Positions 1 through 44,592 of a stretch of DNA of 44,592 bases are shown piece after piece. A program made the translations under genes and the position numbers. The DNA is from a virus, in IMG/VR virus record IMGVR_UViG_3300020394_000667, positions 1 through 44,592 of that record; one strand, written 5' to 3'. Position 1 is the stretch's first letter. Every line of letters begins with the position of its first letter. The notes under the pieces were generated by a model that had not been told where the DNA came from, ran no database searches, and saw nothing but the letters and a program-made list of their open reading frames with translations.

Positions 1-2
1 AA

Positions 3-227
3 ATGTTTAAATACGAAACAATTAATCCTCGTCCAGAAGGAATAAATTTTGCTGATCCTAGTTTATATAGAGGACTTTCTCTACAAGGTCAAGGACAAGC
101 AGATGCATTAGTAGATGCTTATTCTGCTAATCCAGCAAGATTTTCGTCTACTAAAGATTTAGTAAAACAATCAAGACTAATGTTTATGAATGAATTAGAA
201 AATGAAAGAAATAAAATATTTAAATAG
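3..227 (+). CDS. Small hypothetical protein, probably virion-associated (74 aa)
   Basis: No family recognised. The product is short and polar, with an Asn/Gln/Ala-rich middle and a charged helical C-terminus. The start lies three bases from the window edge, so it could be the 3' end of a longer gene. If the window ends are joined into a circle, however, an in-frame TAA lies directly upstream (44589-44591) and the ATG at 3 becomes the natural start. The preceding gene would then stop at 8-10, overlapping this one by a few bases. It sits between Gln/Met-rich internal-protein-like genes at the right edge and a candidate ejection protein at 236, so a virion role is inferred from context only. No Shine-Dalgarno sequence is visible. 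Confidence 0.55.
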   Translation: MFKYETINPRPEGINFADPSLYRGLSLQGQGQADALVDAYSANPARFSSTKDLVKQSRLMFMNELENERNKIFK

Positions 228-235
228 GAGAAAAA

Positions 236-835
236 ATGCAATTATATGATATAGTTGAAGAGCTTGTAAGAAGGCATAATAAAGGTGAATTAAATGATTT
301 GCCTAAACAAGATTTAGAAAATATAGCTATGTTAGCAAAACAATTTGGGTTGGAATTTAAACCAAAATCTCAGCCTTTAAGAAAAGGTTTATTTGATTTA
401 GCAGATACTGCTTTATTAGGTTTAATACCTAATACTTTAAGACCTACTTCTCCAGGTGAAGATTTATTTGGTGAATCTGCAGCAGATAAATTAGCAGGTG
501 GTGTTGGTACTGTTGGTGGTGCATTAGTACCAATTGGTGGTGCATTTAAGTTAGGACAAATGGCTAAAAGCGGTAATATAAGTTTAATGGGTTTAGCTAA
601 AGATCAAATGGCTAGATTAAATCCTACAAGAGATAGAGTTATAAGTAGTACTAGTGATTTTGCATCTAACGCAGCAGAAGCAGCATCTACAGGATTAAGA
701 AATATACAAAATTCAAGACGTTATAATGATTTAGTAAGTGGATCAACATCTTTAATGTCTGATGCAGCAGAAGCATCAGCTGCTTTAGGACCAGCTTATA
801 TAGAACGTTTAAGAAGATTATTAAGACTAAGTTAA
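236..835 (+). CDS. Candidate ejection (internal virion) protein, 199 aa
   Basis: An AGGAG ribosome site lies just upstream. Residues 1-60 form a charged helical module (LAKQFGLEFKPKSQPLRKG) that closely parallels the N-terminus of the 2,611-aa protein downstream (LADQFDIPFKRKTDEFNLRK). In both proteins a Gly/Ala-rich hydrophobic stretch follows, here about residues 88-110 (GGVGTVGGALVPIGGAFKLG). The rest is Ala/Ser-rich and helical. Small helical proteins with Gly/Ala-rich membrane-active segments are typical of podovirus proteins injected with the DNA, so an ejection role is inferred. The shared module could be a packaging or docking signal. No catalytic motif is visible. Confidence 0.6.
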   Translation: MQLYDIVEELVRRHNKGELNDLPKQDLENIAMLAKQFGLEFKPKSQPLRKGLFDLADTALLGLIPNTLRPTSPGEDLFGESAADKLAGGVGTVGGALVPIGGAFKLGQMAKSGNISLMGLAKDQMARLNPTRDRVISSTSDFASNAAEAASTGLRNIQNSRRYNDLVSGSTSLMSDAAEASAALGPAYIERLRRLLRLS

Positions 836-847
836 GAAAGGGCAAAC

Positions 848-1057
848 ATGGCAATTAAATGTAAAGTTTTTATTCATGATACTAAAAACATATTTAGTGA
901 TGATGGTGATGCAGATGGAAAATTAGCTGAAGATGTGCAAGATTATGTTACAGCTAACCATGGTACTTTAGATGTTACGACACAATTAAATGTTACATCT
1001 ACTGTTATTGAAGGCGGAACTAAAGTTATGACATTAGTTATTCTTGACAATAGTTAA
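848..1057 (+). CDS. Hypothetical small acidic protein (69 aa)
   Basis: I do not recognise this gene. It has a purine-rich ribosome site (AAAGGG) and lies in an unbroken rightward operon, 12 nt after the candidate ejection protein and 5 nt before the giant 2,611-aa gene. The sequence alternates hydrophobic and polar residues (KCKVFIHDTKN, GGTKVMTLVILDNS), suggesting a small beta-rich domain with an acidic loop (DDGDADGKLAED). There is no signal peptide or membrane segment. Its position between two likely internal virion proteins suggests a chaperone or minor virion component, but only by association. Confidence 0.5.
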   Translation: MAIKCKVFIHDTKNIFSDDGDADGKLAEDVQDYVTANHGTLDVTTQLNVTSTVIEGGTKVMTLVILDNS

Positions 1058-1062
1058 GGTAT

Positions 1063-4000
1063 ATGTCTACATATAATGATAGAATATCTAACCTTGTTAG
1101 AACATATAGGTATAATCCACGTTTATTTAATGAACAACAAGTAGACGAGCTACAACAACTCGCAGATCAATTCGATATTCCTTTTAAAAGAAAGACTGAT
1201 GAGTTTAATCTTCGTAAAACTTTAATGAATTTACAAACAGGGTTTTTAGAAGGTTTTACTACAATTCCTGTAGGTAAACTTAGTGGTCACGAACCTACCT
1301 CTACATACGAAGCAATAGCACATTCTTTAGGCCATTTAGCAGGATTTGCTCCTGGTATTATGGCAGCACCATTAAAAGCAGTAGGTGCTAAAACATTAAG
1401 CAAAGTTACTAGTAAAGCTAACAATTGGTCAATACCAATGATGTTTGGTGATGCTGCTAAAGCAGGTATGGATGCTGGATTAAAGAAAAAACTATTTGGT
1501 AAGGCTAATATAGAATCCTTAGAGTTTATGAAAAAGGGAGCAGGTCCTAGAGCTATTATAGATCAAGCAGTACATCTAGGTGCAGCTAGTGCAGTCTCTT
1601 CTGTTTGGAAAGGAAGAGATGAAATAATGAACTCAGGTATACAAGGTGCTATAGCAGGTGGTGCTTTTGGAGGTTTAGGAGAGTTTAGAATGATAGGTAA
1701 TTATCTTAAATCTAAAAATATATCTGATTACAGAAAAGGAGAGCAGAGATTAAAAGCTGCTGTTGGTGCGAGTATGATGGGTGTTCCTACTGCTTTGCAA
1801 GGTGAGCCTATAGAAATGATTATATATCAAACATTATTAGGTGGTTATTTTGGTTATGGATCTAGGCCAGCAGTAGAAAAAGAAGGTGGCATGTTTATGC
1901 AAGACCTTATGTATAAAAACAATAGAGATTATGTATTTAGACCTAGTTTACATCCTGATATTAATAGTTACTCTAAAGGTGCTAGAGAGTATATAAACAA
2001 AGAAGCTACTGAATATGCTAAAAGTTATTATAGAAGAAACAGAGAAATGGTTTCTGGTAATAATAAAGATGAGATAGATATAGAAATAGAAAATTTTGTA
2101 AGGCAAGCAAAAGGATTAAATCCTAATGAAAAACCTTCTATAAGTGATATAAATGCTGAGTATAGATACAGAGCTAGTGAGTTTTATAAGACATACTATA
2201 AACAAGAAGGTGACAGGTATTATATACACAAAGATGTAAGGGATGTATTAAATAATCATGAGCATAAAATGGATGCAACTGATGATGTAAGTATGCCTAT
2301 GTATGTTAATACAAAACCTAAGCCTAATAGTAAAGAAGAAAGATTACTTAATACTAAAAAAAGAGAAAAAGAAAAGAATATATTTGCTACAGAAGAATCT
2401 TATGATATTAATGGTAATAAGCAAACAAGAATTATAGGACCTTTTTCTGCTAAAGAACTAGGTATTAAAGGTGATTATAATGGTAAAAGATTAGGAGAAT
2501 CTAGAGCAGATAGACCAGCAGATAAATTAGAAAATACAGAGTATATATTATGGGATACTGTATTTATTAACGAGGCTAAACCTGGACAAAAACCAAAATT
2601 TGAAAAGTATAAACCTTTAGACTTTACTTTTGGCAAAGACAATACTGCTGAAAAAAGAGTGTCTTGGAAAAAAGTTTTTGAAACAGATTTAAGATTAGAT
2701 GAAAAAGGTTTTTATGTTTTTGGAGGTGTTAAAGATAAATCTACTTTTACTATAAGAAAGTATCATACTGATTTTAGAAGATTTAGTAAAGAAGAATTAT
2801 TTAATGCATTAGCAAAAGAAAATAATACAAGTCCTAATGTTATACGAGATAGATACAATGAAAGTCTTTTAGAGTTTATAAAAATATATGGTCACCACAA
2901 AGATGTTAATTTATTAACACGTATGCATGAAGATGCATGGAGATCTAATGTTCTTGTAGAAGCACAAAGAAATGGATTGTATGATAAGCCAGGAGATTTA
3001 TCACAGATATATAAATTAGAAAGACCTGGGTTTGCTAAAAATGTTATTGATTGGAATAAAAGAGAGCAGTTATATCACGATAAATCTATGCCACTAAAAG
3101 AAGGAACTTTAGGTGGTGGAAGATTTGCTATATTTAATGATGTATTAATACAAAGATACAAAAATGAAAAAGGTGAAGAAAAGTTTTATGATAGTGATAC
3201 AGATGGTACTATTTATTTTAAACCTAGAGATATAGAAATTATGATGGATAGTCTAGGTATGCCTAGTGCTAATGTAGATATGAATAAACCAGTTATGATT
3301 GTTAAAACTCCTCAAGGTACTATGGTTGTAAAAGCAGCAGGTAAAGGTGCTCCTGATGGTTTAGTTAAATATATGGATGCAAATAATTTAAAAGCAGTAA
3401 TAATGGGTTCTGCTGCTAAACATAGAGGTGAATTGCAATCAAATAATTTTAATGTAGAAGCTTTAAAACGTGGAGAGTGGAATCATATTGGTGATCTTTA
3501 TACAGGTAATTTTAAAGATTCTGATATTAGAATTAATTTAGGTACTTTTGTAAATCCTAAAAAGTTTGGTGGTATGAATAAGACAGTTATTGCTAGACAG
3601 TTATTAGGTAATTTAAATAACAAAGATGCAAAAGATGTTATGAGTATTGTTTGGGATAGAATATATGAACCTTTAATAAATGGTAAAGAAGCATTTAATA
3701 AAGCAGTTAAAGATCATTTGGCTAATAAAACTGATATAAAAGAATTAGAGTCTTTTATTAAAAAGAATAAATTAGATGTGGATGACTTAGGATTAGAAGT
3801 AATACATAATATATTTGTTAACCATGGTAATTCTAAACTTGCACAAAAGTTTGCTAGGGAAATAGCACGACAAGGTAAAGATGGTAAATTAGAAGATATT
3901 GATACATTTACACCTGAAGAATATACTCAATTTATTTATAGAAATAATAGAATACTAGATGCATCTAATTTTTCACAATCACAAAGAGTAGCAGGTCGTA

Positions 4001-7000
4001 ATTCTAGACAGTTTTGGGAACAAGTTTATAAGAAATACTTTTTAAAAAGATTATATGCACCTGATTATAAATATGCTACTAAGGCATGGTTATCTCCTAA
4101 AGATCCTGTTACTACTTATACAAACGATGTTAAGCCAGGATTTTTTAAATTAGACTATGGTCAAAGAAATATGAGTGTTATTTATAAAGGAAAGGAGATG
4201 ACGCTTGAAAAAGCTTGGAATAAGTCTGGTAAAAATGTTAACGATCCAGATCTTGAAATGCTTGTTATTCGTGTTCCTTCTGATAGTATGTCTGGTACAC
4301 GTGCTCTTAAGTTTGCTGGTTTTACTCGTGACAAAGGATACTCAATTACCACTAATGCAAAGGATAATGCGTACTTAGGCGGTGCAGATAAAGATAGTGA
4401 CTCTGTATTTATATATCAAGGTATGCCACGAGAGCTTCATAAAGCTACTAAAAAGGCTGCAAAGCAATGGGAAAGAGATGATCGTATGCTTGACTCTAAA
4501 AGAGAAAAAAACGATAAGTTATTTGGAAACGATCCACTTGAAGTAGAAAAGTATAAAACAGTTACAAGTAAATATTCTCCATCTTTAAGAAGAAGAGTTG
4601 CTGAAACAGCAGCTAAAGGTAATCAAGGATTAGGTCCAGGTCTTGTAGCAAAAGAAAATTTAATTTCTATTGCAGATGTAGTTATGAAAAAGGGCAACTA
4701 CGTTAATGATATTCCAGTTATTTCTAAAAAAGATGGAAAACAATATGCTAAAATAGATTTAGAATTAAAACCTGGTGGTTATGAAAGATTAATAGAATTA
4801 GGAAGAGAAATAACTAATAGATCTGCTGATTCTTCTAATTATCCAACTATGATTGATTTTACAAAATTCCCTGATATGCTAGTTAAAGAAATATTTGTTA
4901 CAAAAAATAAAGTGTCTCTTCTTAATAAAAAAACAGGTGAGCCTTATAAAGTTCAAGACCTTGATTATAATATGCTATCTAAAAGTAATTTAGGTGATGT
5001 AATTAATGTTAGAAGAGCTATTGATCCAGGTAAAGCTGATATATCATTTACACAAATGCAATCTATTTTAAGAAACTCTAATGTTAAAGATTTTGATAGT
5101 TTTGGTAGTTTTGTTGGTAGAAAAATGCAAGACATGAAGATTACTGAATCTTTTTTTGAAGAAGCAATGTTTAGAAAACATACTGAGTTAGTAAATAATA
5201 TAGGTAAATTTTTAGAAAAAAGACAAAATATACCAGACTCTATAATAAAAGAAATAAACCAATTAACAGGATATAAATCAAACACTGGAAATATAATTAA
5301 ACTTTTAAACAAAGGTACTAATTATGAAAATATAAGATATATGCTAGAAAGAGATTTAGAAGCAGTATCAGGTTATGTTTCTATAACAGAAAAAGGTTAT
5401 GATTTATATAGAATAATAGATTCGTTACCTATATCTAAAAAAAGCAAAGCTATGTTTGTAAGAAAATATTTAAAACCTATAGCAGAAGAAGCATCTAGAA
5501 TTAAAAGAACATCATATAACAGCGATCCTAATAGATTTACAGATGTTGAATTAAAACATTCTAGTAGCGAGTTATTTGATAGGCAGGTTATTAATTATAA
5601 AAATGGTAATCTTGCTATACATGCTGGTAAAATTGTTAATGAATTAAAAAGATTAGGAGTTGATATAGAGTATTCTAAAAGAAATCCTAATATGTCTAAA
5701 TTGCAAGAAGAGCTTAATACTTATTTTGATCTTTGGTTGCTAAGTCCTTTTTATACGCAAAGTGTACAAACTCCTTTTTCTAAATTTCCTTGGCAATCAA
5801 AAAGCATTGAACAAAATTCTTTAGAGTATTACTTAAATAGACAAGAAAGAATATTTAATAAACTTAATGATTTTCAAGAAGGTGATAGAATATCTAAAGA
5901 TATATTTAAATTTGAACCAGAGCCTTCTACACCTAAACAAGTTATAGAAAAGAAAGTAGTAGAAAAATTTGTACCAAAAGATCAAGCAGAGTATTTAAAA
6001 AGCAGAGCTGTTACAGATCCTGAGTTAAAAATGGTAGAAGAGTTTATTACAAGAATCAACAAAAATAAGATTATAAGAGATAATTTAGAAGATTTTTATA
6101 TTAACTGGCAGTTACAAAATAAAGGTGGTATAGATACTAAAGACTTGTCTTTAATAGATATAAAAGATATTAATGCTATTAATAATTATTTAAAAGATGC
6201 AGATACTAGATTTACATCTAGAGGTAATAAACTACCTGACTTTGCATTTAGAGCATCTCCAGAATACATGGATTTATACATGCAAAACTTTGAGAATAAG
6301 TTTTTTGCAGAAATGGAGTTACCTGTAAGATCAAGAGATGGTATTGGTAAACGTAAAGTTAAACGATTTACTAGCACTATGGGTGAATTAAAAGATTTTA
6401 TGAATAAGAGTAATACACAAATGGAAACAAATATGCAAAATGTTTCTATATATAATAAAAGAAGATACCCGCATTTAAGATTAAAAGAAAAAGATGCTGA
6501 ATCAGTAAACAAGTTAGTATTTAGTTTAAGAGAAAGTAGAGATCCTGAAACAGGTATTAAACCTGGAGATTATAAGTTAACTGCTGATTATAAACGTTTA
6601 TCTAAAAAGAAGTTTATGGTAGATGGTAAAGAAAAAACTTTAGATCAATTGATAGAAATAACAGATAAAAAGTTTACAGAAGATTTTAAGCAGTTTGGAG
6701 ATAAATATATATATGCTAATAAAAAAGATAGAGATAAGTATATAAAGTTTAACAAAGATGGTAGTTTAAATATTAAGAATATTGAAAAAACTATTATAGA
6801 ACCAATGATGGAACGTAAACAAGTTACTGTACCTTTAGATATACTAAGAGAAATTAACTATATAATGAGAGGTAATTTTAAAGTTAAATTTGAGCCTACT
6901 GGTAAACAAAACCCAGAGTCTTATGTACCGCATCTAAATTTTGGTAGAAATAAAAAAACACAGAAACAGATAGAGTTGTTTAAAAAACAACATTTAGAAG

Positions 7001-8898
7001 ATTTTTATAACAGTAAAATAGCAGAAGGTAAGACTAAAAAAGAAGCAGAAGAACTTACTAAGATTGAAGGCTTTGGTATAGATACTAGAGTATTTCATAG
7101 TCAACAAGATGACAAAGGTTTATCTTCTTTAAATATATTTACATCTGCTAAAAAACGATCTGCTAAGAATATGCCTGGCTGGGATAATACACACAATGCA
7201 ATTAATTTATATAAAGAAGGATTTATTAGAGGCATGTATAGAAACATGTTTAAAATACAATCTGATATTAGATTAAGTCAGTTAGAAAAAGCAAAACCAT
7301 TTGGTGATAGAACAAAAGATTGGGTTTTATATTTAAGAGAGTATGCTAATAACTCCTTAGGTTTTGCTAGTACCTTTAATAAAGATGTGTTAGATAATTT
7401 TGTACAAGCAGATCCTAAGTTTAAACGTAGAGGGTATTACCTTACAAGTGATCAAAAGATTATAGATACTTACGATGCTATTGAAAAAAGATTTAAAAAG
7501 TTAGGACGTAAAGTGCCTTTTAGTAAAAATATAATTCCTAGTCCAGATCCTAAGTTAGAAAAAACAAGTCCTGCTTTATATGCAGCTCAAAAAGAAGCAC
7601 ACATGCAGTCTTTAAATAGAGCTATACATAAATGGGGTAGAATGGAAGCTAAATACAATTTGCTTACATTATTAGGTCATACTAAAATTATGACAGGTAA
7701 TTTATTTGGTGGTGGTACTATGACAATAAGTAGAGGTGGATTAAAAAATCTTACTAGAGTTAATAGAAATAATTGGTTAAATAAAAATTTAATATTAGAC
7801 CTTAATGGTAATTATAGATTAAAGTTTCAAGATGGAAAATCTGTAAAAAATGTTAAAGACCTAAATAGATACTTAGAAGAAAATGGAATAACAGAGTCTT
7901 TTATACAAACAGAGTTAGAAGTAAATAGCACTTTTGCTAAATCTAATAATGTAGTAAAGCAAAACTTAAAAGATTTTGCTAAAGATATTTCTAAAAAACT
8001 TGCTAGAGATCCTGAAATGTCTGATAAAACATTATTTGAGATTGCTAAAAAATACGGAGTAGAAAAGCAAGTAGAAAGTTTAGCAGCACTACCTATGCAG
8101 TTTTCTGAACGTAAACTAAGAAGAGATTCTTTTTTAACACATGCAGTTGAGTATATGGAGCATTGGGGTAAATATGGTTTAGATTTATCATTAAGCGATC
8201 CAGCTGTTATGGAAGCAGGTTTTAGAGGTGTAGAAGCAACTCAGTTTATATACCATAGTTCATTTAGACCATCTTTTATGAGAACAGCCTTGGGAAAAGT
8301 GTTTTCTCGTTTTAAATTATTTGTGTTTAATTCGGCTAGAGTTCGTAAAGAGATGCTAAGAAAAGCCTCATATTACGATTTTGAACCAGGTACTAAAGAG
8401 TTTGAAAAGTTTAAAACAGATTTCGCTATTAACATGTTTGTTATGGCACTTGGTACTGCTTATGCATATAGTTTATTTGACACAACATTGCCACCTCCAT
8501 ACGATTGGATACAAGAAACAGGAGAATGGTTATATGGCAACAAGAAGGAAAGAGATAGAGCCTTTTTTGGACAATGGCCTTATCCAGTAGCACCTTTAAA
8601 TATTGTTACTCCTCCTGTTGCTAGAATACCAATGGCAGCTTTTTCTAGTTTAATAAATAAAGACTGGGAAAGATTTGCAGATTACCATATGTATACAATG
8701 TTTCCTTTTGGACGTATGATTAGGTCTATTGATAAAACAGTTGACGAACCCTACGGAACGATAGAAGGGAGAGCATTACAACAATTTTTTGGATTACCTT
8801 TAGATAAGGTAAGAAGTAGAATAGATAGAGCAAAAGTATTAGAGGCTCGTGAAAATATGATTAACAGAGAACTATCGGAAATGGAGAACTTATTATGA
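1063..8898 (+). CDS. Giant 2,611-aa virion-type protein; candidate two-barrel (crAss gp66-like) virion RNA polymerase
   Basis: This is the largest gene in the window. Residues 1-60 share a module with the 199-aa protein at 236, followed by Gly/Ala-rich hydrophobic stretches (about 85-120 and 185-205). Near the middle, LVIRVPS (1067-1073) is followed about 40 residues later by GGADKDSDSVFIYQG, giving aspartates D1109, D1111 and D1113. This R-x-P then G-A-D-x-D-x-D order matches the Mg2+-binding loop of beta-prime-type barrels in two-barrel RNA polymerases, including YonO and crAss-like phage gp66. The C-terminal 200 residues include a hydrophobic segment (AINMFVMALGTAYAYSLF) and resemble the ends of other giant phage proteins. 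It lies beside candidate ejection genes, so injection with DNA is plausible. The polymerase call rests on one motif plus size and context. A large polyvalent internal protein without activity is the alternative. Confidence 0.5.
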   Translation: MSTYNDRISNLVRTYRYNPRLFNEQQVDELQQLADQFDIPFKRKTDEFNLRKTLMNLQTGFLEGFTTIPVGKLSGHEPTSTYEAIAHSLGHLAGFAPGIMAAPLKAVGAKTLSKVTSKANNWSIPMMFGDAAKAGMDAGLKKKLFGKANIESLEFMKKGAGPRAIIDQAVHLGAASAVSSVWKGRDEIMNSGIQGAIAGGAFGGLGEFRMIGNYLKSKNISDYRKGEQRLKAAVGASMMGVPTALQGEPIEMIIYQTLLGGYFGYGSRPAVEKEGGMFMQDLMYKNNRDYVFRPSLHPDINSYSKGAREYINKEATEYAKSYYRRNREMVSGNNKDEIDIEIENFVRQAKGLNPNEKPSISDINAEYRYRASEFYKTYYKQEGDRYYIHKDVRDVLNNHEHKMDATDDVSMPMYVNTKPKPNSKEERLLNTKKREKEKNIFATEESYDINGNKQTRIIGPFSAKELGIKGDYNGKRLGESRADRPADKLENTEYILWDTVFINEAKPGQKPKFEKYKPLDFTFGKDNTAEKRVSWKKVFETDLRLDEKGFYVFGGVKDKSTFTIRKYHTDFRRFSKEELFNALAKENNTSPNVIRDRYNESLLEFIKIYGHHKDVNLLTRMHEDAWRSNVLVEAQRNGLYDKPGDLSQIYKLERPGFAKNVIDWNKREQLYHDKSMPLKEGTLGGGRFAIFNDVLIQRYKNEKGEEKFYDSDTDGTIYFKPRDIEIMMDSLGMPSANVDMNKPVMIVKTPQGTMVVKAAGKGAPDGLVKYMDANNLKAVIMGSAAKHRGELQSNNFNVEALKRGEWNHIGDLYTGNFKDSDIRINLGTFVNPKKFGGMNKTVIARQLLGNLNNKDAKDVMSIVWDRIYEPLINGKEAFNKAVKDHLANKTDIKELESFIKKNKLDVDDLGLEVIHNIFVNHGNSKLAQKFAREIARQGKDGKLEDIDTFTPEEYTQFIYRNNRILDASNFSQSQRVAGRNSRQFWEQVYKKYFLKRLYAPDYKYATKAWLSPKDPVTTYTNDVKPGFFKLDYGQRNMSVIYKGKEMTLEKAWNKSGKNVNDPDLEMLVIRVPSDSMSGTRALKFAGFTRDKGYSITTNAKDNAYLGGADKDSDSVFIYQGMPRELHKATKKAAKQWERDDRMLDSKREKNDKLFGNDPLEVEKYKTVTSKYSPSLRRRVAETAAKGNQGLGPGLVAKENLISIADVVMKKGNYVNDIPVISKKDGKQYAKIDLELKPGGYERLIELGREITNRSADSSNYPTMIDFTKFPDMLVKEIFVTKNKVSLLNKKTGEPYKVQDLDYNMLSKSNLGDVINVRRAIDPGKADISFTQMQSILRNSNVKDFDSFGSFVGRKMQDMKITESFFEEAMFRKHTELVNNIGKFLEKRQNIPDSIIKEINQLTGYKSNTGNIIKLLNKGTNYENIRYMLERDLEAVSGYVSITEKGYDLYRIIDSLPISKKSKAMFVRKYLKPIAEEASRIKRTSYNSDPNRFTDVELKHSSSELFDRQVINYKNGNLAIHAGKIVNELKRLGVDIEYSKRNPNMSKLQEELNTYFDLWLLSPFYTQSVQTPFSKFPWQSKSIEQNSLEYYLNRQERIFNKLNDFQEGDRISKDIFKFEPEPSTPKQVIEKKVVEKFVPKDQAEYLKSRAVTDPELKMVEEFITRINKNKIIRDNLEDFYINWQLQNKGGIDTKDLSLIDIKDINAINNYLKDADTRFTSRGNKLPDFAFRASPEYMDLYMQNFENKFFAEMELPVRSRDGIGKRKVKRFTSTMGELKDFMNKSNTQMETNMQNVSIYNKRRYPHLRLKEKDAESVNKLVFSLRESRDPETGIKPGDYKLTADYKRLSKKKFMVDGKEKTLDQLIEITDKKFTEDFKQFGDKYIYANKKDRDKYIKFNKDGSLNIKNIEKTIIEPMMERKQVTVPLDILREINYIMRGNFKVKFEPTGKQNPESYVPHLNFGRNKKTQKQIELFKKQHLEDFYNSKIAEGKTKKEAEELTKIEGFGIDTRVFHSQQDDKGLSSLNIFTSAKKRSAKNMPGWDNTHNAINLYKEGFIRGMYRNMFKIQSDIRLSQLEKAKPFGDRTKDWVLYLREYANNSLGFASTFNKDVLDNFVQADPKFKRRGYYLTSDQKIIDTYDAIEKRFKKLGRKVPFSKNIIPSPDPKLEKTSPALYAAQKEAHMQSLNRAIHKWGRMEAKYNLLTLLGHTKIMTGNLFGGGTMTISRGGLKNLTRVNRNNWLNKNLILDLNGNYRLKFQDGKSVKNVKDLNRYLEENGITESFIQTELEVNSTFAKSNNVVKQNLKDFAKDISKKLARDPEMSDKTLFEIAKKYGVEKQVESLAALPMQFSERKLRRDSFLTHAVEYMEHWGKYGLDLSLSDPAVMEAGFRGVEATQFIYHSSFRPSFMRTALGKVFSRFKLFVFNSARVRKEMLRKASYYDFEPGTKEFEKFKTDFAINMFVMALGTAYAYSLFDTTLPPPYDWIQETGEWLYGNKKERDRAFFGQWPYPVAPLNIVTPPVARIPMAAFSSLINKDWERFADYHMYTMFPFGRMIRSIDKTVDEPYGTIEGRALQQFFGLPLDKVRSRIDRAKVLEARENMINRELSEMENLL

Positions 8899-9533
8899 TA
8901 GAAACAATAACAGAAATGCTACCTTTACTAGGAATAGCAGGACAAATGAAGAATCAATTTTGGACACCTGGTGCTTTTACCAGTCAATTTTCTCCATTTG
9001 CTAAAGAAGGTACAGGAATAGATGTAGATAATACAAGTGGATATGGTAGTATGGAAATTGATACTAGTAATATTGATTTTGGAGATAAACAACAAGTTAT
9101 GAATATACAAAAAGCATTAAATGCTGCAGGAGCTGTAGATTCAGAAGGTAATCCACTTGCTGTAGATGGAATGTTTGGTAATAATACTGAGTTTGCTTAT
9201 AGAAACTACATAAATCAAAAAAGACAATCAGAAGGATTAGATCCCTTTGGTTATGGAACTAATACTCCTATGAATGTTAACCAAGAAAATATGAATATGG
9301 ATAATCCTACTAATATTCCTCCTTTTTTACCACAAAATGATGTTTTAATGAACAATATAATGAATAATCAACCTACACAAGGTCCTGAAAATTATCAAAT
9401 AGATCCAAATCAAGAATACTCTTTAAATTTTGGAGTTAATAGTCAGGGAAATGAATTAAACGTTAATGTTCCGCCAGCAAGAAGAAGGCCTGTTAGAGGT
9501 TTATTTAATATGGTTAGGAATATATTTAACTAG
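8895..9533 (+). CDS. Virion protein with peptidoglycan-binding-like domain (212 aa)
   Basis: The start overlaps the stop of the giant gene (ATGA), implying translational coupling. Residues 67-108 match the PG_binding_1 pattern: QQVMNIQKALNAAG, a short loop, then VDGMFGNNTEFAYRNYI. This carries the typical V-D-G-x-F-G-x-x-T-x-x-A core (V90, D91, G92, F94, G95, T98). The flanks are Asn/Gln/Pro-rich and low complexity, and the C-terminus is basic (PARRRPVRG). No lytic catalytic domain is fused to it. In context with candidate ejection proteins it probably contacts the host cell wall during DNA entry. A role in lysis with the distant endolysin is less likely. Confidence 0.55.
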   Translation: MIETITEMLPLLGIAGQMKNQFWTPGAFTSQFSPFAKEGTGIDVDNTSGYGSMEIDTSNIDFGDKQQVMNIQKALNAAGAVDSEGNPLAVDGMFGNNTEFAYRNYINQKRQSEGLDPFGYGTNTPMNVNQENMNMDNPTNIPPFLPQNDVLMNNIMNNQPTQGPENYQIDPNQEYSLNFGVNSQGNELNVNVPPARRRPVRGLFNMVRNIFN

Positions 9534-9541
9534 GAGATAAT

Positions 9542-9922
9542 ATGCATAATGAACAACATGATGCCTTTGGTTTTGGTATTGCACCGAAAACAGACGAGCA
9601 AAGAAAACAAGAAATAATGGCTAAAGATCATATTAATGTTTGGAATAGACTTATAGAAAACAAAGGACCTTTAGGTATTAAGCAAGATGATATGATGTGG
9701 GCTCCTAGATTTAATCAACTTATGGATGACCAAGCATTTCGTAGTTTTATGAATGCAGATAATGTAAAAGATAAAATTGTTGTTTTAAGAGATGCAGGTC
9801 TAGGTCCTAATAAAGATATGTCAGATCAAGACCTTGCACAATTTCTTATGACAAACGTTCCTTCTGGTTTAACAGGAGATGTTAATGTATCAGAAGAAGC
9901 TAAACAATCAATGATGCAATAA
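9542..9922 (+). CDS. Hypothetical protein, late operon (126 aa)
   Basis: An AGGAG site lies 6 nt before the ATG. The protein looks soluble and helical, with several short motifs (NVWNRLIENKGPLGIKQDD, WAPRFNQLMDDQAFRSF) but no recognised family, membrane segment or catalytic pattern. It sits between the peptidoglycan-binding-like protein and the mini-MscS-like membrane protein in the same operon. It may be a minor virion protein or work with the membrane proteins, but nothing in the sequence decides this. Confidence 0.5.
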   Translation: MHNEQHDAFGFGIAPKTDEQRKQEIMAKDHINVWNRLIENKGPLGIKQDDMMWAPRFNQLMDDQAFRSFMNADNVKDKIVVLRDAGLGPNKDMSDQDLAQFLMTNVPSGLTGDVNVSEEAKQSMMQ

Positions 9923-9932
9923 ATGAATTTAA

Positions 9933-10292
9933 ATGGAACAAGAAGCTTTAGAAAATTTAATTGGTCAATATGGTTGGATGGCTATTTTAGCTTTTGTTTT
10001 CATAATGGCAAGAAATACAATTGAAACAGCAATTGAAGCCATAAAAGTATTTGCTGGTGGTGATTTAAATACTGATGATGTTATAATATTTAATGATAGG
10101 CCAGCAAGAGTAGTAAGAGTAGGATTTTGGAAAACTATTTTATTTGTATATGAAGTAGGACATGCAAACGGTAAACCATATATAAAAGGTGGAAATAAAG
10201 TAGCAATACAAAACGATAAATTAAAAGATCATACCATAGAAAAACCGTTACCTATGTTAGATTTAAAAAAATGGGAAGAATCAAACAAGTAA
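9933..10292 (+). CDS. Mini-MscS-like membrane protein (119 aa)
   Basis: Residues 13-40 form a hydrophobic to amphipathic helix (WMAILAFVFIMARNT). Next comes a small beta domain that parallels the beta domain of MscS mechanosensitive channels: DDVIIFNDRPARVVRVGFW matches the G-D-x-V-x-x-G-x-x-G-x-V core, and GGNKVAIQNDKL matches the V-x-I-P-N-S-x-L strand. The TM1-TM2 region and the large C-terminal cage of real MscS are absent, so this would be only a TM3-like helix plus beta domain. It is followed at once by a small membrane protein (10294). A role in membrane permeabilisation at entry or lysis is inferred. A generic SH3-like membrane-anchored domain is the alternative. Confidence 0.5.
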   Translation: MEQEALENLIGQYGWMAILAFVFIMARNTIETAIEAIKVFAGGDLNTDDVIIFNDRPARVVRVGFWKTILFVYEVGHANGKPYIKGGNKVAIQNDKLKDHTIEKPLPMLDLKKWEESNK

Positions 10293-10293
10293 A

Positions 10294-10470
10294 GTGAAAG
10301 ATACTTTAAAAATTTTAAGCAATTACCCTGAACTAGGAGGAAGTATTAGTTTTTTTTCAACGATTATAGGATGGACTAAAATATTAAATCCTATATTAAC
10401 ATTTATATCTTTAAGTATTGGTATTATTATTGGTTTAATGACATTGTATGCCAAGTGGTTTAAAAAGTAG
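10294..10470 (+). CDS. Small membrane protein, candidate holin (58 aa, GTG start)
   Basis: The GTG start lies one base after the preceding stop. The product has a polar N-terminus, a first hydrophobic stretch (SISFFSTIIGW), a stronger second one (ILTFISLSIGIIIGLMTLY) and a basic tail (AKWFKK). Small size, hydrophobic helices and a charged C-terminus fit a class II-type holin. It is the last gene of the rightward set and overlaps by 11 nt, tail to tail, with the last leftward gene. Nothing beyond topology and position supports lysis, and it is not adjacent to the M15 peptidase. No good ribosome site is visible, so translation may be coupled. Confidence 0.5.
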   Translation: MKDTLKILSNYPELGGSISFFSTIIGWTKILNPILTFISLSIGIIIGLMTLYAKWFKK

Positions 10471-11032
10471 GATAGTCTAAATTAAAAGATATAACAATTC
10501 TTTCTTCTTCCGTAGTATTAACAGGCACTTTGTGTGCTAACCAACTTGGAAATAATATTAACATACCTTCAGTAACTTCTTTACCATAATTATTATAATG
10601 TAAGTTTTCAAAGTTTCTAGTAGGCTGTGGATCTTCAAATACTAAAAAGTTTTTTTGCTTTTTAGGCACTTTAACATAATAAGCACCAGACAACCAAGAC
10701 CTTGCATGCGTATGTATTGCGTTGTAATCGTTTTTGTTGTTTACAATAAACCACATTTCAGAAACTTTTTTACAACTCATATCTTTTGTTAGACTAAAAT
10801 CATTTATAATATAATTATTTGCTACTTCTAATATTAGATTATTAAGTTTGTCAAAACATTCTATATCTCTTGTATGTAAATTTGATTCACTATGATAACC
10901 GCCTTTGTTAGATCTGTCTACACTTTTCTCTTTATTCTTGATATTATTTATAACCTTTAAAAATGCTTTCTCTACAGGTAAGTTAAAAAAATAGAGAGTA
11001 GTAGGAAATATAGGTTCTTTATAGAGTTGCAT
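10460..11032 (-). CDS. Putative 2OG-Fe(II) oxygenase (TIGR02466-like, 190 aa)
   Basis: The pattern fits the small putative 2OG-Fe(II) oxygenases often seen in marine phages. It has NAIHTHARSWLSGAYYVKVP (H107, H109), later LFPSWLAHKVPVN (H167) and an arginine shortly after (R178 in ERIVISFNL) that would bind 2-oxoglutarate. Such enzymes hydroxylate proteins, nucleobases or small molecules with Fe(II), O2 and 2-oxoglutarate. The target here is unknown. It is the last gene of the leftward arm. Its ATG overlaps the stop of the preceding small gene (TAATG). Confidence 0.7.
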   Translation of the reverse strand: MQLYKEPIFPTTLYFFNLPVEKAFLKVINNIKNKEKSVDRSNKGGYHSESNLHTRDIECFDKLNNLILEVANNYIINDFSLTKDMSCKKVSEMWFIVNNKNDYNAIHTHARSWLSGAYYVKVPKKQKNFLVFEDPQPTRNFENLHYNNYGKEVTEGMLILFPSWLAHKVPVNTTEEERIVISFNLDYPTF

Positions 11033-11193
11033 TATTTTTTAGGATTTAAAGTAAATTTGTAGAAAGACATAATGTAGAGATAGATCCACCAGCATCTTCC
11101 GTTGTCAGAAGATTCTAATGCGGCTTTTTTAAATCTTGCTCTTCTAGATAAGCCTCGGTATTCCTTAGGGTAATACTCTTGACTATCAGTCAA
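11032..11193 (-). CDS. Small basic Trp/Tyr-rich protein (53 aa, TTG start)
   Basis: This short gene starts at TTG (11193), with GGAG six bases upstream, and stops exactly where the oxygenase begins (TAATG). The start overlaps the stop of the gene at 11186-11416, giving a tight GTTGACTGA junction. The product has a basic middle (RGLSRRARFKKAALE) and an aromatic segment (CWWIYLYIMSFYKF) that could lie at a membrane. No family is recognised. Reading-frame continuity and coupling at both ends support it as real. Confidence 0.55.
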   Translation of the reverse strand: MTDSQEYYPKEYRGLSRRARFKKAALESSDNGRCWWIYLYIMSFYKFTLNPKK

Positions 11194-11416
11194 CTATATC
11201 TCCGTTAAATTTAATTATTACAGCTTCAAGTAAAGGATGAAGTCTGTCATCTAAGTTACGCCAAAACTTACAACCTTTATTAATTATATTACTAGGTATA
11301 TTTTTAGGTTGCTGTTTTTTGTAAAAAAACCACCAAGTGCACGTATTGTTTTTGTTATATGTGCAGTTTAGACAGTTTCTTTTTAAGTTTTCTTTGGTGT
11401 CTTTTTGCTTTTTCAA
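11186..11416 (-). CDS. Small Cys-rich putative zinc-binding protein (76 aa, TTG start)
   Basis: Cysteines at residues 15, 18, 26 and 49 (CLNCTY, CTWWFF, GCKFWRN) form a plausible treble-clef or zinc-knuckle cluster. The middle is basic. The only in-frame start that keeps the cysteines is TTG at 11416, which lies inside the gene at 11355-11483, so translation is probably coupled. Small single-zinc proteins of this type are common in phage early regions and often bind nucleic acid or host enzymes. The function here is unknown. Confidence 0.5.
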   Translation of the reverse strand: MKKQKDTKENLKRNCLNCTYNKNNTCTWWFFYKKQQPKNIPSNIINKGCKFWRNLDDRLHPLLEAVIIKFNGDIVD

Positions 11417-11483
11417 GAGATAAAAATTTCTTTCCGTCAGCAGTTATAAACACATTGTCAATTTCTTGTGATATATCTTTCAT
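11355..11483 (-). CDS. Small basic hypothetical protein (42 aa)
   Basis: The product reads FITADGKKFLSLEKAKRHQ and ends in a Lys-rich tail (RKLKKKLSKLHI). The D-G-K-x-F then A-x-x-H arrangement recurs in small phage proteins of unknown function. It overlaps the start of the Cys-rich gene downstream. No ribosome site is visible. The hairpin-like element at 11493-11555 lies immediately upstream, so the leader may be structured. Confidence 0.45.
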   Translation of the reverse strand: MKDISQEIDNVFITADGKKFLSLEKAKRHQRKLKKKLSKLHI

Positions 11484-11492
11484 ATTTAATTA

Positions 11493-11555
11493 TAAGGAGC
11501 CTCACTTACGAGATGTTGATATGAGGTATTGCGGGAGGTAGAGTAAGACTCCTTA
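11493..11555 (-). other. Structured intergenic element closed by TAAGGAG/CTCCTTA
   Basis: On the plus strand TAAGGAG (11493-11499) and CTCCTTA (11549-11555) pair perfectly. Inside them CTTAC (505-509) pairs with GTAAG (543-547). In the direction of transcription (minus) the element begins exactly at the TAA stop of the upstream gene and ends 9 nt before the ATG of the next. No U-tract follows, so it is not a simple intrinsic terminator. Confidence 0.45.
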
Positions 11556-11840
11556 ACTTTTTCCTATTATGTTAGTATTAATTACAGACTTAGCATCATA
11601 TTCTAACGATTCAATAATTTCTCCGTTTTTATGAGACACATTAATTGTAATTATATTTTCTTTATTCTTAACATTAACTTCAAATGTACCGTTGTCAACT
11701 ACAAGTTTGTTTTTTTCAAGCGATTCTATGCCTTTTTTTAGAGATCTTATATATTTAATACCAAGTATCGTTTCTCCCATTAAGTTATCTAAAAAGACAT
11801 ATAATTTTTTTAAGTATGTTATTGACAGTTTTCTAGTCAT
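11553..11840 (-). CDS. Hypothetical protein (95 aa)
   Basis: No family is recognised. The N-terminal half is a basic helix (ITYLKKLYVFLDNLMGET). The C-terminal half alternates as in a beta sheet (TFEVNVKNKENIITINVSH). It overlaps the upstream nuclease gene by 8 nt and is part of the replication operon. Its stop codon forms the 5' edge of the structured element at 11493-11555. It may be a small accessory factor of replication or recombination by position only. Confidence 0.5.
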   Translation of the reverse strand: MTRKLSITYLKKLYVFLDNLMGETILGIKYIRSLKKGIESLEKNKLVVDNGTFEVNVKNKENIITINVSHKNGEIIESLEYDAKSVINTNIIGKS

Positions 11841-12165
11841 TTATAAGTTTTAGCCATTGATCTAAATTCATTACAACCTTTGGCGTTTCTCTATTTCTTT
11901 TTATAACTAACACTGGAGTTGATTCTCCAGCATTAGTTTCACATTGTTTGAATGATTTCCAAACGTTAAGTTTTTCTACATTCTTACACTCAAAAGAATA
12001 GGGTAGTTTCTTTCTAGCATGAGGGGTAAGGACAATGTCCTCACCCGTCATACCCATAATCTGAGATCCTATATCATCTTTTAATTCAGGATATAGTTCT
12101 ATAAGTTTATCTTTTAATATGTTTTGTAATCTTTTGCCTTTATTTTTAGCTGATCTTGCTTTCAT
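11833..12165 (-). CDS. PD-(D/E)XK nuclease, Holliday-junction-resolvase-like (110 aa)
   Basis: The core reads GEDIVLTPHARKKLPYSFECKNVEKLNVW. The conserved aspartate in GEDI and the E-x-K of ECKN match the metal-binding signature of the PD-(D/E)XK fold, and a downstream Q-x-x-x-N-A segment follows. The basic N-terminus (KARSAKNKGKRLQ) could bind DNA. The start at 12165 was chosen because its ATGA overlaps the stop of the upstream membrane gene with GGAGAAAG ahead of it; an in-frame ATG at 12183 is possible. In an operon with PrimPol-helicase, SSB-like and ERF genes, it probably resolves or trims recombination intermediates. A general phage endonuclease role is the alternative. Confidence 0.65.
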   Translation of the reverse strand: MKARSAKNKGKRLQNILKDKLIELYPELKDDIGSQIMGMTGEDIVLTPHARKKLPYSFECKNVEKLNVWKSFKQCETNAGESTPVLVIKRNRETPKVVMNLDQWLKLIND

Positions 12166-12350
12166 GGCAATAACTTTCTCCATATTGATAAACCAAAATT
12201 AACTTCAAATGGACCTGCACTAAGTCCTAAAGTCATATGGTCACCCTTTATTATATTATAAGACAAAGTTATAGAAAATAACCACAAAAATATTAAAGAT
12301 GCACCATATTGATTATCATATGGTGTCCCTAATGTTTTATATTTTAACAT
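12162..12350 (-). CDS. Small membrane protein (62 aa)
   Basis: The start overlaps the stop of the PrimPol-helicase (TAATG), with AAGGAGATATA ahead of it. A hydrophobic segment (ASLIFLWLFSITLSYNII) is followed by a shorter one (MTLGLSAGPFEVNFGLSIW). No family is recognised. Lying between replication genes, it could anchor the replication machinery to the membrane, or it could be an unrelated early membrane protein. Confidence 0.55.
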   Translation of the reverse strand: MLKYKTLGTPYDNQYGASLIFLWLFSITLSYNIIKGDHMTLGLSAGPFEVNFGLSIWRKLLP

Positions 12351-14128
12351 TATATCTCCTTTGGTTTGAACTGAAATGTCGTATAATCGAAATTAAAAGC
12401 CATTTCAAAGTCCGTCTCATCCCTAGATGCTAACGACCGTATTACTCTTATATTGTTTGCATCTCTTTGTCCTTGGATACCTATAATTTTATCTGCTTTT
12501 TGTTCTATTGCTGAGTTACCTTTTGCACTATGAACTGTAAGCATATCTCTTGAGGCACCTTTGGATATGTGAGATATACCAAAGAATATAACATCCATCT
12601 GGGTAGCTATTTGTTTTAAACTATTAACTATCTTCTCCATTTTTGTAAATGGATCATTATTGTATCTAACATCTATTGCATCTATAGTATCTATACAAAC
12701 AATCTGTGGCTGATTATCAGCAATTAGTTGTTTCATAGAATCTATGTCTGGGCTAGTTGTCATTACCTTTATATGTTTTACCTTTTCATTGATTTGATTT
12801 ACTTTATCTTCATCATATGTTCTGTATATTTCATTAACTTCTTGCTTTGTCATTCCATTACCAGCCTGCAAGAAACGTCTGAATATAAGCCAATCACCAA
12901 CCTCTAATGATAGGTATAATATATTCATATGTGTAAGTTTAACCATAAGACTCTGTAACCATGCAGTCTTTCCTAGTTTTGTATCACCAAGTAATATAGC
13001 AAGTTCGCCAGGTAAGAATCTGTAATCTGTTTTCATAGGATAGTGATCTTTTAAGTTAAAACAATTACTATCCATATCCATATGTACAAAGTCTTTTAGT
13101 TTGCTTGATAGCTCTTTTACATTTAATACTTCAAGACCATAGTTCTTTTGTTTATAAAACTTACATATAGGATCACAATACTTTTCCATAATTGTATCAC
13201 TACAACTATAGCCATTGTGTTCCCATGCATAAACATCATCTATGATTTTTAGTATTTCATTGTGATCTAAAGAAGGTATATTATATTCTGCCATTTTTAT
13301 AGCACCTTCCTTGACAATGCCCATTCTACGCCATGCGTTAGCCATTCTCAATAGTGTTATATGTCGTTCACCTTCTTTGTCACTATTCCACATCTTTTGT
13401 GCACAAGTTACGTGTGCATTTAAGTTTGTATTAGATGCTTTAATGTTATCTTCTTCTTTAAACTCTTTTACATCAAGAACTTTATCTTCCCATATTGGAT
13501 ATACATCATCTTGATTAAAAGGTTTATGATGGTAGTCTTGTTTTTGTGTTTGACAATACTCGCATATTTCTTGATAATCCATATCATTAAGCATTTGCCA
13601 AGACAATGGTAGTTTGTATAACTCACTTTTCATGTTAATTGTATAACCAACACGAATTAATCTACCTTTGTCATATATATTATCTACAAGTTTACCAAAG
13701 TGACTGTCAATAGTCATTTTTACTTGATAAGGTAGATTTTTACTTTCTTCAAATCCATACAGGTTTGGTATTTCTATGTGAAAACCTCTACCACTAAACC
13801 ATATATGTGCTTGTGTTTGTATATCTACACCTTGCTCAAGTAATGTATTTATAAATGCTATTGCTCTTTGTCTTGTATCTTCACCAGTCTTTTTACCTCT
13901 GTCTATATCATATATTATGCTATTTAATGAATATGTACCTTTGTACGATTTTATAGATCCTTTGTCTCTAAAATGTTCAAATGCTGAATTATCTAGCACA
14001 AATAGACTACGATATAATTCCTGATTAGGTCTTATATATTTTGTTATATGTTCTGGACGAATAGCATAGGCTCTGTTAGATACAGAACCTATTGCTAATT
14101 CAAGATATTTTACGTTATTATCTGCCAT
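12350..14128 (-). CDS. Primase-helicase: AEP/PrimPol domain fused to RecA-fold DnaB-like helicase (592 aa)
   Basis: The N-terminal half has archaeo-eukaryotic primase motifs: IIYDID (D74, D76), FSGRGFHIEIP (S112 to H117) and a third motif YDKGRLIRVGY (D153, R156, R159). A PriCT-like helical and Cys-containing region follows (CEYC; CSDTIMEKYCDPIC). The C-terminal half is a RecA-fold ATPase with Walker A GDTKLGKT (381-388), a Walker B-like IVCIDTIDAID and GISHISKGASRD, as in DnaB/gp4-type helicases. It probably primes and unwinds DNA at the fork. This is a different primase lineage from the TOPRIM primase of T7 gp4. It is the core replication enzyme of the leftward operon; no separate DNA polymerase gene is visible in the window. 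The start overlaps the upstream gene by 19 nt and lacks a clear ribosome site, so coupling is likely. Confidence 0.85.
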   Translation of the reverse strand: MADNNVKYLELAIGSVSNRAYAIRPEHITKYIRPNQELYRSLFVLDNSAFEHFRDKGSIKSYKGTYSLNSIIYDIDRGKKTGEDTRQRAIAFINTLLEQGVDIQTQAHIWFSGRGFHIEIPNLYGFEESKNLPYQVKMTIDSHFGKLVDNIYDKGRLIRVGYTINMKSELYKLPLSWQMLNDMDYQEICEYCQTQKQDYHHKPFNQDDVYPIWEDKVLDVKEFKEEDNIKASNTNLNAHVTCAQKMWNSDKEGERHITLLRMANAWRRMGIVKEGAIKMAEYNIPSLDHNEILKIIDDVYAWEHNGYSCSDTIMEKYCDPICKFYKQKNYGLEVLNVKELSSKLKDFVHMDMDSNCFNLKDHYPMKTDYRFLPGELAILLGDTKLGKTAWLQSLMVKLTHMNILYLSLEVGDWLIFRRFLQAGNGMTKQEVNEIYRTYDEDKVNQINEKVKHIKVMTTSPDIDSMKQLIADNQPQIVCIDTIDAIDVRYNNDPFTKMEKIVNSLKQIATQMDVIFFGISHISKGASRDMLTVHSAKGNSAIEQKADKIIGIQGQRDANNIRVIRSLASRDETDFEMAFNFDYTTFQFKPKEI

Positions 14129-14367
14129 GTTTTTGTATTATTCTGATTAGATATTTCTTTTAAATCAAGAACACCTACTTCTTGGTATTCTTTATTTTCT
14201 CTTATCTTACGCCATGTTCTAGAATAAGCTGAAGGCAATCTAGTTGTTTCCCAATACAATTTACCATATTCAGGTACTTGTGTTTCTATATGTATTGAAG
14301 ATATTAAAGATATACCTTCATTTATTCTTTTTTGTAGATATTTAAGAATTATCTCTTTAGTTGTCAT
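14110..14367 (-). CDS. Hypothetical protein, possible winged-helix (85 aa)
   Basis: The protein is helical and basic, with YSRTWRKIRENKEYQEVG in the middle and a Trp-containing C-terminus (TWQIIT). The arrangement of two helices then a basic strand suggests a small winged-helix DNA-binding fold. It sits directly between the SSB-like gene, whose stop it overlaps, and the primase-helicase, so it may be a replication accessory or loader. No family name can be assigned from sight. Confidence 0.5.
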   Translation of the reverse strand: MTTKEIILKYLQKRINEGISLISSIHIETQVPEYGKLYWETTRLPSAYSRTWRKIRENKEYQEVGVLDLKEISNQNNTKTWQIIT

Positions 14368-14963
14368 TAAGTTGGCATCCCTTGAAACTGATCATTATCT
14401 GACCATGGGCTATCACTTTGCTCTGGACTATCTTCATTGCTTTGATAGTCTTTAACATAGTTTTTACCTACAGAATCTTTAAATTCTGCTTTGAATTTAC
14501 TAACTTCGTAGTTTGGATTTCTTGTTTCTTGCCAATCTTTCCATAATGCACTACCATCACGTTTAGTTTTAGTAGATACATATGTTAATCTTAAGAAATC
14601 CTTACCAATTAGTCTTTGTTCAGCATCTGCTGGTAATCTGCTGGATTGTGGGTTTTTACCTTTATCAAGCATTATAGGTAATCCTATAGAATCAAAGAAC
14701 ATTTTTACTTTGAATGCTGTAGACCAACCTACAATATCACCACTAACATCATCTTTTTTGTAATTACCACCAATATACATATTAGGTTGGAAATCTCTAC
14801 CAATATCTAATGTTAGATGCACAGAAATATCATCTGAATATGTTTGCCAATCTTCTTTGACACCATATTTAATTTCTGCTTTTGCTATTTTTACTTTATC
14901 GACAAATATATTGTCTTTACTTTTAGATCCTGAACTACTATTACTACTAGTTACCCAATCCAT
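14367..14963 (-). CDS. Single-stranded-DNA-binding-like protein (198 aa)
   Basis: AGGAGG lies 5 nt before the ATG. The body alternates beta strands with aromatic residues (DISVHLTLDIGRDFQPNMYI). The C-terminus is an acidic, Ser/Asp-rich disordered tail (SPEQSDSPWSDNDQFQGMP) like the protein-docking tail of SSBs. Between ERF and primase-helicase genes, the natural role is coating single-stranded DNA during replication and annealing. The OB fold is inferred, not seen. The length is near that of bacterial SSBs. Confidence 0.6.
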   Translation of the reverse strand: MDWVTSSNSSSGSKSKDNIFVDKVKIAKAEIKYGVKEDWQTYSDDISVHLTLDIGRDFQPNMYIGGNYKKDDVSGDIVGWSTAFKVKMFFDSIGLPIMLDKGKNPQSSRLPADAEQRLIGKDFLRLTYVSTKTKRDGSALWKDWQETRNPNYEVSKFKAEFKDSVGKNYVKDYQSNEDSPEQSDSPWSDNDQFQGMPT

Positions 14964-14972
14964 AACTACCTC

Positions 14973-15437
14973 CTATTCGTTTACTTTATTAACTTTACCT
15001 GATCCTTCATTACCATCGTCATCTTTTTGAGCTACGCCTGTCATTGATGCAAGACCATATCGTCTGCCATAAGTATTTATACTACCTATTGCTTGTGCAT
15101 TAGCTCCTTTAGGCATTGGTAATGCCATCTCGCTTGATAACCATTCACCAGATGAGTGTATTAATTTTGTTACTACTAAAAATACACCATCTTTAAATCT
15201 ATTGCCTTGTGTAAAAGCAATTTCTTGTTTTGATAACTGCATTCTGCATGCTTCAATAACTATGTTTAAATCTGCATAGTTACTTTTAAAGAATGGATTT
15301 ACTGCATTTTTGCTAGCACCTGATATATTAGCTTGTGCTTTTGATAATGCTAGTGCTATCTTGCCTACTGTAGGCGATTGATCTTCTACTATATATTCTA
15401 TTTTAGGAATTTGTTTTTCCGTTGGATTATTTTCCAT
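14973..15437 (-). CDS. erf: ERF-family single-strand annealing protein (154 aa)
   Basis: The ERF signature is clear: KIALALSKAQANISGASKN, then NPFFKSNYADLNIVIEACR, HSSGEWLSSEM, and INTYGRRYGLASMTGVAQKD with a following D-D-D-G-N. ERF proteins anneal complementary single strands and drive phage recombination and genome circularisation. The gene has a strong GGAGG site and lies directly upstream of the SSB-like gene, as in many phages. It is shorter than P22 Erf and lacks its C-terminal domain. It is the first gene after the large structured intergenic region at 15438-15734. Confidence 0.85.
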   Translation of the reverse strand: MENNPTEKQIPKIEYIVEDQSPTVGKIALALSKAQANISGASKNAVNPFFKSNYADLNIVIEACRMQLSKQEIAFTQGNRFKDGVFLVVTKLIHSSGEWLSSEMALPMPKGANAQAIGSINTYGRRYGLASMTGVAQKDDDGNEGSGKVNKVNE

Positions 15438-15486
15438 TTTACCTCCGATTTGGGTTATAAATATACTTTATTTAAGAGTATAAAGC

Positions 15487-15551
15487 AAAAAAAAAGAGAG
15501 CCTAGTTTAAACTAATGAGTAACCACTCACAGTTATTTTAAGACTCTCTTT
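15487..15551 (-). terminator. Long hairpin followed by T9 on the minus strand
   Basis: In the minus sense AAAGAGAGTCT pairs with AGGCTCTCTTT (11 bp including a G-U). The loop contains a smaller GAGT/ACTC hairpin. The stem runs directly into a T9 tract. It looks like an intrinsic terminator with an enlarged loop, 49 nt upstream of the erf start. Confidence 0.6.
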
Positions 15552-15554
15552 TAT

Positions 15555-15622
15555 CTAAGATACAAGCCAGACAGAGGTTACTATTCTGGTTTTCCGCACG
15601 TGCCCACTATCATGTATCTTAG
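15555..15622 (-). ncRNA. Structured element closed by CTAAGATACA/TGTATCTTAG
   Basis: A perfect 10-bp inverted repeat (15555-15564 with 15613-15622) encloses a second hairpin (CCAGA/TCTGG) and the palindrome GCACGTGC. The stretch looks richer in G+C than neighbouring genes and has no credible reading frame. Transcription is probably leftward, between DUF932 and erf. The strand and function are inferred. Confidence 0.45.
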
Positions 15623-15644
15623 TTTGTCGGGACAAAAAACTATA

Positions 15645-15745
15645 GGGTAAGTCCGACAATGTGATTGTTAACATAGAAGTAATCCGTATAAGCATCTACC
15701 ATATGTTGAATTCCAACTGCATACCGTTGGCGTATTAACTTACCC
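15645..15745 (-). ncRNA. Three-way-junction-like element overlapping the 3' end of the DUF932 gene
   Basis: GGGTAAGT (15645-15652) pairs with ACTTACCC (15738-15745). Inside, in the minus sense, CCAAC/GTTGG and AACATA/TATGTT form two further hairpins, giving a three-way junction. The closing stem uses the last two sense codons of the DUF932 gene. An alternative stem TTGTCGG/CCGACAA (15624-15630 with 15653-15659) would compete with it. Confidence 0.45.
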
Positions 15746-16550
15746 CATATTTCTTATTAGCATAATTGATAAGATTATCTACTATGTAAGCATTATGATC
15801 AAAATCAGATTTTGTATGCTTATCTTTATGCCATGTTACATTAGTACCTGCATTTAATAAATCATAAGTTGTAAGCACTTCCATAGGCTTATAATCTAAT
15901 AATTTATCAACTATATTTCCAAACAAAGATACAGGTAGTTTATTTAAGAAATCATTTCTTATTAAACTTAATTTATCTATGTCTAAAGGCTCATGTAACA
16001 TATATCTTAAAGCTTTAGTAACATATCTAATTTTATCATCTGATCCTTGTATTAGTTTTACAGCTTCCATAATTTCATCTTCATAGTTAGCAGAGTTTTT
16101 ATCATGTTTAAACCTAAAAGATTTAAATACATCATTAGAAATCATACCATTTAGACAAGCTAATCTTTGTATGTATAATTTGAATTGCAATGCTGTTGAT
16201 CCATCATAGCTATTCCAAATCATCATACCTAGACCTAAGTCATCATCGACATCTACGCTATGATTTTTAGATGCATCTCTTGATACCATGGAATACATAA
16301 ATTGTTTACCATTCCAAAATATCTTATCTTGCTCCCACTGATAACCTGATGCTGCTGCAATATCATTTATTAACTCTTCTACTTTTGTATTGTCTATTAA
16401 TAAATAATTATCGCTAACTACACCTAGTTCTTGCCATTCTGATTTATCAGTTAGATGTTCTATTTGTACTGACCATGCATTTGATTTTACACCCATATAT
16501 TCTAAAGGTACTTTTCTTATAGGACTGTACCAATCTGGTAATTTTTTCAT
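15735..16550 (-). CDS. DUF932 phage/plasmid-like protein (271 aa)
   Basis: The DUF932 pattern is recognisable: WSVQIEHL near the start, a middle DDDLGLGMMIWNSYDGSTAL, then FKLYIQRLACLNGMI, and a helical C-terminal half with Trp and His residues. DUF932 proteins are widespread in phages and plasmids and sit near recombination genes. Their biochemical role is unsettled. The start has an AAGGAG site. The gene ends inside the closing stem of a structured element, which then leads toward erf. Confidence 0.75.
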   Translation of the reverse strand: MKKLPDWYSPIRKVPLEYMGVKSNAWSVQIEHLTDKSEWQELGVVSDNYLLIDNTKVEELINDIAAASGYQWEQDKIFWNGKQFMYSMVSRDASKNHSVDVDDDLGLGMMIWNSYDGSTALQFKLYIQRLACLNGMISNDVFKSFRFKHDKNSANYEDEIMEAVKLIQGSDDKIRYVTKALRYMLHEPLDIDKLSLIRNDFLNKLPVSLFGNIVDKLLDYKPMEVLTTYDLLNAGTNVTWHKDKHTKSDFDHNAYIVDNLINYANKKYGVS

Positions 16551-16559
16551 AATTGCTCC

Positions 16560-16862
16560 TTAATTTACTCTTATCATTGAAAATGGTACTGAATATTCTA
16601 CCATTGCATCTCTGTATTTATCATAACAATCTACAATTGCTCTTTTTCTATTTATTTTTACTATTTTACCTCTGTCAACTTTACCAGAGCCTGTAATAGT
16701 AACATCTTGACCAATAGAAAGATTGTATTTATTATTCTTTGCTAGTTTTTCTTTTCTTAATTTTAGATACATAGATATTTTATCTAAATCATCTAAATTA
16801 TTTAAATTATCTATACCTCTTTCTATATCGAATAATGATACTTCTTTTGGATCTTGTTTCAT
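16560..16862 (-). CDS. Small KOW/SH3-like protein (100 aa)
   Basis: A charged N-terminal helix (IERGIDNLNNLDDLDKI) is followed by a compact beta domain, IGQDVTITGSGKVDRGKIVKI and VPFSMIR, with the turn spacing of KOW/SH3-like folds. An AAAGGAG site precedes the ATG, which overlaps the upstream stop. Domains of this type bind RNA, ribosomes or RNA polymerase, so a role in phage gene expression is possible but unproven. Confidence 0.5.
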   Translation of the reverse strand: MKQDPKEVSLFDIERGIDNLNNLDDLDKISMYLKLRKEKLAKNNKYNLSIGQDVTITGSGKVDRGKIVKINRKRAIVDCYDKYRDAMVEYSVPFSMIRVN

Positions 16863-17086
16863 TTTATCTCCTTTATGTCTACGACAAACTTATTAGGGTT
16901 TTTTGTTATTGTTCCTTGCGAACCACTTGGATTGTATGCTGGATGTAATTTTATATTCAATTTAATACCACTTTTTAGTATTACAGTTCCAACAAATTGA
17001 TGGTTTGTACTTACAAATATACCATCTTTATTTTTCTTTATTGCTTTTAGATATTTTTTAGATTTGTTTAAATAAAACTTACACAT
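16859..17086 (-). CDS. Small basic protein (75 aa)
   Basis: No family is recognised. It is Lys-rich with a beta-like core (FVGTVILKSGIKLNIKLHPA). The ATG at 17086 was chosen because it overlaps the stop of the upstream zinc-ribbon gene (ATGTGTAA); a GTG at 17092 is also possible. The stop overlaps the next start by 4 nt. The gene is part of a coupled trio with the zinc-ribbon and KOW-like genes. Confidence 0.5.
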   Translation of the reverse strand: MCKFYLNKSKKYLKAIKKNKDGIFVSTNHQFVGTVILKSGIKLNIKLHPAYNPSGSQGTITKNPNKFVVDIKEIK

Positions 17087-17183
17087 CTTCACTATCTAAA
17101 CATTTATAGCACATTCTTTCATCTGCGTCTCCTTCAACAATATCTTGAAAAGGAAACTCACATTTAATACATGTCCATTTCAT
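17079..17183 (-). CDS. Tiny zinc-ribbon protein (34 aa)
   Basis: AAGGAG lies just before the ATG. The product has two C-x-x-C pairs (C5/C8 in TCIKC and C25/C28 in MCYKC) separated by an acidic loop, a minimal zinc ribbon. Such mini-ribbons in phages often contact RNA polymerase or nucleic acid. The gene is the first of a coupled set and lies right after a structured intergenic element (17216-17324). Confidence 0.65.
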   Translation of the reverse strand: MKWTCIKCEFPFQDIVEGDADERMCYKCLDSEDV

Positions 17184-17215
17184 ATTTTCTCCTTAATTAA
17201 AAGATAACAAAAAGA

Positions 17216-17324
17216 AAGAGAGCCTCACATATTCCTTGTATGGCTGTCAGTCTTTCTCGTCAAGCGAGGTTCAGGTGAGCAATTAAGTTTTCTACACCAT
17301 ACAGGACCAGTTATTGGCTCTCTT
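17216..17324 (-). ncRNA. Structured element closed by AAGAGAGCC/GGCTCTCTT
   Basis: A perfect 9-bp inverted repeat (17216-17224, 17316-17324) encloses, in the minus sense, TGTATGG/CCATACA and a CTCG/CGAG hairpin. It starts 4 nt after the radical-SAM stop and ends in a pyrimidine-rich tract before the zinc-ribbon gene. It shares the string CCTGTATGG with the element at 18297-18452. Confidence 0.5.
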
Positions 17325-17328
17325 AATT

Positions 17329-18189
17329 TTAAAATATATATCTAATTTTTTGCCAAGGCACAACAGTGTTATGCAGTTGCTTAAAATCTTTTATATATTG
17401 TTTTTTGTTATGTCGTTTATATCTTATGTTTAAACATCCAAATTCTGATGTTTTTGGTTCTTGCAAATCTGGTCGCCATATATACTTTTCACCATCTGTG
17501 CCATGTATAATATTATGATTGTGCATTTCTTTATTATGTGTAAGAAATATACATTCTGCTTTTACTTTATGTTTTATAGATTCATCTACAATAGAATCTA
17601 CTAATTTAAATAGATCATTGTAATCTTTTTGAAAGTTTTCATATACAATAATTGGTGAATAATTTATATGTACATCATAACCTGCTTCATAAAAATCATT
17701 TACTGCTTTTATTCTATCTATAATTTTAGATGTACTAGGTTCTAATATATCTGATAATACTTGTGGCATTAGACTAAATCTTATTCTAACTTTTCTGTTT
17801 GCATCATATGATAATAAGTTTTTGTTTACATATTTTGTTGCAGCTGTACCCATTGCTTTTGGATCATACTTAAAATAATCAAATAAATATTCCCAATCAT
17901 GGTATTTAGCATGTAATACATAATCTTCATTGCAACTGAAATCATATGTATAATATTTATCATGTGTTTGATTTGGTTCTTTTGGCCATTTTAATAGCCA
18001 TAGATGTCTTGCTATAGCATCAAGTATTTGCTCTGGATTTTTTGCTATTGTAAGCCCTTTAGGCATATGTCTACGCATATAACAATAGTTACATTTGTAT
18101 AAACAGCCATAACCAAAGCTTGGCGTAATAAAATCACTGCTTCTTCCAGAATCTCTTATAATCATTGATTTTCTATTTACATATTTCAT
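17329..18189 (-). CDS. Radical SAM enzyme, spore-photoproduct-lyase-like (286 aa)
   Basis: The 4Fe-4S motif C-x-x-x-C-x-x-C is present (C29, C33, C36 in GYGCLYKCNYCYMRR). The later segments DVHINYSPIIVYE, ECIFLTHN, LNIRYKRHNK and the C-terminal IRYIF fit the SPL/DNA-repair-photolyase-like radical SAM family. SPL enzymes reverse thymine photoproducts with S-adenosylmethionine, so protection of phage DNA from UV damage is a reasonable guess. Another radical SAM reaction is possible. The ATG at 18189 has AAGGAAT ahead of it; a longer frame to 18234 would run through the stem at 18206-18291. Confidence 0.7.
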   Translation of the reverse strand: MKYVNRKSMIIRDSGRSSDFITPSFGYGCLYKCNYCYMRRHMPKGLTIAKNPEQILDAIARHLWLLKWPKEPNQTHDKYYTYDFSCNEDYVLHAKYHDWEYLFDYFKYDPKAMGTAATKYVNKNLLSYDANRKVRIRFSLMPQVLSDILEPSTSKIIDRIKAVNDFYEAGYDVHINYSPIIVYENFQKDYNDLFKLVDSIVDESIKHKVKAECIFLTHNKEMHNHNIIHGTDGEKYIWRPDLQEPKTSEFGCLNIRYKRHNKKQYIKDFKQLHNTVVPWQKIRYIF

Positions 18190-18205
18190 ATTATTCCTTA
18201 ATTTT

Positions 18206-18291
18206 ATAGAGCCTGCAAGGTAGTTCTTTTGCATATGTATGATCTTGATCTATCCCATTGCTCATCCTGACAGTAATCTTACAGGCTCTAT
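18206..18291 (-). ncRNA. Structured element closed by ATAGAGCCTG/CAGGCTCTAT
   Basis: A perfect 10-bp inverted repeat extends by CCUGUAA/UUGCAGG wobble pairing to about 13 bp. In the minus sense it shares an ordered set of strings (CCTGTAAG, GTCAG, ATGA, ACTACC, GCA) with the element at 21874-21944, which suggests related RNAs. It lies between the DUF6915 and radical-SAM genes. Confidence 0.5.
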
Positions 18292-18296
18292 TTATT

Positions 18297-18452
18297 AATG
18301 TAGTCAATGCAACTGTAACCCTCAATACGATAAATCGTTTTGTGTCGGCTGGGCTTATTTAGCTTAGTTAATACAGCGCCATACAGGTTCTCTTAGAGAT
18401 CAAGAATATTGCATATGCTCACAAGTATCTCCGTGACTGACATGACTACATT
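18297..18452 (-). ncRNA. Structured element closed by AATGTAGTCA/TGACTACATT, or decayed gene
   Basis: A perfect 10-bp inverted repeat (18297-18306, 18443-18452) whose 5' strand in the minus sense covers the last codon and TAG stop of the DUF6915 gene. It contains CCTGTATGG as in the 17216-17324 element. The alternative reading is a GTG-started frame (18422 to 18288, with GGAG six bases ahead) of 44 codons broken by one TAA at its tenth codon. Confidence 0.4.
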
Positions 18453-18796
18453 AAAGTGTGTTTCTTTAATACATTTTTCTTGGTGCTTGCCATCCAAGGT
18501 TTTGGTCTGATATTACTAAGCCAATCTTGAACAGTTGGAATAAATCCTAAATCCTCACGTATATGTTGTTCTGCTATTGATCTAACAGGTATATCTTTAT
18601 TATCTGAGTTTTTAATCATTATTCCAAATTTTAGTTCACATTCTCTAATACCTTGAGTATGATGTCTTAGTGCTCTATGACGTAAATCACCATAGAAATC
18701 TTTTGTTTCATCAAACCAAGCGTGTATTTGGTAGTAATCGTTTTCTTTACCACCAAATAACTTTACACTTGATTTACAATGATGCAATGATTTCAT
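18446..18796 (-). CDS. DUF6915-family protein (116 aa)
   Basis: The family pattern is clear: LHHCKSSVKLFGGKENDY, HAWFDETKDFYGDLRHRALR, and PVRSIAEQHIREDLGFIPT followed by VQDWLSNI and PWM. Members occur in phages and some bacteria and have no known function. The many His and Cys residues (HH, C, HRALRHH, EQH) suggest a metal-binding helical bundle. The start overlaps the upstream stop (ATGA). The stop lies inside the closing stem of the following structured element. Confidence 0.7.
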   Translation of the reverse strand: MKSLHHCKSSVKLFGGKENDYYQIHAWFDETKDFYGDLRHRALRHHTQGIRECELKFGIMIKNSDNKDIPVRSIAEQHIREDLGFIPTVQDWLSNIRPKPWMASTKKNVLKKHTLM

Positions 18797-19362
18797 AATT
18801 CGTGTAACTCACTGTCATAACCAAACTCTGGTTGTTTACCATTTAGAAAATATTTTTCTGTAACATCATTGCAAGCACGTACATTTTGTCCACCGCTTAC
18901 AAGAATATTTTGTTTTTCTAAATTCCAAACAATTTCACCTTGACCACCTTCGTTGTTATACCAATCATAATCAATAAGATCTACAAGTTCCCAATGAAAA
19001 TCACTATTAAGTTTTAAATCAGGATGTTGTTCTCTGAATTTATTATAATCTTTTTGAAGTTCTAGTTGGTTTCTTGTGAAGTTTTTATATTTATCAAAGT
19101 TTTCTTCATTATTATGATTCCATCCTTCACATTGATAATCTTCATAATAACTTCTTCCATCGATTGTTTCTTTAAGATTTATTTCAGTTTTCCAGCCTTC
19201 TGCATGAAAACATTCACCAGAGTCACCACATCCTTCATACCATACTCGTATGTATTTGTAGCCAAGTTCTTTTAAATATTTGTTTAATAATTTATAAGAT
19301 TCAGCTCGTTTTCTACTTGCTTCTATTCTATCATCATGCCATTTTTGTACGTCAAATGTCAT
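18793..19362 (-). CDS. DUF6878-like protein (189 aa)
   Basis: Residues after the N-terminal helix read VWYEGCGDSGECFHAEGW. Later comes DLIDYDWYNNEGGQGEIVW, matching the G-x-G-D-S-G and D-Y-D-W-Y-N-N-E-G-G-x-G pattern of DUF6878. The function is unknown, and members are mainly phage and mobile-element proteins. The ATG at 19362 is preferred over one 14 codons upstream because AAGGAG precedes it. Its stop overlaps the DUF6915 start, so the two are co-translated. Confidence 0.6.
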   Translation of the reverse strand: MTFDVQKWHDDRIEASRKRAESYKLLNKYLKELGYKYIRVWYEGCGDSGECFHAEGWKTEINLKETIDGRSYYEDYQCEGWNHNNEENFDKYKNFTRNQLELQKDYNKFREQHPDLKLNSDFHWELVDLIDYDWYNNEGGQGEIVWNLEKQNILVSGGQNVRACNDVTEKYFLNGKQPEFGYDSELHEL

Positions 19363-19373
19363 TTTTTGTCTCC

Positions 19374-19484
19374 TTATTTTATGAATTCTTTGGGGGCGAA
19401 CCATTTGTTATTTTCGAGGTGTCTTGAGTGATCATCGATGTCGTCCCCCGACCATGTTAGTATATTGTCCACATCGTCCACCAA
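19374..19484 (-). CDS. Possible small ORF or gene remnant (36 aa)
   Basis: Reading from TTG at 19484, the frame gives VDDVDNILTWSGDDIDDHS and ends KWFAPKEFIK, with its stop 2 nt before the GGAG of the next gene. The sequence is protein-like, but no ribosome site supports the start. The same frame upstream runs as coding-like sequence broken by a TGA at about 19506. It may be the tail of a decayed gene or chance. Confidence 0.25.
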   Translation of the reverse strand: MVDDVDNILTWSGDDIDDHSRHLENNKWFAPKEFIK

Positions 19485-19713
19485 GATGTTTTGAAAATAC
19501 TTAGGTCATCGCCCTTGCACGTTGGGCTTAAGTTTATATAAACCTACACTTTTTCCTTGAATAATGCCATGCATCAAGTGACTGGTCTTTCACAGTGTTA
19601 TACAATCCGAACATTATTCTCCCTCCATCACCTCGGTTTATAATTGTTGGTATACATTGCATAAGCACCGCTATAGCTTTGAGTGTTCTGCCCAGGGTAT
19701 ACCAGCCAGGTCT
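19485..19713 (-). other. Intergenic region with inverted repeats and a 26-codon ORF
   Basis: This stretch has no convincing gene. It holds TGGTATAC/GTATACCA (19648-19655, 19697-19704), a GCCC/GGGC hairpin near 19511-19527, and a short ORF (19614 to 19534) with an excellent GGAGGG site encoding MFGLYNTVKDQSLDAWHYS and seven more residues. It could be another structured RNA or the start of a frameshifted gene continuing into 19374-19484. Confidence 0.35.
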
Positions 19714-19929
19714 TTACATTAATCTTAATCTATTTTTGGCATATATAACTTTAGATGACAATATTCTTTGTTCTTCGTTATATCTACCTGACATAATAGT
19801 TTTTTGTATAGATCTATTATCTCTAATAAATGATTTTAGTTCATATTTGTTCATAAGCCTTATCTCGTCATAAGGATTATCTTCTACTCCACAAATTGTT
19901 CTAAATACTGCTACTGTTAAATGATTCAT
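19714..19929 (-). CDS. Hypothetical protein (71 aa)
   Basis: GGAGAC lies just before the ATG, which overlaps the upstream stop. The product is charged and helical, with a basic C-terminal half (SFIRDNRSIQKTIMSGRYNE, KNRLRLM). No family is recognised. It is the last gene before the 19.4-19.7 kb intergenic region and is probably co-transcribed with the two genes upstream. Confidence 0.5.
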   Translation of the reverse strand: MNHLTVAVFRTICGVEDNPYDEIRLMNKYELKSFIRDNRSIQKTIMSGRYNEEQRILSSKVIYAKNRLRLM

Positions 19930-20177
19930 TAATTGTCTCCTCTATATTTTTTATAATTACAGAAATAATTATCATTAACTGATATTTCTATTAATTCTAT
20001 TTCGCTACCAATAGATAACAAAAAAAAAGAGAAATCAATGTCTTCGTCTAGGTATATATAATTATCTTTTTCGTACGATGCAGATGAGATAGAGTCAAGT
20101 AATCCTAACCTTGCAAGTTCTGATTTCTTGACTTCTACCCATCCTTTTGTATCCCCTACAAAATGTTTATAAGTCAA
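19929..20177 (-). CDS. Hypothetical protein (82 aa, start uncertain)
   Basis: The frame is open to 20216, but that region overlaps the upstream gene. The TTG at 20177 gives only an 11-nt overlap and is preferred; another TTG lies two codons upstream. The protein is acidic with a hydrophobic core (YIYLDEDIDFSFFLLSIGSE). No family is recognised. The stop overlaps the next start. Confidence 0.4.
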   Translation of the reverse strand: MTYKHFVGDTKGWVEVKKSELARLGLLDSISSASYEKDNYIYLDEDIDFSFFLLSIGSEIELIEISVNDNYFCNYKKYRGDN

Positions 20178-20463
20178 TAACAATTGGCTTACTCTTTTTA
20201 TCAGATTTATACACAATTAAAGATAAACTTGGGAATACTGACAATGTATTAACTACATCAATTAATTGCTGATGCGTTATTTTTTCTTTCTTGTCTATTT
20301 GCTCATTGCCTTTGAATATTTCGACATCATATCTACTTTTTCTATCAAATGAATATACAGCCTGTTTACTTACATGTTTTACAGTTTTGTATAGATTTGA
20401 TACAGCCCAAGTAGTATGTGCAAATATTTTTGATAATATTGATATTACAGTAAGTTTATTCAT
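20167..20463 (-). CDS. Hypothetical protein (98 aa)
   Basis: GGAGG lies 6 nt before the ATG. The N-terminus is hydrophobic (LTVISILSKIFAHTTWAVS), followed by a basic segment and a helical or beta C-terminus (HQQLIDVVNTL, SLSLIVYKSDKKSKP). The N-terminal helix might associate with the membrane. No family is recognised. The start overlaps the 3' end of the frameshifted gene at 20456-20636. Confidence 0.5.
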   Translation of the reverse strand: MNKLTVISILSKIFAHTTWAVSNLYKTVKHVSKQAVYSFDRKSRYDVEIFKGNEQIDKKEKITHQQLIDVVNTLSVFPSLSLIVYKSDKKSKPIVIDL

Positions 20464-20636
20464 CTACACCTCCGTAATATTCTTTTATACTTTTACCGAA
20501 ATAATCCCATACTGGTATTTTTTCTTTTAGTACTTGATCCATATCTTCAAGACTTGGAAGTACAATTTCATCGTATTCTAAATCACGACCTCCATTATCT
20601 AAAAAGTCTTGTATTTTATTTTTTATTTGACTCATA
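20456..20636 (-). pseudogene. Frameshifted small phage protein (59 aa if restored)
   Basis: An AAGGAG-led ATG at 20636 opens MSQIKNKIQDFLDNGGRD, then hits TGA at 20568. A second frame (20596 to 20456) continues EYDEIVLPSLEDMDQVLKEK, IPVWDYFGKSIKEYYGG. Removing one T from the TTTT run in GATTTTAGAATAC fuses them into one smooth protein (..GGRDLEYDEIVLPSLEDMD..). I know similar small phage proteins with a YDE-LP-DMD-VL-IPVW-YY layout. The break may be a mutation, a homopolymer sequencing error or a programmed frameshift. Confidence 0.5.
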
Positions 20637-20675
20637 TCCTCTCCTTATAAGGGTTATAATTTACAACAAAGTAAC

Positions 20676-20706
20676 AAAAAAAAGGAGAAATTAATCTCCC
20701 TTTTTT
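20676..20706 (-). terminator. GGAGA/TCTCC hairpin flanked by A8 and T6
   Basis: AAAAAAAAGGAGA, the 6-nt loop AATTAA, then TCTCC-C-TTTTTT. It can act on both strands. On the minus strand it follows the stop of the 20709 gene by 2 nt and ends in T8, 39 nt before the next start. Confidence 0.65.
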
Positions 20707-20708
20707 AT

Positions 20709-20972
20709 TTAATCTCCTATAGATAATACAGGAAATGTTTCACTTTCTTCTTGATTTGCATAATGCATAGCACCGCCATCGTTTCCTTCATCATCACATT
20801 GCGAATACAGCCAACTACCATCATTTAATTTAAATGCTACTGGTCTGTTATGCCATCCCATATAATCTGCTTCTTGATCAGACATATATTCAACTGCTAC
20901 TATTTGTTTGCCAAGTACACGTTTTTCCGCTATTTCAGTCCACCTGTTTTCTATTTTACGTTCTTTACTCAT
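20709..20972 (-). CDS. Conserved small phage protein of unknown function (87 aa)
   Basis: An AAGGAG site precedes the ATG. The sequence QIVAVEYMSDQEADYMGW, then RPVAFKLNDGSWLYSQCDDE and GNDGGAMHYA, ending PVLSIGD, is a layout I recognise from many small phage proteins of unknown function. It is acidic and likely a single beta-rich domain. The gene follows an overlapping upstream gene and is closed by a strong terminator. Confidence 0.6.
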   Translation of the reverse strand: MSKERKIENRWTEIAEKRVLGKQIVAVEYMSDQEADYMGWHNRPVAFKLNDGSWLYSQCDDEGNDGGAMHYANQEESETFPVLSIGD

Positions 20973-21153
20973 CTTTTCTCCTTATTAATTTCCAATCACC
21001 TTCTTGTATCACTTTTATATACATTACATGCATTACTTGGTTAGAGTTTAACTCTCCATCCATCCATAGATCTTCAGTAGGAACTTCTTCCCACTTATCT
21101 TCATCTATGTAATCTATATTCCATACATCTAATTTAGTTTTTGCGTTTGCCAT
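20965..21153 (-). CDS. Hypothetical acidic protein (62 aa)
   Basis: An AAGGAG site lies 5 nt before the ATG. The product is acidic and Trp-rich (VWNIDYIDEDKWEEVPTEDL) with a beta-like C-terminus (VMHVMYIKVIQEGDWKLIRR). No family is recognised. It overlaps both neighbours by a few bases, so the three genes at 20709-21412 form one coupled unit. Confidence 0.5.
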   Translation of the reverse strand: MANAKTKLDVWNIDYIDEDKWEEVPTEDLWMDGELNSNQVMHVMYIKVIQEGDWKLIRRKDE

Positions 21154-21412
21154 TTTGCTCCTTCAGTTTAAGATATTTTTCTTCTAGAAATTCTATTTTT
21201 CTATTCAGGTCTTTAATTTTATTTAATGCTATACTAAGATCATTTCTATATTCATTTATAACAATCTCTGATTCATAAATTTTTGACTCTAGTTGTGTTA
21301 TTTTAAGTTGTGGAATAGTATCTCTTTCAACATCATAATCACTAGGATATTCTCTTATAGTTTGATTTAAATTTTTTATTTCTAGTAATATTTTTTCATG
21401 TTCAATTTTCAT
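21134..21412 (-). CDS. Coiled-coil protein (92 aa)
   Basis: Nearly the whole sequence is heptad-like and charged (KILLEIKNLNQTIREYPSD; IALNKIKDLNRKIEFLEEKY), predicting a long coiled coil with a Lys-rich tail. GAGG lies upstream of the ATG. Small coiled-coil early proteins may oligomerise or bind host factors. No specific role can be given. It is the first gene after the strong terminator at 21443-21472. Confidence 0.55.
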   Translation of the reverse strand: MKIEHEKILLEIKNLNQTIREYPSDYDVERDTIPQLKITQLESKIYESEIVINEYRNDLSIALNKIKDLNRKIEFLEEKYLKLKEQNGKRKN

Positions 21413-21442
21413 TTTTTTTCCTCGTATATGTTAAGTAGTAAC

Positions 21443-21472
21443 AAAAAAAAAGAGAGCCCGTGAGGGCTCTCT
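21443..21472 (-). terminator. Perfect 9-bp intrinsic terminator with T9 tract
   Basis: AGAGAGCCC and GGGCTCTCT pair perfectly around a 4-nt loop (GTGA on the plus strand, TCAC on the minus) and run into T8-9 on the minus strand. It ends the gene at 21485-21766. The next start codon lies only 30 nt beyond the T-tract. Confidence 0.8.
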
Positions 21473-21484
21473 CGTTTATAACGA

Positions 21485-21766
21485 TTAGTTCGTTGATGGT
21501 AGGCTAATTGTTACCATATCTGCGTCTTTATTTAGTTCATCACGCCAAATATTGTAAGAATTACCTGATGCTGATAATCTGATATTACCTTTGAATTTAA
21601 TCATTTCTTTTAATACATCAAGACACTTTGGATGTGGCTCTTCTGTTAAAGATAGATTGTTTTCTGTAATACCTACTGATACAAAATCTACATTTTCATT
21701 AAGTGTAGTATGTTTTGTGTTATCAGAATCTTTTACTTGTTCCCAACATGTAACTTTGATATCCAT
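21485..21766 (-). CDS. Hypothetical protein (93 aa)
   Basis: AAGGAT precedes the ATG. The protein is acidic, with mixed beta and helical segments (DIKVTCWEQVKDSDNTKHTT; CLDVLKEMIKFKGNIRLSA). No family is recognised. It stands alone: the structured element at 21874-21944 and a T7 tract lie upstream, and the perfect terminator at 21443-21472 lies downstream. It is thus one of several single-gene units in this arm. Confidence 0.5.
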   Translation of the reverse strand: MDIKVTCWEQVKDSDNTKHTTLNENVDFVSVGITENNLSLTEEPHPKCLDVLKEMIKFKGNIRLSASGNSYNIWRDELNKDADMVTISLPSTN

Positions 21767-21873
21767 TTGAATATCCTTTCTGCTTATAATAAGCGATTAA
21801 TTAACTAACATAACATAAAAAAAGAGAACGTATATGATACAAAACTCGTTTTTTAATAATATCTTTTTCCAAA

Positions 21874-21944
21874 AATAAAGAATATAACCATGCTCGGTAG
21901 TCCTATTTCATACTGACGGGAGACTTACAGGTTATATTTTTATT
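21874..21944 (-). ncRNA. Structured element closed by a bulged 15-bp stem
   Basis: AATAAA-g-AATATAACC pairs with GGTTATATT-TTTATT (15 bp, one bulged G). In the minus sense it contains CCTGTAAG, GTCAG, ATGA, ACTACC and GCA in the same order as the element at 18206-18291. It starts 2 nt after the stop of the gene at 21947. A CGTTCTC-T7 tract follows at 21817-21829. Confidence 0.5.
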
Positions 21945-21946
21945 AA

Positions 21947-22114
21947 CTATTGAATAGATCTATAATGACTTTCTACGCAATCATTACAAACTACATTGTT
22001 TTTACAATCAATTGTAGATTTTTCATTACTACACATATAATTACAATACATACATTCTTTCCATGATAGTATGTTATTTGTGTGTTTCTTTATTAGTTTA
22101 TTTAAACTTTGCAT
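21947..22114 (-). CDS. Small Cys-rich zinc-finger-like protein (55 aa)
   Basis: GGAGG lies 6 nt before the ATG at 22114; an in-frame ATG at 22135 lies upstream of that site. Six cysteines in ECMYCNYMC and IDCKNN/VVCNDC (C21, C24, C28, C37, C43, C46), plus H50, could hold one or two zinc ions in a cross-brace-like fold. The N-terminus is a basic helix. It is probably an early protein that binds host machinery or nucleic acid, but its function is unknown. Confidence 0.55.
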   Translation of the reverse strand: MQSLNKLIKKHTNNILSWKECMYCNYMCSNEKSTIDCKNNVVCNDCVESHYRSIQ

Positions 22115-22140
22115 ATATACCTCCGTTATTAACAATACAT

Positions 22141-22181
22141 AAAAAAAGAGGAAGCCTGTAAGCGTAGAAACTTACAGGCTT
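22141..22181 (-). terminator. Perfect 11-bp hairpin followed by T7 on the minus strand
   Basis: AAGCCTGTAAG and CTTACAGGCTT pair perfectly around an 8-nt loop, followed in the minus sense by CCTC-T7-ATGTATTGTTAA. The next start codon is only 26 nt past the T-tract. Confidence 0.7.
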
Positions 22182-22246
22182 TTATATGAAGATGTAGGGG
22201 AAACGATGCTGATAAGACATCGTGGAATATAATGAATATTATACAT
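22182..22246 (-). ncRNA. Short non-coding unit between two hairpin/T-tract signals
   Basis: These 65 nt hold no credible gene (best ORF 12 codons, no ribosome site) but contain a CGATG/CATCG hairpin near 22204-22222. Bounded by the signals at 22141-22181 and 22247-22280, the stretch would be transcribed as a roughly 100-nt RNA. Confidence 0.35.
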
Positions 22247-22280
22247 AAAAAAAGAGCACACGAATGAACGTGTACTCTTT
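22247..22280 (-). terminator. Hairpin AAAGAGCACACG/CGTGTACTCTTT followed by T7
   Basis: The two arms pair over about 12 bp with one mismatch, around a 6-nt loop. In the minus sense it lies 5 nt after the stop of the first early gene and runs into T7-ATGTAT. Confidence 0.65.
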
Positions 22281-22285
22281 CTCTA

Positions 22286-22435
22286 CTAATGTATAGTTAC
22301 TTTAATCTTTGCATCATCTCTGCCTGCTTTGAATGCTTTGTATGCAGTCTTGATAGGTTTTAATGATAGTTTAGGTGATTTAGTAGATAATCTACCTAAC
22401 TTGTATGCAATTGATTCTAACCTGAATTTCTTCAT
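22286..22435 (-). CDS. First early gene: small basic protein (49 aa)
   Basis: AGAGGAAT precedes the ATG at 22435; longer frames to 22489 lack a ribosome site. The product is strongly basic (FRLESIAYKLGRLSTKSPKL, then KPIKTAYKAFKAGRDDAKIK), suggesting nucleic-acid or ribosome binding. As the promoter-proximal gene of the leftward arm it is probably among the first phage proteins made, a position often used for host takeover. No family is recognised. Confidence 0.55.
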   Translation of the reverse strand: MKKFRLESIAYKLGRLSTKSPKLSLKPIKTAYKAFKAGRDDAKIKVTIH

Positions 22436-22686
22436 AACATATTCCTCTAATTTATTATTGTTAACAATACATAAATAAAGAGCACTCACAAATCAATGTA
22501 AGGATTTAGATTAGTATGTGCGTGTGTGTTTGGTGTTAAGCGTACAGATAACGTACTGATGGTTGGTGTGTGAGGTTAGGTTGAATAGAACTAACGTAAC
22601 CAACTCAACCTAATCGAACCAACCAACCCTAGAACGTAGGGGGTACGTGTAACTGAAACCCTTCCACACTCATTCTAAAATAAGTT
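22436..22686. promoter_or_regulatory. Divergent control region, possible origin
   Basis: About 250 nt without a gene separate the two arms. Nested inverted repeats GGTTGGT/ACCAACC and TTAGGTTGA/TCAACCTAA occupy 22561-22628. AACGTA occurs at 22550, 22593 and 22633 (spacing 43 and 40). The plus strand is G/T-rich from about 22515 to 22585 and A/C-rich to 22630. Skew, repeats and divergence fit a promoter-operator block or a replication origin. Confidence 0.5.
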
Positions 22687-22715
22687 TTGAAAGTAGCACT
22701 CTCCTTTTGTATATT
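22687..22715 (+). promoter_or_regulatory. Near-consensus sigma70 promoter of the rightward arm
   Basis: TTGAAA (22687-22692), a 17-nt spacer and TATATT (22710-22715). Each hexamer is one base from consensus. The expected transcription start is about 22721, the A of the next ATG, so the mRNA would be leaderless. Confidence 0.7.
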
Positions 22716-22720
22716 ATTTT

Positions 22721-22909
22721 ATGAGTAAAAAGAAAAAATACGCTATTTTTAATATTTTAACTGGCAAGTTTGAAAGTGATGAGACTAAAGATATGGACTT
22801 TGCTGACTATTTAGCTATGATAGAAGCTGAAAAGCAAATAGCAAGGCGTATGATCAAACAAAAGTTAGATAAAATATGTGATACAGACTATGAGGAGAGT
22901 ACGGATTAA
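22721..22909 (+). CDS. Small charged protein, probably leaderless (62 aa)
   Basis: No Shine-Dalgarno sequence precedes the ATG, and the -10 box ends only 5 nt before it, so translation from a leaderless mRNA is likely. The protein is basic at the N-terminus (SKKKKYAIFNI) and acidic and helical after (DFADYLAMIEAEKQIARRMI). No family is recognised. As the first gene of the rightward arm, before the terminase genes, it could be a regulator of late expression, but the sequence does not show it. Confidence 0.55.
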   Translation: MSKKKKYAIFNILTGKFESDETKDMDFADYLAMIEAEKQIARRMIKQKLDKICDTDYEESTD

Positions 22910-22917
22910 AGTAAGAG

Positions 22918-22963
22918 TATACGTATATAGGAGTATACGTGGAAAGTAGTATACACGTATACT
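22918..22963. repeat. Cluster of TATACGT palindromic repeats
   Basis: TATACGTATA (22918-22927, self-complementary), AGTATACGT (22932-22940), then AGTATAC-AC-GTATACT (22948-22963, perfect inverted repeat). Three related copies in 46 nt ahead of the terminase genes look like operator or promoter sites. Confidence 0.6.
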
Positions 22964-22966
22964 TAC

Positions 22967-22998
22967 TACAAACGTAATGTTTGAGCATTACGTTTGTA
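22967..22998. promoter_or_regulatory. Perfect 13-bp hairpin upstream of the terminase genes
   Basis: TACAAACGTAATG pairs perfectly with CATTACGTTTGTA around a 6-nt loop (TTTGAG). Neither side has a T-tract, so it is not a typical terminator. It lies 43 nt before the small-terminase start and may be a leader structure, processing site or protein-binding site. Confidence 0.6.
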
Positions 22999-23041
22999 AG
23001 AGTAGTAGGAGTTAACGTGTTATACAAATTTGGAGGAATAA

Positions 23042-23815
23042 GTGGACACTATTAAAAGAAGAATAGCTGGGAAGGTAAGAGATTATAACGTTTACACTAA
23101 ATCTGAAGCAGATGCCAAAGGATATGCTTATATAGAGTGGAGACATGCAGATGAAGGAGATCTAGCATTGTCAGATGATGGTTATATAAGTGATTGTATA
23201 TCTAGAAAAGTGTATACAGATAAAAAAGGTAGGACTAAAACGTTTGTTAAGTGTGCACATGGTGTACAATGGGTAACAAATAAAGGTCAATTCTTATATG
23301 AACCTAATAAAGAAGCTGGAGTATACTCACATGTTAAGCCTAGCAGGTGGGAAGATAAAGAAGCTAGGACTACAAGAGCTAAGAATGCAGTAAATGCATA
23401 TGTAAGTGATGTAATACAAGGCAATAAGCCTGATTGGGAAATGATTGGCAAGATATATAGGCCAGATCAAGAGTGCCCTGAAGCAACAGTGCGAAGATTA
23501 TTTAAAAAACAGAGGATAGTTGACATGGTAGAAAAGAAACTAAAAGAAATTCTAATAGATAAAGGCATTACACAAGAACAAGTGCTTGATTTGCAGTTAG
23601 AAGCAGTAGATATTGCTAGAGCAAAGGGTGATGTGTCTAATATGCTACGTGTTGCAGATAACTTTATGGATTTATTAAGTATGAAGCCTGGTAAAGTAGT
23701 AACTACAGACACTATGGAAATAGATATGAGTAATAAAATTATAGATGCTATAGAATCAGAAGAAAAAAAGTTAAAAGTAGAAAGAAAAGTTGAAGAAAGA
23801 GACGATACTCAATAA
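23042..23815 (+). CDS. terS: Putative small terminase subunit (257 aa, GTG start)
   Basis: GGAGG lies 7 nt before the GTG. The C-terminal half has a helix-turn-helix-like region (EATVRRLFKKQRIVDMVEKK) and helical segments (ITQEQVLDLQLEAVDIARAK, SNMLRVADNFMDLL), followed by an acidic tail, as in phage small terminases. The N-terminal half is unusual (DGYISDCISRKVYTDKKGRT, FVKCAHGVQW) and not recognised. The gene overlaps the large terminase start by 26 nt, the usual TerS-TerL order. It would recognise phage DNA and regulate the packaging motor. The call depends strongly on position. Confidence 0.6.
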   Translation: MDTIKRRIAGKVRDYNVYTKSEADAKGYAYIEWRHADEGDLALSDDGYISDCISRKVYTDKKGRTKTFVKCAHGVQWVTNKGQFLYEPNKEAGVYSHVKPSRWEDKEARTTRAKNAVNAYVSDVIQGNKPDWEMIGKIYRPDQECPEATVRRLFKKQRIVDMVEKKLKEILIDKGITQEQVLDLQLEAVDIARAKGDVSNMLRVADNFMDLLSMKPGKVVTTDTMEIDMSNKIIDAIESEEKKLKVERKVEERDDTQ

Positions 23816-25280
23816 ATTAAAAGAAAATATGATATTATTTGGCAAGATTGCTATGCCTAATATGTTTTCTGCTGCATCACCTAAGTTTCATTATACTATT
23901 GCAGACTCATTGCTTAATCCAGATAATAAACAGATAAATATTATAGCACCTAGAGGTCATGCTAAGTCATCTATAGTAGGTGGTGTATTTCCATTATGGC
24001 ATATAATGTTTGATGAAGGTCCAAAGCTTATAGTGCTAGTATCTAGAACACAAGACCATGCAGTTAAACTACTTGGTACTATAAAAGATGTATTAGACTT
24101 TTCTAGTACATTTAGACAAATGTTTGGATATTGGGGAATGAACTCTGCAAGATCTTGGGCTAAGACAGAAGTGCAACTAAAAGATGGTACTATGATTATA
24201 TGCAAAGGTACTGGACAGCAGTTACGTGGTATTAAGCATGGTAATCAAAGACCTACATTAATTATTGTAGATGATCCAGAAGATGAGAATAATACTAAAA
24301 CATCAGAGGCTATGGAGAGTAATCTAAGATGGTTATTGCAATCAGCTATACCATCATTAGATCCAATAAAAGGTAGAATTGCAATTATCGGTACACCAAT
24401 ACATCAAAGATGCATGGTAGAAACATTAAAGGATATGAAAGGTTGGTTAAACTTTTTATTTAAACCTAATTTAGATAAGAATGAAGCATTGTGGGAAGAA
24501 TGGCAGCCAGTAGAAAAACTAAAACAAAAGAAAGAAGAACTAGAATCTATTGGTCGTGTTAGTGTATTTTATAGAGAATACTTATGTGAAATAGTTGGTG
24601 ATGAAGATCAATTGTTTAAGGAAGAATATATTAAGTATTATGAAGGTAAAATTATAAACGAAGATAACAAAGCATATATAGAGTTAACAGATTTTGAAGG
24701 AAATAAAGGCAAAGAAGTCAGGGCAGTAAATATATTCATGGGAGTAGATCCTGCGTCATCTACAGCTAAAACCGCAGATTACAGCACAGTCGTAAGTATA
24801 GCAATTGACAAAGATGGTAATCGCTTCGTTCTTCCTTATTATAGACAAAGGGCAACTCCCATGAATTTAGCAGAATCAATAATAAATCAATTTAAAATAT
24901 ATAAACCTGTAAAGACTAGAATAGAGTCAGTAGGTTATCAAGAGATGTTAAGAGAGTATGTAAAGAAAAGATGCGAAGAAGAAAAATTATTTATATCAGG
25001 ATTGGAAATAAAAGAAAGACCACGTAATTCTAAGTCATCAAGACTAGAAACACTGCAACCATACTTTGCACAAGGAAAAGTATATATTAGTAAAAACATG
25101 ACAGAACTAAGAGATGAACTACTTCTCTATCCTAGAGGAAAACATGACGATTTGCTGGATGGTATGTTTTATGCTAATAAGGGTATATATCCTCCTTTTC
25201 ATAAAGATTCAGACAGAGAATCTGATAAAAATGAGAGTTTTTATAACAAATTTCAAAATGACTCTTGGATGACAGTGTAA
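23790..25280 (+). CDS. terL: Large terminase subunit (496 aa)
   Basis: The ATPase domain has Walker A APRGHAKSS (53-61) and Walker B TLIIVDDPED (D161, D162, E164). The RNase-H-like nuclease domain has FMGVDPASSTAKTADYS (D320) and the C-terminal acidic pair in KHDDLLDGMFYA (D453, D454). It cuts concatemeric DNA and pumps it into the procapsid at the portal. The length is normal for TerL. The frame opens at TTG 23790 inside terS; an ATG at 23829 is an equally plausible start that still keeps all motifs. Confidence 0.92.
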   Translation: MKKETILNKLKENMILFGKIAMPNMFSAASPKFHYTIADSLLNPDNKQINIIAPRGHAKSSIVGGVFPLWHIMFDEGPKLIVLVSRTQDHAVKLLGTIKDVLDFSSTFRQMFGYWGMNSARSWAKTEVQLKDGTMIICKGTGQQLRGIKHGNQRPTLIIVDDPEDENNTKTSEAMESNLRWLLQSAIPSLDPIKGRIAIIGTPIHQRCMVETLKDMKGWLNFLFKPNLDKNEALWEEWQPVEKLKQKKEELESIGRVSVFYREYLCEIVGDEDQLFKEEYIKYYEGKIINEDNKAYIELTDFEGNKGKEVRAVNIFMGVDPASSTAKTADYSTVVSIAIDKDGNRFVLPYYRQRATPMNLAESIINQFKIYKPVKTRIESVGYQEMLREYVKKRCEEEKLFISGLEIKERPRNSKSSRLETLQPYFAQGKVYISKNMTELRDELLLYPRGKHDDLLDGMFYANKGIYPPFHKDSDRESDKNESFYNKFQNDSWMTV

Positions 25281-25304
25281 CGCCTATTTATATTAATAGC
25301 AATT

Positions 25305-25320
25305 TTAATTAGCTAATTAA
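25305..25320. promoter_or_regulatory. Perfect 16-bp palindrome before the portal gene
   Basis: TTAATTAGCTAATTAA is fully self-complementary and sits in the only gap between terL and the portal gene. The portal ATG 10 nt later has no ribosome site, so the palindrome may mark a regulatory site. Confidence 0.4.
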
Positions 25321-25329
25321 TAAATAAAT

Positions 25330-27561
25330 ATGCCAGAAACCAATAAAGAAGTGAAACTCACAGAAGATCTTTTACGTGATTATTCTGGAGCAAGAGCTAA
25401 CTGGGCAAAACAAGCAGCTGAAGATAGTGAATTTAGAGCTGGTGTCCAGTGGACTAAAACTCAAGCAGAAACTTTAAAATCTAGAAACCAAGCACCTGTA
25501 GTTGTAAACGTAATACACAGTGCTGTAGAACAGGCAAAAGCCCTTCTTACTACAAACAAACCAAGATTCCAGGCAACAGGAAGAGAAGATAGTGATGTTA
25601 AAACAGGTAGAGTATTATCTGATTTAATGGATTATATATGGGATTTGTCAAGTGGCAATACAGTACTAAAACAAGCTATTGATGATTATTATGTAAAAGG
25701 CATGGGATGCATAATGGTATATCCAGATATGAATGCAGATTTTGGAAAAGGAGAAGTTTGTCTTAAATCTGTAGACCCAATGGATGTATATATTGATCCT
25801 GCATCTAGAGATCCTTTCTGTCAAGATGCTAATCATATAATTATTGCTAAAAAGACTATGGAGTCTCAATTATTACTTAAGTATCCTGAATATGCAGATC
25901 AAATTAAAAATGCAAAACAAACAAGTATACTAAGTAATTATCCTACATCAAGAGATAATTCAGAATTTAATCAACAAGTAGGACCTTACAATAAAGGTGC
26001 AACTGTAAGTGCTCTTGATGATGATAGAGAACTTGAAGTACTTGAAAGATTTACTAAAGTTAAAATGCCTATGGTTAGAATATTCGATCCATATAGTGGT
26101 AGAGAGTATGTTTATAGCGAAGAACAATTTAAAGAATATTTAAAGAATCCTGCTTTTATTATACACAAAAGAAATACAGATCCTATTTATGTTACTAGTA
26201 AGGAGGAAGTCCAAAGAGCACAACAAGTATATGAAAAATTTAATGGCATGTATCATGAATATTTAGATCCTGCTACCCAGCAAGTAGTTCAATTGCCAGG
26301 TGAAGAAAAAGCTGGATCAATACCAAATTCTACAACAACACTTACTCCAATAACTATTAATGATTTAGTACAAGATAATATGATACAAATCACACAAATT
26401 AAGTGCGATAGAGTTAGATGTATTATATCTGTTGGAGAAGAGTTAATTGTAGATTATATGAAACCTATTTCTATGTATCCCTTAGTAACTTTAATGAATC
26501 ATCATGACAGAAATCCATTTCCTGTTAGTGATGTTAGATTAGTTAAAGGCTTACAAGAATATGTTAATAAAATTAGAAGTTTAATTATTGCACATGCTTC
26601 TAGTTCTACAAATGTAAAACTATTAATACCTAGAGGTTCTATGGATAAAAAACATCTAGAACAAGAATGGGGTAAGGCAGGTACTGCTGTAATAGAATTT
26701 GATCCTGAGTTAGGACAACCTATAGTAGCTGGTCCTGTTCCATTACCTAATGAATTATATAATAATGAAAGGGAAGCTAAAGCAGATATAGAAAAAATAT
26801 TAGGTATATATGCACTAATGCAAGGCGATCAAGGTGCTGCACCACAAACATATAAAGGTACTATAGCACTTGATGAGTTTGGACAAAGAAGAATTAGATC
26901 TAAAAAAGATGATATTGAGTCTATGTTAAATCAACTAGGTATGTTGGTTATAGAAATGATTCAATGGATTTATACAGAAGAAAAAACATTTAGAATTATA
27001 CAACCTAACAAAAGTCCTAAGAATGTTAAGGTTAATCAAATGGTATTTGATGATTTTTCAAATGCAATATTAGGTAGAATTAATGATATAACTGTAGGTC
27101 GTTATGACGTGCAGGTTGTATCTGGTTCTACATTACCATCAAACAGATGGTCTAGATTTGAATATTATAAAGAATTATACTCACTTGGAGTTATTGATCA
27201 AGAAGAACTGCTATCTCAAACTGATGTAGCAGATATGGAAGGCGTATTAGAAAGAGCTGGACAAATGAAAAAACTACAAGGAGCAGTACAAAGTGCACAA
27301 CAAGAAATTAAAAAACTTAAGGGTGACTTGCAAACTGCACAGCGTGAATCATTACATGATAGAAAACGTGTTGAGTTAAAAGATTTTGAGGTAAAGCTTG
27401 CAAAGATGGAAGCTCAAATGCAAGCAGCATCTCAATTGTATAAGAATCGAACTAACGATCATTTAAAACAAATTAAAGATGAAGTTGACATTATTGTAAA
27501 AGAAGTCGACAGTCCACAACGAGTTATGAATGAAGAATTGTTAGGCATCGATGATGAATAG
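25330..27561 (+). CDS. Portal protein, P22-like (743 aa)
   Basis: This is a large portal of the P22/podovirus type: LRDYSGARANWAKQAAEDSE at the start, PVVVNVIHSAVEQAKALL, then FGKGEVCLKSVDPMDVYIDP (the wing/crown segment typical of this family), a stem region, and a long C-terminal coiled coil (about 655-735) like the P22 barrel. Twelve copies would form the DNA channel and terminase dock at one capsid vertex. The size is close to P22 gp1. It lies just after terL and before the scaffold, the standard order. No Shine-Dalgarno sequence is visible. Confidence 0.88.
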   Translation: MPETNKEVKLTEDLLRDYSGARANWAKQAAEDSEFRAGVQWTKTQAETLKSRNQAPVVVNVIHSAVEQAKALLTTNKPRFQATGREDSDVKTGRVLSDLMDYIWDLSSGNTVLKQAIDDYYVKGMGCIMVYPDMNADFGKGEVCLKSVDPMDVYIDPASRDPFCQDANHIIIAKKTMESQLLLKYPEYADQIKNAKQTSILSNYPTSRDNSEFNQQVGPYNKGATVSALDDDRELEVLERFTKVKMPMVRIFDPYSGREYVYSEEQFKEYLKNPAFIIHKRNTDPIYVTSKEEVQRAQQVYEKFNGMYHEYLDPATQQVVQLPGEEKAGSIPNSTTTLTPITINDLVQDNMIQITQIKCDRVRCIISVGEELIVDYMKPISMYPLVTLMNHHDRNPFPVSDVRLVKGLQEYVNKIRSLIIAHASSSTNVKLLIPRGSMDKKHLEQEWGKAGTAVIEFDPELGQPIVAGPVPLPNELYNNEREAKADIEKILGIYALMQGDQGAAPQTYKGTIALDEFGQRRIRSKKDDIESMLNQLGMLVIEMIQWIYTEEKTFRIIQPNKSPKNVKVNQMVFDDFSNAILGRINDITVGRYDVQVVSGSTLPSNRWSRFEYYKELYSLGVIDQEELLSQTDVADMEGVLERAGQMKKLQGAVQSAQQEIKKLKGDLQTAQRESLHDRKRVELKDFEVKLAKMEAQMQAASQLYKNRTNDHLKQIKDEVDIIVKEVDSPQRVMNEELLGIDDE

Positions 27562-27587
27562 TTGCTGATAATGACAAACTAGGAGAA

Positions 27588-28484
27588 ATGATGGAAAACG
27601 TAATACCAACAGAAGAGGCAGTAATGGAAACTACAGATCCAGCAAAAGCACCTATAGGACAAGCAGGAATAACTCCTGAAAATCCTAAGTTAAGTGTTAC
27701 TGGAGATATGATTAATCCAACAGCTGAAACTTCTACAGGACAATTAGCAAATAATGCTGATGCTGTCCCAACTGAGCAAAAACAAAATACCGATCGTTAT
27801 GAATTTTGGCAATCCAGAGCCGACAAGACACAAGGCGAGCTAAACAAAATTAGTCAAGAGTTTGAAGAGTACAAACAAATGATGGGACCTGTTGCAAACG
27901 CTATACAACAAAACCCTCAGATCTTGCAAAATTTACAACAGCAATCGCCTTCCAATGAACCACCTGCACAGCAGAATTCATTGCAGGCTCCAAGTCGTCC
28001 TGAAAAACCACATTCTTACAGCGAGGTAGACGCATACAATGATCCAGAAAGTGAATCATTTAAATATAGATTATCTGTTGATAAATATAGAGATGACATG
28101 TTAGATTATTATGGCAAAGTTGACCAATATAGACAAGAGCAGCAAGCTATGGCTTACGAATTGCAAAGAGAGCAACAAGCTCAAAATCAAGCAGTAAGTT
28201 ATGCTACTCAAACTTTAGGTTGGGATGCTAATAAAGTAAATGATGCTATAAATTGGTTGCAAAACCCTAATAATGTTACTTTTGAAACTTTATTTAGAGT
28301 CTATGAATTAAATAATTCACCATCTAGACAGCAAGTTCAAAATCAACAAAAAGTTGCAGAGTATCAACAAAGAGAAGAGAGAATGAAAGTGCCTCAATCT
28401 ACAGCAGTAACAAGTGGAACTTCTCAAGCACCTTTAACTGATGAACAGCTGTTTAACCAAAGTATGCTATCATGGAAAAAATAA
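27588..28484 (+). CDS. Head scaffolding protein (298 aa)
   Basis: AGGAG lies just before tandem ATGs (27588, 27591). The product is acidic and Gln/Asn/Pro-rich, with a disordered N-terminus and coiled-coil segments (WQSRADKTQGELNKISQEFE; LQREQQAQNQAVSYA), ending in a short charged tail. Composition, length and place between portal and capsid genes are typical of podovirus scaffolds that guide capsid assembly and then leave. There is no sequence-specific motif, so the call rests on context. Confidence 0.7.
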   Translation: MMENVIPTEEAVMETTDPAKAPIGQAGITPENPKLSVTGDMINPTAETSTGQLANNADAVPTEQKQNTDRYEFWQSRADKTQGELNKISQEFEEYKQMMGPVANAIQQNPQILQNLQQQSPSNEPPAQQNSLQAPSRPEKPHSYSEVDAYNDPESESFKYRLSVDKYRDDMLDYYGKVDQYRQEQQAMAYELQREQQAQNQAVSYATQTLGWDANKVNDAINWLQNPNNVTFETLFRVYELNNSPSRQQVQNQQKVAEYQQREERMKVPQSTAVTSGTSQAPLTDEQLFNQSMLSWKK

Positions 28485-28552
28485 TAAACAATCTATCCCT
28501 GACCAAAGGCATATATGCAGTTGAGGAAAGGGTAACTTAAAGGAAATAAAAG

Positions 28553-29914
28553 ATGGCAGCAAAAGACCTATCGGCATCTGGAGTTCTCTTTACGGATAGA
28601 CGTAATTTTTACATCGATCCTCAAGTTGTAAAGGAATTGTGGACGGACGTAACACCGTTTACAACTGTTATAGCTAATAAAGAAACAAGAGACGTACCAG
28701 ATCCCGTTTTTAAAATGTTCGAACACAGACAACCTTGGATTAAGCAAAGCTTTTTCGCAGCTTCAAATCCAGCAGCACCTGGTGCTAACACAGAAACTGT
28801 TGACTTTGATGTTGATAATATTGTAGGATTACCTGCATGTGATCCATCATGGCTTGGTTTAGAAGTTGAGTGTTGGGATTCTACTGAAACGACTAAAAAA
28901 GGCGTTGCAATAGTAACAACTGTAACTGATTCAAATACAATACAAGTAACTCCATTAAATGCAGATTTAGATATTGCAGATAATGATGTGTTTCATGTTA
29001 TTGGTAATGCACATGGTGAAGGTGGTTATTCACCTGAAGCATGGTCAGATGAACTTAAAGTAGTTTATAACTCTTGTCAGATTTTTAAGAATCCTCTTGA
29101 AATTACTGGTACATTGTTAGAAGCAGCTTTAAGAGGTGAATCATCTGAATTAGCTAGATTAAGAATGCAAAAATCACAAGAACATAAAATTCAAAAAGAA
29201 AGAGCTTTCTTATTTGGTAAACGTGTTGGTGGTACTGGATTAGGTGATTCTGCTTTTGCAGATGGATATAATGATACTAACCCTTCTGAAGGAGTTATGG
29301 CAGATGGTGGTATTAATGGTCCAGCAGTAGGTTCAATAGCTTCTCCAGGAGGTTCAGGAGCAGGTAAAATAAGAACTACTTATGGTATTATTTCAGCTAT
29401 TGAAGCTTATGGTGAAGATACAGCAACTTCTGATTATCAAAACATATTTACATGTTCAGAAGCAAGTTATACATATAGTAACTTTGTTGATGATATGGAA
29501 AAAATCTTTCAATATGTTCCAACTTCAGGTGTTAAAAAAGCATTTGTTGGTGCTGGTGCATTAGGACATTGGTCCAAAATGGCTGGTAACTCTGGTTTTG
29601 CTGGAAGTAACGGATGGACTGTAAGTCTTGGTGATATGAAAAGAGATGGTTTAGGGTTTAATTACAGAACTCTTGAAACACCTCATGGAATGTTACAGTT
29701 AATTCCTACTCCTGCATTAAGAGGACCTTACAACAAATACATGCTTGTAGTTGATGATGATAATTTATTCCATTCACAGTACAGAGCACCAATGTATCAA
29801 ACAAATATCAAAACTGATAATGCGTATGATGGTGTTAAAGATCAGTACATGTCTGATGAAGGAATAGGTATTACAAACATTAATTCTCATGCATTAATGA
29901 AAATTACATCGTAA
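28553..29914 (+). CDS. Major capsid protein, SU10/DUF5309-like HK97 fold (453 aa)
   Basis: The segment FKNPLEITGTLLEAALRGES, then ELARLRMQKSQEHKIQKERA and FLFGKR matches the spine-helix region of SU10-type major head proteins. The C-terminal part (FVGAGALGHWSKMAGNSG; PTPALRGPYNKYMLVVDDDN) fits the A-domain. The first 150 residues contain an inserted beta segment (VDFDVDNIVGLPACDPSWLG). It forms the icosahedral shell. It follows the scaffold by 68 nt with its own AAAGGA site. Confidence 0.85.
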   Translation: MAAKDLSASGVLFTDRRNFYIDPQVVKELWTDVTPFTTVIANKETRDVPDPVFKMFEHRQPWIKQSFFAASNPAAPGANTETVDFDVDNIVGLPACDPSWLGLEVECWDSTETTKKGVAIVTTVTDSNTIQVTPLNADLDIADNDVFHVIGNAHGEGGYSPEAWSDELKVVYNSCQIFKNPLEITGTLLEAALRGESSELARLRMQKSQEHKIQKERAFLFGKRVGGTGLGDSAFADGYNDTNPSEGVMADGGINGPAVGSIASPGGSGAGKIRTTYGIISAIEAYGEDTATSDYQNIFTCSEASYTYSNFVDDMEKIFQYVPTSGVKKAFVGAGALGHWSKMAGNSGFAGSNGWTVSLGDMKRDGLGFNYRTLETPHGMLQLIPTPALRGPYNKYMLVVDDDNLFHSQYRAPMYQTNIKTDNAYDGVKDQYMSDEGIGITNINSHALMKITS

Positions 29915-29929
29915 GAAAGGAGCTAAAGA

Positions 29930-30328
29930 ATGGCTAAACCTTATTTACATGGAACAAACGGAGCTATAAAAGTATTGGATTCTACACAATCTTTATACAT
30001 GGCAGACTCTGGTAAATTATTTATATGCTCTCAAGCAGGTGCATATGATATAACATTACCTGAAGTTGCTGATGCAAAAGGTTGGGTAGGCACATTTTTA
30101 CTTGGCACAGCAGGCAGTAATGACTTCGATATTATTGGAGGAACAACTGATGTTATGGTAGGTGTAGAATGTGGAGATACTAATGTAGTTATTGATGCAG
30201 CTGACAAAGTTACTTTTGTAGCTAGTAATGCAGTAGTTGGTGAAAGAGTAGATATATTCTGCGATGGAACTAATTATTATGTTACTATGTTTGCAGTAGC
30301 TGACAATGCAGCATCGAGTGCTGGGTAA
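29930..30328 (+). CDS. Capsid decoration or fibre-tip-like protein (132 aa)
   Basis: AAAGGAG precedes the ATG. The sequence is a run of short beta strands: ADSGKLFICSQAGAYDITLP, a Gly-rich turn, then DKVTFVASNAV and VDIFCDGTNYYVTMFAVAD. The same layout ends the fibre protein at 32017, so both may share one jelly-roll fold. Directly after the capsid gene, a trimeric decoration protein is the most likely role. Confidence 0.6.
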   Translation: MAKPYLHGTNGAIKVLDSTQSLYMADSGKLFICSQAGAYDITLPEVADAKGWVGTFLLGTAGSNDFDIIGGTTDVMVGVECGDTNVVIDAADKVTFVASNAVVGERVDIFCDGTNYYVTMFAVADNAASSAG

Positions 30329-30336
30329 TTAGTTTA

Positions 30337-30381
30337 ACGGAACTAGGAGCAGGTCGTATAAAGGACTTGCTCCAAATCCGT
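30337..30381 (+). promoter_or_regulatory. Two-tier hairpin between decoration and neck genes
   Basis: Outer ACGGA/TCCGT encloses GGAGCAGGTC/GACTTGCTCC (10 bp, one G-U). No T-tract follows, so it may be a partial terminator, an mRNA stabiliser or a processing site that lowers expression of downstream genes relative to capsid. Confidence 0.55.
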
Positions 30382-30394
30382 AACAAAGGAAACT

Positions 30395-31021
30395 ATGAAT
30401 TTTAAAACAAAAATTGGATTTTATATAAGTACAACAGATGGATATACTGATGCAGAAGCACAGCAGTATATTGTTGATGGTTGCTATGATGTGTACAAAA
30501 AGATTAAATCATTTGAAGGATCTGATTCTGCACAAAAATTTGGTATATGGTCAGATCCTGCTATAACAAATGGAACTGCAATAGATATAGATGAAGTTCA
30601 TGAGCTTATACATGTACAAAGAAATGGAATTACAGCTTTGCGAGTAACTCCAACATTAGCAAATAAATATACTGATACTGACTCTATGCATTATGCATCT
30701 GCTAACGATCCTGTTTATTATTTGCAAGAGCAATACATGACTGTAAAGCCAGCACCAGATGGATCTAATCCTTTATATTATTTATTTGTACCAACATATT
30801 CTGTAACATCTTATGATGGTACTTCTTCAATTGATAAGTTTCCTCGTGAGTATTATGATTATGTTTTAAAATATGCTGCTTATAAAATAGCACAAGCATT
30901 AGCACATAATTATATGGAAGATGATGAAGATGCAGAATTAACACAATTAATGACTGCTAGAGCAAATTCACTAAAAGCAGAATATGAAGAAATGTTTTCA
31001 ACAGGAGGCACAGTACAATAA
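30395..31021 (+). CDS. Head-tail adaptor (neck) protein (208 aa)
   Basis: AAAGGAA precedes the ATG. The pattern of an N-terminal helical part (AEAQQYIVDGCYDVYKKIKS), a beta middle (HELIHVQRNGITALRVTPT), and a C-terminal helix set (FPREYYDYVLKYAAYKIAQA) is that of phage head-to-tail connectors that bind below the portal. Position after capsid genes supports this. The stop and next start overlap (TAATG). Confidence 0.65.
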   Translation: MNFKTKIGFYISTTDGYTDAEAQQYIVDGCYDVYKKIKSFEGSDSAQKFGIWSDPAITNGTAIDIDEVHELIHVQRNGITALRVTPTLANKYTDTDSMHYASANDPVYYLQEQYMTVKPAPDGSNPLYYLFVPTYSVTSYDGTSSIDKFPREYYDYVLKYAAYKIAQALAHNYMEDDEDAELTQLMTARANSLKAEYEEMFSTGGTVQ

Positions 31022-31296
31022 TGACTTTAAAACAAATGATAGAACAAATTAAAGAACAGCATCCTGAAGTATCAGATCAAAGAATTATACAATTATTAAA
31101 TCGGGCAAACAGAGAATTTAGTTTACAATCAAGAATATCTGATAGTTCTTATACAGTATCAGGAGGTACAGTAAAAGATAAAACATATTATACATTACCT
31201 GCTGCTATTACATCAATAGATAGTGTATATATAAAAGGTGAAAGATCTAATAGATTAGCAGTAAAACCAAAGAAAGAGGATGAGGACCTAACATAA
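31021..31296 (+). CDS. Second neck adaptor, N-terminal-half-like (91 aa)
   Basis: The sequence starts with LKQMIEQIKEQHPEVSDQRI, then IQLLNRANREFSLQSRISDS and a beta part (YTVSGGTVKDKTYYTLPAAI), the first half of a common phage adaptor layout. It stops soon after, at KKEDEDLT. The gene two places downstream (31598) looks like the missing second half, which suggests a split adaptor. Starts and stops overlap on both sides. Confidence 0.55.
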   Translation: MTLKQMIEQIKEQHPEVSDQRIIQLLNRANREFSLQSRISDSSYTVSGGTVKDKTYYTLPAAITSIDSVYIKGERSNRLAVKPKKEDEDLT

Positions 31297-31595
31297 TGGA
31301 TAAAGATAGATTTGGATATGGAACAAAACAAAAACCTGATTTACAAGGATTTCTTAACTCTAAAGAACATAAACAATGGTTAAATAGTCCTTGGGATCCT
31401 GAAGTTGATATTCACATGCTAAAAGCTATTTTTGGAGCTATGAGTCTACATGGTGGTTATGGTAAGAATGATACTGAAAAATATCTTAATGATTATGTTG
31501 GAATGTTAGAAAAAGCATCTCAAAAAAAAGGAGCTCCTAGTCCAGATAAAATGCATCAAGCTTTAAAAGAAATGCAATATGGAAGGGGAGTATAA
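31296..31595 (+). CDS. Hypothetical protein between adaptor halves (99 aa)
   Basis: I do not recognise this protein. It is helical and charged, with DLQGFLNSKEHKQWLNSPWD and FGAMSLHGGYGKNDTEKYLN. It is not a homing endonuclease by any motif I can see. It lies exactly between two genes that together resemble one neck adaptor and is co-translated with the first (TAATGG overlap). It may be a minor neck or virion protein, or an insert that split the adaptor. Confidence 0.5.
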   Translation: MDKDRFGYGTKQKPDLQGFLNSKEHKQWLNSPWDPEVDIHMLKAIFGAMSLHGGYGKNDTEKYLNDYVGMLEKASQKKGAPSPDKMHQALKEMQYGRGV

Positions 31596-31597
31596 TA

Positions 31598-32008
31598 ATG
31601 TCAAATTTACACTCAAGTGGATATGTATGGTGGATAGAACGTGGTAAACTAGCAATAGGTATATCTTCTAATTATGGATCAGAAGTTTCACCACCATCTA
31701 TAGCAGGACATACAATTAGAGTTTACGGTAAGGAAATAGCTACTGTAGATAACGGTAGTGGTACTGAATTAACTAAATTTAGTACTGGTAGTTCTATAAA
31801 CTTAGCAGAGTTTTCTAATTTACCAGAGCAGTTTCATGATGCTTTGGTTGCTAAAGTTATAGAATATTTATATAGAAAAAATGTAGAAGGTGTACCATTA
31901 GCAGACTATTGGAGTAAAGTATATATGACACATTTAATGGAAGCTAAAAAATATGCTAATTCAAGAATGCTAGATACAGGTTTTAATGTAATGCAACATG
32001 ATATGTAA
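31598..32008 (+). CDS. Neck adaptor, C-terminal-half-like (136 aa)
   Basis: It begins with SSGYVWWIERGKLAIGISSN, the W-W-I-x-x-G-K-L strand usually found mid-way in phage adaptors. It continues to FSNLPEQFHDALVAKVIEYL and a C-terminal helix (YWSKVYMTHLMEAKKYANSR), the normal end of that family. An N-terminal helical half is missing here but present in 31021-31296. It is probably part of the ring joining portal to tail. Confidence 0.55.
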   Translation: MSNLHSSGYVWWIERGKLAIGISSNYGSEVSPPSIAGHTIRVYGKEIATVDNGSGTELTKFSTGSSINLAEFSNLPEQFHDALVAKVIEYLYRKNVEGVPLADYWSKVYMTHLMEAKKYANSRMLDTGFNVMQHDM

Positions 32009-32016
32009 GGAATTAT

Positions 32017-33879
32017 ATGACAACGTGGAATAGAGATGATTCAGATTTAAGTACCTCAACAGGTATTAGTTCGACAACTATAGGGACAGTTAGAATTACA
32101 GGCAATACTATTGGCCTTACAAGTGATACAGATTTATTGTCATTAGCAGATAATACACTTACTATAAATGGAAATATATCTGGTACACTAACAACATCTT
32201 CACAAAATAATATAACTTCGTTAGGAACATTATCAAGCTTAAGTACATCTGGCGATATTACTATAGGATCAGATGCAGATGGTACAGATAGAAAAATTAT
32301 ATTTGGTCATAGTACATCTAAAATTATTATGGGGATTGATGATAGTCAAGATTGTTTTGCTATCAACATAGGTAGTGATTTTGAAACTTCTAATACAATA
32401 GAATTAACTGCATCTTTATTTAATTTAGGAACTAGTTTTTTATCAACAGGGAATATAACTGCTTTAGGTGATTTAACTACAACTGGAGATATATATTTAG
32501 CAGATAGTAAAAAAATATATATAGGTAATTCAAGTGATAACGATTATATAAAAGCTAGTGGAAATTCAATAGATTTTTATACTAATAATTCAAATAGATT
32601 TAGTATTCTTGATAATCAAATTCAACATTTTGTACCTTCTGTATATACAGATGCAGGAGCTATATTAAAAGATGCATCTAATCATACTAGGTTATCTTTT
32701 ACAGATAGTGGCTCTACAGTACTATATGATGAATCAGGAAACACAACATTAACTTTAGATACAGATCAAAATATAACTTTAGCAGGTGATCTTACAATAT
32801 CTGGTGGCAATATAACAAATGCTATTACTTTTGATAATGGTATTACAAATGCAGGAACTATATCAGCAGGTACATGGAATGGAACTGCTATAGCAGATGG
32901 CTATATATCTTCTGCATCTACATGGAATGCTAAACAAAATGCTTTGACATTTGGTATTAGTAATACTAATGCAGTTAAAATAGATGCAGCAGATGTTGCA
33001 GATGATGACTATGCTAGATTTACAGCTAATGGATTAGAAGGTAGAACACTTGCTGAGATAAAATCTGATATAGGTACAGGTAATAGCGCATTAGTGCCAG
33101 CGGCAGGTTCATCTGGACAATTTTTAAAACATAATGGAACTTTTGGTAATTTACCACCAAATGATTTTGACGTAGATTCAGATTCGGGTTCAGTAAACAT
33201 TGAGCCAGGAGAAACTTTAACAATAGCTGGTGGTACTGGAATAACTACTGCAATTTCAGGAGACACTTTGACTATTACAAATGGCGTAACTAATACCAAT
33301 CAACTTACAACTTTTACACTAGGTGCTGATGGTGGTACACCACAAACAATTGCTCATGGAAATACATTAACAATTGAAGGCGGAAATAATATAAGTACTA
33401 GTGTAGGAGCTACAGATAAAGTTGTAATTGACGTAACAGGAGCAGTATTGACAACCAGTGACCAATCTATTGCAGGAAACAAAACATTTACAGGAGTAAC
33501 AACATTTGATGATGCTGTAGGTTTTGACCAAATTACAGTTACTTATAATTCTGCTGATACTGAAGTTAATTTTAAATCAGATGGTAATAAAGCATATTTA
33601 GTACCAACTGGAAATATAACAGATTTAAATTTAAATATGCCTGCTGTGTCAGGTAACTTTGTATTAATACTTAAACAAGATGGTACTGGTAGTAGATTAG
33701 TAACAAACTATAAAGTGTTTGACAATTCAGGTAGTGCGGCTAGTGGAAATGCTACAGTATTATTTGCAGGTGGCAGTAATCCTACTTTAACAACTGGTGC
33801 AAACAAAACTGACATATTAAGTTTTTATTGGGATGCAGATAACGAAATATGCTATGGAGTAGCAAGTTTAAACTTTTAA
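32017..33879 (+). CDS. Tail fibre-like protein (620 aa)
   Basis: The sequence is Ser/Thr/Gly/Asn/Asp-rich with repeated short beta motifs (NNITSLGTLSSLSTSGDITI; TFDNGITNAGTISAGTWNG; SGNITALGDLTTTGDIYLAD), the hallmark of trimeric phage fibres. The C-terminal 75 residues (NFVLILKQDGTGSRLVTNYK to ICYGVASLNF) form a globular beta domain similar in layout to the 29930 protein. It probably binds the host surface. Low-complexity repeats prevent closer assignment. Confidence 0.7.
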   Translation: MTTWNRDDSDLSTSTGISSTTIGTVRITGNTIGLTSDTDLLSLADNTLTINGNISGTLTTSSQNNITSLGTLSSLSTSGDITIGSDADGTDRKIIFGHSTSKIIMGIDDSQDCFAINIGSDFETSNTIELTASLFNLGTSFLSTGNITALGDLTTTGDIYLADSKKIYIGNSSDNDYIKASGNSIDFYTNNSNRFSILDNQIQHFVPSVYTDAGAILKDASNHTRLSFTDSGSTVLYDESGNTTLTLDTDQNITLAGDLTISGGNITNAITFDNGITNAGTISAGTWNGTAIADGYISSASTWNAKQNALTFGISNTNAVKIDAADVADDDYARFTANGLEGRTLAEIKSDIGTGNSALVPAAGSSGQFLKHNGTFGNLPPNDFDVDSDSGSVNIEPGETLTIAGGTGITTAISGDTLTITNGVTNTNQLTTFTLGADGGTPQTIAHGNTLTIEGGNNISTSVGATDKVVIDVTGAVLTTSDQSIAGNKTFTGVTTFDDAVGFDQITVTYNSADTEVNFKSDGNKAYLVPTGNITDLNLNMPAVSGNFVLILKQDGTGSRLVTNYKVFDNSGSAASGNATVLFAGGSNPTLTTGANKTDILSFYWDADNEICYGVASLNF

Positions 33880-34046
33880 TGAATAATATAGAAACAAATA
33901 CTATAGCAAATTATTTTGGAAATGAAAAAAATAGAACTATGGAAGATTTTTTTGATAGTTTAAGTAAAGATATGGAAATAGATGTAAACATAATAAAAGA
34001 TCAATTTAAAAAATTTTATCCAGATGAAACAGACTGGAGTTTTTAA
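33879..34046 (+). CDS. Small acidic hypothetical protein (55 aa)
   Basis: The ATG at 33879 overlaps the fibre stop (TAATG); a longer frame back to 33849 lies inside the fibre gene and is rejected. The product is acidic and helical (NRTMEDFFDSLSKDMEIDVN) ending in DETDWSF. Tight coupling to fibre genes on both sides suggests a fibre chaperone or assembly factor, by analogy only. Confidence 0.5.
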   Translation: MNNIETNTIANYFGNEKNRTMEDFFDSLSKDMEIDVNIIKDQFKKFYPDETDWSF

Positions 34047-34813
34047 TGCCTAATTTAACTGCAATAAAAACACCTTCTGGTTTTAATGATATGGCTTTAT
34101 CTAAAACAGGTGCTCTTTCAAGTGGATTTTCTGCAATTAGAGACGCTGCTTCTGCAAGTTCTGCAATTAATAATCAAACATATATGAATGTTAGTCATGG
34201 AATAATTGGATTTGGACTTAGTACTGGATATCTTGCTAGAGCAGCAATTGCTTTTGATTTTAGCGGAAATGATGATAGTGGAGACAGTATATCTGGAAAT
34301 ACTGTAGCGAGTGCTAATTTAGTTGTAAGAAGTATGGCAAATTTAGGAGGTTTTGCTACAGTAACAGCAAATACTAGTAATAGCATATATGTTTGTAAAT
34401 GTAATGATTCAGGCACTAGTTTTGATTCACAAACCTATTCAGCATTAGATGGATATGTATCAAGTGGTAGTTATGATGGAGAAGTTACAGTATATGGAAC
34501 TGCTAATGAAGCAGCAGATGCAACTATTACTTTTAATTTAAATTCTACATGCATATCTGATATAAATAGTGAAATAGGAAGCGGTGGAAAATTACTTATA
34601 CTACTTCTTTGTCAAGATGATTTTTTATATAATACATCTTCAGGAGGACTTGGAAGTGCAGCAGGAACTGGATTTTTTGGAAAGTATGAAGGTGTTAGAC
34701 TTCGTACAACAGAATATACTACAGATACAACCCACCAGCCTAGATTAGAATTAACATATGGAGCAGCAGCAGCTGCTACAGATAACGCAACATTTTTTGG
34801 AATAAACTTTTAA
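34046..34813 (+). CDS. Beta-rich virion adhesin-like protein (255 aa)
   Basis: The protein is Ser/Thr/Ala/Gly-rich with repeated beta strands (YLARAAIAFDFSGNDDSGDS; ASANLVVRSMANLGGF) and a C-terminal segment (TTEYTTDTTHQPRLELTYG) resembling DNRLRE-type beta-sandwich or carbohydrate-binding virion proteins. Between fibre genes and tail genes, a receptor-binding or surface-decoration role is likely. The ATG overlaps the preceding stop. Confidence 0.55.
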   Translation: MPNLTAIKTPSGFNDMALSKTGALSSGFSAIRDAASASSAINNQTYMNVSHGIIGFGLSTGYLARAAIAFDFSGNDDSGDSISGNTVASANLVVRSMANLGGFATVTANTSNSIYVCKCNDSGTSFDSQTYSALDGYVSSGSYDGEVTVYGTANEAADATITFNLNSTCISDINSEIGSGGKLLILLLCQDDFLYNTSSGGLGSAAGTGFFGKYEGVRLRTTEYTTDTTHQPRLELTYGAAAAATDNATFFGINF

Positions 34814-34828
34814 TTAATAGGAGCATAA

Positions 34829-34972
34829 ATGAAACCAACATCTAAGAAATTAAAAAAGTTAATAGACAAAAAAGAGAAATTGCAAAAACAATTAAAACAA
34901 GCAGAAGCATTACATTTAAAAGTGCAAGGTGCTTTAGAATTAATAGAAACTTTAATAGAAGAAGAGAAGTAA
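34829..34972 (+). CDS. Tiny coiled-coil protein (47 aa)
   Basis: AGGAG precedes the ATG. Nearly all of the sequence is a Lys/Glu/Leu helix (LKKLIDKKEKLQKQLKQAEA, then LELIETLIEEE). The stop is immediately followed by the next ATG. It is the first of six tiny genes packed between the adhesin and endolysin genes. The function is unknown. Confidence 0.55.
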   Translation: MKPTSKKLKKLIDKKEKLQKQLKQAEALHLKVQGALELIETLIEEEK

Positions 34973-35179
34973 ATGATACAAGCAATGATACTAAAAAAAT
35001 TAGCCGATACTGTTATTAAAAAAGTAATGGATAAACGTGAACTTAAAAAGATACAAGATCATGATAGGCGTATAAAAAAATTAGAAAAATTGGCTCATAA
35101 ACCAGCAGAATTTGTATGCACAGAATGTGGATGCAAAGCAAAACGAGTAAAAACTAAAAAAAAATCTAGGAGAAAATAA
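34973..35179 (+). CDS. Basic protein with short Cys motif (68 aa)
   Basis: It starts one base after the previous stop. A Lys-rich helix (LADTVIKKVMDKRELKKIQD) is followed by EFVCTECGCKAKRVKTKKKS, with C49, C52 and C54. Too few cysteines are present for a standard zinc ribbon unless two copies or a nearby His share the metal. The basic tail suggests contact with nucleic acid. It may be a minor virion protein. Confidence 0.5.
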   Translation: MIQAMILKKLADTVIKKVMDKRELKKIQDHDRRIKKLEKLAHKPAEFVCTECGCKAKRVKTKKKSRRK

Positions 35180-35328
35180 TGTTATCATTTATTACATCAA
35201 ACTGGGAATGGATGTTATTAGCTTTATATGTGTTAGAAAAAGGTATAAAGTTATCACCATCTACAAAAGATGATTTAGTTTGGGATATGGTTTTAAAACC
35301 TATTGTTGAAAAAATAAGAAAAAAGTAA
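35179..35328 (+). CDS. Tiny hypothetical protein (49 aa)
   Basis: The ATG overlaps the previous stop (TAATG). The N-terminus is hydrophobic and aromatic (MLSFITSNWEWMLLALYVLE), perhaps membrane-associated, and the C-terminus is basic (KPIVEKIRKK). A hydrophobic N-terminal helix near an endolysin gene makes a spanin- or holin-like role conceivable, but the segment is short. Confidence 0.45.
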   Translation: MLSFITSNWEWMLLALYVLEKGIKLSPSTKDDLVWDMVLKPIVEKIRKK

Positions 35329-35338
35329 AGGAGAAGTT

Positions 35339-35446
35339 ATGCCATACGGAAAAGGTACATACGGTAAAAAAGTAGGAAGACCGTCAAAAAAATCTAAAAT
35401 GAAAAAACCTATGAAGAAAGTTATGAAAAAAGGTAAAAAGAAGTAA
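35339..35446 (+). CDS. Tiny Lys/Gly-rich protein, GKGTYGKKVGRP type (35 aa)
   Basis: AAGGAG precedes the ATG. The sequence MPYGKGTYGKKVGRPSKKS followed by a Lys/Met-rich tail is a type I recall from many marine phage genomes, usually near endolysin and tail genes. Its charge (about half Lys) points to nucleic-acid or capsid-interior binding. The stop overlaps the next start. Confidence 0.6.
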   Translation: MPYGKGTYGKKVGRPSKKSKMKKPMKKVMKKGKKK

Positions 35447-35757
35447 TGTCAAAGTATAAAACACCAGCGTGGCAAAGAATAGCAGGTAAAAATCCTAAAG
35501 GTGGTTTAAACGCTAAAGGTAGAGCATCTGCTAAAAAACAAGGTAGCAATTTAAAAGCTCCTGTAAAAAAAGGTGATAATCCTAGAAGAGCTAGTTTCTT
35601 AGCAAGAATGGGAAATATGAAAGGCCCAGAAAGAGATAGTAAAGGTAAACCTACTAGGTTGCTTTTATCATTAAAAGCTTGGGGTGCATCATCAAAAGCA
35701 GACGCTAGAAAAAAGGCTAAAGCTATTAGTGCTAGAAATAAAAAGAAAAAAAAGTAG
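35446..35757 (+). CDS. DUF6321-family basic protein (103 aa)
   Basis: The family signature is clear: AWQRIAGKNPKGGLNAKGRA, then LKAPVKKGDNPRRASFLARM and KPTRLLLSLKAWGASSKADA. Members occur in many T4-like and T7-like marine phages and have no known role. The high Lys/Arg content suggests DNA binding inside the head or during ejection. It is the largest of the cluster of tiny basic genes. Confidence 0.75.
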   Translation: MSKYKTPAWQRIAGKNPKGGLNAKGRASAKKQGSNLKAPVKKGDNPRRASFLARMGNMKGPERDSKGKPTRLLLSLKAWGASSKADARKKAKAISARNKKKKK

Positions 35758-35766
35758 GAGTCTATA

Positions 35767-35895
35767 ATGGCTAAAAAAGTAAGTTGGATGTGGGGAGGAA
35801 AGCGATATAGTGGAACTCTTATTAGAGAAACTAAAACACACAAATACGCTAGAACTCATAACGGTAAAATAAAAACAATTAAAAAGAAAAAATAA
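35767..35895 (+). CDS. Tiny basic Trp-containing protein (42 aa)
   Basis: TAGGAG precedes the ATG. The sequence KKVSWMWGGKRYSGTLIRET followed by a Lys-rich end is a single strongly basic domain. The stop overlaps the endolysin start (TAATGG). No family is recognised. It may act with the neighbouring Lys-rich proteins. Confidence 0.5.
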   Translation: MAKKVSWMWGGKRYSGTLIRETKTHKYARTHNGKIKTIKKKK

Positions 35896-36284
35896 TGGCT
35901 AGATTCAGTAAAAAAAGTAAAAAGAACTTATCTACATGCCATGAAGATCTTCAAAAGGTATTTAATGAAGTTATAAAATATGTAGATTGTTCTGTGTTGG
36001 AAGGACACAGAAGTGAAGAAAGACAAGAACAATTATTCTCAGAAGGTAAAACTAAAGTACACTACCCTAAAGGTAGGCATAATTCTAAGCCTAGTAGGGC
36101 TGTTGATGTCGTGCCTTACCCTATTGACTGGAATGATAGAGAACGTTTCCACTTATTTAGTGGGTTTGTCATTGGGTTGGCACGTGGGATGGGTATTACT
36201 CTTCGTTGGGGAGGAGATTGGAATATGAACTTTGAAGTTGATGATAACAAATTTGATGATTTTCCACACTTTGAATTAAGATGA
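35895..36284 (+). CDS. Endolysin, M15 (VanY/L-alanyl-D-glutamate) peptidase-like (129 aa)
   Basis: The zinc-peptidase pattern of family M15 is present. EGHRSEERQEQLFSEGKTKV is followed by KGRHNSKPSRAVDVVPYP (H62, S67, D71), then WGGDWNMNF and DDFPHFEL (D108, H125). H62, D71 and H125 would bind zinc. Such enzymes cleave peptides in peptidoglycan at lysis. It has the single-domain length of phage M15 endolysins, with no wall-binding domain and no signal peptide, so a holin or pore is needed. Confidence 0.85.
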   Translation: MARFSKKSKKNLSTCHEDLQKVFNEVIKYVDCSVLEGHRSEERQEQLFSEGKTKVHYPKGRHNSKPSRAVDVVPYPIDWNDRERFHLFSGFVIGLARGMGITLRWGGDWNMNFEVDDNKFDDFPHFELR

Positions 36285-36343
36285 CGTATGGATATATTTA
36301 TATACCAGATAATTACTGGGAATCAGACTCAACATGCAATTAG
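36281..36343 (+). CDS. Possible 20-codon coupling ORF
   Basis: ATGA overlaps the endolysin stop, and the ORF ends 7 nt inside the phosphoesterase gene, whose ATG is at 36334. It encodes MTYGYIYIPDNYWESDSTCN. It may simply carry ribosomes from the endolysin to the next start, which lacks its own ribosome site. Confidence 0.3.
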   Translation: MTYGYIYIPDNYWESDSTCN

Positions 36344-37098
36344 ATAAAAGAGTATTAGTTACACCTGATAAGCATTTTCCAGTACACGATCAAAAAGCTA
36401 TAAACGTAGTTTGTAAGGCTATAAAGATTGTTAACCCTGATGAGTATGTAGATTTAGGAGATACTGGTGAATGGGAACATTTTAGCACACACTATTGGAA
36501 AGGCAGAAATGCTAAACCAATGGAAGATTTAATACCATTATTAGACAAAGATGTTAAAGCAGTTAATAAAGGTATGGATCAGATTGATAAAGCTTTAAAC
36601 AAAACAGATTGTAAAAAAAGACATTTTGTACAAGGCAATCATGAAGTATGGCTAGATAAGTTTGTTACAAGATACCCTTACTTGAGTCATTATAAAACAT
36701 ATAATGCTTTGAAGCTAGAAGAACGAGGATATAAATATTATCCTTACAACAAGAAAGAAAATTTGAAAATAGGCAAACTAAATTTTACACATGGTAAGTT
36801 TACAGGAAAGTATCATTCTTTTCAGCATATAGATGTTTATGGAGAAAGTATTATGTATGGACATACACATGACTTACAAAGATTTACTAAAACACGTAAA
36901 GGTGGCACTATTAGTGCATGGAGTTTAGGTTGTTTAAAAAATATACAAATAGATGAAGATTGGTTATGTGGTAGATTAACAAACTGGAATCATGCATTTG
37001 CTATAGTAGATTTTTTTAAAAATGGTAATTTTAATGTAGAAGTTGTTGAGATTATAAAAGGTAAAACAACATTATGGGGAGAAGTTATAGTTGGCTAA
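36334..37098 (+). CDS. Calcineurin-like metallophosphoesterase (254 aa)
   Basis: All five metal-binding motifs are visible: PDKHFPVHD (D12, H14), LGDTGEW (D43), VQGNHEVW (N102, H103), FTHGKF (H153) and YGHTHDL (H177, H179). It should hydrolyse a phosphodiester or phosphomonoester with two metal ions. Phage members of this family act on nucleotides, DNA or RNA ends, or protein phosphate. The target is unknown. It lies between endolysin and the giant tail gene, an odd place for a metabolic enzyme, so a late or virion role is possible. Confidence 0.85.
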   Translation: MQLDKRVLVTPDKHFPVHDQKAINVVCKAIKIVNPDEYVDLGDTGEWEHFSTHYWKGRNAKPMEDLIPLLDKDVKAVNKGMDQIDKALNKTDCKKRHFVQGNHEVWLDKFVTRYPYLSHYKTYNALKLEERGYKYYPYNKKENLKIGKLNFTHGKFTGKYHSFQHIDVYGESIMYGHTHDLQRFTKTRKGGTISAWSLGCLKNIQIDEDWLCGRLTNWNHAFAIVDFFKNGNFNVEVVEIIKGKTTLWGEVIVG

Positions 37099-40000
37099 AA
37101 ATAGTTTTGAAATATCAACATTTACATCTGGACTTGTAGGATCACCTTCTGAAACTGATATTCCTAATGATGCAGCAGCATATTCACAGAATATAAACGT
37201 TATTGCAGAAGATGGTACACTGCAAGCAATAAATGATGACCAAGTATTAAGTAGTGGAGTAGGATTTACTACTCCTGCTAAAACAACACAAACATTAAAA
37301 ATATTAAGATCTGTTTTAAATCCTAATACTGAGTCAGGTCTTAATACAGTAGACGTTACAGGCTATGCAGCACATACAGATGGTTATACAAAGTTAGCAG
37401 CTACTGGTCATGGTTTAAGTGCAAATGATATAATAGATTTTACTGCTACTTCTGGTACTACAGAATTAAATGGATTTTTAAGAGTTCTTGAAGTTTTAGA
37501 TTCTAATCATTTTACAGTTGATTTTATACATGCAGATATAACTGGTTCAATTTCAGGAAGTCCTCTTGCAACTTATGTATTAAGAAAAGATGTCAGTTTA
37601 GCCAAACAAGTATACTCAGGAGCTAGAATAGAAATAGTTACATTTAATTCTAGTTATGAAGAAAAAAAATATGCATTTTATTTTACACAATCTGGAGCAG
37701 GCACAGATCCTGCTCTTGATGGTTATACTTCAGTAGAAGTTGCTTTATCAAATGCAAGTACAGTAAATCAAATAGCTACAGCTTTAAATACAGCAATAAA
37801 TGCACAAGATGGTTTATCTTCTAGTGTTAGTACAGATACAGTAACAGTTAGTCCATCAGTAAATGTAGATGTAGATTTAGTTCATATATCTACAAATGAT
37901 GATAATGTTACTCCTTTACAAGATGCTACATTTATTGAAATAAATTCTTCTACTATAACACTTACAACAACAGTAGATGGAAAAGGTTCAGTTTTTAGTT
38001 CTGATGATATGGCTACTGTTAATATGGACAAACAAGTTTATACTTTGTTTGGTATAGATTATAGTAGTGATAAAATATTTAAGTGGGATGATATATATAA
38101 TACTAATGGTGAAAATGTAATAACAGAATTTGCAGATAATATTACAAATGATGATAAATCTACAATACAGCAAAGAAATAAAAATTTATTTATAGGCTTA
38201 GGTAGTTCAGAGATATTTTCTACTAAGTGGGTTGGATATATAGATACTGTGCAAATAAATAAAGATATTACAGGTTGGTTTATTGTTAATGATAGACTTG
38301 ATTCTATAGATGAATCAGCAGCACCTAATAACTACGATTATATTATTGCACAACAAATACACGATAATAATACTGCGTTTAATGAACAGCAATGCTATCA
38401 TGCAGAAGTTACTATAAATACTGGTGAAAACTTACAAACTGCTTTTCAATCAGGAGTATTATATGCAGCTGGTAATGCAAATATAAATCATAGTGGTAAA
38501 GTTGCTAATGAAGTTCCTAAAATAGGTTGGTGTTTTAAAATTTCAAATACTAATGATACAAGTGATAGTAAATTAGCGGGAGCAAAAGGTTATAAGTATG
38601 ATCCTACTAGTGCTGCTTTAGTAGCAGGAGATGTATTTATGGTAGTAGATAATACATCAGGAAGTGAAGTACTAGAGTATTTAGGTAATACTGGAACAAC
38701 AGAGCCAGCATTTATGATGGCAATTGTAGAAGGAACATCTAAAATATATAAAATAAGTACTGCACCTGGAACTGCTGATTTTAGTACAGAATTAGATAGA
38801 ATTAGTTCTGTTGATTTATCTGAACTTATAGATGGCGAAGATATAACTACAATAGCACAGTGCAGAAGTCCTTTAACTTCTGGTACATCTGTAACTAATT
38901 CTAGTTATTTATACTATTGTGATGGTACAATAGATAGTGGTCATGTATCAGATCAAAGATGTAGACCATTGCATATGATGTATTGGGTAGGCACAAGTAA
39001 TGGTAATTTATATAGAATTAACTTAACAGATTTTCATAGTCAGCATAATAGTGATACCTATAAAGGCCCAAAATTAGATGCTAAAATGATATTAGATTAT
39101 TCTAATATATCAAGATGTCAAGACTCAAGTTTTGATGGTAATTTTAAACATTGGTATGGTGCTATATACGGGGCTAAAAGATTTAATGAATATGGATATT
39201 CTAATTCTTCATATATAAGAGATATAGATCATAGTTTAGAAGATACCGATACAACAATTACAGAATCTAGCGGAGCTTGGGTAGAGTCTTATTCTTGGTC
39301 TAGAGAACCTGTAAATTCTAATATTGCAGGTATAGTTGAAACATGGAATAATGCAACTGATACTTCTAAAGTACCAACAGCTGTTAGAAACAATGTAGCA
39401 GAAAGATATGTTTATGATGATGATACAGATGTTGCAGGTGGAGGTAATAATCCAGGTAATATGACGCATCATCACGCACAAACTAACCAAACAGGTGATT
39501 TAAAAGATTACGCAGCAGATAAAACTATTAAAATACAATCGCATGCAAGTAATCTAAATCATGGATTTGACACTGGTAATATTATTACAGGATTTATAAA
39601 TAAAGATGGTAAGGGACATGCTAATTATCAAGGTAATACTGTAATAACTAAAGTAGAAGGTTTAAACGAATTTAAAGCACAAGGAACACATCCTACAGGC
39701 ACTGGAGATCAAGATTCATTTCCATATTATTCTTGTAAAGTATGGGTATTGTGGAAAAGAAGAGATGGCAGTGCACATGAAAAATGGGATTTAATGTTAT
39801 ATAATTTTTATCCAACTACAGTACAATCTAATACTGCTGTAGTATATGATCGTACTCCTCCTTATGATGAGTGTGAAAAAAATATAATGTCTAATAGTCA
39901 TGGAGCTGATGATACAGGATTTTGGAAAAATGGAGATTGTAATTTTTACATACAAAAAAGTTCAATGATGTTAGGTAAAGGTAATAGTGAAGCATCTAAT

Positions 40001-43000
40001 ACTATATTACCACAATCTTCTTCTTATAGTGCTAATCAAGGCGATGGTCCTAATAATATTTATGTGATGAGAAGAGATGGAAGTGGTATATCTTGGGAAA
40101 GCACAGGTTATTATAGTCATACAGCATTAGGTAATTATATAGGGTTTGATGGTAGTATAGAAGGACAGCCTAGGCTAACTACTCCTTTTTCTCATACATT
40201 AAGCACAGTAAAACCATTAGAAGAAATACCTGCTGATTATAGTGCTATAGCTTATAATGATAGTTTGTCTTTTAGTAATAGTAAATGGCATAAAGGTGCT
40301 AATAAACATCAAGTATGTTTTGCAGCTATAGTTAATGGTAAAATGGCTATAGAAGGTTTTAGTCATACATGGATGTTAAATGATAGTGAAAGAGATAATA
40401 GTCATTCAGTTCGTGAAAATCAATTTAGAACATTTAATGATACTCCTGTATTGTTTAAAATAACAGACACTGGTTCTGCAAAGTCTGATACAAGAACATT
40501 TGCAGGGCATTATGCTAGTACTTCAAATTCTACAGCACACACTAATAATGAAATACCTTGGCATTACAATAATGGTGGTAAATTTAAAAAGAGATGTATT
40601 TATAATACTGCAACTAGTACACACATATCTACAAGAGGATCAGGTGAAGTTGCAACTGATAAACATAATCTTTATTATACATCTGGTACATACAGCTTAT
40701 ATGATGGTACTAAATTAGTTCCTACAATAGTTCCTTTTTCTAATTCTTCTGATACTAATATGGTTCAAGGACAAGTTGGAGATTATTTATATATTGATAG
40801 AAAATGGTTATCAGGTGAACCTTTATTAGGAACTACTACTATGTATAGATCTTCTGCTGGTTATATAGCAAGTGGAGAAAGTGAAGGTGGAACAAGTTTT
40901 GTTTGGGGTAGAAATCAAAAACAATTTAGACCATATGCTAGTGCAAGTGGATCAGCAGCACAAACAATACTTATTAGAGGTGTAGATGGTCATTTAAATC
41001 ATTTAAATGCTAGTGATTTAAACGAAAAAGTAACTCCTAGCGGTAATGCAACTGATCATAATATGGAAAGATTTAATCATCAAATTATTATTACATCTGT
41101 TAAAAGTGCATACTCAATAACAAGTGATACTAGTACTGCTGGAGTAGGTGGCGGAGATGAGTATTATTACAATCAAACAGATTCTAGAGTTGTAACTAAT
41201 AGATATAGCGGAACTGATTCTAAATCACAAATAACATATGATATAAATAGATATTCACCAGGTTTTGAAACAATGGCTTATCATGCAGCAGAAATGAGAC
41301 CATTTGAATTTCAAGGTGGACCATTGGATTTAATTAGAAGTTTACAACCTATAGCTAATGATAATTTTTCTTTAGATAATCAGTTGTTTGTTTCTACAAC
41401 TAGTGTTATAGGAGGAGAGCCTACATCTTCGTTATCTGCATATAAAGATAAATTTTATAATGATACTTCTGGGCAAAGTTTTAATAACTATCTTTCTAGT
41501 AAAATAGCAGGGTTATTACATACAGTAGATCAAGAGTTCGTTACTGAATACACTACACATTCTAAAATTATACCAGTATCTTTAACGCCTAATGAAGATG
41601 CAGCTGATGGAACAGCAGATACACACACAGTATGGGGATCTGCTAATGCTAAAATAAGTAATGTAAATAAACAATTTGTAGCACCTCTAACAGGAGAAGG
41701 TTATGATTATACAGCAGGATCTTTTTCAGCATTTGACGCTAATCTTTATATAGTAAATAATCCATTATTAACTTTTAGTAATGAGCAAGGTACAGAAACA
41801 GAATTTACTAACAATCAAAATATTAAATATAAAGTATCTTTATTATATGATGGTTATCAAGAAAGTCCATTAAGTAGTTTCTTTTATGATAAAACAATGA
41901 CTGCAGATAGATCTAGTCATGATGTAACTGTAAATATAGATGAGAATTTTACCTTTAATCCTAGAGTTACTCATATTGTTGTTTATAGAAAAAATACAGA
42001 TAGTGATTTATATAGATTAGTAAAAGAAGTTCCATTAGATAGTAAAGTATGGATTAATGAAGATGGAGTAAATAAATTTACATTTAGAGATAGTAAAAGA
42101 TTTGCATCTTATGCAGCATTAACAGGTATTAATGAAGAAAGAGAAACATTTAGTTTAAACTACGCTTTAAGTGCACAAATTAATGATGAGTTATTTGTTG
42201 GTCTTGCGTGGCATAAAGACGCAGAAGATGATACTAAGAAATACATATATAAATCTAAACCAGGTAATTTTAGTCAATTTGACTATAAAAATGACTTTTT
42301 AGTGTTACCTAATATACCTACAGCATTAGCATCATTTAACGGTAAAATATATGCTTTTGATAGAAATAATACATATGTTATAAATCCACAACAAATGTTT
42401 ATAGAAGATACATTTGAAGGTGTGGGTTGTTTAAGTCAAGATGCTTTTGTAGTTACAGAGTTTGGAATGTGTTTTGCAGATGTTAATAATATTTATCTAC
42501 ACAATGGATCTATTGCTAAACCTATTGGTAATAATATATTAGATGTATCTACATTTGAAGGTTATAAATTAGGATGGCAAAAAGCTGTAGAGCATTCTGA
42601 GGAAACAGTTGGTGTAGATCCATTTATATTTTATGATGGGCCTACTAATTCATTTGTATGCTTTGTACATGGAGCATGTGATCATACATGTGATAATACT
42701 GTTTCTAGAGCTTGGGTATATAATATATCTAGAAATAGATGGGATTATTGGGAAGCACCACTTGTTAAAAAGGCAATACAAGGTATGGATGGTGATATAC
42801 TTATATCCGATGGTAACTTAATATATAACTATAAAAATAATACTACATTAAGAGATTGGAAATGGCTAAGTAAAAAGTTATCATTAACTAAACAAACAAA
42901 TACAAAAAGAATGAGTAGAATTAAATTGCAAGGTACACCTACATTAGACACTATAAGTACACCTCCTAAATGGAATGATGACTTAGTAGTATATGTAGAT

Positions 43001-43459
43001 GGTGATATACAGCAATTAACAATACCAAATATAAATCCATCTAAGAATAAAGGATTTACAAAAGAATTTACTGGTTGCTTTTTAGGAGGAGGAGGCAACT
43101 TAGCATCAGGAGCTACTACAGTTACTGTTACTGGTGTAAATCAATCATCAGAAATAAGTGGTAAATTACCACCTGTTGGTAGTTTTATATTAATAAACGA
43201 AGAGTGTATGTTAGTTACTGCCAATCCAACAGCAACAACATTAACAGTAACAAGAGCACAACTAGGAACTACAGCTGTAGAGCATGTATTAGTAGATGTA
43301 TCTACAGAAGGTATAGAAAATGCTAGAATATTTACTTTATGCCCTATAATTAAATTACCTTCTAAATGTAAAGGTAAAAATATAGAGGTTTATTTTCAAA
43401 ACCAAAAAGGTACTGTAGATAGTTTTGCAGTACACTTTATAGATAAAGGAACAAAATAA
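37091..43459 (+). CDS. Giant P22-gp10-like tail hub/stabilisation protein (2,122 aa, TTG start)
   Basis: GGGGAG lies 9 nt before the TTG. The N-terminus (FTSGLVGSPSETDIPNDAAA, then NINVIAEDGTL) matches the start of P22 gp10-like tail stabilisation proteins. The C-terminal 700 residues (YKVSLLYDGYQESPLSSFFY; KIYAFDRNNTYVINPQQMFI; GMCFADVNNIYLHNGSIAKP) read as repeated beta-propeller or hub blades of the same family. Between them about 1,300 residues of Ser/Thr/Asn/Gly-rich beta sequence are inserted, making it over four times longer than P22 gp10. It would close the portal and anchor fibres, and the insert may serve receptor binding. Confidence 0.7.
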   Translation: MAKNSFEISTFTSGLVGSPSETDIPNDAAAYSQNINVIAEDGTLQAINDDQVLSSGVGFTTPAKTTQTLKILRSVLNPNTESGLNTVDVTGYAAHTDGYTKLAATGHGLSANDIIDFTATSGTTELNGFLRVLEVLDSNHFTVDFIHADITGSISGSPLATYVLRKDVSLAKQVYSGARIEIVTFNSSYEEKKYAFYFTQSGAGTDPALDGYTSVEVALSNASTVNQIATALNTAINAQDGLSSSVSTDTVTVSPSVNVDVDLVHISTNDDNVTPLQDATFIEINSSTITLTTTVDGKGSVFSSDDMATVNMDKQVYTLFGIDYSSDKIFKWDDIYNTNGENVITEFADNITNDDKSTIQQRNKNLFIGLGSSEIFSTKWVGYIDTVQINKDITGWFIVNDRLDSIDESAAPNNYDYIIAQQIHDNNTAFNEQQCYHAEVTINTGENLQTAFQSGVLYAAGNANINHSGKVANEVPKIGWCFKISNTNDTSDSKLAGAKGYKYDPTSAALVAGDVFMVVDNTSGSEVLEYLGNTGTTEPAFMMAIVEGTSKIYKISTAPGTADFSTELDRISSVDLSELIDGEDITTIAQCRSPLTSGTSVTNSSYLYYCDGTIDSGHVSDQRCRPLHMMYWVGTSNGNLYRINLTDFHSQHNSDTYKGPKLDAKMILDYSNISRCQDSSFDGNFKHWYGAIYGAKRFNEYGYSNSSYIRDIDHSLEDTDTTITESSGAWVESYSWSREPVNSNIAGIVETWNNATDTSKVPTAVRNNVAERYVYDDDTDVAGGGNNPGNMTHHHAQTNQTGDLKDYAADKTIKIQSHASNLNHGFDTGNIITGFINKDGKGHANYQGNTVITKVEGLNEFKAQGTHPTGTGDQDSFPYYSCKVWVLWKRRDGSAHEKWDLMLYNFYPTTVQSNTAVVYDRTPPYDECEKNIMSNSHGADDTGFWKNGDCNFYIQKSSMMLGKGNSEASNTILPQSSSYSANQGDGPNNIYVMRRDGSGISWESTGYYSHTALGNYIGFDGSIEGQPRLTTPFSHTLSTVKPLEEIPADYSAIAYNDSLSFSNSKWHKGANKHQVCFAAIVNGKMAIEGFSHTWMLNDSERDNSHSVRENQFRTFNDTPVLFKITDTGSAKSDTRTFAGHYASTSNSTAHTNNEIPWHYNNGGKFKKRCIYNTATSTHISTRGSGEVATDKHNLYYTSGTYSLYDGTKLVPTIVPFSNSSDTNMVQGQVGDYLYIDRKWLSGEPLLGTTTMYRSSAGYIASGESEGGTSFVWGRNQKQFRPYASASGSAAQTILIRGVDGHLNHLNASDLNEKVTPSGNATDHNMERFNHQIIITSVKSAYSITSDTSTAGVGGGDEYYYNQTDSRVVTNRYSGTDSKSQITYDINRYSPGFETMAYHAAEMRPFEFQGGPLDLIRSLQPIANDNFSLDNQLFVSTTSVIGGEPTSSLSAYKDKFYNDTSGQSFNNYLSSKIAGLLHTVDQEFVTEYTTHSKIIPVSLTPNEDAADGTADTHTVWGSANAKISNVNKQFVAPLTGEGYDYTAGSFSAFDANLYIVNNPLLTFSNEQGTETEFTNNQNIKYKVSLLYDGYQESPLSSFFYDKTMTADRSSHDVTVNIDENFTFNPRVTHIVVYRKNTDSDLYRLVKEVPLDSKVWINEDGVNKFTFRDSKRFASYAALTGINEERETFSLNYALSAQINDELFVGLAWHKDAEDDTKKYIYKSKPGNFSQFDYKNDFLVLPNIPTALASFNGKIYAFDRNNTYVINPQQMFIEDTFEGVGCLSQDAFVVTEFGMCFADVNNIYLHNGSIAKPIGNNILDVSTFEGYKLGWQKAVEHSEETVGVDPFIFYDGPTNSFVCFVHGACDHTCDNTVSRAWVYNISRNRWDYWEAPLVKKAIQGMDGDILISDGNLIYNYKNNTTLRDWKWLSKKLSLTKQTNTKRMSRIKLQGTPTLDTISTPPKWNDDLVVYVDGDIQQLTIPNINPSKNKGFTKEFTGCFLGGGGNLASGATTVTVTGVNQSSEISGKLPPVGSFILINEECMLVTANPTATTLTVTRAQLGTTAVEHVLVDVSTEGIENARIFTLCPIIKLPSKCKGKNIEVYFQNQKGTVDSFAVHFIDKGTK

Positions 43460-43722
43460 TGCCTAGAATTAAAAGTTTACAACATCCTCCTAAGGTTGCA
43501 GATGCAGAAGTACAACTTGCAATAAATAAGATTTATAACGAAATTAACACATTGATAGATAGTGTCAATTCTAGCGTTACAGATTATGAACAAGAAGGAA
43601 GTGGTAAACCTGGAGATGTTAGAGTTACTACAAAATCAGACAGAAGTGTAGTTTTAGAAATTAGAACAGAAGAAGGATGGTTTGAAACATCCAGTTTAAC
43701 AATGATTAAGAAAAGAGGATAA
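43459..43722 (+). CDS. Small tail-associated protein (87 aa)
   Basis: The ATG overlaps the tail-hub stop (TAATG). A helical N-terminus (DAEVQLAINKIYNEINTLID) leads to a small beta C-terminus (DVRVTTKSDRSVVLEIRTEE). Short proteins of this layout often follow tail-hub genes in phages and sit on the tail or trimerise fibres. The function is inferred from place only. Confidence 0.5.
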   Translation: MPRIKSLQHPPKVADAEVQLAINKIYNEINTLIDSVNSSVTDYEQEGSGKPGDVRVTTKSDRSVVLEIRTEEGWFETSSLTMIKKRG

Positions 43723-44286
43723 ATGGGATTATTTAGTGCAGTTATAGATAGAAGCCCAATAGATCAATTTGGAGCAGGTGCAAATGCAGCGGCACAAGTT
43801 GGTATGTCACAAGCGGCTTTTAATAGATCTAATGATATGTTTAATATGAACAGTACAAGAAATCAGATGCAAAGACAGATGAATGCAGAGCAAGCATTTG
43901 ATATACAAGCACAAAATGATATGATGCAAAGAAGAAATGCAGCACGATCAGGACAATCTTACAATCAAGTAGATACTACATCTGCTATTCTTAATCAAGT
44001 ACAAAATGCTAATATGCAACAAGGACTTGCTAATCAACAAATGGCTAGTAGTTACTTAGGACAAGCAGCTCAAATGCAAGCAAGTGCAGCAAGTACAAGA
44101 AATAGTTTAAATCAATTATACAGACAACAACAACAAGCAAATCAACAGGCTAAACAACAAGCTAAATCAGCAGCATTAAGTGCTGTAGGAGGTTTAGTAT
44201 CTGGTCTTGCAGGACCTGCAATAGGTGCAATAGGTGCTGCTGGTGGACAAAAAATGGGTTCATTGTTAGGACTACAAACAGGATAA
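43723..44286 (+). CDS. Candidate internal (ejection) protein, Gln/Met/Ala-rich (187 aa)
   Basis: The sequence is helical, rich in Gln, Asn, Met and Ala (NRSNDMFNMNSTRNQMQRQM; LNQLYRQQQQANQQAKQQ), with a Gly/Ala hydrophobic C-terminus (SAVGGLVSGLAGPAIGAIGA) able to cross or perturb a membrane. This composition is typical of podovirus internal-core proteins such as T7 gp14 or P22 gp7 and gp20. It follows the tail hub and precedes a similar gene. Confidence 0.6.
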   Translation: MGLFSAVIDRSPIDQFGAGANAAAQVGMSQAAFNRSNDMFNMNSTRNQMQRQMNAEQAFDIQAQNDMMQRRNAARSGQSYNQVDTTSAILNQVQNANMQQGLANQQMASSYLGQAAQMQASAASTRNSLNQLYRQQQQANQQAKQQAKSAALSAVGGLVSGLAGPAIGAIGAAGGQKMGSLLGLQTG

Positions 44287-44299
44287 AGGATAAATAATT

Positions 44300-44592
44300 A
44301 TGGCATTAATAGGTGGTATGCTAGCACAAGCAGCATTAGCAGAACAAGATAGAAGATTTAGACAAAATCAATTTGATAAAGAAATGGATTTAAGAGATAG
44401 GCAATTAAGTCAACAAGATGATCAATTTAATAAATCATTATCTTTACAAAGAAGTCAAATGGCTCCTATGATGTATGCATTTAATAGAATGCAACAAGAT
44501 GACATAATTTTAGATCAATTAGCAGATAAAGCTAGAACTGATAGTTTTGCACAGGATGAATATCAAAAAGCTTTAGAGCAATATAATTTAAA
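44300..44592 (+). CDS. Candidate internal protein, cut by the window edge
   Basis: The frame runs open off the window: ALIGGMLAQAALAEQDRRFR, then Gln/Met/Asp-rich helical sequence (LSQQDDQFNKSLSLQRSQMA). It resembles the preceding protein in composition. If the window ends are joined, the frame stops at 8-10, giving 100 residues that overlap the gene at 3. That neat junction supports a circular or permuted genome. Confidence 0.55.
   Translation, partial: MALIGGMLAQAALAEQDRRFRQNQFDKEMDLRDRQLSQQDDQFNKSLSLQRSQMAPMMYAFNRMQQDDIILDQLADKARTDSFAQDEYQKALEQYNL

Follow-up and report, generated by a model that had tools for sequence, protein, structure and literature searches.

The window, by which we mean the whole 44,592-nucleotide stretch of viral DNA that was analysed, is a permuted, nearly complete circle in which one gene is divided between the two ends; this gene is whole in the related contig L001. 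Genes on its plus strand encode a terminase, a P22-type portal, an SU10-type capsid protein, a protein of 2,122 amino acids and a giant protein of 2,611 amino acids, and genes on its minus strand encode a primase-helicase, an Erf annealing protein, a radical-SAM protein and a 2OG-Fe(II) oxygenase (Table 1). The gene for the giant protein, a single uninterrupted open reading frame, is the final long gene in the late structural module and lies on the same strand as the terminase, portal and capsid genes. The 2,122-residue protein is a second giant that looks by its sequence like a tail or fibre protein; its gene is a conserved neighbour of the giant-protein gene in L001 and L003, and in L001, itself permuted, the two giants are encoded in one run. 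Virion RNA polymerases (RNAPs) are encoded within a structural module, either inside a giant structural protein or next to one, and the position of the gene here fits this pattern. No other RNAP was recognised in the phage genome; a search for a T7-type enzyme across 15 records gave no match, but its control was equally silent.

Table 1. Features of the window, with residue numbers referring to the 2,611-residue giant protein.
Feature	Positions	Strand	Basis
Giant protein: Gly/Ala-rich N-terminal region, two-barrel RNA polymerase core and long C-terminal part	1063..8898	+	open frame; full-length relatives
Residues 60-280: conserved, rich in Gly and Ala, lowest polarity within the chain	1240..1902	+	composition; invariant residues
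RNA polymerase core as modelled, residues 612-1415	2896..5307	+	AlphaFold2 pLDDT 90.5; fold matches; hhalign to crAss RNAP family, E 3e-7
First barrel, beta-type, about residues 686-824, with D714, K742, K757 and K786	3118..3534	+	model strands; invariance in 115 sequences; approximate boundaries
Second barrel, beta-prime-type, about residues 1005-1118, with R1070-x-P1072 and Asp triad	4075..4416	+	model strands; invariance; approximate boundaries
R-x-P segment, residues 1070-1072	4270..4278	+	115/115 sequences
D-K-D-S-D predicted metal-binding loop, residues 1109-1113	4387..4401	+	three Asp in 115/115
Helices after second barrel, residues 1173-1209, candidate bridge-helix region	4579..4689	+	model helices and conservation, from which the assignment is inferred
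Conserved C-terminal part, residues 2183-2600	7609..8862	+	similarity to L005; hydropathy
212-residue protein directly after the giant-protein gene	8895-9533		weak peptidoglycan-binding match
2OG-Fe(II) oxygenase (phrog_81)	10460-11032	-	PHROG match
CTCTTTTTTTNTGTTA copy 1	15483..15498	-	2 mismatches
CTCTTTTTTTNTGTTA copy 2	17205..17220	-	pattern match
Radical SAM gene, spore-photoproduct-lyase-like	17329-18234	-	database match
CTCTTTTTTTNTGTTA copy 3	20016..20031	-	pattern match
CTCTTTTTTTNTGTTA copy 4	20672..20687	-	pattern match
CTCTTTTTTTNTGTTA copy 5	21439..21454	-	pattern match
CTCTTTTTTTNTGTTA copy 6	21811..21826	-	pattern match
CTCTTTTTTTNTGTTA copy 7	22135..22150	-	2 mismatches
CTCTTTTTTTNTGTTA copy 8	22241..22256	-	2 mismatches
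Endolysin-like gene	35895-36284		phrog_465, E 3e-42
Second giant protein, 2,122 residues	37091-43459	+	no clear family; Pfam E1_FCCH only, E 0.009

An earlier note, made from the sequence of the window, had proposed that the giant protein may be a virion-packaged RNA polymerase, based on the residues VIRVPS followed by an aspartate-rich loop. Both motifs lie exactly where that note had placed them, VIRVPS at residues 1068-1073 and GGADKDSDSVFIY at residues 1106-1118, which sets the three aspartates at D1109, D1111 and D1113. Another D-x-D-x-D, DSDTD, occurs at residues 710-714, and its last aspartate, D714, is part of a separate conserved motif in the first barrel. Outside the core, glycine and alanine make up 31% of residues 101-200, and residues 60-280 form a possible membrane-active or ejection segment. 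The C-terminal part aligns with that of a distant relative (L005; residues 2183-2600, 31% identity over 422 columns, E 2e-66) and contains one hydrophobic segment by hydropathy, at residues 2454-2472.

Single-sequence searches with the whole giant chain gave no match in Pfam, PHROGs or PDB sequences, nor did such a search against 50,697 cultured-phage records, and two divergent relatives likewise matched none of the cultured phages. A profile built from five members of the family that carry a DLDGD loop returned chance matches only among PDB sequences. Pfam, PHROGs, PDB sequences and cultured-phage records would leave this family unannotated. Scans of IMG/VR recovered up to 290 relatives, which range from close (75% identity) through intermediate (approximately 47-50%) to distant (E 2e-66 and approximately 30% identity over the C-terminus) and have full-length open reading frames of approximately 2,450-3,530 codons. 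The initial scans were seeded with LGGADKD, and the conservation of GGADKD in them is therefore partly by construction, so we relied instead on scans in which the Asp loop was not used as a seed. C-terminal seeds yielded 290 relatives and first-barrel seeds 158, with 80 kept from each. Every open reading frame from these two scans that covers the region has both R-x-P and D-x-D-x-D, which argues that the motif is not due to chance. Among all fetched loci whose open reading frame extends to the region, the combination was present in 224 of 224, and each of the 17 loci that lack it is a contig cut off on the 5' side.

A non-redundant set of 115 sequences, in which identity stays below 80%, contains ten invariant residues (D714, K742, K757, K786, R1070, P1072, G1107, D1109, D1111 and D1113), and a second, separate alignment gave the same ten. 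Judged from the alignments, these are the catalytic residues that a two-barrel RNA polymerase would be expected to have. The earlier note had made its reading depend on conservation of the aspartates in homologues, and all three are invariant in every homologue. It had overlooked the two invariant lysines expected in the first barrel, which are present as K757 and K786, along with K742. The Asp loop itself varies among relatives (DKDSD, DKDAD, DLDGD, DVDGD and DFDGD) and across the family falls into two broad types, DKD[SA]D, with Lys after the first Asp and no Gly, and the classical DxDGD. Many divergent members carry DLDGD, DVDGD or DFDGD, and in one relative the loop reads DFDGD, identical to that of cellular enzymes. 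Some relatives also contain a domain that matches phrog_768 (DprA-like) upstream of or near the polymerase core (residues 414-553 in L155 and 884-952 in L032). In another, the giant open reading frame is split into one of 2,456 codons (L077) and a separate C-terminal one of 600 codons (L106), which may reflect either a true frameshift or a fault in the assembly.

The earlier note had suggested structure prediction as a check on its proposal. With the 115 diverse sequences as input, AlphaFold2 modelled residues 612-1415 with confidence (pLDDT 90.5, pTM 0.89), and the model matches solved two-barrel RNAPs. The diverse set was needed for this result, as only 9 close sequences gave a pLDDT of 51.7. 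The best PDB entries in Foldseek were the virion RNAP of crAss phage phi14:2 (6vr4, E 1e-7) and QDE-1 (2e-7), then RDR2, with Pol I, Pol II and bacterial RNAP ranked lower; whole-chain TM-scores to solved structures were modest, at 0.41 and below. In VIA-align, Z-scores were 18.4 for QDE-1 (475 residues, 4.8 A), 17.8 for RDR2, 14.8 for gp64 of Thermus phage P23-45, 12.6 for gp66 of phi14:2 (617 residues), 11.5 for P23-45 gp96 and approximately 11.5 for Pol I and Pol II. The rows listed were RNA polymerases, which scored mostly well above the stated background Z of 7-8. Matches in BFVD were unnamed viral proteins (TM 0.70) and crAss proteins. Taken together with the invariant Asp triad, the match of the model to solved two-barrel RNAPs supports the reading of the giant protein as a two-barrel RNA polymerase.

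The model places the beta-type barrel ahead of the beta-prime-type barrel, and this architecture matches QDE-1, RDR2, gp66, gp64 and gp96 over model residues 1-756; the barrels were assigned from model strands and fold matches. Approximately 200 residues, mostly helical, separate the two barrels. Helices also succeed the second barrel, and residues 1173-1209, in which R1176 and G1186 are nearly invariant across the 115-sequence alignment, are a candidate bridge-helix region. In QDE-1, the first barrel has three invariant residues, Q736, K743 and K767, and the second barrel holds Mg2+ through D1007, D1009 and D1011 (PMC1750930). Order and spacing suggest that K757 and K786 are the counterparts of QDE-1 K743 and K767, and the fold match and conservation together suggest that the Asp and Lys side chains cluster in the folded protein.

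Homology to crAss polymerases was also detected at the level of sequence profiles. In hhalign, the family profile matched a profile of 11 crAss-type RNAP sequences with a probability of 93% and an E-value of 3.1e-7; the alignment spans 410 columns and is colinear across both barrels, whereas a column-reversed decoy gave an E-value of 0.44. The SAAKHRG stretch of the giant protein is set on the DGVKVG stretch of the crAss enzymes. Against single sequences hhalign was weak: gp66 was matched at the catalytic loop (E 0.08), gp64 over a short loop only, and P23-45 gp96 was not found, such that the crAss family profile was needed for a clear match. We conclude that the fold, homology, catalytic residues, conservation and late gene position of the giant protein are established computationally.

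Two-barrel virion RNAPs are already known for crAss-like phages and Thermus phage P23-45, where crAss gp66 and P23-45 gp96 are found inside or beside giant proteins (PMC10770324, PMC7886860). The giant protein resembles gp66 of phi14:2 (PDB 6VR4) in having two barrels in one giant chain in identical order, in lying among giant structural proteins, in providing the best Foldseek match and colinear profile match described above, and in the spacing of 39 between the Arg of R-x-P and the first aspartate. The two differ in sequence (approximately 10-12% identity) and in the loop, which is DFDID in gp66 and DKDSD or DLDGD here. Their genomes also differ, at approximately 100 kb in crAss-like phages and 44.6 kb here with a P22/SU10-type portal and capsid. 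The portal, capsid, terminase and genome size, which were examined for signatures of Crassvirales, gave P22_portal, SU10_MCP and 44.6 kb; no crAss portal was found, tblastn with the portal matched P22-like podoviruses only, and terminase matches were broad. The description of the phage in the earlier note as not obviously crAss-like holds for portal and genome size but not for the polymerase domain, which is homologous to the crAss enzyme.

The cell-encoded RNA-dependent polymerases QDE-1 and RDR are alike in giving the highest structural Z, and QDE-1 in the order of its residues, with a pair of invariant Lys in DPBB1 ahead of the Asp triad of DPBB2 as observed here (PMC1750930); they are unlike in being eukaryotic RNA-silencing enzymes, non-virion and without comparable giant flanking regions. 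P23-45 gp96 (PDB 8H2M) is likewise a virion RNAP that forms a domain of a giant structural protein, and both gp96 and gp64 have R-x-P and DxDxD at a spacing of 38. However, the RNAP of gp96 occupies the N-terminal portion of the tape measure of a long tail and has no clamp (PMC10770324), whereas the core here is mid-chain (612-1415 of 2,611), the phage has a P22-type portal, and the structural match to gp96 is lower. The mid-chain core, the portal and the inter-barrel region set the giant protein apart from a tape-measure-fused vRNAP of the P23-45 type. Of the features of the crAss gp66/QDE-1 group, two barrels in one chain with the beta-type barrel first, the DxDxD triad, an R-x-P 38-39 residues ahead of it and two first-barrel Lys are present. 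The vRNAP of coliphage N4 (Schitoviridae) has a T7-like single-subunit fold and not two barrels, and a direct Pfam scan found no PF00940 in the giant protein, for which reason a T7/N4-type polymerase was rejected. The likeness to N4 would be one of working, as this short-tailed phage ejects a giant vRNAP of approximately 3,500 residues together with its DNA (PMC12633501).

Based on these findings, we consider it probable that the giant protein is a DNA-dependent RNAP of the crAss gp66/QDE-1 two-barrel type, held within a late-made and probably packaged and ejected protein, that serves early transcription. The inference in the earlier note would then be right on fold and family and likely right on function. 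We infer that the giant protein makes RNA, is packaged and injected, recognises promoters and carries out early transcription, as follows. The first barrel would contribute K757 and K786, with K742 and D714, and the second would contribute R1070 and the D1109/D1111/D1113 loop, which would hold the catalytic Mg2+. Gene position and analogy suggest that the protein is probably packaged in the capsid; it would be ejected along with the DNA, with its N- and C-terminal parts serving packaging and envelope crossing. While DNA enters, the core would read the early genes on the minus strand, possibly starting from the repeated element CTCTTTTTTTNTGTTA.

Two-barrel RNAPs outside virions exist, and the match of P23-45 gp64 to the model (Z 14.8) would fit an enzyme that is made during infection for middle or late genes, as gp64 is, with the rest of the chain in another role. 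We regard this as unlikely, since the gene is the last long one of the structural operon and not among the early genes, since gp64 is a compact protein of 616 amino acids whereas the core here sits in a protein of 2.6-3.5 kilo-residues, and since conserved N- and C-terminal parts flank the core, as in known virion enzymes. The fold might also have been retained for another activity, such as RNA-templated synthesis or replication priming, or for none, with the domain structural or DNA-binding in an ejection machine. The closest folds do include the RNA-templated QDE-1 and RDR2, and the DKDSD loop of this subgroup departs from the classical DxDGD, which we counted against a polymerase. However, crAss gp66 has DFDID and yet is reported to be active (PMC7886860), and the invariance of the three Asp and the key Lys and Arg residues in 115 sequences argues against loss of activity, which leaves this reading very improbable. 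Although the absence of matches when the single chain was searched against Pfam, PHROGs, PDB and cultured phages would suit a tape-measure or ejection protein that carries R-x-P and D-x-D-x-D by chance, the conservation, structure model, fold matches and profile alignment all contradict such an origin, which we reject with near certainty.

We also investigated the element from which early transcription might start. With up to 2 mismatches allowed, CTCTTTTTTTNTGTTA has 8 matches in the window compared to 0.8 expected, and every match lies in the early region and on the minus strand. Close relatives contain 10, 16, 5 and 8 matches, compared to 2, 1, 2 and 0 for the reversed pattern, and most of those searched show a similar strand bias. 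The element is T-rich and lies upstream of early genes, with the next start codon often approximately 30-60 nt downstream. Of 46 copies, 30 form a hairpin in which CTCTT is the 3' arm and is followed by a U tract, and the remaining 16 keep the sequence without the hairpin. As roughly two-thirds are hairpins with a U tract, the copies may be ordinary intrinsic terminators for host RNAP; in that case the host would read the early genes and the polymerase of the giant protein would have other timing or another role. We view this as doubtful, though a real possibility, because the sequence is retained in the hairpin-free copies, termination does not require the conserved TGTTA that comes after the T run, start codons typically follow at the distance noted above, and sigma-70-like sites are not enriched (84 found and 93.7 expected). 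We read CTCTTTTTTTNTGTTA as a candidate promoter that is often fused to a terminator. Its link to the polymerase of the giant protein is proposed by analogy with P23-45, in which an AT-rich motif has been assigned to gp96 (PMC10770324).

As far as the searches here show, and before comparison with the P23-45 survey of viral two-barrel RNAPs, what is new is a group of uncultured small phages with a P22-type portal and a mid-protein RNAP. The lineage comprises hundreds of IMG/VR contigs, with none detected in the cultured-phage collection. Whether this large, P22/SU10-like lineage starts infection without host RNAP, using an ejected mid-protein two-barrel RNAP and a dedicated T-rich, often hairpin-preceded early promoter, is a question on which we see the balance as even. 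The giant-protein family forms a large third group with a two-barrel RNAP, which has much smaller genomes and is unnamed in annotation libraries. Its DKDSD and DKDAD loops beside relatives with the classical loop provide a natural series for catalytic work, the 115 diverse sequences bear on the origin of RNA-silencing polymerases, and CTCTTTTTTTNTGTTA is a directly testable candidate promoter.

A possible host is indicated by one relative with a 64%-identical catalytic region (L010/L012; QCPL01000010.1, 46,061 bases). The gene psbA, which would have hinted at a cyanobacterial host, is absent from the phage contigs searched, QCPL01000010.1 included. That contig belongs to the Prochlorococcus single-cell genome AG-436-M02, which suggests that an abundant ocean host is possible; the cell may have been infected, or the virus may have been merely attached to it.
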